NCBI GenBank assembly: GCA_002050355.1
Contig: MWYY01000060.1
Span: 62,001 to 126,000, forward strand
Reading direction: 5' to 3'
DNA length: 64,000 nucleotides
From: Acidobacteria bacterium 28-9
Lineage (GTDB): Bacteria; Acidobacteriota; Blastocatellia; Pyrinomonadales; Pyrinomonadaceae
Shown here: piece after piece, positions 1-64,000 of the stretch
Layout of the letters: each line of letters starts with the position of its first letter
How positions within the stretch are numbered: the first letter of the stretch is position 1
Position numbers and translations under genes: made by a program
Notes under the pieces: model-generated
What the model was told of the DNA's origin: nothing
Databases searched by the model: none
What the model saw: only the letters and a program-made list of their open reading frames with translations

Positions 1-97
1 TCGCCGCCGTGTTTTTTTTCTTTCCTTTCGGACGAGTTTTACCAAAACTGCCGGCAAAAATCTTTCCGCGTCTCGTTCTTTTATCGCCTTTTCCCAT
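1..97 (-). CDS. 30S ribosomal protein bTHX (partial, runs off left edge)
   Basis: Minus-strand ATG at 97 reads MGKGDKRTRRGKIFAGSFGKTRPKGKKKNTAA, matching the bTHX signature MGKGDxxTRRGKI..GS(F/Y)G..RPxKKK; absent from the ORF track because it is short and open at the edge. Confidence 0.85.
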   Translation of the reverse strand, partial: MGKGDKRTRRGKIFAGSFGKTRPKGKKKNTAA

Positions 98-120
98 ATC
101 TTTTACCTCTTAATTAATTT

Positions 121-1437
121 TTAAAATTTCTGCGCTTCGGCTTCAACCGGAGCAACGTCTTGCCGCAGAAGATATTTTTTGAAATCTTCAGGAAAACGTT
201 TTACAGCGCTCTGAATAGGCCACGCTGCTGCGTCTCCCAACGGACAAAAAGATTTGCCTTCAATGTTGTCGCAAATATCGAGCAACAATTGCGCATCTTC
301 GGGTTGTCCGCCGCCGCTTGCCACGCGGTTGAAGATTTTCAAAAGCCAATCAGTTCCTTCGCGGCACGGCGTACACCACCCACATGATTCGTGTTTGTAA
401 AATTCGGTCAGATTTTTGGTCGATTCCATTATGTCAACCGTTTCATCCATCACGATAAAACCACCCGAACCGACCATAGAACCGCCGACGACCAATCCTT
501 CGTAATCCAATAAAACTTTTTTCCCGATGATTTGTTCGGCGTTCATAATATAAACGCTCGAACCGCCGGGAATTACGGCTTTCAATTTCTTATCGTCGCG
601 CAGCATTCCGCCGCAGTCTTCCAATATGAATTTCTCCATATCGTCATAACCCATTGGAAGCTCATAGACGCCGGGCTTTTTGACGTGTCCGGAAACCGAC
701 CAGAGTTTTGTGCCGCCGCTTTTTTCCGTTCCCAGATTGCGCCACGTTTCACCGCCCATTTCGATAATTTGCGGAACTGCCGTGAGAGTTTCGACGTTGT
801 TGACGACCGTCGGCGAAGCGTATAAACCTTCGATTGCCGGAAACGGCGGCTTCATTCGCGGGTGTCCGCGATACCCTTCGAGCGAAGACAAAAGCGCTGT
901 TTCTTCGCCGCAGATATACGCGCCCGCGCCGGTGTGCGTGTATATTTCGTGCGAAAAATCCGAACCTAAAATATTTTTGCCCAAAAAGCCCGCCGAACGC
1001 GCTTCGTCAAGGGCTTTGTCCATTATGTCAATCAGATATTTGTATTCACCGCGCGTATAAATGTAACCGGTTTCCGAGCCGAGCGCGAACGCCGCAATCA
1101 ACATTCCCTCTATCAGCGCGTGTGGGTCGCGCTCCATCAAATAACGGTCTTTAAACGTCCCAGGCTCACTTTCATCGGCATTGCAGACAACATATTTCTG
1201 CTTCGGTGAATCCTTCGGCACAAACGACCATTTCATTCCGGTCGGAAAACCAGCGCCGCCGCGCCCGCGCAAAGCCGAGGCTTTGACTTCGTTAATAATC
1301 TCGTCGCGCGTCATCCCCAACGCCTTTCTCAAACTAGCGTAACCGCCGTTTTCTTGATAAACCTTGAGCGTGTGCGAATTCTCTAAATGAACTCGCTTTA
1401 GTTGTAACGGTTCGCAACCGATTGCTTTGATTTCCAT
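121..1437 (-). CDS. nuoF: NADH-quinone oxidoreductase subunit F
   Basis: 438 aa; [25 protein letters not shown] and [10 protein letters not shown] motifs. Confidence 0.97.
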
Positions 1438-1455
1438 AATCGGGAATTAAAAAGT

Positions 1456-1992
1456 TTATTCTAATGAATCCAATAATTTATCAACTTTTTCCGGCGTCAA
1501 ATCTTCATGATAATCAAAACCAATCTGCATCATCGGCGCAGTTCCGCAGCTTCCCAAGCATTCAACCAATGAAACCGTGAATCTTTCGTCCGGTGTGGTT
1601 TCGCCGACGTGAATTCCTAGACGATTGCAAATATGTTCGGTGATTTGCGGCTCGCCCATAACTCTGCACGACAGCGTTTTACAGATTTGAATATGATGCC
1701 GACCGACCGGACGCATATTGAACATCGAATAAAACGTCGCCGTTTCCCAAACGTCCGTAACTTCGAGTTCGAGTTTCTGTGCCAAAAAATTCACACCCGC
1801 GTTGTCAATGTAGCCACGCTCGCGCTGAACGACCAAAAGTAACAAAGGAATCAAAGCCGAACGCTTTCTATCCGGCGGATATTTTGCAATATGCGCGTCC
1901 ATTTCCGCCAAAACTTCGGGCGAAAAACTCGCTGCTTCTTCAGAGTATAAAACCCGATTTGTATAATCGGTTGGAACTGCTGCCGTTGACAT
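1456..1992 (-). CDS. nuoE: NADH-quinone oxidoreductase subunit E
   Basis: 178 aa; thioredoxin-like 2Fe-2S subunit (CKTLSCRVMG...ECLGSCGTAPMMQI). Confidence 0.96.
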   Translation of the reverse strand: MSTAAVPTDYTNRVLYSEEAASFSPEVLAEMDAHIAKYPPDRKRSALIPLLLLVVQRERGYIDNAGVNFLAQKLELEVTDVWETATFYSMFNMRPVGRHHIQICKTLSCRVMGEPQITEHICNRLGIHVGETTPDERFTVSLVECLGSCGTAPMMQIGFDYHEDLTPEKVDKLLDSLE

Positions 1993-2105
1993 ACTTTATG
2001 CAAACACCTTTTCTTTCAATCTTTTAACGTTTAAGTCTATTGATGCCGTTTTACTTCAAGGATTTTACTAATCAAACTCTGTCTATTTTTAATTAGGTCT
2101 GACTT

Positions 2106-2807
2106 TCAATTACTTCTAAAGTTATAAAATACAAGCGCCCTGATTTTTGCTGCCCTACCTTTTAATTTTGTCTGGGCGAATTCGGATCTCCTAATGGCTT
2201 CTTCCGATGCCAGCCGTAGCAATGGATGCCCTCTCAAGGCTCGCACCGCGATTACTTTGCCCTATTCGTCAATTGTAACTAACGCTTCAACTACGCCCGA
2301 TGCGCGAACGGCGCGCGCTGCCGGCGGATAATCAGAGTCTTTCAGTTTTAAAGCCAAATCGTTGAACGGCACTTTTTCGGAAACTTTATTATAATCTTCG
2401 TCTTCAATTACATGAATCGTTTCTTTCGCATTGCCTTTCCACAACGATACTCGTTTTGTAACCAATCCGTCCTTATTTGCCAAACTGCAATCCAGGTAAA
2501 TTCTTCTGACGGATTTTCTATACCCGTCTTCAATAACTTCCGCACTATATATTCCCGGTTTCAAGGCGGCGAAAAAAGAAACATTGTCTTTGCCGGTTGC
2601 TTTAATTTTTTTCCGGTCTTTACCGAAAGAATAAACTATCGCCGTTGCATTGTTAATTTTTAATTCGTCTCCATTATTTTGATACTCGAATACTTGCAAC
2701 TGTAAATCGCATTTATTTTCCTGTGTAAAAACATTTAGGCAAAAAGCAATACAAATGCAAAAAGCAAGAAACGTAAGACTCGATAAATCTTTTATAGAAA
2801 TCACCAT
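2106..2807 (-). pseudogene. Secreted protein with TonB C-terminal-like domain interrupted by in-frame TAG (ORF track shows 2262-2807 only)
   Basis: ORF ends ...DYPPAARAVRASGVVEALVTIDE*; same frame after TAG (2262-2264) continues GKVIAVRALRGHPLLRLASEEAIRRSEFAQTKLKGRAAKIRALVFYNFRSN*, the rest of a TonB_C domain. Confidence 0.75.
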
Positions 2808-2809
2808 TA

Positions 2810-4030
2810 TTAACGGTCAATCTCTCCCAACACAATATCGAGCGAACCGATAATGGCTACAACATCAGCAACCATTTCGCCTTCACTCATTACGGGCAAA
2901 GCCGATAAATTTATAAAACTTGGTCCGCGAAAATGAACGCGCGAAGGTTTCGGCGTGCCGTCGGCTTTCATATAAACACCGAGTTCACCTTTCGAGCCTT
3001 CGATGGCGTGATAAACTTCGCCTTCGGGAATCGAAAAGCCTTCGGCAACAATCAAAAAATGGTGAATCAGCGAATCCATATGCTTTCGCATATCGTCGCG
3101 GTCGGGGAGAACGACTTTCGGCGCGTCAGCTTTAATCGGTCCTGGTTTTAATCGTTCAACGGCTTGTCTAACAATCTTATAGGATTCGTAAAGCTCGCGC
3201 ATTCTTACGCGGAAGCGCGCCCAAACGTCGCCGTCCGGCTCGACCGGAACTTCAAAATCGTAAGTTTCGTAACCCGAATACGGATTGTCGCGCCGCAAAT
3301 CCAAATCGACGTTGCTGCCGCGCAGGCACGGTCCCGTTAAACCCCAGTCGATTGCTTCTTCAGCCGTAATTACGCCGATGCCTTTCGTCCGGCTCTGCCA
3401 AAGTGTATTGCCTGTAACGAGCGTTTCAAACATCTCCATTGCGGCGGGGAAATCTTCCAAAAACTGCTTGACGCGACGGTCAAATCCCGCAGGCAAATCC
3501 ATCATCAAACCGCCGATACGAAAATAGCTCGGAGTCATTCGCCCACCGCTTGCCGCTTCAATCAAATTCAAAATCTTTTCGCGCTGGCGGAAGCAGTAAA
3601 AGAAAACGCTCATCGCGCCGATGTCAAGCGCGTGCGTTCCGAGCCAAACCATGTGCGACGCGATACGTTGAAGCTCGCAGAACATTACACGGATAACCTG
3701 CGCACGTTCGGGAATTTCCAAATCAAGCAGTTTTTCCGCCGCCATCACGTAAGCCAAATTGTTTCCTAATGGATTCAAATAATCCATTCGGTCGGTGATA
3801 ACTATGCCCTGCTGATATTTTTTATACTCGAAAAGTTTCTCCATTCCCGTATGCAGATAACCTATGTCGGCAACGGTTTTGACGACCATTTCGCCGTCAA
3901 GCTGAAGTTCGAGCCGGAGAACGCCGTGCGTCGAAGGATGTTGCGGTCCCATCGAAAGCGTCATCTGCGATTCCAGCGGCTGGTCTAAAACTTCAAATTG
4001 GCTCGGTATATTTTCTACTGCAACGCTCAT
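2810..4030 (-). CDS. nuoD: NADH-quinone oxidoreductase subunit D
   Basis: 406 aa; MGPQHPSTHGVLRLELQLDGE motif. Confidence 0.97.
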   Translation of the reverse strand: MSVAVENIPSQFEVLDQPLESQMTLSMGPQHPSTHGVLRLELQLDGEMVVKTVADIGYLHTGMEKLFEYKKYQQGIVITDRMDYLNPLGNNLAYVMAAEKLLDLEIPERAQVIRVMFCELQRIASHMVWLGTHALDIGAMSVFFYCFRQREKILNLIEAASGGRMTPSYFRIGGLMMDLPAGFDRRVKQFLEDFPAAMEMFETLVTGNTLWQSRTKGIGVITAEEAIDWGLTGPCLRGSNVDLDLRRDNPYSGYETYDFEVPVEPDGDVWARFRVRMRELYESYKIVRQAVERLKPGPIKADAPKVVLPDRDDMRKHMDSLIHHFLIVAEGFSIPEGEVYHAIEGSKGELGVYMKADGTPKPSRVHFRGPSFINLSALPVMSEGEMVADVVAIIGSLDIVLGEIDR

Positions 4031-4109
4031 AAATAATAACCACTAGGTTAGTGTCAGTAATCAGTTAGGAAAGCAAAACCTACAGAGCAGCCAAACTGCT
4101 GACATTTAA

Positions 4110-4589
4110 TTAAGTTAAACTGTAAGGCTCGTAGCCGCGAAGCGGATAATCTTTCCTCAGCGCATGTCCGTCGAAATCCGACGGCAATAAAATTCTTTTT
4201 AAATCCGGATGTCCGTCGAAAATCACGCCGAACATATCGTAAGTTTCGCGCTCGTGCCAGTTCGCCGTCTTCCAGACGGTAACAACGGTCGGCACATTCG
4301 GCTCGTCTTCGCTCAAAAGAACTTTGAGGCGCAAACGACTAAAATGCTTTGTCGAAAACAAATGATAATTGACTTCAAAACGCGGGTCTTCTTCCGGTCC
4401 GCGGTCTGCGCCGCACAAATCCGCCAACATATCGAAATCGTGTTTTGTTTTTAAAACCCAGCAAACGTCAACAATCGCCTCGCGCGGAACAAATGCGGTT
4501 ATTTCACTGCGCGCGTCTTTTAGATCAGTAATCCACGCCGGATTTTCCGCTTTTAGTTTTTCGACAAACTCCAGTATTTTTTCAGACAT
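4110..4589 (-). CDS. nuoC: NADH-quinone oxidoreductase subunit C
   Basis: 159 aa; NWHERETYDMFGVIFDGHPDLKRILLP. Confidence 0.96.
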   Translation of the reverse strand: MSEKILEFVEKLKAENPAWITDLKDARSEITAFVPREAIVDVCWVLKTKHDFDMLADLCGADRGPEEDPRFEVNYHLFSTKHFSRLRLKVLLSEDEPNVPTVVTVWKTANWHERETYDMFGVIFDGHPDLKRILLPSDFDGHALRKDYPLRGYEPYSLT

Positions 4590-4656
4590 AAACGAGAAAA
4601 TTTGCGGTCGGTCATTTGAACAAACAATTTATCGCTAAACAAGAAGCTGTTATCAT

Positions 4657-5289
4657 TTACGAAGACTTCCGGCGTTCGTGACGCGAGGCGATTGTATAAG
4701 GGCGCGTCGTGACGGTTTTTGCAGCCGTTTCAGATTCGCTGCCCATTGTAACCGGCAGAGTTCCGGGAACAATCGAAACGCGCGATTCCGGTTCGAAAGT
4801 GTCACGGCGGTCTTTAGACGATTCATTCATAATTTTTTCCTGCAACATCATAATCGCGTGAATCAACATTTCCGGTCGAGGCGGGCAACCGGGAACGTAA
4901 ACATCAACCGGCACGATTTTATCGACGCCCTGCACAATCGCATAATTATCAAAAACGCCGCCGGAGGTAGCGCATGCGCCCATCGAAATTACCCATTTCG
5001 GTTCGGGCATCTGGTCATAAATCCGGCGCAGAACCGGCGCCATTTTACGCGAAACTCTTCCCGAAACAATCATAACGTCAGCTTGGCGCGGGCTGGCGCG
5101 AAATGTTTCCGCGCCGAAACGCGAAAGGTCATTGCGCGATGAAACCGTGTTCATCATTTCAATTGCGCAGCAAGCCAACCCGAACGTAGCAGGCCACAAT
5201 GATGACTTTCTTGCCCAATTAACAACCGCATCGAGTTTTACCGTTAAAACGTCGGGCAGCGATTCAAAAAGTGTATTTTCTAAACCCAT
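4657..5289 (-). CDS. nuoB: NADH-quinone oxidoreductase subunit B
   Basis: 210 aa; [46 protein letters not shown]. Confidence 0.97.
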
Positions 5290-5378
5290 AACTTTTTTAG
5301 TTTGGAGTTCAGAGAGTCGTGAGTCAATACAAATTCTGGCTCTCTAAACTCTCCAAACTCGATAGACTCTCCGACTTT

Positions 5379-5909
5379 CTAAGCGGCGCGTTTTAATTGC
5401 TGAATACGCTGTTTTTTCTTGTTAAGCAATTCGTGTGCTTCGGCGCGAGCCTCGACCCGAGCCTGCACGCCCCAATCAAAAGTACCTTTTCTCCAAACAT
5501 AAATGTATCCGACAATCAGTGTTGCGATAAAAACCAGAATTTCTACAAACGCGATTGTTCCGTAACCGATGCCGAGACGGTTTTCTTCGCCTAGCAAATA
5601 CTTAAAAGCGACCGCGAACGGAATCATAAACAAAACTTCAATATCGAACAGCAAAAAGATAACCGCGACCGTGTAAAATTTTATCGAAAATCTATCGCGC
5701 GCCGACCCGATCGGGTCTTTGCCGCATTCATACGGCATCAGTTTGACGGCGGTTCTTTTACGCGGACCGATAAGCTGCGTAACAAGTATCTGACTCGCCG
5801 CAAAACCGAGCGCCACGATAAACATTACGCCGATTGGCGCATAATCAAAAAGATTAAATCCAGACATATTCAAATTGCTCGCTTCCTCATCTAAAACTAA
5901 TCGTAACAA
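5379..5909 (-). CDS. nuoA: NADH-quinone oxidoreductase subunit A (probable start at MSGFNLF, about 5867)
   Basis: Three TM segments, YECGKDPIGSARDRFSIKFYTVAVIFLLFDIEVLF motif. Confidence 0.95.
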   Translation of the reverse strand: MLRLVLDEEASNLNMSGFNLFDYAPIGVMFIVALGFAASQILVTQLIGPRKRTAVKLMPYECGKDPIGSARDRFSIKFYTVAVIFLLFDIEVLFMIPFAVAFKYLLGEENRLGIGYGTIAFVEILVFIATLIVGYIYVWRKGTFDWGVQARVEARAEAHELLNKKKQRIQQLKRAA

Positions 5910-6095
5910 AAAAACAATAGAATTCGCAGCTTGAAGATTGAGAATTATGGTACAAACTCAATCGTAAGTTAAGCCAGATTGAGTGTCAAGGTAATCAAGT
6001 AAGGAGAATTCACAGAACTTTGAGAGTGTTAGATAAAGCAAAATTTCAATTTTCAAAAACACAATATTTCCGTAACTTTTTATTCGTTGACCCTC

Positions 6096-6218
6096 GTCAA
6101 AAGCCTGTGCTAGTTTGATAATTAAAAAGAAAACGGTGGTTATGATTTTCGGTAGACAGACAGAGGAAATCTACAATTTCCGCCGTTATCAAAATGCGTG
6201 CTGCACAACATTAATTTT
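6096..6218 (+). promoter_or_regulatory. thiS leader with predicted structure (copy 1)
   Basis: TTTGAT/ATCAAA, AACGGTGG/CCGCCGTT and GTAGA/TCTAC nested pairings; about 120 nt identical to the copy-2 leader. Confidence 0.5.
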
Positions 6219-6419
6219 ATGAAAATTTTTATCAACGGTGAAATTAGAGACATTCCCGAAGTAATAAATCTGTTTGAACTTCTTGCTCATCTGTCGCTGC
6301 CGCAACAGCGCATCGCCGTCGAATTAAACGAATCAGTTGTGCGCCGTAAAGATTGGCACATTACAAAAATCAACGACACCGATAAAATCGAGATAATCCA
6401 TTTTGTCGGCGGCGGATGA
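6219..6419 (+). CDS. thiS: Sulfur carrier protein ThiS, copy 1 (track ORF begins 6198)
   Basis: 66 aa from MKIFINGE; C-terminal GGG*. Confidence 0.85.
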   Translation: MKIFINGEIRDIPEVINLFELLAHLSLPQQRIAVELNESVVRRKDWHITKINDTDKIEIIHFVGGG

Positions 6420-6634
6420 TTCGATTGCGAATTAACGGTTACAAATTACGAGTTGCGGATTGAAAACATTTTCAGTCCGCATTTCTTTTGCTCGTTTTTT
6501 TGTTAGAATTTAATTTGTTTGAGAAAAAATTCTTAGCGCGCTTTGCGCCTCTGTGGGAAATTATTTTTTATAAAATTAAGATTGCAGAGCAAAACTTTCT
6601 TCGACTTTGAATATTACACTTCGAACCAATACAT

Positions 6635-6844
6635 ATGATTGATACATTCAAAATTGCCGGAAAAACTTTTACTTCGCGCCTCATTATCGGGACGGGAAAA
6701 TATCGCTCACACGCGGAAATGCAAGCCGCTCACAAGGCATCGGGCGCGGAGATGGTTACGGTCGCCGTCAATCGCCATTCATACGGCATCAGTTTGACGG
6801 CGGTTCTTTTACGAGGACCGATAAGCTGCGTAACAAGTATCTGA
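6635..6844 (+). pseudogene. Truncated 5' fragment of thiG, fused to antisense nuoA sequence at 6775/6776
   Basis: [47 protein letters not shown] identical in type to the N-terminus of full thiG at 7686, then unrelated. Confidence 0.9.
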
Positions 6845-6960
6845 CTCGCCGCAAAACCGAGCGCCACGATAAACATTACGCCGATTGGCGCATAATCAAA
6901 AAGATTAAATCCAGACATATTCAAATTGCTCGCTTCCTCATCTAAAACTAATCGTAACAA
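6730..6960 (-). pseudogene. Truncated 5' fragment of nuoA (copy 2)
   Basis: First 61 aa identical to nuoA at 5379-5909, then junction with antisense thiG. Confidence 0.9.
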
Positions 6961-7146
6961 AAAAACAATAGAATTCGCAGCTTGAAGATTGAGAATTATG
7001 GTACAAACTCAATCGTAAGTTAAGCCAGATTGAGTGTCAAGGTAATCAAGTATGGAGAATTCACGGAAGTTTGAGAGTATCAAATAAAGCAAAATTTCGA
7101 TTTTCAAAAATACCGGCTTTCCGTAACTTTTTATTCGTTGACCCTT

Positions 7147-7268
7147 GTCAAAAGCCTGTGCTAGTTTGATAATTAAAAAGAAAACGGTGGTTATGATTTT
7201 CGGTAGACAGACAGAGGAAATCTACAATTTCCGCCGTTATCAAAATGCGTGCTGCACAACATTAATTT
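7147..7268 (+). promoter_or_regulatory. thiS leader with predicted structure (copy 2)
   Basis: Same pairings and sequence as copy 1. Confidence 0.5.
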
Positions 7269-7469
7269 ATGAAAGTTTTTATCAACGGCGAAACCAAAGA
7301 CATTCCCGAAGAAATTAATTTGATTAAACTTCTCGCACATCTGTCGCTGCCGCAGCAGCGCATAGCCGTCGAACTGAACGAATCAGTTGTGCGCCGTAAA
7401 GATTGGGACACTACAAAAATCAACGCCGCCGATAATATCGAGATAATCCACTTTGTCGGCGGCGGCTGA
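7269..7469 (+). CDS. thiS: Sulfur carrier protein ThiS, copy 2
   Basis: 66 aa, C-terminal GGG*; about 11 aa differences from copy 1. Confidence 0.88.
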   Translation: MKVFINGETKDIPEEINLIKLLAHLSLPQQRIAVELNESVVRRKDWDTTKINAADNIEIIHFVGGG

Positions 7470-7685
7470 AATCAATTGCGAATTAACGGTTACAAATTAC
7501 GAGTTGCGGATTGAAAACAATTTCAGTCCGCATTTCTTTTGTATGTTTTTTTGTTAGAATTTAATTTGTTTGAGAAAAAATTCTTAGCGCGCTTTGCGCC
7601 TCTGTGGGAAATTATTTTTTATAAAATTAAGATTGCAGAGCAAAACTTTCTTCGACTTTGAATATTACACTTCGAACCAATACAT

Positions 7686-8456
7686 ATGATTGATACATTC
7701 AAAATTGCCGGAAAAACTTTTACTTCGCGCCTCATTATCGGAACGGGAAAGTATCGCTCGTATGCGGAAATGAAAGCGGCACATACGGCATCGGGCACAG
7801 AAATGGTTACGGTTGCCGTCAATCGCGTTCCGCTCGACCATCAGAGCGAATCGTTTCTCGACTTTCTTGCGCCTGAGATGCAGATTTTGCCTAACACAGC
7901 CGGGTGCTACGATGCTGAACACGCAATCAGAACGGCGCGTCTCGCCCGCGAAGCGCTCGAAACCGATTGGATAAAGCTCGAAGTCATCGGCGATAAAGTT
8001 ACGCTTCTGCCCGACAATGAGCAAACCCTCGAAGCGGCGCGAATTCTCGTCCGAGAAGGTTTTATCGTTTTGCCGTATTTCTCCGACGATTTGATTATGG
8101 CGAAAAAATTATTGGACATCGGCTGTCCCGCCGTGATGCCGCTTGCCGCGCCGATTGGTTCGGGAATGGGCGTGCAAAACCCTTCAAATTTAAGGATTAT
8201 GCGCGAGCAATTGCCGGAGGCGACGATTATCGTTGACGCGGGAGTCGGCGTGCCGAGTGATGCCGCAATCGCAATGGAACTTGGCGCGGACGCGATTTTA
8301 ATGAACACGGCAATCGCCGAAGCGCAAGATGCGGCGCAGATGGCAACCGCGATGAAACTTGCTGTTCAAGCCGGAAGACTTGCGTATCTTTCGGGTAGAA
8401 TGCCGAAACGCCTTTACGCCAGCGCATCAAGTCCGATGGAAGGCGTGATAAAATGA
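7686..8456 (+). CDS. thiG: Thiazole synthase
   Basis: 256 aa; [59 protein letters not shown]. Confidence 0.97.
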
Positions 8457-8481
8457 GAGGAAAGAAAAATTTAAGTTTTAA

Positions 8482-8853
8482 ATGTTTCAATTGAAATTTC
8501 TCATCATTTTTTTGTTCTTCACTTTTGGTTTGGCGGCGTGTGTGGAAACGCAGTCGAAACGCAGTGAATTTAACATTGCCGAAAGCAAATCTTACGAAGC
8601 ATCTTCGTTTCGCCAAAACTGCGCGATTTGTCACGGGCAAGAGGCAAACGGCAAAGAAATTGACGGCAAACTGATTCCTTCTCTGCGTTACGGCAACGCG
8701 GCGACAAAATCTGAAGACGAAATCTACCAACAAATAAAAGAAGGAAAACTCCCGATGCCCGCGTTCAAAAATCAACTTTCCGAAAAAGAAATTCGTCAAA
8801 TGGTGCGATTTATTCAGCACGATTTGCAGGGAAAGCAGGAAACGGAAAAATGA
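8482..8853 (+). CDS. Small cytochrome c-type lipoprotein
   Basis: Lipobox-like LAAC and NCAICHG haem motif; Met ligand region PMPAF. Confidence 0.85.
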   Translation: MFQLKFLIIFLFFTFGLAACVETQSKRSEFNIAESKSYEASSFRQNCAICHGQEANGKEIDGKLIPSLRYGNAATKSEDEIYQQIKEGKLPMPAFKNQLSEKEIRQMVRFIQHDLQGKQETEK

Positions 8854-8951
8854 AAATGGAGAACGAAAAAAATAATTGTTCAAATTGTGATTTGCTGAAA
8901 TATGAAGGTTCAAGCTTTTATTATGGACGTATAGGAAATGTGAACAGGTAA
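8850..8951 (+). CDS. Possible small CxxC ORF (33 aa) overlapping the cytochrome stop (ATGA)
   Basis: MKMENEKNNCSNCDLLKYEGSSFYYGRIGNVNR*. Confidence 0.3.
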   Translation: MKMENEKNNCSNCDLLKYEGSSFYYGRIGNVNR

Positions 8952-8977
8952 ATCCTATTCATGCATATTTAATACCT

Positions 8978-9871
8978 ATGAAAATTTTAATCTCCGGCGC
9001 AAGCGGTCTTGTCGGCACTAATTTGATTCCGACTTTGAATGCGCACGAAGTTTATAAACTTGTGCGAAAAACGCCGAATAGTTCTGATGAAATTCAATGG
9101 GACGCGGAAAAGGGTTTTGGCGAAACGGAACAAGTCAGGCTCGAAAACTTCGATGCAGTTGTGCATCTCGCGGGCGATAACGTCGCGTCGGAAAATTGGT
9201 CGGACGAGAAGAAAAGCAAAATAAAAGAAAGCCGAACCGTCGGAACGCGCGTTTTAGTTGAAGCGCTCAAACAATTAGCAAATCCGCCGAAATATTTTAT
9301 TTCCGCGTCGGCTATCGGTTTTTATGGCGACAGACAGGACGAAGTTTTGACTGAAGACAGTGCAAAAGGCGTGGGATTTTTGCCCGAAGTTTGCGACGCC
9401 TGGGAACGAGAGGCGCAAAAAGCGGAAAGTTTTGCGCGCGTCGTATGTATGCGAATCGGTGTTGTTTTGGCGAAAGACGGCGGCGCGCTTGAGAAAATGC
9501 TGACTCCTTTTAAGTTCGGCGTCGGCGGAACAATCGGCAGCGGCAAACAATATATGAGCTGGATTGCAATAGACGACATTGTTGCAATCGTTCATTTCCT
9601 TTTGGAAAATCCCGAACTAAAAGGCTCGTTCAACTTAACCGCGCCGAATCCGGTTACTAATAAAGAATTTACAAACACGCTCGGTAAAATCCTGAATCGT
9701 CCGACCATTTTGCCGCTTCCCGAATTTGCGGTAAAGCTAATATTCGGCGAAATGGGCGAAACTTTATTGCTGCAAGGCGCGCGCGTTCTGCCAAAACGTT
9801 TGCAGGAAGCCGGTTATCAATTTAAATACACAGATTTGGACGAAGCGATGAAGGGCGTTTTGGAAAATTAG
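8978..9871 (+). CDS. TIGR01777-family NAD-dependent epimerase/SDR
   Basis: ISGASGLVGTNL, SASAIGFYGDR, MSWIAIDDIV motifs. Confidence 0.92.
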   Translation: MKILISGASGLVGTNLIPTLNAHEVYKLVRKTPNSSDEIQWDAEKGFGETEQVRLENFDAVVHLAGDNVASENWSDEKKSKIKESRTVGTRVLVEALKQLANPPKYFISASAIGFYGDRQDEVLTEDSAKGVGFLPEVCDAWEREAQKAESFARVVCMRIGVVLAKDGGALEKMLTPFKFGVGGTIGSGKQYMSWIAIDDIVAIVHFLLENPELKGSFNLTAPNPVTNKEFTNTLGKILNRPTILPLPEFAVKLIFGEMGETLLLQGARVLPKRLQEAGYQFKYTDLDEAMKGVLEN

Positions 9872-10135
9872 CCACGAACAAACACGAAAGGACACGAAAA
9901 AGGAGTTAAAATTTCGGCTCGTTGCAGATGAGTCACTGAATGAACTTAAAGAATACGCCGAAATTTTCTAATCTCGACGCCTCGATTCGATACAAATTTT
10001 TATTTAATTTTGCTGTCTCCTCGCCTGAAAATCCTCAAAGCCTTTCTATTTCCGCCACTTTAAATTTCGTGTAAACGCAGGCACGCTGTTTGCTCGAAAA
10101 TTGTTTAAATTTTATCAAAGGAGAATTTAATCAAA

Positions 10136-10354
10136 ATGCAAGACATACAGAACATTCCAAATCCTGATGTGAATTCAGGCAGCGGAGACGACGGTGATTT
10201 CGGCGATAATTCTGAAGGTATTTCCGACGCACCGAACACGGATGTCGAACAACCTAAAAAAGAAAATCCGACGCCAAACGACAGAATACCAAGTGCGCCA
10301 ATCGAAGAACCGCCAGCCGACGAAGATGCCGCCGAGCCGAAACGATACGCTTAA
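10136..10354 (+). CDS. Small acidic, Pro-rich hypothetical protein
   Basis: 72 aa ORF preceded by AAAGGAG; followed by long hairpin. Confidence 0.5.
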   Translation: MQDIQNIPNPDVNSGSGDDGDFGDNSEGISDAPNTDVEQPKKENPTPNDRIPSAPIEEPPADEDAAEPKRYA

Positions 10355-10369
10355 CAAAATTATAAAGCG

Positions 10370-10411
10370 GGAAATCGAATGTTGAATTCACTAATTCAAC
10401 ATTCGATTTCC
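10370..10411. terminator. 19-bp perfect hairpin
   Basis: GGAAATCGAATGTTGAATT-cact-AATTCAACATTCGATTTCC. Confidence 0.75.
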
Positions 10412-10427
10412 TATTATTTGTTTATTT

Positions 10428-10709
10428 ATGACGGAATTTATTGGTTGGGTTAGCTCGATTATTTTGATTATAACCATTGCAAAGCAAGTTTATAAACAAT
10501 GGAAAGAAGGCAAAAGTGAAGGCGTTTCGATTTGGCTTTTCGCCGGGCAGATTGCCGCCTCAATCGGTTTTGCCGTTTACAGCTATTTGGTTTGGAATCC
10601 GGTTTTTATCTTTACGAATTCGTTGATGGTCTTAAACGGCATCGCCGGTTTATTAATCAATATTCACCTGAAAAAGCGCGAGGGGAAAAGAGAGATGGAA
10701 CGCGGCTGA
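10428..10709 (+). CDS. SemiSWEET/PQ-loop family transporter
   Basis: 93 aa, three TM; IGWVSSIILIITIAKQVYKQWKEGKSEGVSIWLF. Confidence 0.85.
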   Translation: MTEFIGWVSSIILIITIAKQVYKQWKEGKSEGVSIWLFAGQIAASIGFAVYSYLVWNPVFIFTNSLMVLNGIAGLLINIHLKKREGKREMERG

Positions 10710-10865
10710 AAACCGAATCGAAACGAATTGGCAAAGATTTATCTTTTAGATTCCTCCATTTTCATCTGTGCTTTTTCCGCAAAAATCTGTGTTCCGCTTC
10801 TTCTTTTGTAATTTTTGATTGTAGAGATTTCCGCCAAATCCTTCTGACTTGACAGAAGGTTTATT

Positions 10866-10884
10866 TGTAACTAAACTTGTTACA
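10866..10884. promoter_or_regulatory. Putative Rrf2-family operator
   Basis: TGTAAC-N7-GTTACA inverted repeat immediately upstream of the rrf2 ATG (10888). Confidence 0.55.
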
Positions 10885-10887
10885 GTT

Positions 10888-11313
10888 ATGGCAGCTAACA
10901 GCCGATTTTCAATTGCGGTTCACGTGCTGACGATGCTTGCAAAAAATTGCGACGGGCGCGTTAAATCGGACTTTATCGCCGAGAGCGTCAATACAAATCC
11001 GGTCGTTATCCGCCGTCTCTTGTGCAGCTTACAGGAAGCGAATCTGGTTGTTTCGCAAGTCGGTGCATCAGGCGGCACTTGTCTGGCGCGACAGCCCAAA
11101 AAAATTACGCTTTCGGAAATCTACAATGCGGTTTCGCACGGCGAAATTTTTTCTCCGCATCCGAAGACGCCGAATCAGGATTGTCCGGTCGGAAAAAATA
11201 TCGAAGCAATTTTGTGTCGTTTGCAAAAAGAGATTGATAAGACCGTCGAGCAGAAACTGGCGCAATACACTTTGCAAAACGTAATTGAAATGGTCGAGCG
11301 GGAAAAAGTATAA
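10888..11313 (+). CDS. Rrf2 family transcriptional regulator (track ORF begins 10849)
   Basis: MAANSRFSIAVHVLTMLA...SDFIAESVNTNPVVIRRLL winged helix. Confidence 0.9.
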   Translation: MAANSRFSIAVHVLTMLAKNCDGRVKSDFIAESVNTNPVVIRRLLCSLQEANLVVSQVGASGGTCLARQPKKITLSEIYNAVSHGEIFSPHPKTPNQDCPVGKNIEAILCRLQKEIDKTVEQKLAQYTLQNVIEMVEREKV

Positions 11314-11330
11314 ATTTTTTTGAGAACAAT

Positions 11331-11349
11331 TGTAGCAGCTAAAGTTACA
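11331..11349. promoter_or_regulatory. Putative second Rrf2-family operator
   Basis: TGTAGC-N7-GTTACA, same spacing as 10866-10884, upstream of the nitroreductase gene. Confidence 0.5.
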
Positions 11350-11380
11350 AAATAATAAAATATCAAAAGAGGAAACGAAA

Positions 11381-12034
11381 ATGGGAAGAAACGGAATTTC
11401 AAATGAAACAATTTTGGAACAGTTAAATTGGCGTTATGCGGTTAAAAAATTCGATGCGGCAAGAAAGGTTTCCGACGAAGATTGGAATACGCTTGAGCAA
11501 TCTTTGATTCTCGCGCCGTCAAGTTACGGACTTCAGCCATATAAGTTTGTCGTCGTTACGGACGAAAAATTGAAAGCGGAATTGACGCCTGCGGCTTACG
11601 GGCAAACTCAGATTGTCGATTGCTCGCATCTGGTTGTCGTCGCGTATAAAAAAGTTTTGACCGACGCCGACATCGAGCATTTCGTCGAGCGCAATATGGA
11701 AGTTCGCAATCAGCCGCACGAACAGCTTGCCGATTATGAAAACACAATGAAAGGCTCGGCGAAAAAAGCGGTTTCAGAAAACACAATCGAAACCTGGAAT
11801 TCGCGGCAGGCATATCTGGCGCTCGGATTTCTGCTTGAAACAGCAGCAATTTTAGGCATTGACGCTTGCCCGATGGAAGGTTTCAACCCGGCGGAGGTTA
11901 ACCGTATTTTGGGCTTGGAAGATTATTCGGCGGTCACTTTGTGCGCGGTCGGTTACCGTGATGCGGAAAACGATTGGCTGGCGAATCTGCCGAAAGTGCG
12001 CTTTCCGAAAGAAGAATTGATTGACAGAAGATAA
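11381..12034 (+). CDS. NAD(P)H-dependent oxidoreductase, nitroreductase family
   Basis: 217 aa; WRYAVKKFD...LAPSSYGLQPYKFVVV, CPMEGF. Confidence 0.92.
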   Translation: MGRNGISNETILEQLNWRYAVKKFDAARKVSDEDWNTLEQSLILAPSSYGLQPYKFVVVTDEKLKAELTPAAYGQTQIVDCSHLVVVAYKKVLTDADIEHFVERNMEVRNQPHEQLADYENTMKGSAKKAVSENTIETWNSRQAYLALGFLLETAAILGIDACPMEGFNPAEVNRILGLEDYSAVTLCAVGYRDAENDWLANLPKVRFPKEELIDRR

Positions 12035-12115
12035 AAGAACAAACACAAAAAGCACGGACGTTAAAATAAATAAATTTTCCCGTCTTTTCGTGTTTGTCCG
12101 CGGCTAAAAATTAGT

Positions 12116-12727
12116 ATGAAATCATATATTGAAAAATCAATGACGTTTGCCGAGTATTTAAAGCTGATTGACGATTTGCTTTTGGAAGGCAAGACGACGG
12201 GCGAAAATCAATCCGAACAGATGTTCGGTTTCGGAAAATTGAATCGTCAACGGATGAAGCGGCTCGATAAAACGGTTAAACTGAACAACTCTTTGATAGA
12301 AAAAGCGCAGAACGTAAAAGCAGATTGGATTTGGTTGATTATAACCGAAGCCTGGTGCGGCGACGCGGCGCAGAATATTCCGATTATCGAAAAAATCGCG
12401 GCGGAAAATCCAAACATCGAAACCAGATATTTACTGCGCGATGAGAATCTCGATTTGATGGACAGGTATTTGACCGACGGCGGGCGCGCCATTCCGAAAT
12501 TGATTTGTCTGGACGCGGAAACTTTTCGGGAAATTGGAACCTGGGGTTCGCGCCCTAAAATTGCCGATGCTTACTTTCACGAAATGAAGGCGCAGGGTTT
12601 GGAAAAACCGATAATGATGGAAAAAATGCAGCGCTGGTATTTGGCGGACGCGAATCAATCATTGCAAAACGAGTTTGAAAAGTTGTTGGAAAATTGGTCA
12701 GAGGAATTTTCGAGCGCAAAGGTTTGA
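12116..12727 (+). CDS. Thioredoxin-fold family protein
   Basis: EAWCGDAAQNIP with cis-Pro AIPKLICLD. Confidence 0.85.
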   Translation: MKSYIEKSMTFAEYLKLIDDLLLEGKTTGENQSEQMFGFGKLNRQRMKRLDKTVKLNNSLIEKAQNVKADWIWLIITEAWCGDAAQNIPIIEKIAAENPNIETRYLLRDENLDLMDRYLTDGGRAIPKLICLDAETFREIGTWGSRPKIADAYFHEMKAQGLEKPIMMEKMQRWYLADANQSLQNEFEKLLENWSEEFSSAKV

Positions 12728-12862
12728 TTGAAATAAACAGGTTAAACGGATTGGAAAATTTACCGAAAACGCAAGAGAAAATGCCTGTTTTATTCATAGG
12801 ACACTGTAGCCCGCTGAACGGCATCGAGCATTTATGACTTCGGTTAAAATTGGTAATTAAAG

Positions 12863-13870
12863 ATGAAAGCATACGAAATACAACAATTCGGAATAGAAAA
12901 TTTAGCCTTGACTGAGCGCAGCGAGCCGAAAGTGCAGACAAATGAAGTTTTAGTGAAATTTCACGCCGCGTCTTTGAATTACCGCGATTTGTTGATGGTC
13001 AAAGGCGTTTACAATCCGAAATTGAAAACGCCTTTAGTTCCATTCTCGGACGGTGCGGGTGAAGTTGTTGCAACTGGCGAAAACGTTACGAAATGGAAGG
13101 AAGGTGACAGAGTTTGCCCGATTTTTATGCAAAGCTGGATTGACGGCAATATTGATTTTCAGAAAGCTAAAACTACGCTCGGCGGCGATTTGGATGGCTG
13201 TTTGAGGGAATTTGGAGCGTTTGACGAAAATAGTTTGGTGCGAATTCCAGACCATTTAAGCTATGAAGAAGCGGCTACTTTGCCGTGCGCGGCAGTAACG
13301 GCGCATAACGCGCTGATGGTTTCCGGCAATATCAAGCCTGACCACACGATTTTGCTGCAAGGTACGGGAGGCGTTTCGATTTTCGCCCTGCAATTTGCCA
13401 GCGTTTTGGGTTGTCGAACGATTATTACATCTTCGAGCAATGAAAAATTGCAGCGGGCGAAAGAAGTCGGCGCTGACGATTTAATAAATTATAAAGAACG
13501 TGAGGATTGGGACAAAGCGGTTTTGGAATTAACCGAAAAGTTTGGCGTTGACCAAATTGTCGAAGTGGGCGGCGCCGGAACGATGCAGAAATCCCTGAAC
13601 GCCGTGAAAATGGGCGGACATATCGCGGTTATCGGCGTTTTGGCGGGTAATGGCGATTTTGATTTGCGCTCGGTTTTGATGAAATCGGTAGAAATGCAGG
13701 GAATTTTCGTCGGCTCGCGGCAGATGTTTGAAGATATGAATCGCCTGATTTGCCAGCACAATTTGAAGCCTGTTGTTGATAAAACTTTTGCGTTCGACGA
13801 AGTGAAAGAGGCGCTCGAATATATGGAAAGCGGTTCGCATTTCGGGAAAATTGTCGTCAGGATTCAATAA
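12863..13870 (+). CDS. Zinc-type alcohol dehydrogenase/quinone oxidoreductase family
   Basis: 335 aa MDR fold; VPFSDGAGEVVATGENV, GTGGVSIFALQFA. Confidence 0.92.
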   Translation: MKAYEIQQFGIENLALTERSEPKVQTNEVLVKFHAASLNYRDLLMVKGVYNPKLKTPLVPFSDGAGEVVATGENVTKWKEGDRVCPIFMQSWIDGNIDFQKAKTTLGGDLDGCLREFGAFDENSLVRIPDHLSYEEAATLPCAAVTAHNALMVSGNIKPDHTILLQGTGGVSIFALQFASVLGCRTIITSSSNEKLQRAKEVGADDLINYKEREDWDKAVLELTEKFGVDQIVEVGGAGTMQKSLNAVKMGGHIAVIGVLAGNGDFDLRSVLMKSVEMQGIFVGSRQMFEDMNRLICQHNLKPVVDKTFAFDEVKEALEYMESGSHFGKIVVRIQ

Positions 13871-13883
13871 AAGGAGAAAATTT

Positions 13884-14246
13884 ATGAGCAAAATGATTGA
13901 ACCAAACAACTGGGAAAAATTTTTACAGGAATTTTCCGAACGCAACCGCGAACGGCGGGCGCGTTTTAATATCTTTTTTAGTTCGGGCGAAACGGTTGAA
14001 GAAGCCGAAGAAGGACATCTTAAAAACGTTTCGCTTAGTAAAAACGGTGGTAAAACGCAGGTTATTGTCGAACGCACTGACCGCAGCGAAAAGGACGAAA
14101 AAACGATGACCGACCCGATTGACAACGTGCGCGGAATCGCCGTGCAGTATGAAACCGACGGCAGCGAAAACATTCTGGAAATCACGGACGACAAAAATAC
14201 TCTGCTGAGTTTGCGCCTTGAATCGAAACTTGACGGCAATTCCTAA
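13884..14246 (+). CDS. Conserved hypothetical (DUF5335-like)
   Basis: MSKMIEPNNWEKFLQEFSERNRERRARFNIFFSS; start preceded by AAAAGGAG. Confidence 0.55.
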   Translation: MSKMIEPNNWEKFLQEFSERNRERRARFNIFFSSGETVEEAEEGHLKNVSLSKNGGKTQVIVERTDRSEKDEKTMTDPIDNVRGIAVQYETDGSENILEITDDKNTLLSLRLESKLDGNS

Positions 14247-14258
14247 GCGAACATTTTC

Positions 14259-14914
14259 ATGCACATCGTTTCAACGGAAATCCAGGATTACGCAGAGAAC
14301 TATACGTCCTTTGAGAGCAAAATTTTAACCGAACTGCGCGAAAAAACATTTGCCGAGCGCGATGATAAATCAATGCTTTCGGGCTTTTATCAAGGTCGCT
14401 TGCTCGCAATGTTCAGCAAAATGATTCAGCCGAAACGCATCCTGGAAATCGGAACTTATATGGGTTATTCGGCAATGTGTCTGGCGGAAGGTTTAACCGA
14501 AAACGGCGAAATTATTACGCTCGACGTAAATGAAGAATTTAATAAAACGGCGAAAAGTTTTTGGGCAAAATCGGCACACGCGGACAAAATAAAATCTTTC
14601 GTCGGCAATGCTCTGGAAATTATTCCGACGCTCGATAAAACTTTCGACCTTGTTTTTATTGATGCTGACAAACCGAGTTATTTGAATTATTACAATCTGG
14701 TTTTTCCGAAACTCAGAATCGGCGGAATTGTTATTGCCGACAATATTTTGTGGAGCGGAAAGGTTTGGAAGCCGAAAACAACGGCGCGGAAATTGACCCG
14801 AACACGAAAAGCCTGCACGAATTTAATCAAAAAATTCAGGCGGATGAGCGCGTCAGCAATGTTCTGTTGGCAGTGCGCGACGGTTTGATGATTGTGCGAA
14901 AAGAAAAAAATTAA
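14259..14914 (+). pseudogene. O-methyltransferase with -1 frameshift near 14764 (track ORF ends 14888)
   Basis: SAM-dependent OMT (EIGTYMGYSAMCLAEGL...DLVFIDADKPSYLNYY); adding one T in the 14764-14766 run gives ...NILWSGKVLEAENNGAEIDPNTKSLHEFNQKIQADERVSNVLLAVRDGLMIVRKEKN*. Confidence 0.85.
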
Positions 14915-14947
14915 AAGGAAAAAGGCAAAGAGAAGAAATTGTTTGTT

Positions 14948-15847
14948 ATGGAGAAAAGAAAATTTGGCAAAACAGATTTGGAGTTTTCGGTGCTTGGGTT
15001 TGGAGGCGCGGAAATCGGCTTTAACCCGAATCAGACACAGGCGGACGTAACCGAATTGCTCAATTCCGCGCTTGATGCGGGATTGAATCTGGTTGACACG
15101 GCGGCAGCTTATAAAACTTCGGAAAAAATGATTGGAGAAGCCGTCGGCAAGCGGCGCAGGGAATTTTATTTGATTACAAAATGCGGCGCGTTAGATGGTT
15201 TTATCCGTTTTGATTGGTCGAAAAAGGGAATTTTGGAAACGATTGAACAAAGTTTGCGGAATCTTAAAACGGATTATTTAGACATCGCGCAATTGCATAG
15301 CTGCGACGCTGATGAACTGCGTCGCGGCGATGCTATCGAAGGCTTGCAGCGCGCGGTTGAAAAAGGCTACACGCGATATATCGGTTATTCGGGCGATAAT
15401 GAAGACGCGCGGATGGCGATTGAAATGGATGTTTTCGATTCGTTTCAAACTTCTGTGAACATTGCCGACCAGACGCCGATTGACGGAAACGTTGCGCTTG
15501 CCGCGTCAAAAAATCTCGGCGTGATTGCCAAACGTCCGATTGCCAACGCCGTCTGGAGGCACAAGGAAAAGCCGAGCGAATCGTATCATCACGAATACTG
15601 GGACAGAATTCAAAAACTGCAATATGATTTTTTGAAAAAATCTCAGGAAGAAGCGACGGCGACCGCCTTAAGATTTACGCTTTCGATTCCGGGCGTTTCA
15701 ACCGCGATTGTCGGCACGACGCGCCCGAATCGCTGGCAGGAAAACGCGGGTTATGTAGCGGAAGGAAAATTATCGAACGAAGAATTTGAAGCGATTCGCA
15801 ATCGCTGGCGCGAAGTCGCCGGTGAAGATTGGATTGGAATGACTTAA
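14948..15847 (+). CDS. Aldo/keto reductase
   Basis: KFGKTDLEFSVLGFGGAEIG; YLDIAQLHS. Confidence 0.93.
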   Translation: MEKRKFGKTDLEFSVLGFGGAEIGFNPNQTQADVTELLNSALDAGLNLVDTAAAYKTSEKMIGEAVGKRRREFYLITKCGALDGFIRFDWSKKGILETIEQSLRNLKTDYLDIAQLHSCDADELRRGDAIEGLQRAVEKGYTRYIGYSGDNEDARMAIEMDVFDSFQTSVNIADQTPIDGNVALAASKNLGVIAKRPIANAVWRHKEKPSESYHHEYWDRIQKLQYDFLKKSQEEATATALRFTLSIPGVSTAIVGTTRPNRWQENAGYVAEGKLSNEEFEAIRNRWREVAGEDWIGMT

Positions 15848-15949
15848 AACAGTGATGAACGGTGAGTTGTAAGGGAAGGCAAATTGGATTTTACTTGAAA
15901 AGTTGATTTACAAAGACTTACCACTCACAAAAGACAGGATATTAAAATT

Positions 15950-16939
15950 ATGAAAAAACGAACACTGGGAAAAGATTTGGAAGTTTCAGCCGTCGGGCTG
16001 GGCTGTATGGGAATGTCGGATTTTTATTCGGGGCGCGACGACGATGAATCGATTAAAACAATTCACCGCGCTTTGGAACTCGGTGTTAATTTTCTCGACA
16101 CGGCGGATATGTATGGCTACGGCGACAACGAAGAACTCGTCGGCAAAGCGATAAAAGGCAAACGCGACGAATTTGTGATTGCGACTAAGTTTGCAATCGA
16201 GCGTGACAAAAACGACCCAAATGTTCGCGGCATTAACGGCAAACCCGAATACGTCAAAAAAGCCGTCGAAGCGAGTTTGAAACGTTTGGGAATTGATACG
16301 ATTGACCTTTATTACCAGCATCGCGTTGACCCGGAAACTCCGATTGAAGATACGGTCGGTGCGATGGCGAAACTCGTTGAAGAAGGAAAAGTAAAATATC
16401 TGGGTTTGTCCGAAGCGAGCGCGGAAACTTTGAAAAGGGCAAACGCGACTCATCAAATCACAGCTTTGCAAAGCGAGTATTCGCTTTGGACGCGAGACGT
16501 TGAAGACAACGACGTGCTTAAAACGTGCCGCGAACTCGGCATCGGATTCGTTCCGTATTCGCCTTTAGGACGTGGCTTTCTTTCAGGTGAAATCAAACGG
16601 TTTGAAGATTTGGCGGAAGAAGATTATCGTCGTCAAAGCCCCCGTTTTCAAGGTGAAAATTTTGATAAAAATATGCACCTTGTTGAAGAAGTCGAGAAAA
16701 TTGCTAATGAAAAAGGAATCACGACATCGCAGCTCGCGCTTGCCTGGGTTTTGGCGCAAGGTCAGGACATCGTTCCGATTCCGGGAACGAAACGCCGAAA
16801 ATATCTGGAGCAAAACGCAGCATCGACCGAAGTGATTTTAAGTCAGGAAGATTTGGCGCGCATCGAAGACATTTTTCCGAAAAACGCGGCGAGCGGACTT
16901 CGTTATCCCGAAGCGATGATGGCGAGCGTTAATAAATAA
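15950..16939 (+). CDS. Aldo/keto reductase
   Basis: 329 aa; [41 protein letters not shown]. Confidence 0.95.
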
Positions 16940-16970
16940 TAAATTAAAGTGACTACGGACAAAAAAAATC

Positions 16971-17261
16971 GTGCTTTTTGCGCGGTTGAAAGTGAAAAAG
17001 GGAACTGAAGGCGAAGCAAAACGCGCCGCGCTTTCGATTATCGAGAAATCGCGTGCCGAAAGCGGTTGTTTGAATTATGATTTTCATCAAGTGATTGACG
17101 ATGCGGCAGTTTTTCTCTGGCACGAGACTTGGGAAAATGAAACGGCGATTGATGCGCACGCAAATTCTTTGCACTTTAAGGAATTCAGCCAGGCGATCGA
17201 AAACATTACGGACGAGCCTTTGCAGATAACTTTGACGCGAATGGTTAGCGAAAAGGCATAA
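16971..17261 (+). CDS. Antibiotic biosynthesis monooxygenase (ABM) domain protein, probable GTG start
   Basis: LKVKKGTEGEAKRAALSIIEKSRAESGCLNYDFHQ...FLWHETWENETAIDAHANSLHF. Confidence 0.85.
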   Translation: MLFARLKVKKGTEGEAKRAALSIIEKSRAESGCLNYDFHQVIDDAAVFLWHETWENETAIDAHANSLHFKEFSQAIENITDEPLQITLTRMVSEKA

Positions 17262-17289
17262 ACATTAACTTATAAAAAGGAGAAATTAA

Positions 17290-17742
17290 ATGAATTTTAC
17301 AAGACGAGCGAACGCCGATTGGAACGGCGGAATTATGGACGGAAAGGGAACGGTTAAATTAGGAAGCGGCGCGTTTGAAGGCGCGTATTCCTTTAAATCA
17401 CGTTTCAGCGAAGATGAAGAGCAAAAAGCCACGAATCCCGAAGAATTAATCGCGGCGGCGCACGCCGGTTGTTACACGATGGCTCTGTCGGGAAATTTGG
17501 GCAAAGCCGGTTACGCGCCGAAAAACATTCATACGACGGCGAACGTGAAAATCGAAAAGCAAGGCGACGGTTTTGTTATTCCTAACATCGATTTGCAGAC
17601 GACGGCAGATGTCGATGGAATTTCAGACGACGAATTTCAAAAAATTGCTGAAGAAACAAAGAAAACCTGTCCGGTGTCGCAAGTATTAAGCGGCGCGGAA
17701 ATTAGTTTGAAAGCGGAATTAACGAAAGCATCGGCGGCTTAA
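17290..17742 (+). CDS. OsmC family peroxiredoxin
   Basis: 150 aa; NPEELIAAAHAGCYTMALS, KTCPVSQVL. Confidence 0.95.
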   Translation: MNFTRRANADWNGGIMDGKGTVKLGSGAFEGAYSFKSRFSEDEEQKATNPEELIAAAHAGCYTMALSGNLGKAGYAPKNIHTTANVKIEKQGDGFVIPNIDLQTTADVDGISDDEFQKIAEETKKTCPVSQVLSGAEISLKAELTKASAA

Positions 17743-17780
17743 ATTTGAATCAGTGCATTGAGTGAAAAATTCGGTGCGGC

Positions 17781-17822
17781 AAAATTATAAGGAGGGTTTT
17801 TTCAACCTGTCCTTATAATTTT
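17781..17822. terminator. Bidirectional hairpin between convergent genes
   Basis: AAAATTATAAGGA...TCCTTATAATTTT, 13-bp perfect stem. Confidence 0.8.
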
Positions 17823-17860
17823 GAAAACGTAAATTGTTGATAAAATTTATTGACGATTTA

Positions 17861-18088
17861 CTATTTGGAATCTGTGCCGCGTCCGGTTTTTTGCTGTAAT
17901 TCTTCGATGCGCTTGGAAGCCTCAGCCTTTGTGAGATTTTCGTCAAATTCTTCTTTGGCTTCCTCGCTCAAAGTCGTCAAATAAGAACGCTGCGCACCGG
18001 TCATCGGCTCGTCGCCGGTCGTCCAATTGTCCGGGTCTTTAATAGTGTTGCTTTCATCGGCGTGGTCTTGTGTTTTTTTGTCAGACAT
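17861..18088 (-). CDS. DUF3072-like protein
   Basis: PDNWTTGDEPMTGAQRSYLTTLSEEAKEEFDENLTKAEASKRIEELQ. Confidence 0.85.
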   Translation of the reverse strand: MSDKKTQDHADESNTIKDPDNWTTGDEPMTGAQRSYLTTLSEEAKEEFDENLTKAEASKRIEELQQKTGRGTDSK

Positions 18089-18323
18089 AAAAATTCTCCT
18101 TGTGTTCGATTTTGTTTCAGTGATTAAACATCAAATCACAGTTTGCACAAATCATGCCAAAAGGAAATTTGAAGTCGGAGACTTATGAAACAGTAATTTA
18201 GAAGAACAGTTGGCAAACGAGTTGTCGGCAAGTTAATATATATTCAAACATTTGCGAGAAATTTATTTAAATTGGAAATAACTTTTGTATCGCAACGATC
18301 AAAATTTACAAGGAGACGAGAAA

Positions 18324-18650
18324 ATGGGAAATTTTACAAAAGAAGCGACGGATACAAATTTTGAAAAGGACGTTTTGGGTTCGGACAAAGCCGTTTTAGT
18401 CGATTTCTGGGCGGAATGGTGCGGACCGTGTCGTATGATTGCGCCTTCGGTCGAAGCGATTGCCGAAGAATATGGTGACAAAGCGGGCGTTTTCAAGATG
18501 AACGTGGACGAAAATATGAACGTACCACAGCGTTTCGGGATTCGCGGCATTCCGACTTTGATTGTTTTTAAAGGCGGACAAGAGCAGGAACGCATCGTCG
18601 GTGCGGTTTCGCGTGAAGCGATTGCGAAAGTCATTGACAAATACGTTTAA
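18324..18650 (+). CDS. trxA: Thioredoxin (track ORF begins 18285)
   Basis: VDFWAEWCGPCRMIAP, FGIRGIPTLIVFKGG. Confidence 0.96.
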   Translation: MGNFTKEATDTNFEKDVLGSDKAVLVDFWAEWCGPCRMIAPSVEAIAEEYGDKAGVFKMNVDENMNVPQRFGIRGIPTLIVFKGGQEQERIVGAVSREAIAKVIDKYV

Positions 18651-18670
18651 TAATTGTGAGTTATAAGTAG

Positions 18671-18713
18671 AAAAGTGAGAGCGGCAAAACCATTATGCTG
18701 CTCTCACTTTTTA
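18671..18713 (+). terminator. Rho-independent terminator after trxA
   Basis: AAAAGTGAGAGC...GCTCTCACTTTT followed by TTATT. Confidence 0.8.
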
Positions 18714-18898
18714 TTATCCAAACCTTTTATTTTGACCTTTCATTATCTGTCTTTAATCGGCAACTCATAACTCTTAACTGGCATAATGATTGCACTGTTG
18801 TCTCGACACAAGAGCCGGATGTATCAAAAACATTCTTTCAAATTATCGAAAGGAATCGGTTTGCAGATAATTATAAACAAAAGAGAAAGGGAGAAATT

Positions 18899-19351
18899 AT
18901 GAACGCATTGGAATTATTAAAAGCTGATCACGATAAAGTCGACAAACTTTTCAAACGGGCGGAAGCAACCGAAGACGAAAGCAAAAAACACGAGCTTTTC
19001 GAACAGATAAAGCTCGAACTTCTAACACACGCGCACATCGAAGAAACAATTTTCTACCCGACAATTATGGTCAATGAAGAAATCAAAGACATCGTTCTCG
19101 AAGGACTGGAAGAACACAAACAGGCGAAAACGCTTTTGCGTGAAATTCCGCGCCTTGCCGACGGCAGCGAAAAATTTGAAGCCAAATTCAAAGTTTTAAT
19201 GGAAGACATCGAACACCACGTCGAAGAAGAAGAAAGCGATATGTTCAAGAAAGTGAGAGCCGCTTTCGATAGCGCGCAGCTCGAAGAAATGGGCGCGCAG
19301 ATGGAAACCGAAAAACTTGTGTTTCAAAAATCTTACAATGCGAGCGCGTAA
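18899..19351 (+). CDS. Hemerythrin-domain (HHE) protein (track ORF begins 18695)
   Basis: LLKADHDKVDKLF...LLTHAHIEETIFYP...EHHVEEEESDMF. Confidence 0.92.
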   Translation: MNALELLKADHDKVDKLFKRAEATEDESKKHELFEQIKLELLTHAHIEETIFYPTIMVNEEIKDIVLEGLEEHKQAKTLLREIPRLADGSEKFEAKFKVLMEDIEHHVEEEESDMFKKVRAAFDSAQLEEMGAQMETEKLVFQKSYNASA

Positions 19352-19372
19352 GATTTTGAATTAAATTTTTAC

Positions 19373-19409
19373 AAAAAAGCCGCAGATTATTTTAATCTGC
19401 GGCTTTTTT
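19373..19409. terminator. Bidirectional rho-independent terminator
   Basis: AAAAAAGCCGCAGATTA-ttt-TAATCTGCGGCTTTTTT. Confidence 0.92.
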
Positions 19410-19412
19410 ATT

Positions 19413-21305
19413 TTAAGCGGCGACGTTTTCGCTTTTCGCGGAAAATTCCGGCAGCGCTTCAAAAACCGAAAGCGCATATTTTACGTTTCCAAACGGCGCT
19501 GAAACCTGCACGCCTTGTACTAAATCCGCAACTTCCGTCAGAGATTCGCGGGCGATTCTAATACCTTCGTCGCGCGCTTCTTCCTTACTTTTGTCCGATG
19601 CTTTTCGCATTCTTTCCAAAATTTCCGGCGTTACATTCACGCCGGGAACTTCGTTGTGCATAAACTCGGCGTTGCGAATGCTGACGAGCGGGAAAATTCC
19701 GGCGACAATCGGAATGCGGACGTGAGAAATTCGTTTCAGAAAATCCCGCAGTTGTTTCGTGTCGTAAACCGGCTGCGTTATCGCGTATTCCGCGCCGGCT
19801 TCGACTTTCCATTCAAAGCGTTTGATTTCTTCGTCTAAATTTATCGCGCCCGGATTGACCCCGACTCCGATTGAAAACGCCGTCGGGCAGCCGATTGGAT
19901 TATTGCCTAAATCCAAACCGTGATTAAGTTTGTTGACCATATTCGTCAAACCGATTGAGTCAATATCAAAAACGGCTGTCGCGTCCGGGTAAGAACCCAT
20001 TTTCGGCGGGTCGCCCGTGATTATCAACAAATTATGCAAGCCTAAAGCCGCTGCACCCAGAAGGTCGGACATCATTCCCAGAAGATTTCGGTCGCGGCAG
20101 CAATAATGCAAAACCGTTTCGATGCCTAAGTTTTGTTCGACCAAAATCGCTGTCGCCTGCGCGCTCATTCTGGTTTGCGCTCTCGGTCCGTCGGGAATAT
20201 TTACGGCGTCAACGCCATTTGCTTTGAGTAATTTGATTGAATCTAAAGTTTTTGCCGCATCGCAGCCTTTCGGCGGCAGAACTTCGACGCTCGTTACAAA
20301 TTCGCCGCGCGCGATTTTCCCAGACCAATTCGAGCGCATCTCAGCCGGAACAACCTGCACATCAATCGGCTTTAAATCAATAACTTTAACCGGTGCGGCG
20401 GTTGGTTTGACGGCAGCTTTCATTTGGCGCGGGCTAATGGCGCGAACCGCGTCGGAAATCAGCTTTATATGTTGCGGCGTCGTGCCGCAGCAGCCGCCGA
20501 CAAAATTTGCTCCGGCTTTGATAAAACGCTTGGCAAACTTCGACATATATTCGGGCGAACACATATAAAACTGCCGTCCCTGCACGTCTCTCGGAAGCCC
20601 GGCGTTTGGCTGTGCGGAAAGTTTTTTTGTCGTAACGCGGCGCATTTTTTCGAGCGCGCTTAAAATATGCGTCGGACCGACGCCGCAATTTACGCCGATA
20701 ACGTCCGCGCCCCAAGTCTCGAGCCTGCTCGTAAAAATTTCGGGCGTTGCGCCGAAAACGGTTTTGCCGTCGGTTTGGACGGTCATCTGCGCGATTATCG
20801 GCAAATCACACAATTGTTTAACTGCTTTGATAGCTTGTTGAATTTCCGATAAATCCGAAAAGGTTTCAAGAAGAAATAAATCTACGCCGCCTTCCAAAAG
20901 CGCGTAAACCTGTTCGGCAAACATTTCCCTGGCTTCGTCGAACGAAGTCGGTCCGTAGGGCTCGATTCGCAAATCGAGCGGTCCGATTGCTCCGGCGACA
21001 AAAACGTCTTCGCCCGCCGCTTGACGCGCTAATTTTACGCCGGCGACGTTAATTTCCTTTAACTTGTTTTCAAGGCTGTATTGCTGGAGTTTGTGGCGCG
21101 TCGCACCGAAAGTATTGGTTTCGATAATATCAGCTCCGACGCGCACATACTCGTCGTGAACTTCGCGCACCAGGTCAGGCGCAGTCAAGTTTAATTCGTC
21201 GTAAGAGCGATTGATATAAACGCCTTTATCGTAAAACCTCGTGCCGATTGCGCCGTCGAAAACGAAAATGCCGTCGCTGTTTAATATATCTCTAAAGTTT
21301 TTCAT
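19413..21305 (-). CDS. Bifunctional homocysteine S-methyltransferase / methylenetetrahydrofolate reductase (track ORF to 21332)
   Basis: N-terminal HMT domain (VFDGAIGTRFYDKG..., GGCCGTTPQHI) fused to MetF domain (HYCCRDRNLLGMMSDLLGAAALGLHNLLIITGDPP). Confidence 0.95.
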   Translation of the reverse strand: MKNFRDILNSDGIFVFDGAIGTRFYDKGVYINRSYDELNLTAPDLVREVHDEYVRVGADIIETNTFGATRHKLQQYSLENKLKEINVAGVKLARQAAGEDVFVAGAIGPLDLRIEPYGPTSFDEAREMFAEQVYALLEGGVDLFLLETFSDLSEIQQAIKAVKQLCDLPIIAQMTVQTDGKTVFGATPEIFTSRLETWGADVIGVNCGVGPTHILSALEKMRRVTTKKLSAQPNAGLPRDVQGRQFYMCSPEYMSKFAKRFIKAGANFVGGCCGTTPQHIKLISDAVRAISPRQMKAAVKPTAAPVKVIDLKPIDVQVVPAEMRSNWSGKIARGEFVTSVEVLPPKGCDAAKTLDSIKLLKANGVDAVNIPDGPRAQTRMSAQATAILVEQNLGIETVLHYCCRDRNLLGMMSDLLGAAALGLHNLLIITGDPPKMGSYPDATAVFDIDSIGLTNMVNKLNHGLDLGNNPIGCPTAFSIGVGVNPGAINLDEEIKRFEWKVEAGAEYAITQPVYDTKQLRDFLKRISHVRIPIVAGIFPLVSIRNAEFMHNEVPGVNVTPEILERMRKASDKSKEEARDEGIRIARESLTEVADLVQGVQVSAPFGNVKYALSVFEALPEFSAKSENVAA

Positions 21306-21385
21306 AAGTAGCCGGTTATCAACAGTCAGCAATCAGCAGAAAACCGACTGTGCGGGATTCTGCCGACTTATGTCTTCTGACCTCT

Positions 21386-21419
21386 CAAAACAAAAAGCCT
21401 CGGCTAAACAGCGCGAGAC
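21386..21419 (-). terminator. Intrinsic terminator of riboswitch expression platform (copy 1)
   Basis: Minus strand GTCTCGcGC-tgttta-GCCGAGGC followed by TTTTTGTTTT. Confidence 0.7.
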
Positions 21420-21445
21420 TTTAAAATAATCTTTTTTTGACGCTG

Positions 21446-21492
21446 TTTAGCAGTTTATTTTACGTGGTCGCAAGTCGCTATAACTCACCACG
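21446..21492 (-). promoter_or_regulatory. SAM-II-like riboswitch aptamer (copy 1)
   Basis: Minus strand CGTGGTGAGTTATAGCGACTTGCGACCACGTAAAATAAACTGCTAAA; P1 CGTGGT/ACCACG, CTTGC and terminal GCTAAA as in the SAM-II (metA) consensus. Confidence 0.8.
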
Positions 21493-21571
21493 AAAGATTA
21501 AAAATAAATGATGCGATTTTAGACGCTGAGTGTCAAGCGGCGATAAATTTGTTCGTCGGTTTTCTAAAGCA

Positions 21572-22636
21572 TTATTTGTCCCAAATAATCGGAAACAGAG
21601 TTCCGGCTTTTTCCGGCGAAATATCTACTCCGAGCTGTTTAGCGGCATAAGACAAAACCGGGTCCTTTCCCTCGGCTAAATCCTTTCCCGTCGGCAAAAC
21701 AATTTCGTCCGGCGTCACGCCGACTTTCTCCAAACTCGCACCGTCCGGCATAATAACGTCGGCAACCGTAATGCTCGCGCCATAGAAGATGATATTTCCC
21801 GTGCCGATTTCCATCGGATAAAACTCCGATTCCATAACGGCGCCGGCGGTTTTGTCGCCGATGAGTTTTCCGAATTTATTGAGCTGAACCGTGCGCGCAA
21901 AAATCTCCGAAGCCGAGCCGGAGTCGTGGTCAATCAAAACTATTAAATTGCCTTTAAACAGATTGTTTCCACGCGGTTTGGCAATCATCGGTTTGGTTTC
22001 CCTTTTCCTTTTTTCGTCGGCTATTTTCAAATCCTGGTCGGTAAAATAACCGACCAGACGTTTCAAAATAGAAACCGCGCCGCCGCCGTTTCCTCTCAAA
22101 TCAAGAATAAAAGATTTTGCGCCGTTCGCTTTCCTCAGCATATCGTCGATATGCTGGTCGGAAGTTGAAAAAGTAGTCATCTTCCAAATAAAAAGATTTT
22201 TGCCTGCTTCGACGTAACGGTCGGCTTCTGTGTCCCAACCTTTTTTGATTATTCTATTTATAATGTCTTCTATTTTTACGGCATTCGAGGTTTTCGTTAT
22301 TTTGGTTTGCACATCTACAACGCGCGGTTTCGCTTCGTCCGGATTCTGAACCGTAAAGCGAACCGCGCCGATCGGAATAATCGAATAATAACGGTAATAC
22401 ATTTGCCAAAGATTTTCGCGCGTCGGTTTGTAGCCATTGATCAGCAGAACTCTGTCTCCGATTTTCATTCCTTTTGCTTCGGCGTCGCTTTTCGGCTTGA
22501 CGCCGGTCACGTAACAATTTTTCCCGACCATCGAAACGCGCCATCCGTAATCTACGTCAGCCGAGCGCGAAGGCGGGTAAAAATTCGTATGCGAATCGTT
22601 AAGCGTCAATATTACCTGCGCCAAAATCATCATCAA
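21572..22636 (-). pseudogene. S41 peptidase lacking signal peptide and N-terminus (copy 1)
   Basis: 354 aa, identical to the C-terminal part of the full copy at 23304-24623; truncated at the duplication junction. Confidence 0.9.
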
Positions 22637-23037
22637 TTCATCGCGCGTTTGCGCATTTTCCTGGCTTCGTCGAACGAAGTCGGTCCGTAGGGCTCGATTC
22701 GCAAATCGAGCGGTCCGATTGCTCCGGCGACAAAAACGTCTTCGCCCGCCGCTTGACGCGCTAATTTTACGCCGGCGACGTTAATTTCCTTTAACTTGTT
22801 TTCAAGGCTGTATTGCTGGAGTTTGTGGCGCGTCGCACCGAAAGTATTGGTTTCGATAATATCAGCTCCGACGCGCACATACTCGTCGTGAACTTCGCGC
22901 ACCAGGTCAGGCGCAGTCAAGTTTAATTCGTCGTAAGAGCGATTGATATAAACGCCTGTATCGTAAAACCTCGTGCCGATTGCGCCGTCGAAAACGAAAA
23001 TGCCGTCGCTGTTTAATATATCTCTAAAGTTTTTCAT
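22633..23037 (-). pseudogene. N-terminal fragment of the HMT/MTHFR gene (copy 2; track ORF to 23064)
   Basis: Identical to the full gene except K/T, then ends RKMRKRAMN* at junction. Confidence 0.9.
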
Positions 23038-23117
23038 AAGTAGCCGGTTATCAACAGTCAGCAATCAGCAGAAAACCGACTGTGCGGGATTCTGCCGACT
23101 TATGTCTTCTGACCTCT

Positions 23118-23151
23118 CAAAACAAAAAGCCTCGGCTAAACAGCGCGAGAC
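23118..23151 (-). terminator. Riboswitch terminator (copy 2)
   Basis: Same sequence as 21386-21419, offset 1732. Confidence 0.7.
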
Positions 23152-23177
23152 TTTAAAATAATCTTTTTTTGACGCTG

Positions 23178-23224
23178 TTTAGCAGTTTATTTTACGTGGT
23201 CGCAAGTCGCTATAACTCACCACG
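23178..23224 (-). promoter_or_regulatory. SAM-II-like riboswitch aptamer (copy 2)
   Basis: Same sequence as 21446-21492. Confidence 0.8.
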
Positions 23225-23303
23225 AAAGATTAAAAATAAATGATGCGATTTTAGACGCTGAGTGTCAAGCGGCGATAAATTTGTTCGTCGGTTTTCTAAA
23301 GCA

Positions 23304-24623
23304 TTATTTGTCCCAAATAATCGGAAACAGAGTTCCGGCTTTTTCCGGCGAAATATCTACTCCGAGCTGTTTAGCGGCATAAGACAAAACCGGGTCCTTT
23401 CCCTCGGCTAAATCCTTTCCCGTCGGCAAAACAATTTCGTCCGGCGTCACGCCGACTTTCTCCAAACTCGCACCGTCCGGCATAATAACGTCGGCAACCG
23501 TAATGCTCGCGCCATAGAAGATGATATTTCCCGTGCCGATTTCCATCGGATAAAACTCCGATTCCATAACGGCGCCGGCGGTTTTGTCGCCGATGAGTTT
23601 TCCGAATTTATTGAGCTGAACCGTGCGCGCAAAAATCTCCGAAGCCGAGCCGGAGTCGTGGTCAATCAAAACTATTAAATTGCCTTTAAACAGATTGTTT
23701 CCACGCGGTTTGGCAATCATCGGTTTGGTTTCCCTTTTCCTTTTTTCGTCGGCTATTTTCAAATCCTGGTCGGTAAAATAACCGACCAGACGTTTCAAAA
23801 TAGAAACCGCGCCGCCGCCGTTTCCTCTCAAATCAAGAATAAAAGATTTTGCGCCGTTCGCTTTCCTCAGCATATCGTCGATATGCTGGTCGGAAGTTGA
23901 AAAAGTAGTCATCTTCCAAATAAAAAGATTTTTGCCTGCTTCGACGTAACGGTCGGCTTCTGTGTCCCAACCTTTTTTGATTATTCTATTTATAATGTCT
24001 TCTATTTTTACGGCATTCGAGGTTTTCGTTATTTTGGTTTGCACATCTACAACGCGCGGTTTCGCTTCGTCCGGATTCTGAACCGTAAAGCGAACCGCGC
24101 CGATCGGAATAATCGAATAATAACGGTAATACATTTGCCAAAGATTTTCGCGCGTCGGTTTGTAGCCATTGATCAGCAGAACTCTGTCTCCGATTTTCAT
24201 TCCTTTTGCTTCGGCGTCGCTTTTCGGCTTGACGCCGGTCACGTAACAATTTTTCCCGACCATCGAAACGCGCCATCCGTAATCTACGTCAGCCGAGCGC
24301 GAAGGCGGGTAAAAATTCGTATGCGAATCGTTAAGCGTCAATATTACCTGCGCCAAAATCATCATCAATTCATCGCGCGTTTGCGCATTTTGCATCCGCG
24401 TTTTGGCTTCAGTGTAAACAAATTCCAAATCTATGCCGTGATAATTCGGGTCGTAATAGTTTTTCTTGATTGTGTCTTTTACCGTGTCGAGCATTGCCAG
24501 CGCGCTGCTTCGGTCGCTGCCGCTTATCTGCGCATCAGCCGTCTGAAATCCGGCAAGAACAAACAAAAGGAGAAAGAATGCAGAAATCCAGCCTGTAAAC
24601 AAAAAGGTTCTAAGGTTTTTCAT
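23304..24623 (-). CDS. S41 family peptidase, full-length, secreted
   Basis: 439 aa; signal peptide, PDZ-like region, SFILDLRGNGGG and DHDSGSASEIFA catalytic region. Confidence 0.92.
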   Translation of the reverse strand: MKNLRTFLFTGWISAFFLLLFVLAGFQTADAQISGSDRSSALAMLDTVKDTIKKNYYDPNYHGIDLEFVYTEAKTRMQNAQTRDELMMILAQVILTLNDSHTNFYPPSRSADVDYGWRVSMVGKNCYVTGVKPKSDAEAKGMKIGDRVLLINGYKPTRENLWQMYYRYYSIIPIGAVRFTVQNPDEAKPRVVDVQTKITKTSNAVKIEDIINRIIKKGWDTEADRYVEAGKNLFIWKMTTFSTSDQHIDDMLRKANGAKSFILDLRGNGGGAVSILKRLVGYFTDQDLKIADEKRKRETKPMIAKPRGNNLFKGNLIVLIDHDSGSASEIFARTVQLNKFGKLIGDKTAGAVMESEFYPMEIGTGNIIFYGASITVADVIMPDGASLEKVGVTPDEIVLPTGKDLAEGKDPVLSYAAKQLGVDISPEKAGTLFPIIWDK

Positions 24624-24736
24624 AGATTTTAATAATTTTTTTTATGAGAATTAGGACTAGTAGACAGCAGAATTATATTAACAAAAAAATAATTGAAATG
24701 TAAAAACAAATTTTGCGCCGTATTGAAACAAACCGA

Positions 24737-25567
24737 TTACTTCTGACATTTCGGACAAAAATAGCTTGAACGTCCGCCTTGTTTAATGCGCTCAATCGGT
24801 GTTGTGCAATTAAGGCACGGATTTTTCTCGCGGTCATAAACGCGCCAGCTTAGTTCGTAACCGCCGCCGTAATAACTGCCGTCAATATTTTCGGGATTGA
24901 CGCTTAAGGTCGAACCGTGCGCGATTGATTCAGCGAGAACTTCGCGGATTTTTTCAAACAAAACGCCGGCTTTTCGCGCGGAAAGTTTTTCGGCTGAAAT
25001 TAGCGGATTGACTTGCGCCAAAAACATCGCTTCCGCCGCATAAATATTTCCGAGTCCGGTAACTTTCGTCTGGTCGAGCAGAAATTCCTTCAAACTTCGC
25101 TTCGATGTTTTCAAAATTTGCCGAAAATATTTTCGATTAAAGTCTTCGGAAAAAGGTTCGGGCGCGAGTTTTTTTATTTCTTTAGCTTCGGCGAGTTTGG
25201 CGGTTTCGACGATTTTCATAAAACCGAAGTGCCGCTGGTCGGAGTAAATTAAACGGCTTTCGTCTTCAAAATAAAAGACGGCGTGTGTAAATTTCGGATT
25301 TTCACGCTCCAGAGGCAGAAGCTGAAAACGTCCGCTCATTCGCAAATGCGCGATTAAAGTTTGATTATTATTTAAATCAAAAAGAACGTGCTTGCCGCGC
25401 CGATGAACGCGCATTATCGTCGCCTCTTTTAATTTTACAGCAAAATCATCAGGCGAATTTTCGGGCGCGAGCCTTTCGCGCAAAAGCTCAGCCGTCAAAA
25501 TCCGGCGACCTTTAACGAGTTTATCCAAAGATTTCGCAACCAGTTCGACTTCGGGCAGTTCAGGCAT
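24737..25567 (-). CDS. mutM: Formamidopyrimidine-DNA glycosylase
   Basis: MPELPEVE start, C-terminal zinc finger CLNC..CPKC. Confidence 0.97.
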   Translation of the reverse strand: MPELPEVELVAKSLDKLVKGRRILTAELLRERLAPENSPDDFAVKLKEATIMRVHRRGKHVLFDLNNNQTLIAHLRMSGRFQLLPLERENPKFTHAVFYFEDESRLIYSDQRHFGFMKIVETAKLAEAKEIKKLAPEPFSEDFNRKYFRQILKTSKRSLKEFLLDQTKVTGLGNIYAAEAMFLAQVNPLISAEKLSARKAGVLFEKIREVLAESIAHGSTLSVNPENIDGSYYGGGYELSWRVYDREKNPCLNCTTPIERIKQGGRSSYFCPKCQK

Positions 25568-25637
25568 TTATTAATGGTGAACGGTGAATGATGAATGGTG
25601 AATTATTGGTTTTACATTAGACATTCATTATTCATCA

Positions 25638-26678
25638 TTAAATTTTTGTGTAATCGGTCAGCGAAGTTTTATCGCCCAAGACCGCGCCGTCGCTGATGAC
25701 GACGTTTCTTCCGATGTGACAACTGCGACCGACGACCGAGTTTTTGATGTGCGCTGCGTTGGAGATGCGCGTGTGCGACCAAATGACTGAATTTTCCACG
25801 ACCGCTTTTTCTTCGACGTGAACGCCTTCGCCGATAACCGAATTGATTATTTTTGCATTCGGCTTTATCACGCAATCTGCGCCGATAATCGAACGTTTAT
25901 CTACGAGCGCGGCGGTCGCAACTTCAAATTCGCCGGTTCTTTCGATTTCAAAGTTTTTGATTTTTCCGCTCAAAAAATCGTGATGCGCTTTCAGATAACT
26001 TTCCGGCGTGCCGATGTCGCGCCAGTAATTGTTTCTTAAAACACAAGCGTAGAACGGTTTTTGGTTTTTTAACAAAGCAGGAAAAACATTGTATTCAAAC
26101 GAGCTGTTTTCGCCTGCCGCGATAAAATCCAAAACGCTCGGCTCTAAAACGTATATTCCGGCGTTGATATTTTTTGTCTTCAAATCGGCAACTTCTGAGG
26201 CATCGGGTTTTTCACGAAAGCGCAAAACGCGGTTTTCTTCGTCGGTTTCGACTAAACCGTATGCTGCCGGATTTTCGACGGGCGTTAAAACGATCGTTGC
26301 TTCGGATTTTTTCTGACGGTGAAACGCGACGACTTTTGAAACGTCCAAATCCGTCAAAACGTCGCCGTTTAAAACTACGGTCGTTTCCCGAATCGAATCT
26401 TCCGCATACTTATACGCGCCGCCGGTTCCCATCGGAGAAGGCTCGGTCAGATAGCGCAAATTTACGCCGTATTCCGAACCATCATCGAGAAGCTGTTCGA
26501 TTTTGTCCGGTTGATAATTTAAGGAAAGCGTAATATCGGTAATTCCGGCGCGGCGCAGAATTTCGATTTGATAAAGCAAAAACGGGCGATTTAAGACGGG
26601 AACAATCGGTTTCGGCGTGTAAACCGTCAGCGGGCGAAGCCGCGTGCCTTTCCCGCCGGCTAAAATTAGTGCTTGCAT
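25638..26678 (-). CDS. Sugar-phosphate nucleotidyltransferase (NDP-sugar pyrophosphorylase)
   Basis: ALILAGGKGTRLRPLTVYTPKPIVPVLNRPFL; C-terminal LbH repeats. Confidence 0.95.
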   Translation of the reverse strand: MQALILAGGKGTRLRPLTVYTPKPIVPVLNRPFLLYQIEILRRAGITDITLSLNYQPDKIEQLLDDGSEYGVNLRYLTEPSPMGTGGAYKYAEDSIRETTVVLNGDVLTDLDVSKVVAFHRQKKSEATIVLTPVENPAAYGLVETDEENRVLRFREKPDASEVADLKTKNINAGIYVLEPSVLDFIAAGENSSFEYNVFPALLKNQKPFYACVLRNNYWRDIGTPESYLKAHHDFLSGKIKNFEIERTGEFEVATAALVDKRSIIGADCVIKPNAKIINSVIGEGVHVEEKAVVENSVIWSHTRISNAAHIKNSVVGRSCHIGRNVVISDGAVLGDKTSLTDYTKI

Positions 26679-26840
26679 AAAAAAGCTATGAAATTAAAAA
26701 ATTATGACAAGTTTAACACTAAATAAATCACCAGGAAAAATCAAAGCCGCAGAATTCACCGCCGTTTTATCAGCGTCGATTTACGCCAAAGCAATTCGAT
26801 TTCGTAACCGCAATTGTTTGTTTAGTGTCGTTTCTTATGT

Positions 26841-26856
26841 TATACATTGTTGCATA
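26841..26856. promoter_or_regulatory. Imperfect inverted repeat, candidate SOS operator upstream of umuDC
   Basis: TATACA-TTGT-TGCATA (5/6 half-site match), 34 nt before the umuD ATG. Confidence 0.25.
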
Positions 26857-26889
26857 GTTATTACAATACTTTATCTTTGGTAATTCACA

Positions 26890-27324
26890 ATGCAATGCAA
26901 AATTGACGAAATTTTTGTCCCGAATTTGAGCCGGAGTTTATTACTTCCGCTTATATTATCCAGTGTTTCAGCCGGTTTTCCATCTCCGGCTGATGATTAT
27001 ATCGAAACTTCGATTGACCTTAATCGAGAACTTATCAGCCATCCTTTTGCTACTTTTTATGTTCGCGCAAGCGGTGATTCAATGATTGACGCGGGAATCA
27101 GACCAAATGCTACATTGATTGTTGACCGTGCGATTGAAACAAAATCCGGTGACATTGTCATTGCCCGAATCGGTGAAGAACTCTGCGTTAAAGAACTGTT
27201 TATTGACGATAACGGTAGAGTCTTTCTAATGCCGAAGAATGAAAACTACAAACCCATTCTAATAACCGAAGATTTAGACTTTGAGATTTGGGGAAAAGTA
27301 ATTTGCTCAATCAATAAACATTAA
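26890..27324 (+). CDS. umuD: UmuD-like SOS peptidase
   Basis: AGFPSPADDYIE cleavage region, ASGDSMIDAGI Ser, ETKSGDIVIA Lys. Confidence 0.95.
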   Translation: MQCKIDEIFVPNLSRSLLLPLILSSVSAGFPSPADDYIETSIDLNRELISHPFATFYVRASGDSMIDAGIRPNATLIVDRAIETKSGDIVIARIGEELCVKELFIDDNGRVFLMPKNENYKPILITEDLDFEIWGKVICSINKH

Positions 27325-27330
27325 CCGATT

Positions 27331-28599
27331 ATGCAAAATGCTATTGCCTTACTTGACTGCAACAACTTTTACGCGTCCTGCGAGCGTGTCTTCGATGCGT
27401 CTATTAAACAAAAGCCATTGGTTGTTTTATCAAATAATGACGGCTGCGTAGTTGCCAGAAGCGAAGAAGCCAAACAAATCGGCGTAACAATGGGTTCGCC
27501 GCTCTTCAAAGTTCAATCTCTGCTTGATGAACACGATGCGGAAATCTTTTCGTCAAACTATGCGCTCTACGCCGATATGTCTTCGCGCGTGATGAACCTT
27601 TTACAAAACTTCACGCCCGAGGTTGAAATTTATTCGATTGACGAAGCCTTTCTAAGTCTCGAACCGCGCAAAAATTCGCTGGAAACTCTGGCTCACTCAA
27701 TCCGTGAAAAGATGTATAAATGGACAGGTATTCCGGTTTCAATCGGAATTGCCGAAACAAAAGTTCTGGCGAAGATTGCTAACAAACGTGCAAAGAAAGC
27801 CGCGTTAAAAGAACAAGGTGTTTTGAATCTTTATCGTTCGCCGAAGATTGAAAATATTTTGAAGGAAACAAATATTGAAGACGTTTGGGGAATCGGTTAT
27901 CGTTCGTCGCTGAAACTTAAAACAAACAATATTTTTAATGCCTGGCAATTAAGAGAAACTGACAATCGTTTCGTCCGAAGGCTTTTAACGGTTGTCGGCG
28001 CAAGAATTGCGCTCGAACTTCGCGGAGTCAAATGCCTGCCGTTTGAACAGTTCTCCGCCAAAAAACATTCGATAACCTGTTCAAGAAGTTTCGGTCAAAC
28101 AGTAACTGATTACAATCAAATCAAAGAAGCTGTTTTATATTATTTAACGCGGGGCTGTGAGAAGATGAGAAGGAACAATCTAGCTGCGCACGCTGTCACC
28201 GTTTTTATCGGCACAGACCGTTTCAGACCAATTCCAGAACCTTACTCAAATTCGGCAACATACACTTCAACTTATCGAGCCGACAGCAACCAGGAAATTC
28301 AGGAATGGACAATCAAAACACTGGAAAAGATTTACAAAAAAGGTTTTGAATATCGCAAAGCCGGAATTATCCTGAGCGGGCTTGTGCCAAACGAGAATCT
28401 AACAAAACGAATGTTTAATGATGAACAGTTTCAGCAGCGACACAAATTGATGAAAGCGATTGATGAAATAAACAAAAGGTTCGGCAAAGATACGGTTCGT
28501 TTCGGAAGCGTCAAAACCGAAGGCTGCTGGAAGATGAAGCAAACGCGGAAAAGCCGGAGTTATACGACAAATTGGAAGGAGATTCTTTCCGTAAATTGA
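27331..28599 (+). CDS. umuC: DNA polymerase V catalytic subunit UmuC
   Basis: [27 protein letters not shown]. Confidence 0.97.
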
Positions 28600-28738
28600 T
28601 AAATTTTTGTGTGTAAAATATGCGCTAAATGTGTCAAACTTAACAAAACTTGATGAAACTACTATAATCTAAAAGGCAATAAATACTAAATAAAACGAAA
28701 TAAGATGAACTTGTCTAAACTTAAAAGACCCATCATTT

Positions 28739-29050
28739 ATGATTGAAAAACTGACCGTCATTTTTTTTGTTTTATTATTTTTAATGGCGGGCGTCATTCT
28801 GATTCTTTTGCCGTGGGTTAATGTCGGAAACTTGAGCGATTGGGGCGACAATTACTTTCTGGCATTCATCGCGCAAAAAACCGGTCTGCCTTTTTTGCGA
28901 ACAGTCGTCGCTTCCGGCTGGTTTCGCGGCGCGGTTTCCGGCTTGGGCGTTTTAAATCTTTTTTTTGCCTTCTGGGAAATGGCGCATTTTAAGCAGAGTG
29001 TCGAGATGCTCGGCGGCAATATGACAAAACCGCCGCCCGAAAAATTGTGA
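28739..29050 (+). CDS. Small membrane protein, hypothetical
   Basis: 103 aa; overlaps next ORF start region; hydrophobic segments. Confidence 0.6.
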   Translation: MIEKLTVIFFVLLFLMAGVILILLPWVNVGNLSDWGDNYFLAFIAQKTGLPFLRTVVASGWFRGAVSGLGVLNLFFAFWEMAHFKQSVEMLGGNMTKPPPEKL

Positions 29051-29691
29051 AGCGCAAACAATTGTTCGTTCAAAAACCTTTCGTCTATTTGATAACCGAA
29101 GGAAAAGCAACGCCCGAAAATTTTCTCCGTAAAAAAAATGAAATTCTTCGACTTATCAAAAACGCCGTCGAAGCAAAAATCTCCCTAGTTCAAATTCGTG
29201 AAAAACATCTCACCGCAAAACTCGTGTTTGAGTTAGCTTCGGAGGCTGCAAAAATCACACGCCGAACCGCAACCGGATTGCTCGTCAACGACCGCGCCGA
29301 TATTGCACTTGCCGCGCGCGCTGACGGTGTTCAACTAACTTCCTGCTCGCTTTCTACAGAAATTATTCGAGCGAGTTTCCCGCCCGCTTTTATCATCGGC
29401 GTTTCGACTCACAATTTGGAAGAAGCCGCAGATGCAAAACGGCAAGGCGCGGATTTCATTACGTTCAGCCCGATATTTTCGACGCCGACAAAAGAAAAAT
29501 ACGGCGCGCCGCAAGGTTTGAAAAAGCTGCGCGAGGTTTGCGACAGGTTAAACCCTTTTCTGGTCGTTGCGCTCGGCGGAATCGACGAAAATAATTACGC
29601 ATCGGTTTTGGAAAACGGTGCAAGCGGCTTTGCCGCGATTCGATTTTTGAACGACGCGAAAGTTTTGAAAAAATTGGCGGCAAAAAAATGA
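29047..29691 (+). CDS. thiE: Thiamine phosphate synthase/TenI family
   Basis: VQIREKHLTAKL, LLVNDRADIALAARADGVQLT, GADFITFSPIFSTPTKE. Confidence 0.93.
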   Translation: MKRKQLFVQKPFVYLITEGKATPENFLRKKNEILRLIKNAVEAKISLVQIREKHLTAKLVFELASEAAKITRRTATGLLVNDRADIALAARADGVQLTSCSLSTEIIRASFPPAFIIGVSTHNLEEAADAKRQGADFITFSPIFSTPTKEKYGAPQGLKKLREVCDRLNPFLVVALGGIDENNYASVLENGASGFAAIRFLNDAKVLKKLAAKK

Positions 29692-30575
29692 AATCCAAAA
29701 TTCAAAATCCAAAATCCAAAATCTGCTTAACCGTTGCCGGTCTCGACCCGTCGGGTGGCGCCGGAATCATTGCCGACATAAAAACTTTTACAGCATTCGG
29801 ATGTTTTGCCGCCGCCGCCGTAACTTCGCTAACTTTTCAGAATACCTGCGGAGTTTTCGGCGCGGCGCACCAAACTGCGGAAACAGTCCGCGGGCAAATC
29901 CTGCCGGTTATTGAAGATTTTAAGGTCGCCGCCGTCAAAACCGGAATGCTTCCGACACGCGAAATTATTGAAGAAACGGCGCAGATTATAAAAGAAAATA
30001 AATTGAAAAATATTGTGGTTGACCCGGTTGTTCGTTCGACTTCCGGCTTTGATTTGATTGACGAAAGCGCGCTTCGCTCTTTAATCGAAAAACTTTTTCC
30101 GCTTGCCGACATCGTTACACCAAATTTGCCCGAAGCCGAACGCATCGCTCGAATGAAAATCGAAAACGAAGCGGACATTGAAAAAGCCGCGCGCATTATA
30201 CAATCTTTCGGCGCGAAAAATGTTTTGATAAAAGGCGGACACAGTTCAACTTTGGATTTGGAAGAAGACCACTCTAAACCTAACAAAGGACAAAAGACAA
30301 AGGACAAAAGACGAACAGCGCGGGATTATTTGTTTGCCGGTGAAAATTTACACATTTTTGGAGCCGAATTTATTGAAACAACTGCAACGCACGGAACAGG
30401 TTGCACGCTGGCGTCGGCAATTGCCGCAAATTTAGCTTTGGGGGAAAATTTGATTGTTGCCGTTGAGACGGCTAAAAGATTTGTAACTGAAGCAATTCGC
30501 ACGGCGCCAAATCTGGGCAAAGGAAACTCGCCAATAAATCATTCGATTTTGGATTTTGGATTTGCGAAAAGTTAA
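29688..30575 (+). CDS. thiD: Hydroxymethylpyrimidine/phosphomethylpyrimidine kinase with repeat-derived N-terminus and internal insert
   Basis: LTVAGLDPSGGAGIIADIKTF, ATHGTGCTLASAIAANLA; N-terminus MKSKIQNPKSKI and internal KPNKGQKTKDKRR are repeat-derived. Confidence 0.93.
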   Translation: MKSKIQNPKSKICLTVAGLDPSGGAGIIADIKTFTAFGCFAAAAVTSLTFQNTCGVFGAAHQTAETVRGQILPVIEDFKVAAVKTGMLPTREIIEETAQIIKENKLKNIVVDPVVRSTSGFDLIDESALRSLIEKLFPLADIVTPNLPEAERIARMKIENEADIEKAARIIQSFGAKNVLIKGGHSSTLDLEEDHSKPNKGQKTKDKRRTARDYLFAGENLHIFGAEFIETTATHGTGCTLASAIAANLALGENLIVAVETAKRFVTEAIRTAPNLGKGNSPINHSILDFGFAKS

Positions 30576-30619
30576 TTAGACGAAAATCTCACACTGATAT
30601 TAGACTTTAGATGTTGGGC

Positions 30620-31486
30620 TTACTTTGCCGGTGTGAAAATACTTGGCGACAGATAAGTTACACCAAAGGTAACGCCGGTTCGCGGGCTGAATTTCGTCAA
30701 ACCGAAAATCGCCGCCGTGTCGAAACGCAAGCCCGAAGCCTTGACTTGCGTGCCGATGCGAAATTGTCCGATGCTTTCCGTTCCCAGAGGCGCGTTGCCT
30801 TTGCGCGTGTTGGCGCGCCCGTTGACTTCGCTGACGATGTTTATCCGTTCGTTGAAGCGGTAAATGCCGGCTAAACCGTAAAGCAAAACGTCATTTTGCG
30901 TAAATCGCTCAAGCGGCGCGGTCATAATTCCCAAACCGATATTGCCGAAAGTGTTAAAACGCGCTTCTTTTCCAAACCTTCTGCCGAATCTTTTCTGCAC
31001 CAAAAATTTACCGAAAACGTTGATTTGATTTGTTCCGATGCCGCGCGCCTGGTCTGTGTTCGGCAATTGAAAACCGAATTTAAAGCCAACGGCAGGCGTA
31101 TTTCTTGTTTCATTTCGGAGTTTTATCTTTGTCGAAACGATAAAATCGCCCACGTCGTTACTCGAATTTCCGTCCAGATTTAAAGGGATCGGCGAAAGGT
31201 TTGACGCCGAATTTATCGCCAGAAAATTTTGCAGAACGCCTTCAACCTCGAATTCGACATTGGAAGCGAAACCGACTCGGACGCGAACATCGCCGACGCG
31301 CGTTAAATCGCCTCTTAAACCGGAGAGCGGAAATTTTGCGTTTTGCAGAAAATCAACGCCTGCCGAAATTTCAATCGAACCTTGCGGCGTTGTATCAACG
31401 TCTTCGGTCAAAAGCGGTCGCTGCTGCGCGAACGTGAAAAAGCTCGAACAAAAAATTAAAAATAATGCGGCAGAAAAGCGTTTCAT
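30620..31486 (-). CDS. Secreted/outer-membrane hypothetical protein (track ORF to 31513)
   Basis: Signal peptide MKRFSAALFLIFCSSFFTFAQQ; alternating beta-like pattern. Confidence 0.7.
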   Translation of the reverse strand: MKRFSAALFLIFCSSFFTFAQQRPLLTEDVDTTPQGSIEISAGVDFLQNAKFPLSGLRGDLTRVGDVRVRVGFASNVEFEVEGVLQNFLAINSASNLSPIPLNLDGNSSNDVGDFIVSTKIKLRNETRNTPAVGFKFGFQLPNTDQARGIGTNQINVFGKFLVQKRFGRRFGKEARFNTFGNIGLGIMTAPLERFTQNDVLLYGLAGIYRFNERINIVSEVNGRANTRKGNAPLGTESIGQFRIGTQVKASGLRFDTAAIFGLTKFSPRTGVTFGVTYLSPSIFTPAK

Positions 31487-31677
31487 ATATCCGGTTTTTA
31501 ATTCTGACATCAAACCTTAAGTTTTGTAAATTAAAATTGTGAAGCTTTCTCTAAACTAAAAGATAATCAGTATTTTTTATAAAAATTTTTGTTACCGTAT
31601 TTGCTTGTCGAAAAAAGTCTTGACAGATTTATAAAATAGGTATAGAACTCTGTAACTGAAACACTAAAATCAATGAT

Positions 31678-31720
31678 TCAGAAATTTAGTTGTAGCCACG
31701 GCTACAGACTAAATTTCTGA
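31678..31720. repeat. Long inverted repeat (hairpin)
   Basis: TCAGAAATTTAGTTGTAGCC-ac-GGCTACAGACTAAATTTCTGA, 20 paired positions with one bulge. Confidence 0.85.
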
Positions 31721-31759
31721 GTTGTCATTACTTTAAAAGAATAAAAAGAGGTAGAAACA

Positions 31760-32397
31760 ATGAAAAATTAATTTTTGTTTTAGCAGCCTTCTTTCTGTTT
31801 GGCGTTTCGATAAACGCGCAAACTAATGCTGCAACCGACAATCAGACAAAAACTGCCGACGCCGCAAAACCTAAAAAACAAAGTTTCCGCGCAAACAAAG
31901 AACAAGTCTCGACAGCGCAGAAAATGTTGAAGGATAAAGGTTTATACACAGGTGCGGAAACCGGTGAACGTAATGCGGACACGCGAGCCGCGATAAAAAG
32001 TTTTCAAAGCGCAAACGGTTTGAAAGCGACGGGAACGTTCAATCGCGCAACGCTCGAAAAGATGAACGTCGAATTAACTGATGCGCAAAAACTGATTCCA
32101 GTTTCGCCAAACTCGTTTGCGACCAGCGAAACAAAAGAAAGCAAAACCGATAAGCCGAAACGCGGCGCTGTTTTCCGCGCCAGCAAAGAGCAAGTTACGC
32201 AGGCGCAAAAAATGCTCAAAGAAAAGGGAATGTACAGCGGCGAGGCGACCGGAAAACTCGACGACGCGACGCGCGAAGGTTTGAAAAAATATCAAGCGGC
32301 AAACGAACTCAAAGTTACCGGCACGCTCAATCAAATTACGCTCGACAAAATGGGCATCGCGCTGACCGACAAACAAAAGGAAAACGCAAAAAACTAG
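31760..32397 (+). pseudogene. Peptidoglycan-binding (PG_binding_1 x2) secreted protein, frameshifted in signal peptide (track ORF starts 31924)
   Basis: ATGAAAAATTAA stops at codon 4; one extra A in 31763-31767 gives MKKLIFVLAAFFLFGVSINAQTNAATDN... in frame with the PG-binding repeats. Confidence 0.8.
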
Positions 32398-32539
32398 CGG
32401 ATGTAAAAATGCTTCAACCGCCGATTTTTCGGTTTAAAGCAATTCCAGAAACAGCGGCAATTGTTCGGAGTTATAATTTGCTGTGTGTAAAATTCTAAAT
32501 CACGTCTAAAAGCGTAACTATGGACAATTGTCGCATTAG

Positions 32540-33016
32540 CTAAATTTTGCCGTAAATCTTTATCGACAGATTATCTTCAAGCTGTTTTATTTCCTGTGTT
32601 TGAAAGCCGGATAAAAAATCTCTTGGCATAAACGTATCGGCATTTTCAGCATTGTCGGAAACTTCCGTTACAATCCATTTTTCAATTGCATCGGCAAAAT
32701 TTTCATAAGTCGTCGCGCCGCCGATGATGAATAAATCACAATTCAGGTATTTTGCCAAAGCCAAAACTTCTTCCGTGCTTCGCAAAAGCAAAACACTCGG
32801 TTGATTTCCAATGGTTTCGGAACGACTCAATAGAATATTCAAACGATTCGGCAAAGGTTTTCCGATTGATTTCCAAGTATTTATGCCCATCACAACGGCA
32901 TTGTTCAAGGTGGTTTCCTTAAAAAATTTCAAATCAGCCGAATAATGCCACGGCAGTTTTCCGTCTTTGCCGATGGCGAAATTTTTTGCGATTGCGACAA
33001 TCCCGATTATTGCCAT
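32540..33016 (-). CDS. folA: Dihydrofolate reductase
   Basis: IGIVAIAKNFAIGKDGKLPWHYSADLKFFKETT. Confidence 0.96.
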   Translation of the reverse strand: MAIIGIVAIAKNFAIGKDGKLPWHYSADLKFFKETTLNNAVVMGINTWKSIGKPLPNRLNILLSRSETIGNQPSVLLLRSTEEVLALAKYLNCDLFIIGGATTYENFADAIEKWIVTEVSDNAENADTFMPRDFLSGFQTQEIKQLEDNLSIKIYGKI

Positions 33017-33718
33017 TTAAGTTATTTTTTCACCTTTGAAAACTGAAATTTCCGAACCTTTTGCCAATAAAATCGAATATGGTTTCGCCTCGCTCAAAAA
33101 GGCAAATTTTTTGCCGTAAGTAAAGCTGAAATCAACGTCAATTTCCGCGCAAGTGACGCCAAACAAATTCCATTTCGGATGCTCGACTTTGTATTCGTCG
33201 GTACGATTTGCGCCGCGTTTTGTGTAGCCCCAATAATGTTCAATGATAAATTCGCCGTGCGAATTTTCGGCGGGAACACCAAGACTTTCGCCGATTTATA
33301 CTGAAATGCGATTTTCTCAAAAGGTTTTCGACCAGAAATAAGCAATTTTGTTTTCGCTTTGTTCGTGCCGCGTTTTCCAGGTTTCATAAGGCTCCCCGTA
33401 AAAAGTTCTGGCGACAATCGCAATAGCGCGGCGCGGGACGATTTCTTTGATAAAAACCACGCCGCGACGGATTTCATTTTTTGTTTCGCGCCTGACATAA
33501 AACCGTAGATTTATCTCTTCAAAATTTGTATGAAAAGGCACGGGCAGGCGTAAAACCTTTGTATTCAAAAACTTGAACGCGACAAGGCTAACATAGTATT
33601 TTCCTTCGTGCGAGTCTAATTTTGTTTCTCTCGGCACAAATTCTGCTAAAAGTGACGGTTCGATTTCGTAATTTGCCATCACCAAATCCTGCCATTTTGC
33701 CGTTAAAAATTTTCGCAT
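33017..33718 (-). pseudogene. DUF2071-like protein with two compensating frameshifts
   Basis: Frames 33317-33718 and 33094-33498 plus a third segment join as ...WSKTFEKIAFQYKIGESLGVPAENSHGEFIIEHYWGYTKRGANRTDEYKVEHPKWNLFGV...KGEKIT* if the AAAA run at 33319-33322 loses one base and the TTT run at 33295-33297 gains one; stop abuts folA ATG. Confidence 0.75.
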
Positions 33719-33722
33719 CTTT

Positions 33723-35645
33723 TTACAAAATCAAACGTTTATCTCCGGCGCGGCGCGTCAGTTTTTCGCGGTCTAGATATTCGAGAAGCGGAATCGCATA
33801 TTTGCGCGAGACGTTTGCAATATCCTTAAAAGCCGCCACGTCAATCAAACGGTCGGAGGCATCCGCCGCAAATTCTTTTAGGTTTTTTATCAAATCGTCA
33901 ATCGCTTCTGTAGTGAAATAAAATTCTTCCGTTACTTTTATGACTTCGCCGGAATTTATAAAAAGCTGAAATATTTTCCGTGCGTGTTCTTTATTTAATT
34001 TCGTGTTCTCAGACGCTTCGGTCAGAGCCTTTTCAAGCGTCGGCACTTCCAATTTCGCGGTTTTGTAGATATTTTCTAACCGCTCGCGCAAAACGTTTTC
34101 TTCGGCTGACAATTTAGGATTATGGGAAACAAGCCCGACAAAATCTTTTTCCGAGACAATTTTACTCTCCATTTCCAAACTTTGAAGGGAGATTTTGAAA
34201 ATCTCCGGCGCGAGCCGCGAAAAGATTTTCTCACGCAGAGTTTCTCGCAAAATCCCTTTTGCAAGCGGTTCTTTTCGATGATAATTTTCGATTTCGATCA
34301 AAGTTTTTGCTTTCAAATTTTCAAACGGCAACCGCGCAATGTAAAAATTGTCTGCTTTGGCAATTGCTTTTTTATCGAGATTTTCGCCAATCGCTTTTTG
34401 CAAAATCTCTGTGCGCCAACCGGTTCGCGCCTGCAAATCCGAAAATGTCGCGCCGTGTTCGCTCGCCGTTTCGAGAAAAAGTTTTATTTGTTCGGCTTTG
34501 TCACTTTCGGCTTTGATTAAATTTTGCAAATACCTGCAAGCGTTTTCGACATCTTTTCGTCGATGCCTTGCCGCAAAATTATCCAAAACTTTTCCGCCCG
34601 CCACGGTCGTCTGCGGCGAGTAGCTGCGAATAATAAACCTATCATTTGGAGCGGTTACGACAGGAATTTCCAAACGCAGCTGCACAAAATCTTTCTCGCT
34701 CGCTGCAATTTCGTTTCGCTCGTTTAAAACCTGAACTCTAGCAAGAGCTTCGATTGTGCCGATGTGAACGCGAACGCGCTGACGTGATTTCAAACTGTGT
34801 TTCGCGTTCTTCAAAACTTCGATTTCGGCATCGAAAATCTGTGTTGCGCGCAGAGAATTTTTTTCGCACAAAACCATACCGCGCACGATTTCCGAATGCT
34901 CGACGCCGCCCAAATTAACGGCGGTTCGCTGCCCTGAACCGGCTGATTTGACCGTCTTTCCGTGAGTTTGCAAGCCGCGAACACGCGCTTTTTTCTGCAA
35001 CGGCAGAATTTCCATCTCGTCGGCTTCGCGTATTTCACCCGAACGGAGCGTTCCGGTTACGACCGCGCCGAAACCTTTGACGGAAAAGCTGCGGTCAATC
35101 GGAAGACGCGCAACAGTTTCGTTTTTTCTGGCGGGAATTTTTCTGGAAATTTCGCATAAGATTCTTTTGAAATCTTCAATACCCGCGCCAGTTTTCGCGC
35201 TCACGCAAACGATTGGCGCATTTTCGAGAAACGAATTTTCGACGAGTTCTGCGGCATCGAGTTTGACCAGTTCGAGCAGTTCCGCGTCGTCAACTGCGTC
35301 AATTTTCGTCAAAACGATCAAACCGAATTTTATTTCGAGCAGACGACAAATTTCAAAATGCTCGCGCGTTTGCGGCATCACGCCTTCATCGGCGGCGATG
35401 ACCAGTGCGACTAAATCAATGCCGTGCGCACCCGCCAGCATATTTTTGACGAACTTTTCGTGTCCCGGAACATCAACAAAACCGACGCGCACGTCGCCCA
35501 AATCAAGCTCGGCAAAACCGATGTCAATCGTAATGCCGCGTTGTTTTTCTTCGGGCAGACGGTCGGCATCAACGCCTGTCAATGCTTTGACAAGCGAAGT
35601 TTTTCCGTGGTCGATGTGTCCGGCTGTCCCGACGATTATGTCCAT
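33723..35645 (-). CDS. selB: Selenocysteine-specific elongation factor SelB (track ORF to 35675)
   Basis: [51 protein letters not shown] domains plus C-terminal winged helices. Confidence 0.96.
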
Positions 35646-35652
35646 AAAAAGA

Positions 35653-35692
35653 AATTCCAAGTTTAACATTTTCACAGGTTAAACTTGGAATT
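35653..35692 (-). promoter_or_regulatory. 15-bp perfect hairpin in the selB 5' leader
   Basis: AATTCCAAGTTTAAC-N10-GTTAAACTTGGAATT then TCTTTTT immediately before the ATG (minus strand). Confidence 0.6.
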
Positions 35693-35718
35693 CTGAAGGT
35701 TTTTAATTTTAGTTTTAT

Positions 35719-35918
35719 TTATCTGACAATTTCAAAATCAATTGATTGTGATGTAATTTGTTTCTTTTCTTTAGCTAAACCGTCTGCTGAATCAAATTGG
35801 TTGATATTTTTAAGACATCTTCGCCCGACGGCGGAGTGGCGCTCGGACTCTGGGCAAAAACAGAAACTTTCAGCAAAAAGAAAACTGCCGAAAAAGCCGC
35901 AAAAGAAAAATACTTCAT
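35719..35918 (-). pseudogene. Relic of a secreted VWFA-related (acidobacterial) protein
   Basis: MKYFSFAAFSAVFFLLKVSVFAQSPSATPPSGEDVLKISTNLIQQTV* resembles the N-terminus of acidobacterial VWA proteins, truncated; another frame gives DSADGLAKEKKQITSQSIDFEIVR*. Confidence 0.5.
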
Positions 35919-36052
35919 CTTTAGAACTCCTGATGTTTTATAAATAACCGGATTTGCCGATAACAATTTATCTTATGAGTCAAAAATTGTCATCAATATT
36001 TAGAAATGAAAAACGATTTTTGACGGAAGACTTCGGCGGTTAATTGATGTTT

Positions 36053-38164
36053 TTACGATTCCCGATACTGTTCCAATTTCCGGTAAAGCGTTTTTCGTCC
36101 GATATTCAAAAGGCGCGAAGCGCGCGATTTATCGCCGTCCGTATAGTCGAGCGCAAGTTCGATTGCCTGTTTTTCTATCTCGTCCATCGTCGCCGGAAAA
36201 TCTACCTCCAAGTTTATCGAGCGTCCTTCGCTGGCGGCTCTGGCGCGTTCCTGGCGCGCTTGGGCAAAGGCTTCAAAGGCGCGTTTGCTTATGGCTTCGG
36301 GTAAATCGTCGAGTTCGATTTGTCTGCCGGAAGCAATTATTACGGCGCGTTCGATTGCGTTTTCCAATTCGCGTACATTGCCGAGCCATTCGTAATTAAC
36401 CAGCGCGCGCAACGCTTCTTTGGAAATACCGGAAATAAAACGTCCGGTTTTTTCCTTATAGCGTTCGAGAAAATGGAAAACAAGCAAATTTATATCTTCG
36501 ATTCTTTCCCGAAGCGGCGGCAAAGTTACGGGAAAAACCGACAGGCGATAAAATAAATCTTTGCGGAAATTTCCTTCTTCTACGGCTTTATTTAAATCAA
36601 TATTCGTAGCTGCAATAACGCGAACATCAGTTTTGACCGTTTCGTTTCCGCCGACCCGCATAAATTCGCCGTCTTGCAAAACACGCAATAGTTTAACTTG
36701 TGCGGAAAGCGGCATTTCGCCGATTTCGTCCAAGAATAAAGTTCCGCCGTCGGCTTCTTCAAAACGTCCTTTTCGGCGCGCGCGCGCGTCGGTGAACGCT
36801 CCCTTCTCGTGTCCGAAAAGCTCGGATTCTAAAAGCGTTTCGGGAATTGCGCCGCAGTTTAATTTGATATACGGCTCGTCTTCGCGCCCCGAGTTGTAGT
36901 GTATTAAATTTGCCAATAATTCCTTTCCCGTTCCCGATTCGCCTTGAATTAAAACGGTTGTATTTGTGTCGGCAACGTTCAGAGCCAGCTCGATTGAACG
37001 GCGAAGCGTCGGTGCCTGCCCGATAATCTCAGAGTGCTTCTGGTGTAATTCGGATTTCAGACGCATTACTTCGGCTGATAATTGGTCGCGTTCTAAAGCC
37101 GTGCCTATTTGGTCGGAAATCCCTTCGACGAGCGCGATGTCGTGGTCTTCAAAAGGTTTTGCCGTCGCTTCGCTCCAGACGAAACCGAGCAAGCCGAATG
37201 CTTGACCGGCGACTCGCACCGGTGTAACGAGCGCTGCTTTTCCGCCGAGTTGGGAATTGAAAATAAGGCGAACGGCAAAAGGCAACTGCGTGTCCGTAAG
37301 ACGGAGCGTTTTGCCTTCGCGCAAAATATCGCCTAAAACAGGAAACGGTTCGATGTCGAGCGATTGTCCGTGCTGCTCAATCATTTGCAAAACCGTGTTT
37401 GGTTCAACATTCGGCGCAGATTTGAAAGACGCCAGCGAAATTCTTTTCCCCGTGCGGTCAAGCACACCGAGCGCACCGTAATCCGCACCCACGAGACTGA
37501 CCGCGCGTTCAAGGACACGGGCGGAAACTTCCTTAAAGTCCGAATGAGAGTTCAGCGTGTTGGCGATTTCCAGAAGCGCGTTCGTGCGCCGTGTTTCCTG
37601 TTCCTGCGCTACGTAAAGACTTGTGTATTGATAACCGATAGCGAGCTGCTGCGCGATTGATTCTAAAAATTGAACTTCTTCGTCGAGCCATTTGCGCGTG
37701 GATTTGGTGTCGTGAAGTCCGAGAAGTCCAAGAACTTTTCCGCTCAAAATAATCGGAACGATAAGCAGCGAGCGCGTTTCAAGTGCTTTTGTAAAAAATC
37801 TGACGGTTGCGTCTTTTGCCTGCGCAGTATCGTTAATGCGAATCGGTTTTGTGATGTCGAAATATTCGGCGAGTTTTTCGGCGTCAACCGGAATCGTTGT
37901 GCCTTCGCTCGACGGAATTTCGTCGGACGCACGCCATTCGTGGCTGATGCGAAGCTCTTTTTCAGCCGTCATCTGCAAAAGGTCGCAGCGGTCGGCTTGC
38001 ATCATTCGCCCAATTTCCGAGACGACGACATTTAAAAATCTTTCGAGTTCAATGTTCGTCGGCAAATCACGCGCTAATCGGTTGATAATCGCTTCACGCG
38101 CTTCGTGCATTCGGATTTTTCGCTCTAAGGATAAAGCAGGCGGAATTTCGAGTTCGATTTTCAT
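36053..38164 (-). CDS. Sigma-54-dependent transcriptional regulator with GAF domains (track ORF to 38215)
   Basis: GAF-like regions, [33 protein letters not shown]-terminal Fis HTH. Confidence 0.95.
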
Positions 38165-38310
38165 TAAATACAATCGGTTAAAGAATAAATACCAAAGAAC
38201 AAACACGAATTTCATTTGTTTGTCCTTTGTATTTTATCCTTTATCCTTCTCCCATCAATGTCAAGGTGATACAAAGAGAAAATAGAGTGTGTATTTTGGA
38301 AGCAGGAAAT

Positions 38311-38339
38311 TAAGGTATTAGAAAAATTCTAATACCTTA
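38311..38339. terminator. 13-bp perfect hairpin downstream of TPR gene
   Basis: TAAGGTATTAGAA-aaa-TTCTAATACCTTA. Confidence 0.7.
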
Positions 38340-38347
38340 ATTTATAT

Positions 38348-39250
38348 TTACTTGGTTGGCTCGACTTTCGGCGTTGGTTGTTCAGCCGATTTTGTCGGCA
38401 TTGGCTGCTTTGGTCGCGCCTTTTCCGGTCTTGATCGGGAAATTTCTTCAGGTAATTGTTGCTGCTGTTGTTGCGGCAGTTTCGGTTTGATGCCGAAATT
38501 GATGCGTTTTTTTCCGGCGTTCGCTTTTTCAAGCAGTTCCTGTGTTTTCAGGTTGGTGTCGTCGAGTTTGACGGCTTTGTTTAAAACCGTGACGGCTTCG
38601 TCGTATTGCGCTAGCTTTATCAATATTGAGCCGAATTCGGTTTGATATTCAACATCTTCGGGTTTGAGTTTGACGGCTTGGCGCAGGGCTTTTTCGGCTT
38701 CTTTGTCTTTGTTGAGTTTGTTGTAAGCGCGTCCGAGGTTAAACAGCGCTTGTTCGTCTTTCGGATTTTTTTTCAGAATTTTTTCATAAACCTTTGCTGC
38801 GTTTTCAAATGCTTTGTCTGCTTCGCTCAATGCAAGAACATCTTTTTTTCCTTTTTTCGGCGGCGTCGGTGTCGGTTCTTCAGTTGTTTGCTGCGAATCT
38901 CCCTGTTCCTTTTCGCGCAGAGAATAAGCAATGCCGAGTTTGAAATAAGCGTCGGCAAAATCGGGATTGAGTTTGACGGCTTGCTGATAAGCGTTTATCG
39001 CGTTTTCGGTTTCAACTGCGTCGAGATATTTGTCGCCTGCCGTAACCGCTTCGTCCGCATCGCTGAAATTCGGAACTTCTTCAGGCAATTTCTCAGTTGT
39101 TTCGGCGACGTTTTCATTTGCTGTCGGAGTGGTATCTACAACGGCGTTTTGATTGGCGTTTGCGGTTGTGTTCGCTTGATTAACGCTTTTGCAATTCAAT
39201 GCGAAACAACACGACAAACCAAAAAATAAAATTATAAAATTGCGTTTCAT
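38348..39250 (-). CDS. TPR-repeat lipoprotein
   Basis: Lipobox-like FALNC; repeated TPR helices (AYFKLGIAYSLRE, ALFNLGRAYNKLNKDKEAEKALRQAVKLKP). Confidence 0.88.
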   Translation of the reverse strand: MKRNFIILFFGLSCCFALNCKSVNQANTTANANQNAVVDTTPTANENVAETTEKLPEEVPNFSDADEAVTAGDKYLDAVETENAINAYQQAVKLNPDFADAYFKLGIAYSLREKEQGDSQQTTEEPTPTPPKKGKKDVLALSEADKAFENAAKVYEKILKKNPKDEQALFNLGRAYNKLNKDKEAEKALRQAVKLKPEDVEYQTEFGSILIKLAQYDEAVTVLNKAVKLDDTNLKTQELLEKANAGKKRINFGIKPKLPQQQQQQLPEEISRSRPEKARPKQPMPTKSAEQPTPKVEPTK

Positions 39251-39262
39251 ATTTGAAAAAAA

Positions 39263-39619
39263 TTATCCGGGCGGAAAGATAAACGGGCGACCGCCGAGAA
39301 GATGAACGTGCAGGTGAAAAACGGTTTGCCCGCCGTCACCGTTTGTGTTGATAACCGTGCGGTAACCGTTTTCGGCAAAACCTTTGTCGCGGGCGATTTT
39401 TCCAGCGATTAAAAGCAGATGTCCGAGTGTTTCCTTATGATTTTCCCGCGCTTTGTCGAGAGAGTCGAAATGCTCGCGCGGCACAATCAAAATGTGTGTC
39501 GGCGCCTGCGGACTCACGTCATCAAACGCAACGCACACCGCGTCTTCATAAACTTTTGCAGACGCTATTTCGCCAGCCGCAATTTTACAAAAAAGACAAT
39601 TTTCTCGGCTCATATTTGA
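39263..39619 (-). CDS. HIT family hydrolase (track ORF to 39676)
   Basis: CLFCKIAAGEIASAKVYED, HLHVHLLGGR. Confidence 0.94.
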   Translation of the reverse strand, partial: SNMSRENCLFCKIAAGEIASAKVYEDAVCVAFDDVSPQAPTHILIVPREHFDSLDKARENHKETLGHLLLIAGKIARDKGFAENGYRTVINTNGDGGQTVFHLHVHLLGGRPFIFPPG

Positions 39620-39736
39620 AAGAACAATTAAACCACAAATGAAAAACAATAGAAAATGAAAAATGTCAGCTGACAAATTTTTCCATTTGCTTTCCTCTTG
39701 GCGGTTGAAAGTTATTACTGATAATTTAGACGTAGT

Positions 39737-40475
39737 ATGAACAGAACTTTCTCAGACGAAACTCTTGCAAACATTTGTAAAAAACTCGAAACATCGAAAT
39801 CGGAAATTCAAAATCCGAAATCCAAAATCCAAAATCCGATTCACGTTGTTTGCGGCGCAAATCTTTTTAATTTTGGTGCGTATGATTACACGGCGAGTTT
39901 CGGAATTTCAGGCTCGCATCAACATCTGCGGCACGAAGCCTATAATTTTGCGCGCCAAATGATGCAGATTGCTTTATCGCCATTGAACGTTCGACTTTCA
40001 GATTCGGTTACGACCGAAATCCCGATTACCGTTTACACGGGCGAAAACTTATCCGAAAAACAAATTGTTGAAAACAAACGGGCAATTCAAACAGCTTGGC
40101 GAACGCATTTCAACAATGTAACTTTTTCGTTGATAAACGGCTTTTATCAAAGTTGGGATTTGCATCCGGCGCAATTGCCGGCTCGCTATGCAGCGGTTTA
40201 TGCGTTCTTTTTTGGAATCGAAAGACGCGCAAGCAAAGCGTTTGAAAAGTTTTATGGAAAAAGCGACACAGGCGGCGACAACCGGAAATCAATTTGACGA
40301 CGCGGCATCTGCGCAGGGACTTTTGAACTTTTTTTTGCGTGCTGTAAGCTGCGGTGCAATGTCCGAACAGGAAGTTTCGGAAGCGACTAATTTGAGCGTT
40401 GCTCAGTTACGCTCAGCTTCTTTTGCAAAATTATGGAAAATACCAAAAACATTTCTTAGTAAAAACAATAACTAA
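39737..40475 (+). pseudogene. DUF6986-like protein with internal deletion, heptamer-repeat segment and a +1 frameshift
   Basis: Frames 39737-40297 and 40188-40475 join as ...YAAVYAFFLESKDAQAKRLKSFMEKATQAATTGNQFDDAASAQGLLNFFLRA if the T run 40208-40213 loses one base. Confidence 0.7.
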
Positions 40476-40546
40476 TTTTTAAAAAGAAAAAAGCATTTGC
40501 CCGTATTTGAGACAAACGCTTTAGGAAAAAATCAATAAAATTTCTA

Positions 40547-40990
40547 CTAATTATTGGCGGCTTCGGTTCTGGCGCAATGCTCTTGAAAAGCCGAGACCAA
40601 CGCCTGCGCTATTTGCTGCGGTTGACGACCTTCGAGGTCGCGGCGTTCAAACATCTGCACGAGCTTTCCGTCCTTCAAAATTCCGATTGCAGGTGAAGAT
40701 GGTGCGTAGCCGGTAAAATAATTGCGCGCAACATCGGTCGCATCAATGTCGGCACCGGCAAAAACCGTAACCGCGCGGTCAGGTTTCGCGTCAGAATTTT
40801 GCAAAGCCATTGCAATGCCCGGACGAACGCCGCCCGCCGCGCAGCCGCAAACCGAATTGACGACGACCATTACAGTTCCGTCCGTGTTTTCAACCGCGTC
40901 TTTGACCGCTTCAGGTGTTTTCGTTTCTTCAATTCCAATCTGCGACAACTCCTGACGCATTCCTTGTATCATTATTTCTGGATATGGCAT
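40547..40990 (-). CDS. Bacilliredoxin (BrxA/BrxB, YphP/YqiW family)
   Basis: VVVNSVCGCAAGGVRPG motif. Confidence 0.94.
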   Translation of the reverse strand: MPYPEIMIQGMRQELSQIGIEETKTPEAVKDAVENTDGTVMVVVNSVCGCAAGGVRPGIAMALQNSDAKPDRAVTVFAGADIDATDVARNYFTGYAPSSPAIGILKDGKLVQMFERRDLEGRQPQQIAQALVSAFQEHCARTEAANN

Positions 40991-41147
40991 AAAAATTACT
41001 CCGTGTAGTTCAAAGTTTAAGATTCAAAGTTCAAAGTATTGAAACTTGAACTTTTTTTCAAGTATCGGATAAAACCTTAAAAGTTTCAAGTTGGAGATTA
41101 CGCGACGATTTCTACTTTGAACCTTAAAACTTTAAATCTAAAAGTTT

Positions 41148-41759
41148 TTACGGTTCAATTTTAACGCTTGTGCCGACCGGAATAGTATCGAAAAGCTCTT
41201 TGATATTTTCATTGTTGAGCGCAACGCAGCCCCAAGTCCAATCACTCCCCGTGCCGCCGCCGTGAATGTATATGTCGCCGCCGAGTCTGGTGTTTTGCGG
41301 CGGAGTTTTTTTGGCGTTGACGGCTTTGACGATTTTGCTATATTGATTTTGCGTAATTATTTTCGCTTCCAAACCGCGTTTGGCATCTTCAATGTTCGGA
41401 TAACTTATGCCCAGAGACAGATAAAATTTGCTCTGATTATTTTTCGTAAAAATATAAAATTCACCTTCGGGCGTTTTGCCGTCGCCCTGCTTTTCCTTGT
41501 CACCTGTAGGCGTAAAGCCAAGCGCAACAGTATAAGTTTTAACCAGTGTTTCGCCGTCGAAGAGTTCGAGTTTACGCTTTTCTTTCTTAATGACTATGCG
41601 CAGATTTTTTATTTCCGGCAGTGGCTCGACGGCGTTTTGCGCGACAGTTTTTTCATTCATTCCATTTTTTAACAAATCGCTGCCTGCACTCGTTTTTTCA
41701 AATGAACATCTGATAATAAAACCGCAGACAATAAGAAAAACAATCAAAAATAATTTCAT
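41148..41759 (-). CDS. L,D-transpeptidase (YkuD) family protein
   Basis: IYIHGGGTGSDWTWGCVALNN catalytic motif; signal sequence. Confidence 0.93.
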   Translation of the reverse strand: MKLFLIVFLIVCGFIIRCSFEKTSAGSDLLKNGMNEKTVAQNAVEPLPEIKNLRIVIKKEKRKLELFDGETLVKTYTVALGFTPTGDKEKQGDGKTPEGEFYIFTKNNQSKFYLSLGISYPNIEDAKRGLEAKIITQNQYSKIVKAVNAKKTPPQNTRLGGDIYIHGGGTGSDWTWGCVALNNENIKELFDTIPVGTSVKIEP

Positions 41760-41871
41760 AAAACACCTCGCAGAATAATTTCAAAACCAGCTTGGTGTAG
41801 AACGCTTACTTTATACTTTCTTTGCGTTTTATTTCAGACTTTTCAGAAATTTGGTTTAGAATAAAAGCATT

Positions 41872-42639
41872 ATGAACGATTGGATTGCAGACAGAGCAAA
41901 CAAACTGCGCGAGTTTTTCAGTTTAAGCGACGACGTAAATTTGATTGCGCCCGAAGTCAGAGAAAATTTCAAAGTTTCCGAGCAGATTACCGCGCATCTC
42001 GAACGTTTTAATATCGAATGGCACATAATTCCTTCTGCCGAAGCCGTTCCGATTAACACGGACGATTACCGCGCGAGGCTTTATCCGAATATAAAATTTG
42101 AGGCAGCGACAAACCGAGATTATCAAAAAACAGATTCATATCGAGCCGTTATGGACGGACATCGACGGCATCAAGGGCGTATCGTCGGAATCGAGACGAC
42201 CCTAAAACCGAAATATTTGCCGAACAACCGGCAATTTTACGGAACAATTTACGGTTTTGAAACAAAAGCCGACCCGTTTGCCGCGTATTTGGGACGCGCC
42301 AATTTCACGTCCGGCACGCGCTTCGCTCATAACTACACATCGCTCCGAAACTTTGTCAATGTCGTAACCGAAGATTGGAAATCGCGCCGATTAATGCCTG
42401 AAGGTTATCGTCTGACTGTGTGTCCGCCGGTAGTTTTCAACCTTATCGGCAATGTCTTTCACAAAGAATGGAGCCAGACCGAATCGCTCGAACTAGGTTT
42501 TTACCGCGACGAAGCCGGCAATGCAAAATGTTATTCGGTCGGCTCAAACGCGCCCGATGATTTTTCATACATTCACGAAATCGAAAACAATTCCGATTGG
42601 ACGCTTTTAGGTTTTCGCACCGCACTCGTGCCGGAGTGA
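41872..42639 (+). CDS. Hypothetical protein, 255 aa
   Basis: Long ORF, codon usage consistent with the region. Confidence 0.7.
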   Translation: MNDWIADRANKLREFFSLSDDVNLIAPEVRENFKVSEQITAHLERFNIEWHIIPSAEAVPINTDDYRARLYPNIKFEAATNRDYQKTDSYRAVMDGHRRHQGRIVGIETTLKPKYLPNNRQFYGTIYGFETKADPFAAYLGRANFTSGTRFAHNYTSLRNFVNVVTEDWKSRRLMPEGYRLTVCPPVVFNLIGNVFHKEWSQTESLELGFYRDEAGNAKCYSVGSNAPDDFSYIHEIENNSDWTLLGFRTALVPE

Positions 42640-42662
42640 AGCAAAGTAAAAAGTTAATCCAC

Positions 42663-43103
42663 CTATTTACTTTTACCTTTTACTTTTACCTTTCGGGCTT
42701 CGTCACCGTCGCCTTTTATCTCGATGTGAAATGTTTTTTCGGGAAAAGAAAAGTTTTTCAATTTTTCAGACCATTCGATAATCACGACAGCCGTCTCATC
42801 TTCTAAAATTTCCGGCAAACCGACGGCGCAAGCGACATCCGAATTAGCGTCTAAGCGCCACAAATCAACATGAAAGACATCAAAATTTTCAGTTTTGTAA
42901 AGATTGACAAGCGTAAAACTCGGAGAAGTAACTTCGTCAACGTCAAACCACAGCGCACTCAAAACGCCTTTTGTAAAAAGCGTTTTGCCCGCGCCGAGAC
43001 CGCCAGACAGCAAAATCATTTCGCCGCCCGTAAAAGTTGCGCCGAATTTTTCGCCTAACTCGAAAGTATGTTCGGGCTTTTCGCAAACGTATTCGCCAAC
43101 CAT
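42663..43103 (-). CDS. tsaE: tRNA threonylcarbamoyladenosine biosynthesis protein TsaE with repeat-derived tail
   Basis: LLSGGLGAGKTLFTKGVLSAL; VDLWRL; C-terminus RKVKVKGKSK from (TTTTACC)n. Confidence 0.92.
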   Translation of the reverse strand: MVGEYVCEKPEHTFELGEKFGATFTGGEMILLSGGLGAGKTLFTKGVLSALWFDVDEVTSPSFTLVNLYKTENFDVFHVDLWRLDANSDVACAVGLPEILEDETAVVIIEWSEKLKNFSFPEKTFHIEIKGDGDEARKVKVKGKSK

Positions 43104-43134
43104 TCAATTTCGATTCGGAAACTCAAATTCTGTT

Positions 43135-44841
43135 TTAATACCTTTTTAATTCTTTTGTTAACTTTTCATTTACGCCGCTTCTATCAATTTCTCGTTTGTC
43201 AATTATACTCAACTCTTCACTGATACAATCTCGAATGTCGGTCGCGGTCATCAATCTCTGCCCGAATTTTTCCGCCGCAACGTCGCCTGCCAAACCCGAA
43301 ACGTAAAGCGCGGCGACGACTGCTTCAAAGGCAACGTCTAGATTTGTTTCGCCTACTTTTTTGTTCCATTTTTTAACGGCGAAACTCTGCGCCAGAAAAC
43401 TCGTGACAATTCCCGCCAACGTATCGCCCGCACCGGCACGCGAAATTCCGGCGTTGCCTGTCAGATTGATAACGACTGTTCCGTCCGGTGCGGCAACAAT
43501 GCTTCGTTCACCTTTCAAAAGCAAAATTACGTTATGTTTTTGAGAAAATCGGCGCGCCGTTTCAATTTTGTCTTTGATTTCATCTTTCGTTCCGAGAAGT
43601 CTTTGAAATTCGCCGATGTGCGGCGTTAAGATAATCGGCAAATCGTTAGAGCCTTGCAAATCAAACGGCGCAAGCGAATTTAATCCGTCGGCATCAACGA
43701 CAATCGGCGTTTTGCGTTTCTCGACAACTTCGCGCACAAATTTTCTGGTGCTTTCGTCATTGCTCGTCAAACCGCAGCCGATTGCTAACAGGTCCATTAT
43801 TCCGCTCAATTCCAAAATGTCTTTCGCAGCAGTTTCGGCAAACGCGCCGTCTTTCGTTTCCCCAAAACCGCGCGTGATAATTTCATCCGAAACCTTTGCG
43901 GCAACAACATCTTGAACCGATTTCGGCACTGCAACCGAAACCATTCCCGCGCCCGAAGCAAAACAAGCGTTTGCCGCAAGCGTCGCCGCGCCCGTGTAAT
44001 TTTTTGAACCGGCGATTATCAAAGCCGCGCCGCGAGTTTTTTTGTAAGAATCGTTTTTAACCTTTGTTATATTTAACCAATCTTGTGCGTCTTTTTTTTC
44101 TGCGACGAAAGTTCTTGAAGGCGAATTATCAACCAATTCTTTTGGACTTCCGATGTTCGCAACGATAAGTTCGCTGCTGAAATTCGATGCAGGCGGAAAA
44201 ACATTTGCGATTTTCGGCGCAGTAAATGTTACGGTTAAATCTGCTTGCAGATTTCTGCCAATCAATTTTTCCGAGTCGGCATTTAGTCCTGAAGGCAAGT
44301 CAACAGCTACTGTAAACAAAGTTTTACTATGACTTAAAATTCTAGAAAATCCCATAAAAAAAGACATCAATTCTCCTTCGACCGGTCTGGACAAACCAGT
44401 CCCGAAAAAGGCATCAACCAAAATATGTTCTTTAACTGACATAAGAATTTGTGATAACGATTGTGCCGTTTCAACTTCTACAAGCTCCAAACAATTTGTG
44501 TAAAGTATTCTCGATTCAGTTACATTTCTAAGAATTTCAAAATTTACTCGTGCATCGCCTTTTGTTTCTTCAACCTTGCCAAACAAATAAACAAAAACTT
44601 CTGCGCCAAGCGTCCACAAAATTCTTGCTAAAGCCGCGCCGTCGCCGCCGTTGTTACCTTTGCCGCAGAGGACTAAAAAAGATTTTCCCGCAATTACACC
44701 GCCGAGTTTTTCCGTGATGACGCGAGCGGCAGCGTGCGCGGCGCTTTCCATTAAGAGAATTGACGGAATGCCATATCGCTCAGTCGTCAAGCGGTCAACT
44801 TCGCGCATTTCTTCGGCAGTTAAAACTTTTTGCATACCCAA
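43135..44841 (-). CDS. nnr: Bifunctional NAD(P)H-hydrate epimerase/ADP-dependent dehydratase
   Basis: MREVDRLTTERYGIPSILLMESAA, VLCGKGNNGGDG, GNAGISRAGAGDTLAGI. Confidence 0.95.
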   Translation of the reverse strand: MGMQKVLTAEEMREVDRLTTERYGIPSILLMESAAHAAARVITEKLGGVIAGKSFLVLCGKGNNGGDGAALARILWTLGAEVFVYLFGKVEETKGDARVNFEILRNVTESRILYTNCLELVEVETAQSLSQILMSVKEHILVDAFFGTGLSRPVEGELMSFFMGFSRILSHSKTLFTVAVDLPSGLNADSEKLIGRNLQADLTVTFTAPKIANVFPPASNFSSELIVANIGSPKELVDNSPSRTFVAEKKDAQDWLNITKVKNDSYKKTRGAALIIAGSKNYTGAATLAANACFASGAGMVSVAVPKSVQDVVAAKVSDEIITRGFGETKDGAFAETAAKDILELSGIMDLLAIGCGLTSNDESTRKFVREVVEKRKTPIVVDADGLNSLAPFDLQGSNDLPIILTPHIGEFQRLLGTKDEIKDKIETARRFSQKHNVILLLKGERSIVAAPDGTVVINLTGNAGISRAGAGDTLAGIVTSFLAQSFAVKKWNKKVGETNLDVAFEAVVAALYVSGLAGDVAAEKFGQRLMTATDIRDCISEELSIIDKREIDRSGVNEKLTKELKRY

Positions 44842-44939
44842 TAAATTGCCACAAAAAAAGGAAAAGAAAATTTAACCGCGCAGCAATAAGAAGATTTTAC
44901 TGGGAAAAATAAATTATATAAACATTCGAGTTAAAGAAA

Positions 44940-46904
44940 TTAAGGTCTGGCACTGAAGTGGCGCCGACAGTTGTCCGTTAAACATGTCAGCTTTAACCGG
45001 TTCGTTTCCGTTTCCGAGAGTTTCCAATTCTCAGCTCTGATTAACGCTTCCAGTAAATTTATCTGAAACATCGCTTCCATTTTCACTTCTGCGCTGGCAT
45101 GAGGATTTTCCAGTTCCGCTCCGCGTCCGCTCCATTTCACTAGCCAGCGATTGTAACGTTTTTCAATCAACGACTCGTTTTCCTTGCCGCCGTATTTCGA
45201 TAAATAATAAGCGGCTGCGCTGGCGATTTGCTCATCATCACTTTCAAGACGCTTTTGCAGCAACTTTTCCATTCCTTTGGTGAATCCGGTTTTAGTAATT
45301 GTGTAAAAGAAATTAGAGCCGGTTCGGTCGCCCGATTTGTTTAGTTGTTCCTCGATTAAAGGCAGCGTTTCCTGATCGTTATGTCGAGCTAAATATGAGA
45401 GCAATGGACCGCTCCGCTCTATCGACCAACCGGCGCCATATTTTTTATAAACCTCCAACATCTCATTATAAATTTTAGCAGTGGCGTAGCGCGCCGCCAG
45501 CGTCAGTTTAAATTGCAGAATCAGATGCATCCGGCGGTCATCAGTTGCGGCTAGTTTGTTGATTTGTTCGAGCAGCGCGTCGTCTGTCTCCAGTAGATAT
45601 TTATCGTCGAGCGCGACCAGAATCTCGGGATTGATAAATGAATTCGGGTCGCCAATTTCATTTATAACGTGTTGACGGGCGTGTTTCTGGTCAATTTCAA
45701 TCAAGCGCTTTAGAGCGTTGTCCCTGACCCTCCAGGCAGGCACCGGTTCTTTACCTAAAAGTATTTTCTCCAGTGAAGGAATAAGAGAAGGATTTTTAAT
45801 CTTGTCCCAATAGCGGTCGAGCAGATCCACCCGCCCGTATGGGGTCAACTCGTCAAACTTTTCAAGAAGGAAGGTTTTCGTGATATTGAAGGCAAAGCTC
45901 GATGTGTCGTCTTTCGGCAGTGAGGTAAATATTGTGTAAGCCGTGACAATTTGGCTTTTCCCGGCGCGTTTCGGCAAGCTTTCGAGCAGTTCGGCGTAAT
46001 AAGCTTGACTTATTTCCAAAAAGCGCGACTCGCGTTCCTTCCGTAATTGTTCAGAGTTTGCGGCTCGACTCGGGTGCCGCTCATCTTCCAACAGAATGCG
46101 GAGCGTCACAAGTTTGCTTATCAACTCGCGGCTCGGCTCACGATTCAGGTCGCGTAAAACCGCTTCAAGAAGTTTAATCGCCAGTTTTTTATTGCGGGCG
46201 ATGTCTAAGCCTTTGCCTGAATCGAGCCATGTGACGCCCCCGAACACCGGCGGATTGAGAAAGCGATTGACTTTTTCAACGGTCGATATATCGCCGGTCA
46301 GATAATCCAAATCACGCTTATAAATCTGGTGCTGATTCAAGTTTTTTGCCGAATCCATTAAAGCGGTAATTCTTTTAACTTCCGCCTGCTCATCGCCTTG
46401 GCTCATTTCTTTCACTTCAAATTTGATTTCGTTCGACGAAAGAAAAATCGGATGCGACCGGAAAGAAAGTTTTTCTTTTGAACTCCAAACTCTTCTCGAG
46501 AGAACTTTTATCTTATATTTGCCGGCTTTGTCGAAGCGCACAAGGTCGTTGACATTTATATCGATATTAACCGGAGATTCGGACAGGCTCATCGGGTGGC
46601 TGACATCATCATAACTGTACAGTCGGTTCAGTCTGTATAACCAATCATAAACACCATCGGTCGGCGACACGATCACATCATCAAAGCGGGGTGAATAATA
46701 TCTTTCCACCACATAACCCGGCTCGGTTGAGATATAAGACAAAATCAGCTTAATCGGCTCGCCAATCCGATATACGGTTTTTTCGCCGGCAAATGAAAGC
46801 TGAACTTTTACGCCTTTGGCAACATCAGCGGTTGTTTGCGCAAATGACTGACCAACACTGAAAAATATGGCGATGATAAAAAGAGGCAGCAGATTTAGTT
46901 TCAT
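44940..46904 (-). CDS. Large secreted hypothetical protein, possibly helical-repeat (track ORF to 46937)
   Basis: Signal peptide MKLNLLPLFIIAIFFSVGQSFAQ; 650+ aa. Confidence 0.75.
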   Translation of the reverse strand: MKLNLLPLFIIAIFFSVGQSFAQTTADVAKGVKVQLSFAGEKTVYRIGEPIKLILSYISTEPGYVVERYYSPRFDDVIVSPTDGVYDWLYRLNRLYSYDDVSHPMSLSESPVNIDINVNDLVRFDKAGKYKIKVLSRRVWSSKEKLSFRSHPIFLSSNEIKFEVKEMSQGDEQAEVKRITALMDSAKNLNQHQIYKRDLDYLTGDISTVEKVNRFLNPPVFGGVTWLDSGKGLDIARNKKLAIKLLEAVLRDLNREPSRELISKLVTLRILLEDERHPSRAANSEQLRKERESRFLEISQAYYAELLESLPKRAGKSQIVTAYTIFTSLPKDDTSSFAFNITKTFLLEKFDELTPYGRVDLLDRYWDKIKNPSLIPSLEKILLGKEPVPAWRVRDNALKRLIEIDQKHARQHVINEIGDPNSFINPEILVALDDKYLLETDDALLEQINKLAATDDRRMHLILQFKLTLAARYATAKIYNEMLEVYKKYGAGWSIERSGPLLSYLARHNDQETLPLIEEQLNKSGDRTGSNFFYTITKTGFTKGMEKLLQKRLESDDEQIASAAAYYLSKYGGKENESLIEKRYNRWLVKWSGRGAELENPHASAEVKMEAMFQINLLEALIRAENWKLSETETNRLKLTCLTDNCRRHFSARP

Positions 46905-47180
46905 TGCTTCATTATAAGCTAAAATTGCCTCACTCAAAAAGATTTTTTTAGAAGTAGAGTAATAATCGATGGGGATGCGAAACTGTGGGTGATAACAGAG
47001 GCTGATAGAAGTTTTACTACTATTTTCCTTCCTAATGAGTATTGAACAGAAACAAATTAAAATTTTAGAAGAAGTCAGGCTTTAATGAAGGTCTGACTTT
47101 TTATTGGCAAGTGTGAGTAGAAGCGGGAGTTTATCATAATAAAACACGATGGATTTTCATAAGTTATTGAAAATAAGAAT

Positions 47181-47253
47181 GCTCCCGGCTGAACTCGAAT
47201 CAGCGACCTTTCACTTAGGAGGCGAACGCTCTATCCAACTGAGCTACGGGAGC
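47181..47253 (-). tRNA. tRNA-Arg (anticodon CCT)
   Basis: GCTCCCGTAGCTCAGTTGGATAGAGCGTTCGCCTCCTAAGTGAAAGGTCGCTGATTCGAGTTCAGCCGGGAGC; cloverleaf intact, loop CTCCTAA, CCA not encoded. Confidence 0.95.
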
Positions 47254-47302
47254 GTAAAGTGTTTTTAAGATTTTAGATTTTGAATTTTGGATTGTCCAGC
47301 AA

Positions 47303-47827
47303 CTAAGAATCGTATCTGATTAATGAGCGCACGTCATAACCGTTGAATTTTGCGCGACCGTTTAGAAAATCGAGTTCGACCAGAAAAAGAAGTCCGACGA
47401 TTTTGCCGCCTAAGCCTTCGACCAAATCAACAACCGCTCGTGCAGTGCCGCCCGTTGCCAGCAAGTCATCGACAATTAAGACGTTATGACCAAGCCCGAC
47501 TGCGTCTTTGTGCATTTCCAGCGTGTCTTGCCCGTATTCCAAATCATACGAAACGGAAACTTTTTCCGCAGGTAATTTTTTCGGTTTGCGGACGGGAACG
47601 AAACCGGCATTTAGATGATAAGCAAGCGGTGCGGCAAAAATAAAACCGCGCGATTCGACGCCGATAACCGTGTCTATTCGTTCGCCTCTGAACTGCTCGG
47701 CAAGCGCGTCAATCGTTTGCTTCAAGCCGTCGGCGTCTTTCAAAAGCGTTGTAATATCATAAAAATTGATGCCCGCCTTCGGAAAATCAGGTACTTCGCG
47801 GATTAGTTTTCTAAGGTGTTCCATTCT
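47303..47827 (-). CDS. apt: Adenine phosphoribosyltransferase (track ORF to 47881)
   Basis: [46 protein letters not shown]. Confidence 0.96.
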
Positions 47828-47901
47828 TTTAATGATGAATGGTGAGTGATAAAAGGTGAATGGTTTTCTTTCATTTACCATTCATCGTTTATCATTCAAC
47901 A

Positions 47902-48177
47902 TTATTTCTCTATTCTAAATGATGTATATAAATTGCTTGGTTCTAAAACCAGTTCTTCAATTTCTTGAACTTTTGAATAAGTTGGACCAGCCGTTAAATC
48001 GTGCTTGAAGCCTTCGACTGCCTTTTCACTTCCTTCGGCAAGCGATTCGACCCTGCCGTCCGGTAAATTTCGCACGTAACCTAAAACCTGATGACGCGCA
48101 GCAGCACGCTGTGTAAAAAAACGAAAGCCGACGCCCTGCACTTCACCGCTGATGATAAATTTTCTGGCTACTTTCAT
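47902..48177 (-). CDS. acyP: Acylphosphatase
   Basis: ISGEVQGVGFRFFTQRAAARHQVLGYVRNLPDGRVE. Confidence 0.95.
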   Translation of the reverse strand: MKVARKFIISGEVQGVGFRFFTQRAAARHQVLGYVRNLPDGRVESLAEGSEKAVEGFKHDLTAGPTYSKVQEIEELVLEPSNLYTSFRIEK

Positions 48178-48251
48178 TTAACATTTATCATTTAACATTT
48201 ATCATTTATCATTCGACACTTGTTAGATGTAAATAATAAGTGTCCAATGTT

Positions 48252-49019
48252 TTAGCCGAGAGTATCCAGGCATTCGGCTAAATTTCTTTGTCGGCAAGTA
48301 TAAATCGGCATTCCGCGCAAATTGAATTTGTTCGCCGGCGTTTGTTTTAACTCTTCTGCGAGCGCTAAAAAATCCTTTGGTTCATCGGTTTCAAAGCTGA
48401 CGAGATACTCCTGTTCGCTAAAACCGAAGGCGTGAGTCATATGAATTTTGATATTTTCAAATTTTTTGCCAACCATAAAATTTTCTTCAATCAGCGCATC
48501 GCGCTCTTCGCCCGGTTTATCATACCAGTCGTGGTTTTTGGCGCATGGATAAACGAAATGATATTTTTTTGAACCGGCGACAATGTGAAAACGGTCTTCG
48601 ACGGTTTTTTCGTTCGGAGCCACAAACATCCGCTTTTTGGTAAAGGAAAGATAGTTGTCGGTCGTTTCAAAATAACTCCCCAGATTTGTGCGGTAAAGTT
48701 TGGCTGTCATTTCCTGTATCAAATCGAGCGACGTGCTGATGCGCCAAAACATCATATCCGCTTTTGAGTCAAAACCGACAAGTGAATAACTGTAAAGCAG
48801 AAGATTTTCACTGTATTTGTTGAAAACACTCTGAAATTCGCTTTTAAAAATGCGCTTTGTTTCCGCGTTTAATTTGCGCCAATCAGAACTGATGCGCAAA
48901 AACATAAAATTGATAAATTGTCTTTCGATGGCGGGAAATTGATGAGGTTCTTTGTTGTCGGAAACCAGCCGCAAACCGCTCGGCTCTTGTCTTTCCTTTT
49001 CTAAATCTAATAGTTCCAT
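48252..49019 (-). CDS. Chlorite dismutase/HemQ-family haem protein
   Basis: HFVYPCAKNHDWYDKPGEERDALIEENFMVGKKFENIKIHMTHAFGFSEQEYLVSFETDEPKDFLALAEEL. Confidence 0.85.
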   Translation of the reverse strand: MELLDLEKERQEPSGLRLVSDNKEPHQFPAIERQFINFMFLRISSDWRKLNAETKRIFKSEFQSVFNKYSENLLLYSYSLVGFDSKADMMFWRISTSLDLIQEMTAKLYRTNLGSYFETTDNYLSFTKKRMFVAPNEKTVEDRFHIVAGSKKYHFVYPCAKNHDWYDKPGEERDALIEENFMVGKKFENIKIHMTHAFGFSEQEYLVSFETDEPKDFLALAEELKQTPANKFNLRGMPIYTCRQRNLAECLDTLG

Positions 49020-49339
49020 TGTTATTTTCTTTAACGATTCTTCCCTTTAAATTCTTTGGTTTCGGACGCTGTAACGAACGTGCTTATTGTGCCAAGTTTT
49101 ACCAGCAATGTCCAAAGCGGGTACTTTATAAAAACGCTCTCTAGCAAGTTCAAATGTAAAAAACATATTGCATAAATCGCAAAATTAGACTATAAGTAAG
49201 TCTGTCTTATAAAGCGGCTGTAAATAAAATTTAATTTATAAGGAAATCGCCTGCTTTTGATGTATTGAAGCAGCATAGATAATTTGGTAAGTCCAAATTT
49301 TAGCATCTTAAATCAATTTCAAAACAGGAGAAAATAATT

Positions 49340-49636
49340 ATGAAATTTCTTAGCTTTGCCAGAGTCATCGCCTTTACTATGTTATTGACTGGGGCTGCGG
49401 TTCTAAACGTTTCTGCCCAGACGAATACAAATAGCAGTAATGGAAACTCTGCAACACCGACACGAACCGTCGAAAGAACCACTACTGTCCGTGACAACGA
49501 TACCGATTGGGGTTGGCTCGGTATTCTCGGTTTAGCCGGTTTAGCCGGTTTGATACCGAAAAAACGTGCCGTAGAAGTTCACGATAACCGAACTGTCCGC
49601 GATGATAGAACTACGGATAGAACTACAAATATGTAA
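49340..49636 (+). CDS. WGxxGxxG-type secreted small protein
   Basis: Signal peptide; DTDWGWLGILGLAGLAGLIPKKR. Confidence 0.8.
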   Translation: MKFLSFARVIAFTMLLTGAAVLNVSAQTNTNSSNGNSATPTRTVERTTTVRDNDTDWGWLGILGLAGLAGLIPKKRAVEVHDNRTVRDDRTTDRTTNM

Positions 49637-49660
49637 TTGCAAACAAGCAATAAAAAGTCG

Positions 49661-49696
49661 AACCGTGAAGCAGCTTTAGCTTCGCGGTTTTTTTTT
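49661..49696 (+). terminator. Rho-independent terminator
   Basis: AACCGTGAAGC-agcttta-GCTTCGCGGTT followed by T run. Confidence 0.9.
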
Positions 49697-49767
49697 GCCT
49701 TATATTCTTATGTTCTAACAAATTCATACAATTTCGCTTAATATATTTAAAAGTTGTCCATAATTCC

Positions 49768-49797
49768 TTGCTGAATGAACATTCATTCAGTTATAAT
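49768..49797 (+). promoter_or_regulatory. Promoter with FadR-like operator inside the spacer
   Basis: TTGCTG-N18-TATAAT; perfect palindrome CTGAATGAA-CA-TTCATTCAG at 49771-49790. Confidence 0.7.
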
Positions 49798-49837
49798 GCT
49801 GGCAATTAAATTCAAGATGGGAAAGGGTTAAATAGAA

Positions 49838-52246
49838 ATGCTACAAATCACCAAAGCAGCTGTTTTAGGCGCTGGAACAATGGGTGCGACAATTGCCGCG
49901 CACCTTGCAAATGCGGGAATTCAAACGGTTCTTTTGGACATCGCACCAAAGGAATTAAACAAAGAAGAAGAAGCGAAAAGTTTGCCGCTCGACTCTCCCG
50001 TTGTCAGAAACCGTATCGCCAACGGCGGTTACAACGGCTTGGCGAAGGCGCGCCCGGCAGCGTATATGGACAACGCCAATGCTTCTTTGGTAACAGTGGG
50101 AAACTTTGAAGACGATTTGGCGAAAATTAAAGACTGCGATTTGGTCATCGAAGCGGTCGTCGAAAATCTCGACATCAAACACAAACTTTTTGCCGAAGTC
50201 GAAAAGCATCGTAAAGCCGATGCGATTATCGCTTCGAACACGAGCGGCATTCCGATAAAGGATATTGCCGCTCCGTTTTCGGAAGATTTCAAAAAACATT
50301 TTCTTGGTATTCATTTTTTCAATCCGCCGCGTTATATGAAATTGGTGGAAATTATTCCGACCGAGTGGACAAAGCCGGAAGTTTCGTGCAAGGTTTTCGG
50401 TTTTCTCGACGAGCGTTTGGGCAAAGGAGTAGTTCCGGCGAAAGACGAGCCGAATTTTATCGCCAACCGCATTGGAACTTTCGGAATGATGGCGACGGTT
50501 CACGAAATGTTTGCCATGAATTTTACGCCGACCGAAGTTGACCAGATGACCGGAAAGGCAATCGGACACGCTTCGTCGGCGACGTTTCGCACATCGGATT
50601 TGGTCGGCTTGGACGTTCTCGCGCACGTCAACAAAAATCTTTATCCGGCTGTTCCCGACGACGAAGACCGCGAAGTTTTTCGCGTTCCGGACGTGATTGA
50701 AACGATGTTAGAGAAGAAATTTTTGGGCGACAAAACGAAAGGCGGATTTTATAAAAAGACGAAAAACGCGGAAGGCAAAACCGAGATTTTAGAATTGGAT
50801 TTGCAGACATTTGAATATAAACCGCAGGCGAAAACAAAATTTCCGAGTTTGGACGCGGCGAAAAACATCGAAGATTTGACGAAGCGCGTAAAAACTTTGG
50901 TTTGGGGAAAAGACGACGTGGCGGAGTTTTTATGGAAAACCGTTTCGAGAACTTTGCGCTATTCGGCAAACCGAATTCCCGAAATCGCCGACACGGTTGT
51001 CGAGATTGACAATGCGATAAAATGGGGCTTTGGCTGGACAATCGGCGTTTTTGAAACTTGGGACGCGATTGGCGTTCGAGAATCGCTTGAAAGAATGAAA
51101 GCTGAAAATCAAGCGATTCCCGCCAATGTCGAAAAAATGCTCGAATCGGGCGCGGAAAGTTTTTATAAAAATGAAAACGGACAACAGTTTTATTTTGATT
51201 TGGTCGTGGGCGAATACAAACCCGTCGCCGAAAAAGAGGGTTTCATCATTTTGAAATCGATAAAGGAGCGAAGCGGCACGATAAAGAAAAATTCGGGCGC
51301 GTCATTGATTGATTTGGGCGATGGTGTTGCTTGCTTTGAATTTCACTCAAAAATGAATTCAATCGGCAGCGACACTGTTCAAATGATGAACTTTGCCGTT
51401 GACGAAGTCGCTAAAAATTTCAAAGGTTTAGTTGTCGGCAATCAAGGCGGAAATTTCTCTGCCGGCGCGAACATTATGCTCTTGCTGCTCGCGGCGCAGG
51501 AAGAAGAATGGGACGACATCAATATGATGATTCGCGCTTTGCAGAAAGCGGTGATGCGTCTGCGCTATTCGGCAAAACCCGTCGTTACCGCGCCTTACGG
51601 ATTAACTTTGGGCGGCGGCTGCGAGATTGCGATGCATGGCGACCGAGTTCGCGCGGCGGGCGAAACCTATATCGGTCTGGTCGAAGTCGGCGTCGGTTTG
51701 ATTCCGGCTGGCGGCGGCACGAAAGAGATGACGATGCGGGCGATGGATTTGGCGCGACGGACGCCTGACGCCGACCCGCTCGCATTTTTGAAAAAGACGT
51801 TTGAGCTAATCGGAATGGGGAAAGTCGCAACTTCGGCGCAGGAAGCGCGAAGTTGGGGAATCTTGCGTCCATCCGACTCAATTTCGATGAACGGCGACAG
51901 ACTTATTGCCGACGCGAAGCAGGAAGTTTTGAATTTATCGGCTTCGGGTTACGTTCAGCCCGTAGAAAGAACTGACATTTTAGCTCTCGGCGAATCGGCG
52001 CAGGCGGCGATGAAACTCGCGCTTTATATGATGAAGCGCGGCGGTTTTATTTCCGAACACGACGAGCTAATCGGCAAAAAATTGGCGCGCGTGATGAGCG
52101 GCGGCGATTTAAATCATCAAACATTTGTCAGCGAGCAATATCTTTTGGATTTGGAACGCGAAGCCTTTTTGTCTTTGTGCGGCGAGCGCAAAACGCAGGA
52201 GCGAATTGCGGCGATGCTCAAAACCGGAAAACCATTGAGGAATTAG
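49838..52246 (+). CDS. fadB: 3-hydroxyacyl-CoA dehydrogenase / enoyl-CoA hydratase fusion
   Basis: AAVLGAGTMGATIAAHLANAG; C-terminal crotonase part FSAGANIMLLL, GLTLGGGCEIAMHGD. Confidence 0.93.
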   Translation: MLQITKAAVLGAGTMGATIAAHLANAGIQTVLLDIAPKELNKEEEAKSLPLDSPVVRNRIANGGYNGLAKARPAAYMDNANASLVTVGNFEDDLAKIKDCDLVIEAVVENLDIKHKLFAEVEKHRKADAIIASNTSGIPIKDIAAPFSEDFKKHFLGIHFFNPPRYMKLVEIIPTEWTKPEVSCKVFGFLDERLGKGVVPAKDEPNFIANRIGTFGMMATVHEMFAMNFTPTEVDQMTGKAIGHASSATFRTSDLVGLDVLAHVNKNLYPAVPDDEDREVFRVPDVIETMLEKKFLGDKTKGGFYKKTKNAEGKTEILELDLQTFEYKPQAKTKFPSLDAAKNIEDLTKRVKTLVWGKDDVAEFLWKTVSRTLRYSANRIPEIADTVVEIDNAIKWGFGWTIGVFETWDAIGVRESLERMKAENQAIPANVEKMLESGAESFYKNENGQQFYFDLVVGEYKPVAEKEGFIILKSIKERSGTIKKNSGASLIDLGDGVACFEFHSKMNSIGSDTVQMMNFAVDEVAKNFKGLVVGNQGGNFSAGANIMLLLLAAQEEEWDDINMMIRALQKAVMRLRYSAKPVVTAPYGLTLGGGCEIAMHGDRVRAAGETYIGLVEVGVGLIPAGGGTKEMTMRAMDLARRTPDADPLAFLKKTFELIGMGKVATSAQEARSWGILRPSDSISMNGDRLIADAKQEVLNLSASGYVQPVERTDILALGESAQAAMKLALYMMKRGGFISEHDELIGKKLARVMSGGDLNHQTFVSEQYLLDLEREAFLSLCGERKTQERIAAMLKTGKPLRN

Positions 52247-52254
52247 AGCGCAAA

Positions 52255-52809
52255 ATGAACGACCAATTAAACAACTTAACCGGCGAACTCGAAGAAATTT
52301 CTCAAAATGTGGAAAAAACATTCGGCAAACTTTCTGCCGAGCAAGTCAACTGGCGACCGAGCGCGGACGGTTGGAGCGTCGGGCAATGTTTTGAGCATTT
52401 GATAAAAACAAACGAATTGTTTTATGCCGAACTCGATAAAATCGCGGGCGGCGCGAGAAAAAATTCGTTCTGGGAAAACTGGTCGCCGCTTTCTTCATTG
52501 GGCGGAAATTTTTTGATTAAATCTTTGAAATCGGACAAAAGGAAGTTTAAAGCGCCAACGTCGAAAATCGTTCCGCCGAGCGAGATTGACGCGAATATTG
52601 TCGAGGTTTTTGCGGCGCATCAAGCGGAAGTAATCGAGAGGATTAAACAAACGGCAAAAGCCGATTGGCAAAAAACAATTATCACGTCGCCGTTTCTAAA
52701 AGTGATGACATATAAACTGGCGGACGGTTTTCGCGTTGTCGTTGAACACGAGCGACGGCATTTTCGTCAAGCCGAAAGGGTTTTGCAGTCGGAAGATTTT
52801 CCGAAGTGA
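52255..52809 (+). CDS. DinB family protein (track ORF begins 52177)
   Basis: LSAEQVNWRPSADGWSVGQCFEHLIKTN; VVVEHERRHFRQAERV. Confidence 0.88.
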   Translation: MNDQLNNLTGELEEISQNVEKTFGKLSAEQVNWRPSADGWSVGQCFEHLIKTNELFYAELDKIAGGARKNSFWENWSPLSSLGGNFLIKSLKSDKRKFKAPTSKIVPPSEIDANIVEVFAAHQAEVIERIKQTAKADWQKTIITSPFLKVMTYKLADGFRVVVEHERRHFRQAERVLQSEDFPK

Positions 52810-53363
52810 ATCGCTGCGGTTGGGCGAAAAACGATTTGGCGATTCAGTATCACGACGCGGAATGGGGCGTTCCGACGCGCGATGATAAAAAGCTCTTTGA
52901 ATTTTTGATTTTAGAAGGCGCGCAGGCAGGTTTGAGTTGGGATACGATTTTGCGGAAGCGTGAAAATTATCGCGCGGCTTTTAACGGTTTTGATGCGGAA
53001 AAGATTGCGCGTTATGACGAGAAAAAGATTGCAAGTCTTTTGCAAAATGAAGGAATCGTGCGAAACCGCTTGAAAATCGCTTCGACAATTCAAAACGCGA
53101 AAAGTTTTTTGAAAGCGCGGGAAGAATTTGGAAGTTTTGACAAATACATCTGGCATTTCGTTGATGGTGAGCCGATTAAAAACGCTTGGAAAAGTTTACG
53201 GGAAGTTCCGGCGAAAACATTTGTTTCAGACGCGATGAGCAAGGATTTAAAAAAGCGCGGTTTTAATTTTGTCGGCTCGACGATTATGTATGCGTTTATG
53301 CAGGCTTGCGGGCTTGTGAACGACCATTTAACAGATTGTTTTCGATACGATGAAATAAATTAA
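52806..53363 (+). CDS. tag: DNA-3-methyladenine glycosylase I
   Basis: RCGWAKNDLAIQYHDAEWGVPTRDDKKLFEFLILEGAQAGLSWDTIL. Confidence 0.95.
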   Translation: MNRCGWAKNDLAIQYHDAEWGVPTRDDKKLFEFLILEGAQAGLSWDTILRKRENYRAAFNGFDAEKIARYDEKKIASLLQNEGIVRNRLKIASTIQNAKSFLKAREEFGSFDKYIWHFVDGEPIKNAWKSLREVPAKTFVSDAMSKDLKKRGFNFVGSTIMYAFMQACGLVNDHLTDCFRYDEIN

Positions 53364-53365
53364 AA

Positions 53366-53833
53366 ATGTCGAGTTTGTTGGAAGAGTTTGTAAATTTTAC
53401 GGAAACTCTTAATCGAGAAAATATTGACTATGCGATTTGCGGCGGTTGGGCGATGGCTATTCACGGTTTGCCGCGCGCGACGATTGATATTGACCTGCTT
53501 GTTTTGTCGGAAAATCTCGACGAAGTTTGGAACGTCGCGCAAAATCTCGGTTACGATGTCAAAGGTTTGCCGCTGCATTTTCACGACGGAATTATCGAAA
53601 TCAGGCGGATTTCTAAAATCGAGAAGGAAACGAAAAGACTTTTTACGATTGATTTTCTGCTCGTCACCGAAGTGTTAAAGGAAGTTTGGGAAAAGCGCGA
53701 ATTGATTGAATGGGAAGACGGGAAAACTTGGACTGTTTCACGCGAAGGATTGATTCGACTAAAAATAATCAGCGGGCGCGAACAGGATTTGCTCGACGTA
53801 AAAAAATTGAAAGAGGTTGAAAATGAAGGTTGA
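53366..53833 (+). CDS. Nucleotidyltransferase (AbiEii/MNT-like fold)
   Basis: YAICGGWAMAIHGLPRATIDIDLLV (GGxAxxxHG...RxTxDIDL). Confidence 0.85.
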   Translation: MSSLLEEFVNFTETLNRENIDYAICGGWAMAIHGLPRATIDIDLLVLSENLDEVWNVAQNLGYDVKGLPLHFHDGIIEIRRISKIEKETKRLFTIDFLLVTEVLKEVWEKRELIEWEDGKTWTVSREGLIRLKIISGREQDLLDVKKLKEVENEG

Positions 53834-53996
53834 TATGTCGCCGAAAGCTGTTACCGCGAGACTGAAAACGCTCGATGAACTCTGGCTTCTGAGTGTCAAA
53901 CTAATGAACTCTAAAAAAGTAAAAATTAAAGCAGATAATAAAAATGGATTATCCGATAACGCCGGCGATTCGCGTTCTGCGCGAAAAGAAAATTAA
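53823..53996 (+). CDS. Small ORF (57 aa) coupled to nucleotidyltransferase
   Basis: MKVDMSPKAVTARLKTLDELWLLSVKLMNSKKVKIKADNKNGLSDNAGDSRSARKEN*; ATG overlaps upstream stop; missed by track size cutoff. Confidence 0.55.
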   Translation: MKVDMSPKAVTARLKTLDELWLLSVKLMNSKKVKIKADNKNGLSDNAGDSRSARKEN

Positions 53997-54423
53997 CTTC
54001 ACGCCGCACGTTTTTGAATACGTCGAAAAAGGCGGAACAAAACATTCGGCGGAAGTTTTGAAGACGGACGAACACGCGGTTATAAAAACTTTGGTCTTTG
54101 AAACGAATGAGCGAAAGCCTTTGCTTGTTTTGATGCACGGCGATTTTCAGGTTTCGACAAAAGAGTTGGCGCGGGCGTTGAAAGTGAAAACGGTCGCGCC
54201 CGTTTCGCCTGAAAATGCGCAGAAATTTACCGGTTATCTGGTCGGCGGAACTTCGCCTTTTGGCGTGAAAACAGAGATGTCGATTTTTGCCGAAAAGACG
54301 ATTTTTGATTTAGAGAAAATCTATATTAATGGCGGCAAGCGCGGGTTTTTAATTGAAATCGAGCCGAGTGATTTAAACAATGTTTTGCAAATAGAAACAA
54401 TCGCAGTCGGAATAAAAAGTTAG
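53944..54423 (+). CDS. ybaK: YbaK/EbsC-family Cys-tRNA(Pro) deacylase
   Basis: TPAIRVLREKKINFTPHVFEY, GTKHSAEVLKTDEHAVIKTLVFE, GGTSPFG. Confidence 0.93.
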   Translation: MDYPITPAIRVLREKKINFTPHVFEYVEKGGTKHSAEVLKTDEHAVIKTLVFETNERKPLLVLMHGDFQVSTKELARALKVKTVAPVSPENAQKFTGYLVGGTSPFGVKTEMSIFAEKTIFDLEKIYINGGKRGFLIEIEPSDLNNVLQIETIAVGIKS

Positions 54424-54512
54424 CAATGAAGTGCGATTAAAAGGTAAAATGATTTATAGAAATTAAGAAAATCAAGCGGGCGTTTTGGCTGCAATTGTAG
54501 AAAATAAAATTT

Positions 54513-55766
54513 ATGACAACGCCGTTTTTTGCTGTTGCCGTCGGGCATACAACCGAAATTCTGCTGACGCTTTTCATTATGCTGGCGGCGGCGAAAATTA
54601 CGGCTGAAATTTTTGAACGACTTAAACAGCCTGCCGTTGTAGGCGAAATTCTGGCGGGCGTTCTCATCGGCGGAAGCGTTTTGGGTTGGGTCGCGCCTTC
54701 CGAATTTACCAACACATTAGCGGAAATCGGCGTTATTTTTCTGCTTTTCACGGTCGGGTTGGAAACTAAGCCGTCGGCTATTTTTAAGGTCGGAAAATTA
54801 GCGGCGATTGTTGCAGTTCTCGGCGTAATTGTGCCGTTTGTTGCGGGTTATTTGCTGATGCTGGCATGGGGCGCGGCAAATGTTCAAGCACTTTTTATCG
54901 GGACGGCTCTGGTGGCAACCTCAATCGGAATTACGGCGCGTGTTCTTTCGGCAATGGGACTGCTCGACGCGCCGACGAGCCGGATTATTCTGGGCGCGGC
55001 GGTGATTGACGATATTCTCGGACTTATTATTTTGGCAATCGTTTCGAGCGTTGCCGAAGGACGAGTCGATTACATCGAAATCGTGACGACTATCGCGCTC
55101 GCCGTTGGATTTACGGCTTTTATCGCGCTTGTCGGCGCAAAAGTTTTGACGAATTTTGCGCCGACAATCGAACGCCTGCGTACAAGCGATTCGTTCTTTG
55201 TTTTCGGTTTGGTGTTGTGTTTGGGCTTGTCGGTTGCCGCAGCATATATCGGTATTGCGGCAATCATCGGCGCGTTTCTGGCGGGAATGGCATTAGCCGA
55301 AGCGAGCGAAAAAAATCACGATATGCACAAACAGACCAGCGCGGTTACCGAATTTTTAGTGCCGTTTTTTCTCGTGAATATCGGAATGCAGCTGAAACTC
55401 GAAGTGTTTCGTGACACTTCGGTAATTGTGCTGGCAATTGTTTTAACGATTTTAGCGGTGCTGACAAAATTAATCGGCTGCGGACTCGGCGCGATGAGTT
55501 TGGGATGGCGACGCGCGGCGCAAGTCGGAATGGGAATGAGTCCGCGCGGAGAAGTCGGTATCGTCGTCGCGCAAATCGGTTTGAGCCTCGCCGTTATAAA
55601 CGATTCGCTTTACGCGGTCGTCTTATTTATGGCGGTGGCGACGACGTTGATCGCCCCGCCGTTTTTGAAATGGTTGTTTGCAACTGAAAAAGCTGCAAAA
55701 GACGACGTTGATTCGGACGACGCGGGCGGAATCGTGGCGCAGGGTGATTTTTGCAAAATCGGGTAG
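54513..55766 (+). CDS. Cation:proton antiporter (CPA2/KefB-like)
   Basis: Multi-TM; LKQPAVVGEILAGVLIGGSVLGWV. Confidence 0.93.
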   Translation: MTTPFFAVAVGHTTEILLTLFIMLAAAKITAEIFERLKQPAVVGEILAGVLIGGSVLGWVAPSEFTNTLAEIGVIFLLFTVGLETKPSAIFKVGKLAAIVAVLGVIVPFVAGYLLMLAWGAANVQALFIGTALVATSIGITARVLSAMGLLDAPTSRIILGAAVIDDILGLIILAIVSSVAEGRVDYIEIVTTIALAVGFTAFIALVGAKVLTNFAPTIERLRTSDSFFVFGLVLCLGLSVAAAYIGIAAIIGAFLAGMALAEASEKNHDMHKQTSAVTEFLVPFFLVNIGMQLKLEVFRDTSVIVLAIVLTILAVLTKLIGCGLGAMSLGWRRAAQVGMGMSPRGEVGIVVAQIGLSLAVINDSLYAVVLFMAVATTLIAPPFLKWLFATEKAAKDDVDSDDAGGIVAQGDFCKIG

Positions 55767-55796
55767 CTGAAAAGTTTGAAAAATTTAACGTAAAAG

Positions 55797-56321
55797 ATGT
55801 TGATTGACGACTTTATGCCGGTTTATGATTTCGAGGAAAAGCACGAAACAATCGTTCGCGCTTCCGCCGAAACCGTCTATGCGGCTCTGAATTCGTTTGA
55901 TTTTAACGAATCAATGATTATTCGATGGCTATTTTGTCTGCGCGGAATACCGACAGAGAAAATGACTTTGCGCGAGATGCGGCGGCTTCGTTTTGAAATG
56001 TTGGGCGAAAGTGAAAATCGAGAACTTCTGCTGGGCTTGGCAGGAAGATTTTGGACGATTCGCGGCGATTTGCAAAAAATTAATTCGGACAACTTTCGAG
56101 ACTTTAACGAAAAAGGATTTGCCAAAGCCGTCTGGGATTTTTCGCTTGACGAGGCAAAAGGCGAAACGCGACTGACAACCGAAACGCGCGTCAAATGTCT
56201 CGACGCGGAAAGCCGTCGGAGTTTCGGTTTTTACTGGACGTTCATTCAACCGTTCAGCGCGTTGATTAGAAAGGAAATATTGAAAACGATAAAGCGAAAA
56301 GCGGAAAACACCGGGCTTTGA
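55797..56321 (+). CDS. SRPBCC-like hypothetical protein
   Basis: HETIVRASAETVYAALNSFD start, C-terminal FYWTFIQPFSALIRKEILKTIKRKAE. Confidence 0.65.
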   Translation: MLIDDFMPVYDFEEKHETIVRASAETVYAALNSFDFNESMIIRWLFCLRGIPTEKMTLREMRRLRFEMLGESENRELLLGLAGRFWTIRGDLQKINSDNFRDFNEKGFAKAVWDFSLDEAKGETRLTTETRVKCLDAESRRSFGFYWTFIQPFSALIRKEILKTIKRKAENTGL

Positions 56322-56339
56322 TTCGGTCTTGTATAAAGT

Positions 56340-56636
56340 ATGTTCACGCATTGGGCTTGTTTTGATTGCCGCAAAAGTTTTGCGAAAGACGCGAGCGAAA
56401 GCCCTCGCAAATGTCCCGAATGCGCGAAGCCGATGATTGATATGGGCGCGTATTTCGAGCCACCGCGCAAGTTAAATAAAAAGCGCTGGGAAGTGATGAA
56501 AGTTTTGGCTGATTATGGATATAAGTTTAATACGAAAGACAGCAAAATTTTTATAGAAAACCGAATTTTGCAGGCTAAAAACCCGCGCGTGGCGGATGTG
56601 ATTGAGAGAATCAAGATGGAAAAGCAGAAAGAGTAA
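56340..56636 (+). CDS. Small zinc-ribbon-like protein
   Basis: HWACFDCRKSFAK...PRKCPECAKPMI. Confidence 0.7.
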   Translation: MFTHWACFDCRKSFAKDASESPRKCPECAKPMIDMGAYFEPPRKLNKKRWEVMKVLADYGYKFNTKDSKIFIENRILQAKNPRVADVIERIKMEKQKE

Positions 56637-56649
56637 AAGGAGTCTTAAA

Positions 56650-57933
56650 ATGAAAATTATAAATGCAGCGCAGAAAATATTTGCCGCAATTTTATTTCTG
56701 TTTTGTGCTGCGTTTGTCGTGCAGGCGCAAATTACGGCGATTCGCGCGGGTAAAATCGTTGACCCTGAAACCGGAGCGGTTTCAAACAATCAGGTGATTT
56801 TGATTGAAGATCGAAATATAAAATCTATCGGCGCGGACGTAAAGATTCCGACAGGCGCGACCGTTATTGATTTATCTAAACAAACAGTTTTGCCCGGTTT
56901 GTTCGACGCGCACACGCATTTGTGTATGAACATGCAACACAAACGGCACGCCGGAAGTTATTATTTCACGACGCTGCGCGACTCGACGGGAACGCGCGCC
57001 ATTCAAGGCGTTGCCAATGCGCGTTCGATGCTTGAACACGGTTTTACAACTGTCCGGGACGTTGGTAATGCGGCGAATTATGCCGACACCGATCTGCGAC
57101 AAGCAATCGAACAGGAACTTGTTCCAGGTCCGACCATCATCAATGCCGGACGGATTATCGCCCCTTACGGCGGGCAATTTCAAATGCAGCCCGATAAGCG
57201 AGATTTGGGCAATCCCGAATATCTCTACGCCGACACCCGCGATGAACTGAAAAAAGCCGTCCGCGAAAACATTCATTACGGAGCGCGGGTTATCAAACTT
57301 GTCGTTGACGACCAGCAATACATTTATTCAACTGACGACATGAAATTTGTCATCGAAGAAGCGCGGCTTGCCGGATTGAAAGTCGCCGCGCATTGCTGGA
57401 CTGAAAAGGGCGCGCGTAATGCGGCGGAAGCCGGAGTTGATTCGATTGAACATGGCGTAGCGATGACAAACGAAATACTGGAAATTGCCAAGCGCAACAA
57501 CGTCGCGCTTGTGCCGACGCCGTTTACCGAAACCGATGCCCGCGAAGGCGGAAATCCGGGCGGCAATAAAGAAGTTGATAAACGCTGGTTTGCCGACCCG
57601 GTGAGCAGGGCTTATAAAGCGGGCGTAACGCTTGTTTTCGGTCCCGACGTGATTTTCTCGACGAAAGAATATCCGCGCGGGCGTTCGTCAATCGAAACAA
57701 TCGATAACTGGAAGGAAGCCGGAATTCCGCCGCTCGTAATTTTGCAGGCTCTGACAACGAACGCTGCAAAATTACTGGGCGTGGAAAAAACTCGCGGCTT
57801 TTTAAGAGTAGGAATGAGAGCCGACATTATCGCCGTTAAGGATAATCCACTCGACAAAATCGAAACGCTTAAAGCAGTCAGTTTTGTGATGAAAAACGGA
57901 AGGGTTTTTAAACAGAATTCAATGATTAAATAA
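56650..57933 (+). CDS. Amidohydrolase family protein, secreted (track ORF begins 56602)
   Basis: VLPGLFDAHTHL, KVAAHCWTEKGARNAAEAGVDSIEHG. Confidence 0.94.
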   Translation: MKIINAAQKIFAAILFLFCAAFVVQAQITAIRAGKIVDPETGAVSNNQVILIEDRNIKSIGADVKIPTGATVIDLSKQTVLPGLFDAHTHLCMNMQHKRHAGSYYFTTLRDSTGTRAIQGVANARSMLEHGFTTVRDVGNAANYADTDLRQAIEQELVPGPTIINAGRIIAPYGGQFQMQPDKRDLGNPEYLYADTRDELKKAVRENIHYGARVIKLVVDDQQYIYSTDDMKFVIEEARLAGLKVAAHCWTEKGARNAAEAGVDSIEHGVAMTNEILEIAKRNNVALVPTPFTETDAREGGNPGGNKEVDKRWFADPVSRAYKAGVTLVFGPDVIFSTKEYPRGRSSIETIDNWKEAGIPPLVILQALTTNAAKLLGVEKTRGFLRVGMRADIIAVKDNPLDKIETLKAVSFVMKNGRVFKQNSMIK

Positions 57934-57959
57934 AGTTTGAATGAGGAAGAATTAGGAAA

Positions 57960-58196
57960 ATGAGAATTCTAAATTTAGATACAAATGAAAAAATTAACCA
58001 AGTGACTATCTATCTAACGAGTTCCGAAGCTAAAGAATTAAAAGATTCATTAGACAATCTTCTGAAAAACAACTCTCATCACGAACATATTTCAGACGAT
58101 AGTTATCAAACAGAAATTACTGTATGTATTTATGAAAAAGATAATATTGGAGAGTTTGATACTCGTCCAAAGAAACTTATTTCGGACAATGAGTGA
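57960..58196 (+). CDS. Hypothetical protein, 78 aa
   Basis: ORF only. Confidence 0.5.
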   Translation: MRILNLDTNEKINQVTIYLTSSEAKELKDSLDNLLKNNSHHEHISDDSYQTEITVCIYEKDNIGEFDTRPKKLISDNE

Positions 58197-58242
58197 TTGA
58201 ATTAAAATTTAAATTGCTGTGTTAAACGATTAAGAGGAAATT

Positions 58243-58515
58243 ATGAAAAAAGCAGTTACGGAAAACATCTACCGCTTGCCGCTTGTTTTAGAGCCGCAGC
58301 CCGAAGGCGGCTGGACAATTACTTGTCCGATTTTGCGCGGGCTTGTAACGGAAGCCGACACGGTTGAAGAAATTATTCCGAATGTAACCGACGCACTTGA
58401 GGCTTTGATTGAAGGTTACAAAGAATTGAATCTACCTGTGCCGGAAGTTTTGCAGCCGATGAATAAAAACGCGCCGTTTTTGACCGATACGATAATAGGG
58501 TTGAAAGCGGCATGA
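58243..58515 (+). CDS. hicB: HicB-like antitoxin
   Basis: YRLPLVLEPQPEGGWTITCPILRGLVTEADTVEEIIPNVTDALEALIE. Confidence 0.85.
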   Translation: MKKAVTENIYRLPLVLEPQPEGGWTITCPILRGLVTEADTVEEIIPNVTDALEALIEGYKELNLPVPEVLQPMNKNAPFLTDTIIGLKAA

Positions 58516-58730
58516 AGTACCGGGAAGTTACAAAGAAGTTGAAATCGCTCGGCTGCGTCGAGCTTTCAAATAAAAGAAAAGGCTCGCACCGAAATTGGTA
58601 TAACCCGAAGGCGAAAATAATTGCGCCCGTTCCCGTGCCGGATTGGGGAAGCAAGGATTTGAAAGGCGGAACGATTCGCGGCATTGTTAAAGATTTGGAA
58701 TTGGATTGGGAAGAATTTAAGAAAGCGTAA
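58512..58730 (+). CDS. hicA: HicA-like toxin
   Basis: MKYREVTKKLKSLGCVELSNKRKGSHRNWYNP...IPVPDWGSKDLKGGTIRGIVKDL; catalytic GSHRNW. Confidence 0.88.
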   Translation: MKYREVTKKLKSLGCVELSNKRKGSHRNWYNPKAKIIAPVPVPDWGSKDLKGGTIRGIVKDLELDWEEFKKA

Positions 58731-58742
58731 AAGGAAAAAATT

Positions 58743-59921
58743 ATGAAAGAAGCAGTTATCGTATCAGCCGTGCGGACGGCTGTCGGAAAAGCGCCGAAGG
58801 GAACTTTGAAAAACACTCGTCCTGATGAGATGGGCGCGGCGGTTATCAGAGAAGCCGTCGGGCAGGTTGAGAATCTGGACGTTTCGCAGATTGAAGATGT
58901 GATTATGGGCTGCGCGTTTCCCGAAGCCGAGCAGGGAATGAATGTTGCGCGGACAGCGGCGATTCGCGCAGGTTTGCCGGTCGAGACGAGCGCGATGACG
59001 GTTAATCGTTACTGCTCGTCGGGTTTGCAGACGATTGCGATTGCTGCAGACAGAATTAAAACGGGTGGCGCAGATATTATCGTTGCAGGCGGGTTGGAAA
59101 CGATGTCGATGATTCCGATGGGCGGAAATGTTATTCGTCCGAATCCAGAATTGATTGAAACTTACCCGGATTATTATTTGAATATGGGCTTGACCGCCGA
59201 AAATCTGGCGCAGAAATATGAAATCTCGCGTGAGCAGTCGGACGAATTCGCCTTGCAGTCGCACCAGCGAGCGGCGGAAGCAATTAAGTCAGGAAAATTT
59301 AAGGATGAAATTGTTTCGTTAAGTGTGCGCGTTGACGAAACGGACGAAAAAGGGCGCGTTTTGCGGCAGGAAATCGCTTTCGACACGGACGAAGGCGTGC
59401 GTTTTGATTCGACAATCGAAGGTTTGCAAAAATTAAAACCGGCGTTTCACGTCAAAGGAACGGTGACGGCGGGAAATTCTTCGCAAATGTCGGACGGCGC
59501 GGCTGCGGCTGTTGTAATGTCTTTGGAAAAAGCGCAGGAAATCGGCGCAAAACCGCTGGCGCGTTTTGTAGCTTATGCGACGAGCGGCTGCTTGCCCGAA
59601 GAAATGGGAATCGGTCCTGTTTACGCGATTCCGAAAGTTTTGAAAATGGCTGGTTTGACGATGGACGATATTGACGTTATCGAACTCAACGAAGCGTTTG
59701 CCGTGCAATCTCTGGCGGTGATGAAACTTCTTGAAATGAATCCTGAAAAGGTAAATGTCAACGGCGGCGCGATTGCGCTCGGGCATCCGCTTGGCTGTTC
59801 TGGCGCGAAATTGACGGCGACGATTTTGCGCGAAATGGAAAGAAGAAACGCGCGTTATGGAATGGTCACGATGTGCGTCGGCGGCGGAATGGGCGCGGCA
59901 GGAATTTTTGAGAGAATTTAA
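58743..59921 (+). CDS. fadA: Acetyl-CoA acyltransferase (thiolase)
   Basis: [54 protein letters not shown]. Confidence 0.96.
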
Positions 59922-59931
59922 TAAAAGAAAT

Positions 59932-60480
59932 ATGAGTGAAAAACAGAGAATAAAAGGCGTCGAGGAAACGGAAGCATCGTTTTTGATTAAACCGCTTTAC
60001 GCTGCTTCTAGAAAAATTCTTGGGAAAGTCGTGCAGCCGCTTAAAGTTCAAGCGCGGCGACCTTCGATTGCGTGGTTTGGCAATCTTTTGGGTATTGCTA
60101 TTGAAAAGTCCGGTAAAGTCGAAGTGCGGATTCACGTTCTCGCGCAGCTTCGCGCGGCGCAAATTGTCGAATGCCCGTTCTGAATGGACAGCCTTCCTGC
60201 GGTCGGCAGGCAGAGAAAAGTTGTTACGGACGAAGAAATCAGAGAAATTCCCAATTGGGAACACAGCAAAGTTTTGGGCGAGCGCGATAAAGTTGCGATT
60301 GAATATGCGGAAGAAATATCAAAAACGCCCGTCAGTGTTTCCGATGAACTTTTCGAGAAATTGAAAAGGTTTTTTAGCGACGATCAAATCGTTGAACTGA
60401 CGGCAAGTATCGCTTACGAAAATTACCGCGCGCGGTTTAGTCACGCACTACACATAGCAAGCGAAAATTTATATAGGTAA
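59932..60480 (+). CDS. Probable AhpD/carboxymuconolactone decarboxylase-like selenoprotein, Sec at TGA 60181-60183
   Basis: Track splits it as 59857-60183 and 60184-60480 in the same frame; ...HVLAQLRAAQIVECPF(U)MDSLPAVGRQRKVVTDEEIREIPNWEHSKVLGERDKVAIEYAEEI...ALHIASENLYR*; the TGA sits at the second Cys of a CxxC motif. Confidence 0.85.
60184..60216 (+). promoter_or_regulatory. bSECIS-like hairpin
   Basis: Directly after TGA: CCTGC-GGTCG-GCAGG, loop starting GGUC 17 nt after the UGA. Confidence 0.75.
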
Positions 60481-60492
60481 CAGGAGAAAATT

Positions 60493-62277
60493 ATGGACGC
60501 AGAAATGGAAAAAGATTTTATCAAAGGCGGCGCGTTTTTGATTGAAGACCGAACGGCGGGCGAGGTTTTTACGCCGGAAGATTTAACCGAAGAGCAACGA
60601 ATGATTGGCGAGACGACGCGCGAATTTGTTGATACGGAAGTTCGTCCGAACATTGCCGAAATGGAAAAACACAACTGGCAACTATCGCGTGAATTAATCG
60701 TTAAAGCGGGCGAACTCGGACTTTTGGGCGCGAACATTCCCGAAGAATATGGCGGTTTGGAATTAGACCAAACGACTGGCATTGTCGTCGCAGAAAATAT
60801 GGGACGCGCGGGCGGCTTCGGCGTCGGTTACGGAGCGCAGACATCAATCGGATTGTTGCCGATTCTTTATTTTGGCTCGGAAGAATTAAAACGAAAATGG
60901 ATTCCGCCGATTGTTTCCGGCGAGACGATTACGGCTTATTGTTTGTCGGAAGCGGGAAGCGGCTCGGACGCGCTCGGCGCGAAGGCAAACGCAAAACTTT
61001 CGGACGACGGAACACATTATGTTTTGAACGGCGAAAAGATGTGGATTACAAACGGTGGTTTTGCCGATGTTTTCATTGTGTTCGCAAAAGTTGACGGCGA
61101 CAAAAAACAGTTTTCGGCGTTTGTTGTTGAACGCTCAGAAAATTGTCGCCCCGGCGCGGAAGAACATAAAATGGGCATCAAATCTTCTTCGACAACGCCT
61201 TTGATTTTATCTGATGCGCGAGTTCCGGTCGGAAACTTAATCGGCAACGTCGGCGACGGCGCGAAAATCGCTTTTAACATTTTGAATGTCGGAAGATTTA
61301 AACTCGGCGCGTCGGTGACGGGCGGCGCGAAACTCGCTTTGCACGAAGCAATTCGTTACGCGAATGAACGGCAGCAGTTTGGTAAATCAATTTCGTCTTT
61401 CGGCGCAATCAAACACAAACTTGCGGAAATGGCGATAAAAACTTGGGTTTCCGAATCAATTACTTACCGAACGGTCGGGATGATTGACGCTTTAATTGGC
61501 GACGGCGCGAGCGCGGAAAAGAAATTGCAGTCAATCGAAGAATATGCGGTTGAAAGTTCAATAAACAAAGTTGCTTGTTCCGAAGCGCTTGATTTTGTTG
61601 TTGATGAAATGGTGCAGATTTACGGTGGTTACGGTTATTCGGCGGATTACCCGGCGGAAAAAGCATATCGAGATTCGCGCATCAACCGCATTTTTGAAGG
61701 CACGAACGAAATCAATCGAATGCTCATTCCGGGAATGCTGATGAAACGCGCGATGAAAGATCAACTTGGTTTATTAAATGCGGCGAAGGCTTTGCAGGAC
61801 GAGATTTTAAATCCGCAAATGCCGTCGTTTGACGAAGACGAAACGGTTCTCGCAACCGAAATGAAGCTCGCGCAGAATGCGAAGAAAATCGCTTTAATGA
61901 TTCTCGGAACGGCGGCACAGAAATATATGATGGAGCTGCAAAATCAGCAGGAAATTTTGATGAACGCGGCGGACATTATCGTTGACGCATATCAAATGGA
62001 ATCGGCGATTTTGCGGGCGCAGAAGTTTGCCGAAAAGAACGGCGAAGACACGGCAGCGCGTGTTGTCGATATAGCATCGGTTTTCTGCAACGACGCAATT
62101 CAGCGTGTTGAAACGGCGGCGAAAAATACAATCGCGGCATTCGCAGAAGGCGACGAAATGCGAACGCTTCTTGTTGCGCTAAAACGATTTACAAAAAACA
62201 ATTCGCCTGTCAACACGATTGCGGCGCGACAACGAATTGCCGATACGCTTATTCAGGCGAACAAATATGTTTTTTAG
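60493..62277 (+). CDS. Acyl-CoA dehydrogenase
   Basis: 594 aa; AYCLSEAGSGSDALGAKANAKL, EKMWITNGGFADVF, YGGYGYSADYPAEKAYRDSRINRIFEGTNEINR. Confidence 0.96.
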   Translation: MDAEMEKDFIKGGAFLIEDRTAGEVFTPEDLTEEQRMIGETTREFVDTEVRPNIAEMEKHNWQLSRELIVKAGELGLLGANIPEEYGGLELDQTTGIVVAENMGRAGGFGVGYGAQTSIGLLPILYFGSEELKRKWIPPIVSGETITAYCLSEAGSGSDALGAKANAKLSDDGTHYVLNGEKMWITNGGFADVFIVFAKVDGDKKQFSAFVVERSENCRPGAEEHKMGIKSSSTTPLILSDARVPVGNLIGNVGDGAKIAFNILNVGRFKLGASVTGGAKLALHEAIRYANERQQFGKSISSFGAIKHKLAEMAIKTWVSESITYRTVGMIDALIGDGASAEKKLQSIEEYAVESSINKVACSEALDFVVDEMVQIYGGYGYSADYPAEKAYRDSRINRIFEGTNEINRMLIPGMLMKRAMKDQLGLLNAAKALQDEILNPQMPSFDEDETVLATEMKLAQNAKKIALMILGTAAQKYMMELQNQQEILMNAADIIVDAYQMESAILRAQKFAEKNGEDTAARVVDIASVFCNDAIQRVETAAKNTIAAFAEGDEMRTLLVALKRFTKNNSPVNTIAARQRIADTLIQANKYVF

Positions 62278-62310
62278 AAATTTCAGATTTCAAATTTCAA
62301 ATTTCAGATT

Positions 62311-62340
62311 AGTCCGAAGTTTTACGGCTTCGGACTTTTT
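62311..62340 (+). terminator. Rho-independent terminator after acyl-CoA dehydrogenase
   Basis: AGTCCGAAG-ttttacgg-CTTCGGACT followed by TTTT. Confidence 0.88.
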
Positions 62341-62577
62341 CTTTTGGCGCGGAAAGTGGAAAATGACTTTGCTGAAGTCGAAAATGTCGATGCGCGACAA
62401 ACACGAAACTTTTCGCGTGAAATCGCTGGTTAATAGATGAAAGATGATATGTGAGTTTTCTCTGTCATCTTTTATTTATCATCTTTCATCTATTATGAAG
62501 AAAAAAATCTTTTTCAAATTAATTGCGTATAAAATCGATTGCCGATTATCAAACTTCAAATTAAAAGGTAAAAATTA

Positions 62578-64000
62578 TGTTCAAAAAAATATGTCATAAG
62601 TTTGTGACGAGCGTTTTGCTAGCGCTGTTTATTTTCAGTTTTGTTGCCGCGCCCACGACGCTGGCAATTTCAAAACGGGACGTTCGCGCCGAAGCGCAAA
62701 AATTTATTGATGAATATACAGCGACGTGGACGAAGCTGCGTTACGAATCGTCGCAAGCCGAGTGGCGGTCAAACACGATGATCGTCGAAGGCGACGACAC
62801 GAATTCAAAAGCGACGGTTGCGGCGAATGAAAAACTCGTCGCTTTTACCGGCAGCAAAAAGAATATTGACGGCGCGACTAAATTTTTAAGCCAAAAAGAT
62901 AAATTAACCACGATTCAAGTCAAACAACTGCAAGCGATTCTTTTTATCGCGGCGAGCAATCCCGAAACGGCGAAGGATTTAGTCAAGGAACGCATCAGCG
63001 CCGAAACCGCGCAGACGGAAAAACTTTTTGGATTTGATTTTAAGATTGACGGAAAATCGGTAACGACGAACGACATTGACCGGATTTTGAAAGAGTCAAA
63101 CGATTTAGCCGCGCGGCGCGCGGCTTGGGAATCTTCCAAGCAAGTCGGTATCGGGCTGAAAGACGGTTTGGCGAATTTACAGCGACTCAGAAACGGCACG
63201 GTCAAACCGCTTGGCTACAAATCTTTTTACAGCTATCAGGTTTCCGAATACGGAATGACGGCGGAAGAAATGCAGGCGTTGATGATGAAGATTAACCGCG
63301 AGCTTCGTCCGCTTTATCGCGAACTTCACACTTGGGCGCGGTACGAATTGGCGAAAAAATATAACCAGCCCGTGCCTGACCAACTGCCCGCCGATTGGCT
63401 GACCAATCGTTGGGGACAGGATTGGAGCGAGATGGTGACGGTCGAAGGAATGGACGTGAACGCCGCGCTCAAGAATAAATCTGCGGAATGGATTGTCAAA
63501 GAAGGCGAGAATTTTTACGTTTCACTTGGTTTTCCGCGCCTGCCGCAATCGTTCTGGGATAAATCGTCGCTTTATCCTTTGCCGAAGGATGCGAAATATA
63601 AAAAGAACAATCACGCATCGGCTTGGCATCTTGATTTGGAAAACGATTTGCGTTCATTGATGAGCGTCGAGCCGAACGCCGAATGGTTCGAAACGTCGAA
63701 CCACGAACTCGGTCATATTTATTATTACATCAACTACACGAACAAAAACGTGCCGCCGCTTCTTCGTGAAGGCGCGAATCGCGCTTATCACGAAGCCATC
63801 GGTTCTATGATGGGTTTCGCCGCGACGCAAAAACCGTTTCTCGTCGGGCGCGGTTTAATCGCGGCGGACGCAAAAGTTGACCAAACGCAGGCGCTTCTGC
63901 GTGAAGCGTTGAGCAACGTCGTATTTATTCCGTTTTCCGCCGGAACGATGCCTGGTTTTGAATACGCGCTTTACGAGAAAAATTTGCCGAAAGACCAATA
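62578..64000 (+). CDS. M2 family (ACE-like) peptidyl-dipeptidase, partial at right edge
   Basis: Open frame from ATG 62578; signal peptide; HELGH motif in SNHELGHIYYYINY, REGANRAYHEAIGSMMGFAA. Confidence 0.9.

What the first reader, a model, noticed from the sequence alone, without database searches (positions are those of the whole stretch)
59932..60480. Unannotated selenoprotein: AhpD/CMD-like protein with a CPF-U redox motif
Seen directly: ORFs 59857-60183 and 60184-60480 are in the same frame, separated by one TGA. Across it the sequence reads ...LAQLRAAQIVECPF-U-MDSL..., so the TGA falls on the second Cys of the CxxC motif typical of AhpD/carboxymuconolactone decarboxylase-family proteins. 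A hairpin CCTGC-GGTCG-GCAGG lies immediately 3' of the TGA; its loop begins GGUC 17 nt downstream, resembling the GGUC apical loop of E. coli fdhF. A full selB is in the same window. Established: AhpD-like proteins with CxxU occur among bacterial selenoproteins. Inference: the gene sits between thiolase and acyl-CoA dehydrogenase and may have a redox role in the beta-oxidation operon.
Basis: partly seen in the sequence, partly recalled or inferred. Interest (0 to 1): 0.88.

Follow-up and report, generated by a model that had tools for sequence, protein, structure and literature searches.

The report
Selenocysteine AhpD-like gene in beta-oxidation operon
An uncultured Acidobacterium appears to use a stop codon to put selenium into the active site of a small thiol-redox enzyme lying between two fatty-acid-breakdown genes, and a sister species has exchanged that gene, at the same spot, for an ordinary cysteine version.

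Summary
59932-60480 encodes one 182-residue protein in which TGA 60181-60183 is read as selenocysteine (Sec), at the second position of CPFU. The machinery is in the same genome: tRNA-Sec, selA, a Sec-containing selD, and selB in this window. Thirty-two placed loci, in Acidobacteria and Rokubacteria, carry TGA at exactly this column; seven other aligned homologues have Cys. A 5-bp hairpin with a 5-nt loop follows at a fixed distance: complete in 24 of 25 Sec genes tested, in 0 of 7 Cys genes, with compensatory changes in 4 of 5 pairs. It meets the published bSECIS model. The fold is AhpD/CMD-like (pLDDT 92.6; TM 0.85-0.87 to Bmp8 and AhpD). AhpD-like (COG2128/YciW) CxxU selenoproteins are known since 2006, but this branch scores 120 bits against a cut-off of 310 for the nearest NCBIfam model, so it is an unnamed subfamily. 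New here: the gene is an accessory insert between thiolase and acyl-CoA dehydrogenase, and in a sister genome with ~95% identical flanking proteins the Sec allele seems replaced in place by a Cys allele, although that genome keeps tRNA-Sec and selA. A role in beta-oxidation is inference.

The parts
59932..60480 (+). Sec-containing AhpD/CMD-like protein, 182 residues, TGA=U
   Evidence: CMD Pfam 27.5 bits, cut-off 23; AlphaFold pLDDT 92.6; the half after the TGA is as conserved as the half before (dN 0.11 and 0.16 with saturated dS)
60181..60183 (+). TGA read as selenocysteine, second position of CPFU
   Evidence: TGA at the same codon in 32 loci; TGC/TGT in Cys orthologues
60172..60174 (+). 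TGC, first Cys of CxxU, likely resolving residue
   Evidence: Invariant in all 14 aligned homologues
60196..60210 (+). bSECIS hairpin core: CCTGC, loop GGTCG, GCAGG
   Evidence: All five pairs in 24 of 25 Sec homologues, 0 of 7 Cys; 98.6% of cells paired, compensatory changes in 4 of 5 pairs; meets the model in PMC13188914
58743..59921 (+). Thiolase (acetyl-CoA acetyltransferase type), upstream neighbour
   Evidence: Thiolase_N/C Pfam; adjacent in all six group-A genomes
60493..62277 (+). Acyl-CoA dehydrogenase, downstream neighbour
   Evidence: Pfam Acyl-CoA_dh; adjacent in five of six group-A genomes
33723..35675 (-). selB, Sec-specific elongation factor
   Evidence: TIGR00475 404 bits, cut-off 242

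Best explanation
A single selenoprotein of the AhpD/carboxymuconolactone-decarboxylase fold. The ribosome reads UGA 60181 as Sec through SelB, tRNA-Sec and the hairpin that starts 12 nt further on (supported by comparison, not by experiment). In the folded protein Sec replaces the second Cys of the AhpD CxxC site, the peroxidatic position in M. tuberculosis AhpD (my own knowledge). Most likely the selenol attacks an oxidised or electrophilic substrate, the Cys three residues earlier resolves it as a selenenylsulfide, and a thioredoxin- or lipoamide-type donor reduces it again (inferred). Sitting between thiolase and acyl-CoA dehydrogenase, its substrate is plausibly a hydroperoxide or reactive by-product of acyl-CoA oxidation (inferred, weaker). 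The Sec form is probably ancestral in this branch; a Cys form arose in some members of the genus and was moved by recombination into a sister species, replacing the Sec allele in place.
For: Machinery: tRNA-Sec 72.9 bits and ARAGORN tca, selA 543.9 bits, selD with its own Sec CAGU, selB. TGA at the second Cys of CxxC in every Sec homologue placed, across Acidobacteria and Rokubacteria. Hairpin conservation, covariation and its absence in Cys orthologues. Purifying selection after the TGA. Fold: Bmp8, D. radiodurans AhpD and D. geothermalis peroxidase-related protein at query TM 0.85-0.87. Allele swap: G014 flanking proteins 94.5-96.4% identical to the window but the AhpD-like protein 64.8%, and that protein is 91.6% identical to G010's, whose flanks are only ~80% identical; sharp change at gene ends; AU test rejects window+G014 for AhpD (p 4e-35) while thiolase groups them (98/99) and rejects G014 with G010/G017 (p 2e-7). 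G010, G014, G017 keep tRNA-Sec and selA.
Against: No expression, mass-spectrometry or activity data. For the window alone, random synonymous codons give all five hairpin pairs with P 0.12, so the hairpin case rests on the comparative set. The nearest Sec relative, L023, has one mismatched pair and loop CGGCG. The AhpD proton-relay His four residues after the second Cys (present in 2gmy) is Leu here, so classical AhpD peroxidase activity is not assured. Direction Sec to Cys rests on parsimony; the Cys clade's support is 100/99 in the 32-row tree but 76/75 in the 8-row tree. Many of the genomes are draft metagenome assemblies.
Confidence: 0.95

Rival explanations
1. A true stop: the gene is a pseudogene, or the TGA is a sequencing error of TGC/TGT.
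For: A draft genome; Cys versions of the gene exist in the same genus.
Against: The same TGA in 32 loci from independent assemblies; strong purifying selection on the part after the TGA; hairpin kept only in TGA forms.
Confidence: 0.02
2. Two separate proteins: translation stops at TGA and restarts at the adjacent ATG 60184 (TGAATG).
For: In the window the codon after TGA is ATG, giving a 98-codon downstream ORF.
Against: In most homologues the next codon is CAG, CAA, ATC, ATT, CTG, GTG or GTC, so an ATG restart is not general; the split would cut the CMD domain inside the CxxC helix; Cys orthologues are one continuous ORF.
Confidence: 0.02
3. The Sec gene is as described, but the Cys/Sec mosaic in G014 is a metagenome assembly chimera and no allele swap took place.
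For: The G014 contig is only 7 kb, from a metagenome assembly; G010-like DNA could have been joined in.
Against: Both flanks stay about 84-94% identical to the window and both borders fall at gene ends; the inserted gene is 91.6%, not 100%, identical to the known Cys alleles.
Confidence: 0.12

Closest known systems
NCBIfam NF053654 GroundWater_YciW, 'YciW-related (seleno)protein'
   Same: Full-length match at 9e-35; same CxxU position and hairpin register. A relative of type CEFUQDINAAV scores 344.7, above the cut-off.
   Different: The window branch (CPFUMD) scores 113-120 against the cut-off 310, is a separate branch in the tree, and has a different gene context.
AhpD-like (COG2128/TIGR01926) CxxU selenoproteins, known since 2006
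   Same: AhpD-like family with Sec as the last residue of CxxU (PMC1794560, PMC9312934, PMC13188914).
   Different: TIGR01926 score 30 against cut-off 82; the 2006 table, as I read its columns, lists no Sec-to-Cys event for AhpD-like (PMC1794560).
Bmp8 debrominase (PDB 6ohi/6ohj) and D. radiodurans AhpD (6k40)
   Same: Best solved folds, TM 0.85-0.87 to the query.
   Different: Only 18-22% identity, Cys not Sec; substrate preference cannot be transferred.
M. tuberculosis AhpD (1knc, 1gu9)
   Same: CxxC helix of the CMD superfamily.
   Different: Weak structural match (E 0.5-0.9); its His four residues after the second Cys is missing here.

Membership tests
Bacterial selenoprotein | In-frame TGA aligned with Cys in homologues | tested here: met
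Bacterial selenoprotein | Sec machinery in the same genome (tRNA-Sec, SelA, SelB, SelD) | tested here: met
Bacterial selenoprotein | bSECIS: loop 3-9 nt, stem 4-16 bp, G in first two loop positions, 16-37 nt from UGA, MFE at most -7.5 kcal/mol | tested here: met
   Loop GGUCG 5 nt, stem 5 bp, 17 nt, -10.0 kcal/mol over 27 nt (model)
Bacterial selenoprotein | Sec present in the protein in vivo | not testable with these tools
   Needs 75Se labelling or mass spectrometry
Carboxymuconolactone decarboxylase family (Pfam PF02627) | Score above the gathering cut-off | tested here: met
   27.5 bits, cut-off 23
NCBIfam NF053654 YciW-related (seleno)protein | Score above the curated cut-off 310 | tested here: not met
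   120 bits; two orthologues 113
TIGR01926 peroxidase-related enzyme | Score above the curated cut-off 81.8 | tested here: not met
   30.3 bits
Classical AhpD alkylhydroperoxidase | His four residues after the second Cys (proton relay) | tested here: not met
   Leu in the window, His in 2gmy
Classical AhpD alkylhydroperoxidase | Peroxidase activity with a thiol donor | not testable with these tools
   Needs an enzyme assay

The most novel reading that the evidence does not exclude
A Sec-dependent enzyme built into the fatty-acid beta-oxidation operon of some Acidobacteria, handling a reactive by-product of acyl-CoA oxidation, whose Sec and Cys alleles are exchanged between sister species by recombination while the Sec machinery is kept, so that selection for or against selenium at one active site can be seen directly.
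Probability: 0.4. Interest if true: 0.7.

Novelty: new member of a known kind. Interest (0 to 1): 0.5.

Why it matters
Standard gene calling would split or truncate the gene. It adds an unnamed subfamily of AhpD-like selenoproteins in mostly uncultured Acidobacteria. Reviews state that bacterial Sec-to-Cys replacement is rare and documented mainly for FdhA and SelD (PMC13188914, PMC1794560); here is a probable further case, with a natural in-place allele replacement in a genome that still has tRNA-Sec and selA. This makes the question 'why keep or drop Sec at one active site' testable with two orthologues from the same operon position.

Tried and rejected
The start at ATG 59857 was rejected (overlaps thiolase in another frame). 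Genome-wide TGA recoding was rejected (TGA is a stop for 9 of 46 window genes). Loss of Sec machinery as the cause of the Cys form was rejected for G010, G014, G017. Enrichment of the Sec gene in tRNA-Sec genomes is uninformative because 104 of 119 genomes in the order have tRNA-Sec; two Sec-gene genomes (G089, G107) lacked a found tRNA-Sec, G089 being 67% complete and G107 having selA. Rfam gave only chance hits near the gene. No plasmid match. The published example MCB9421940 was not available as a record. Two loci with TGA, L068 and L069, were not placed by my motif search and are not counted.

Full report
WHAT IS THERE. The sequence is as described: one open frame 59932-60480 interrupted by TGA 60181-60183, reading ...LAQLRAAQIVECPF-U-MDSLPAVGRQ.... 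The likely start is ATG 59932, ten bases after the thiolase stop; the 25 residues added by ATG 59857 lie in the thiolase gene in another frame. The window is 62001-126000 of contig C62 of a 3.65 Mb draft genome.

SEC MACHINERY. tRNA-Sec (72.9 bits, anticodon tca), selA (543.9 bits, cut-off 268), selD with its own in-frame TGA in CAGU (354 bits) and selB in the window (404 bits, cut-off 242) are all present. TGA ends 9 of 46 window genes normally.

HOMOLOGUES. In 119 genomes of the order, P0001 finds a set of homologues with one internal TGA. After orientation, TGA sits at the second Cys of CxxC in 25 loci including the window and two Rokubacteria loci, and in 7 further loci, two from the class search and five from the phylum search. 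Seven aligned homologues have TGC or TGT there; three of them (G010, G014, G017) are of the window's own genus. Sec forms fall into a window branch (CPFUMD), two further CPFU branches, and a CEFUQD branch that includes Rokubacteria.

HAIRPIN. In the Sec genes a stem of five pairs with a five-base loop begins 12 nt after the TGA. All five pairs form in 24 of 25 Sec genes and in none of 7 Cys genes. Over 29 distinct sequences 98.6% of pair cells are standard pairs (86.1% in shuffles; 22-61% when slid), and four of five pairs show changes on both sides, including a rewritten inner stem GCTAG/CTAGC in L066. The window's own hairpin meets all constraints of the published bSECIS model. Taken alone, however, synonymous shuffling of the window gene gives five pairs with P 0.12, so the comparative set carries the argument.

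SELECTION. Between window and L023, dN is 0.16 before and 0.11 after the TGA with dS saturated. Both halves are under purifying selection.

FOLD. The AlphaFold model, with TGA read as Cys, has mean pLDDT 92.6. The best solved folds are Bmp8 debrominase, PA0269, Atu0492 and D. radiodurans AhpD, agreeing with the profile search. The His four residues after the second Cys in 2gmy is Leu here, so the classical AhpD relay is incomplete.

CONTEXT. Thiolase lies directly upstream in all six members of the window branch, and acyl-CoA dehydrogenase downstream in five; none of the other branches' loci shows these neighbours within the flanks held. Other genomes of the family have thiolase and acyl-CoA dehydrogenase near each other without this gene between them: it is an accessory insert. 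G010 carries an extra reading frame between thiolase and the Cys gene.

ALLELE SWAP. The window and G014 are sisters by thiolase (96.4%) and the start of acyl-CoA dehydrogenase (94.5%), yet their AhpD-like proteins are 64.8% identical. G014's protein is 91.6% identical to that of G010, whose thiolase is only 80.7% identical to G014's. Identity changes at the gene ends. Trees conflict: AhpD rejects window+G014 (p 4e-35), thiolase supports them (98/99) and rejects G014+G010+G017 (p 2e-7); the short acyl-CoA dehydrogenase piece agrees weakly (p 0.045). The simplest reading is that G014 received the Cys allele. The CPFU and CEFU branches around the window branch are Sec with the same hairpin, so Cys is probably derived, but this rests on parsimony. 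G010, G014 and G017 retain tRNA-Sec and selA.

COMPARISON. AhpD-like CxxU selenoproteins are listed in PMC1794560, PMC9312934 and PMC13188914. NCBIfam NF053654 covers the CEFUQD branch (344.7 bits) but not the window branch (113-120 against 310). So the protein is a new subfamily member of a known kind. Reviews describe bacterial Sec-to-Cys replacement as rare, which gives the allele swap its interest.

MECHANISM. Supported by computation: gene structure, decoding machinery, hairpin conservation, fold, context. Inferred: Sec is incorporated in vivo; selenol is the attacking group and the Cys three residues earlier resolves; reductant thioredoxin- or lipoamide-like; substrate linked to acyl-CoA oxidation. 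Confidence is high for selenoprotein (0.95), moderate for thiol-peroxidase-like chemistry (about 0.6), low for a beta-oxidation-specific substrate (about 0.35).

Noticed in passing
G000 contigs C29:120497-121423 and C97:2281-3207 (L017, L018): Two selD loci, 87% identical over 2.7 kb, both with Sec at CAGU; C97 is a 5.8 kb contig and may come from a related species in the bin.
   Followed up: partly
window 20922-22953: Direct duplication with 1732-bp spacing, 100% identical over the 300-bp reference copy, giving a second, shortened copy of an S41-protease-like gene (21572-22636 and 23304-24623); could be real or an assembly artefact.
   Followed up: partly
window 5725-7771: Direct duplication with about 1050-bp spacing, 89-99% identical, next to the NADH dehydrogenase genes.
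   Followed up: no
L010:4423-5000 (G010): An extra reading frame with a signal-peptide-like start (MKNSILKLSLIGLVSLGLFSAAIGQ) sits between thiolase and the Cys AhpD-like gene.
   Followed up: no
L063:2612-3166 (-) and 5058-5522 (-): G010 has two further Cys-type AhpD/CMD-like genes near each other on contig C98.
   Followed up: no
119 genomes of the window's order: tRNA-Sec in 104 and selA in 106 of 119 genomes: Sec use is nearly universal in this order.
   Followed up: yes
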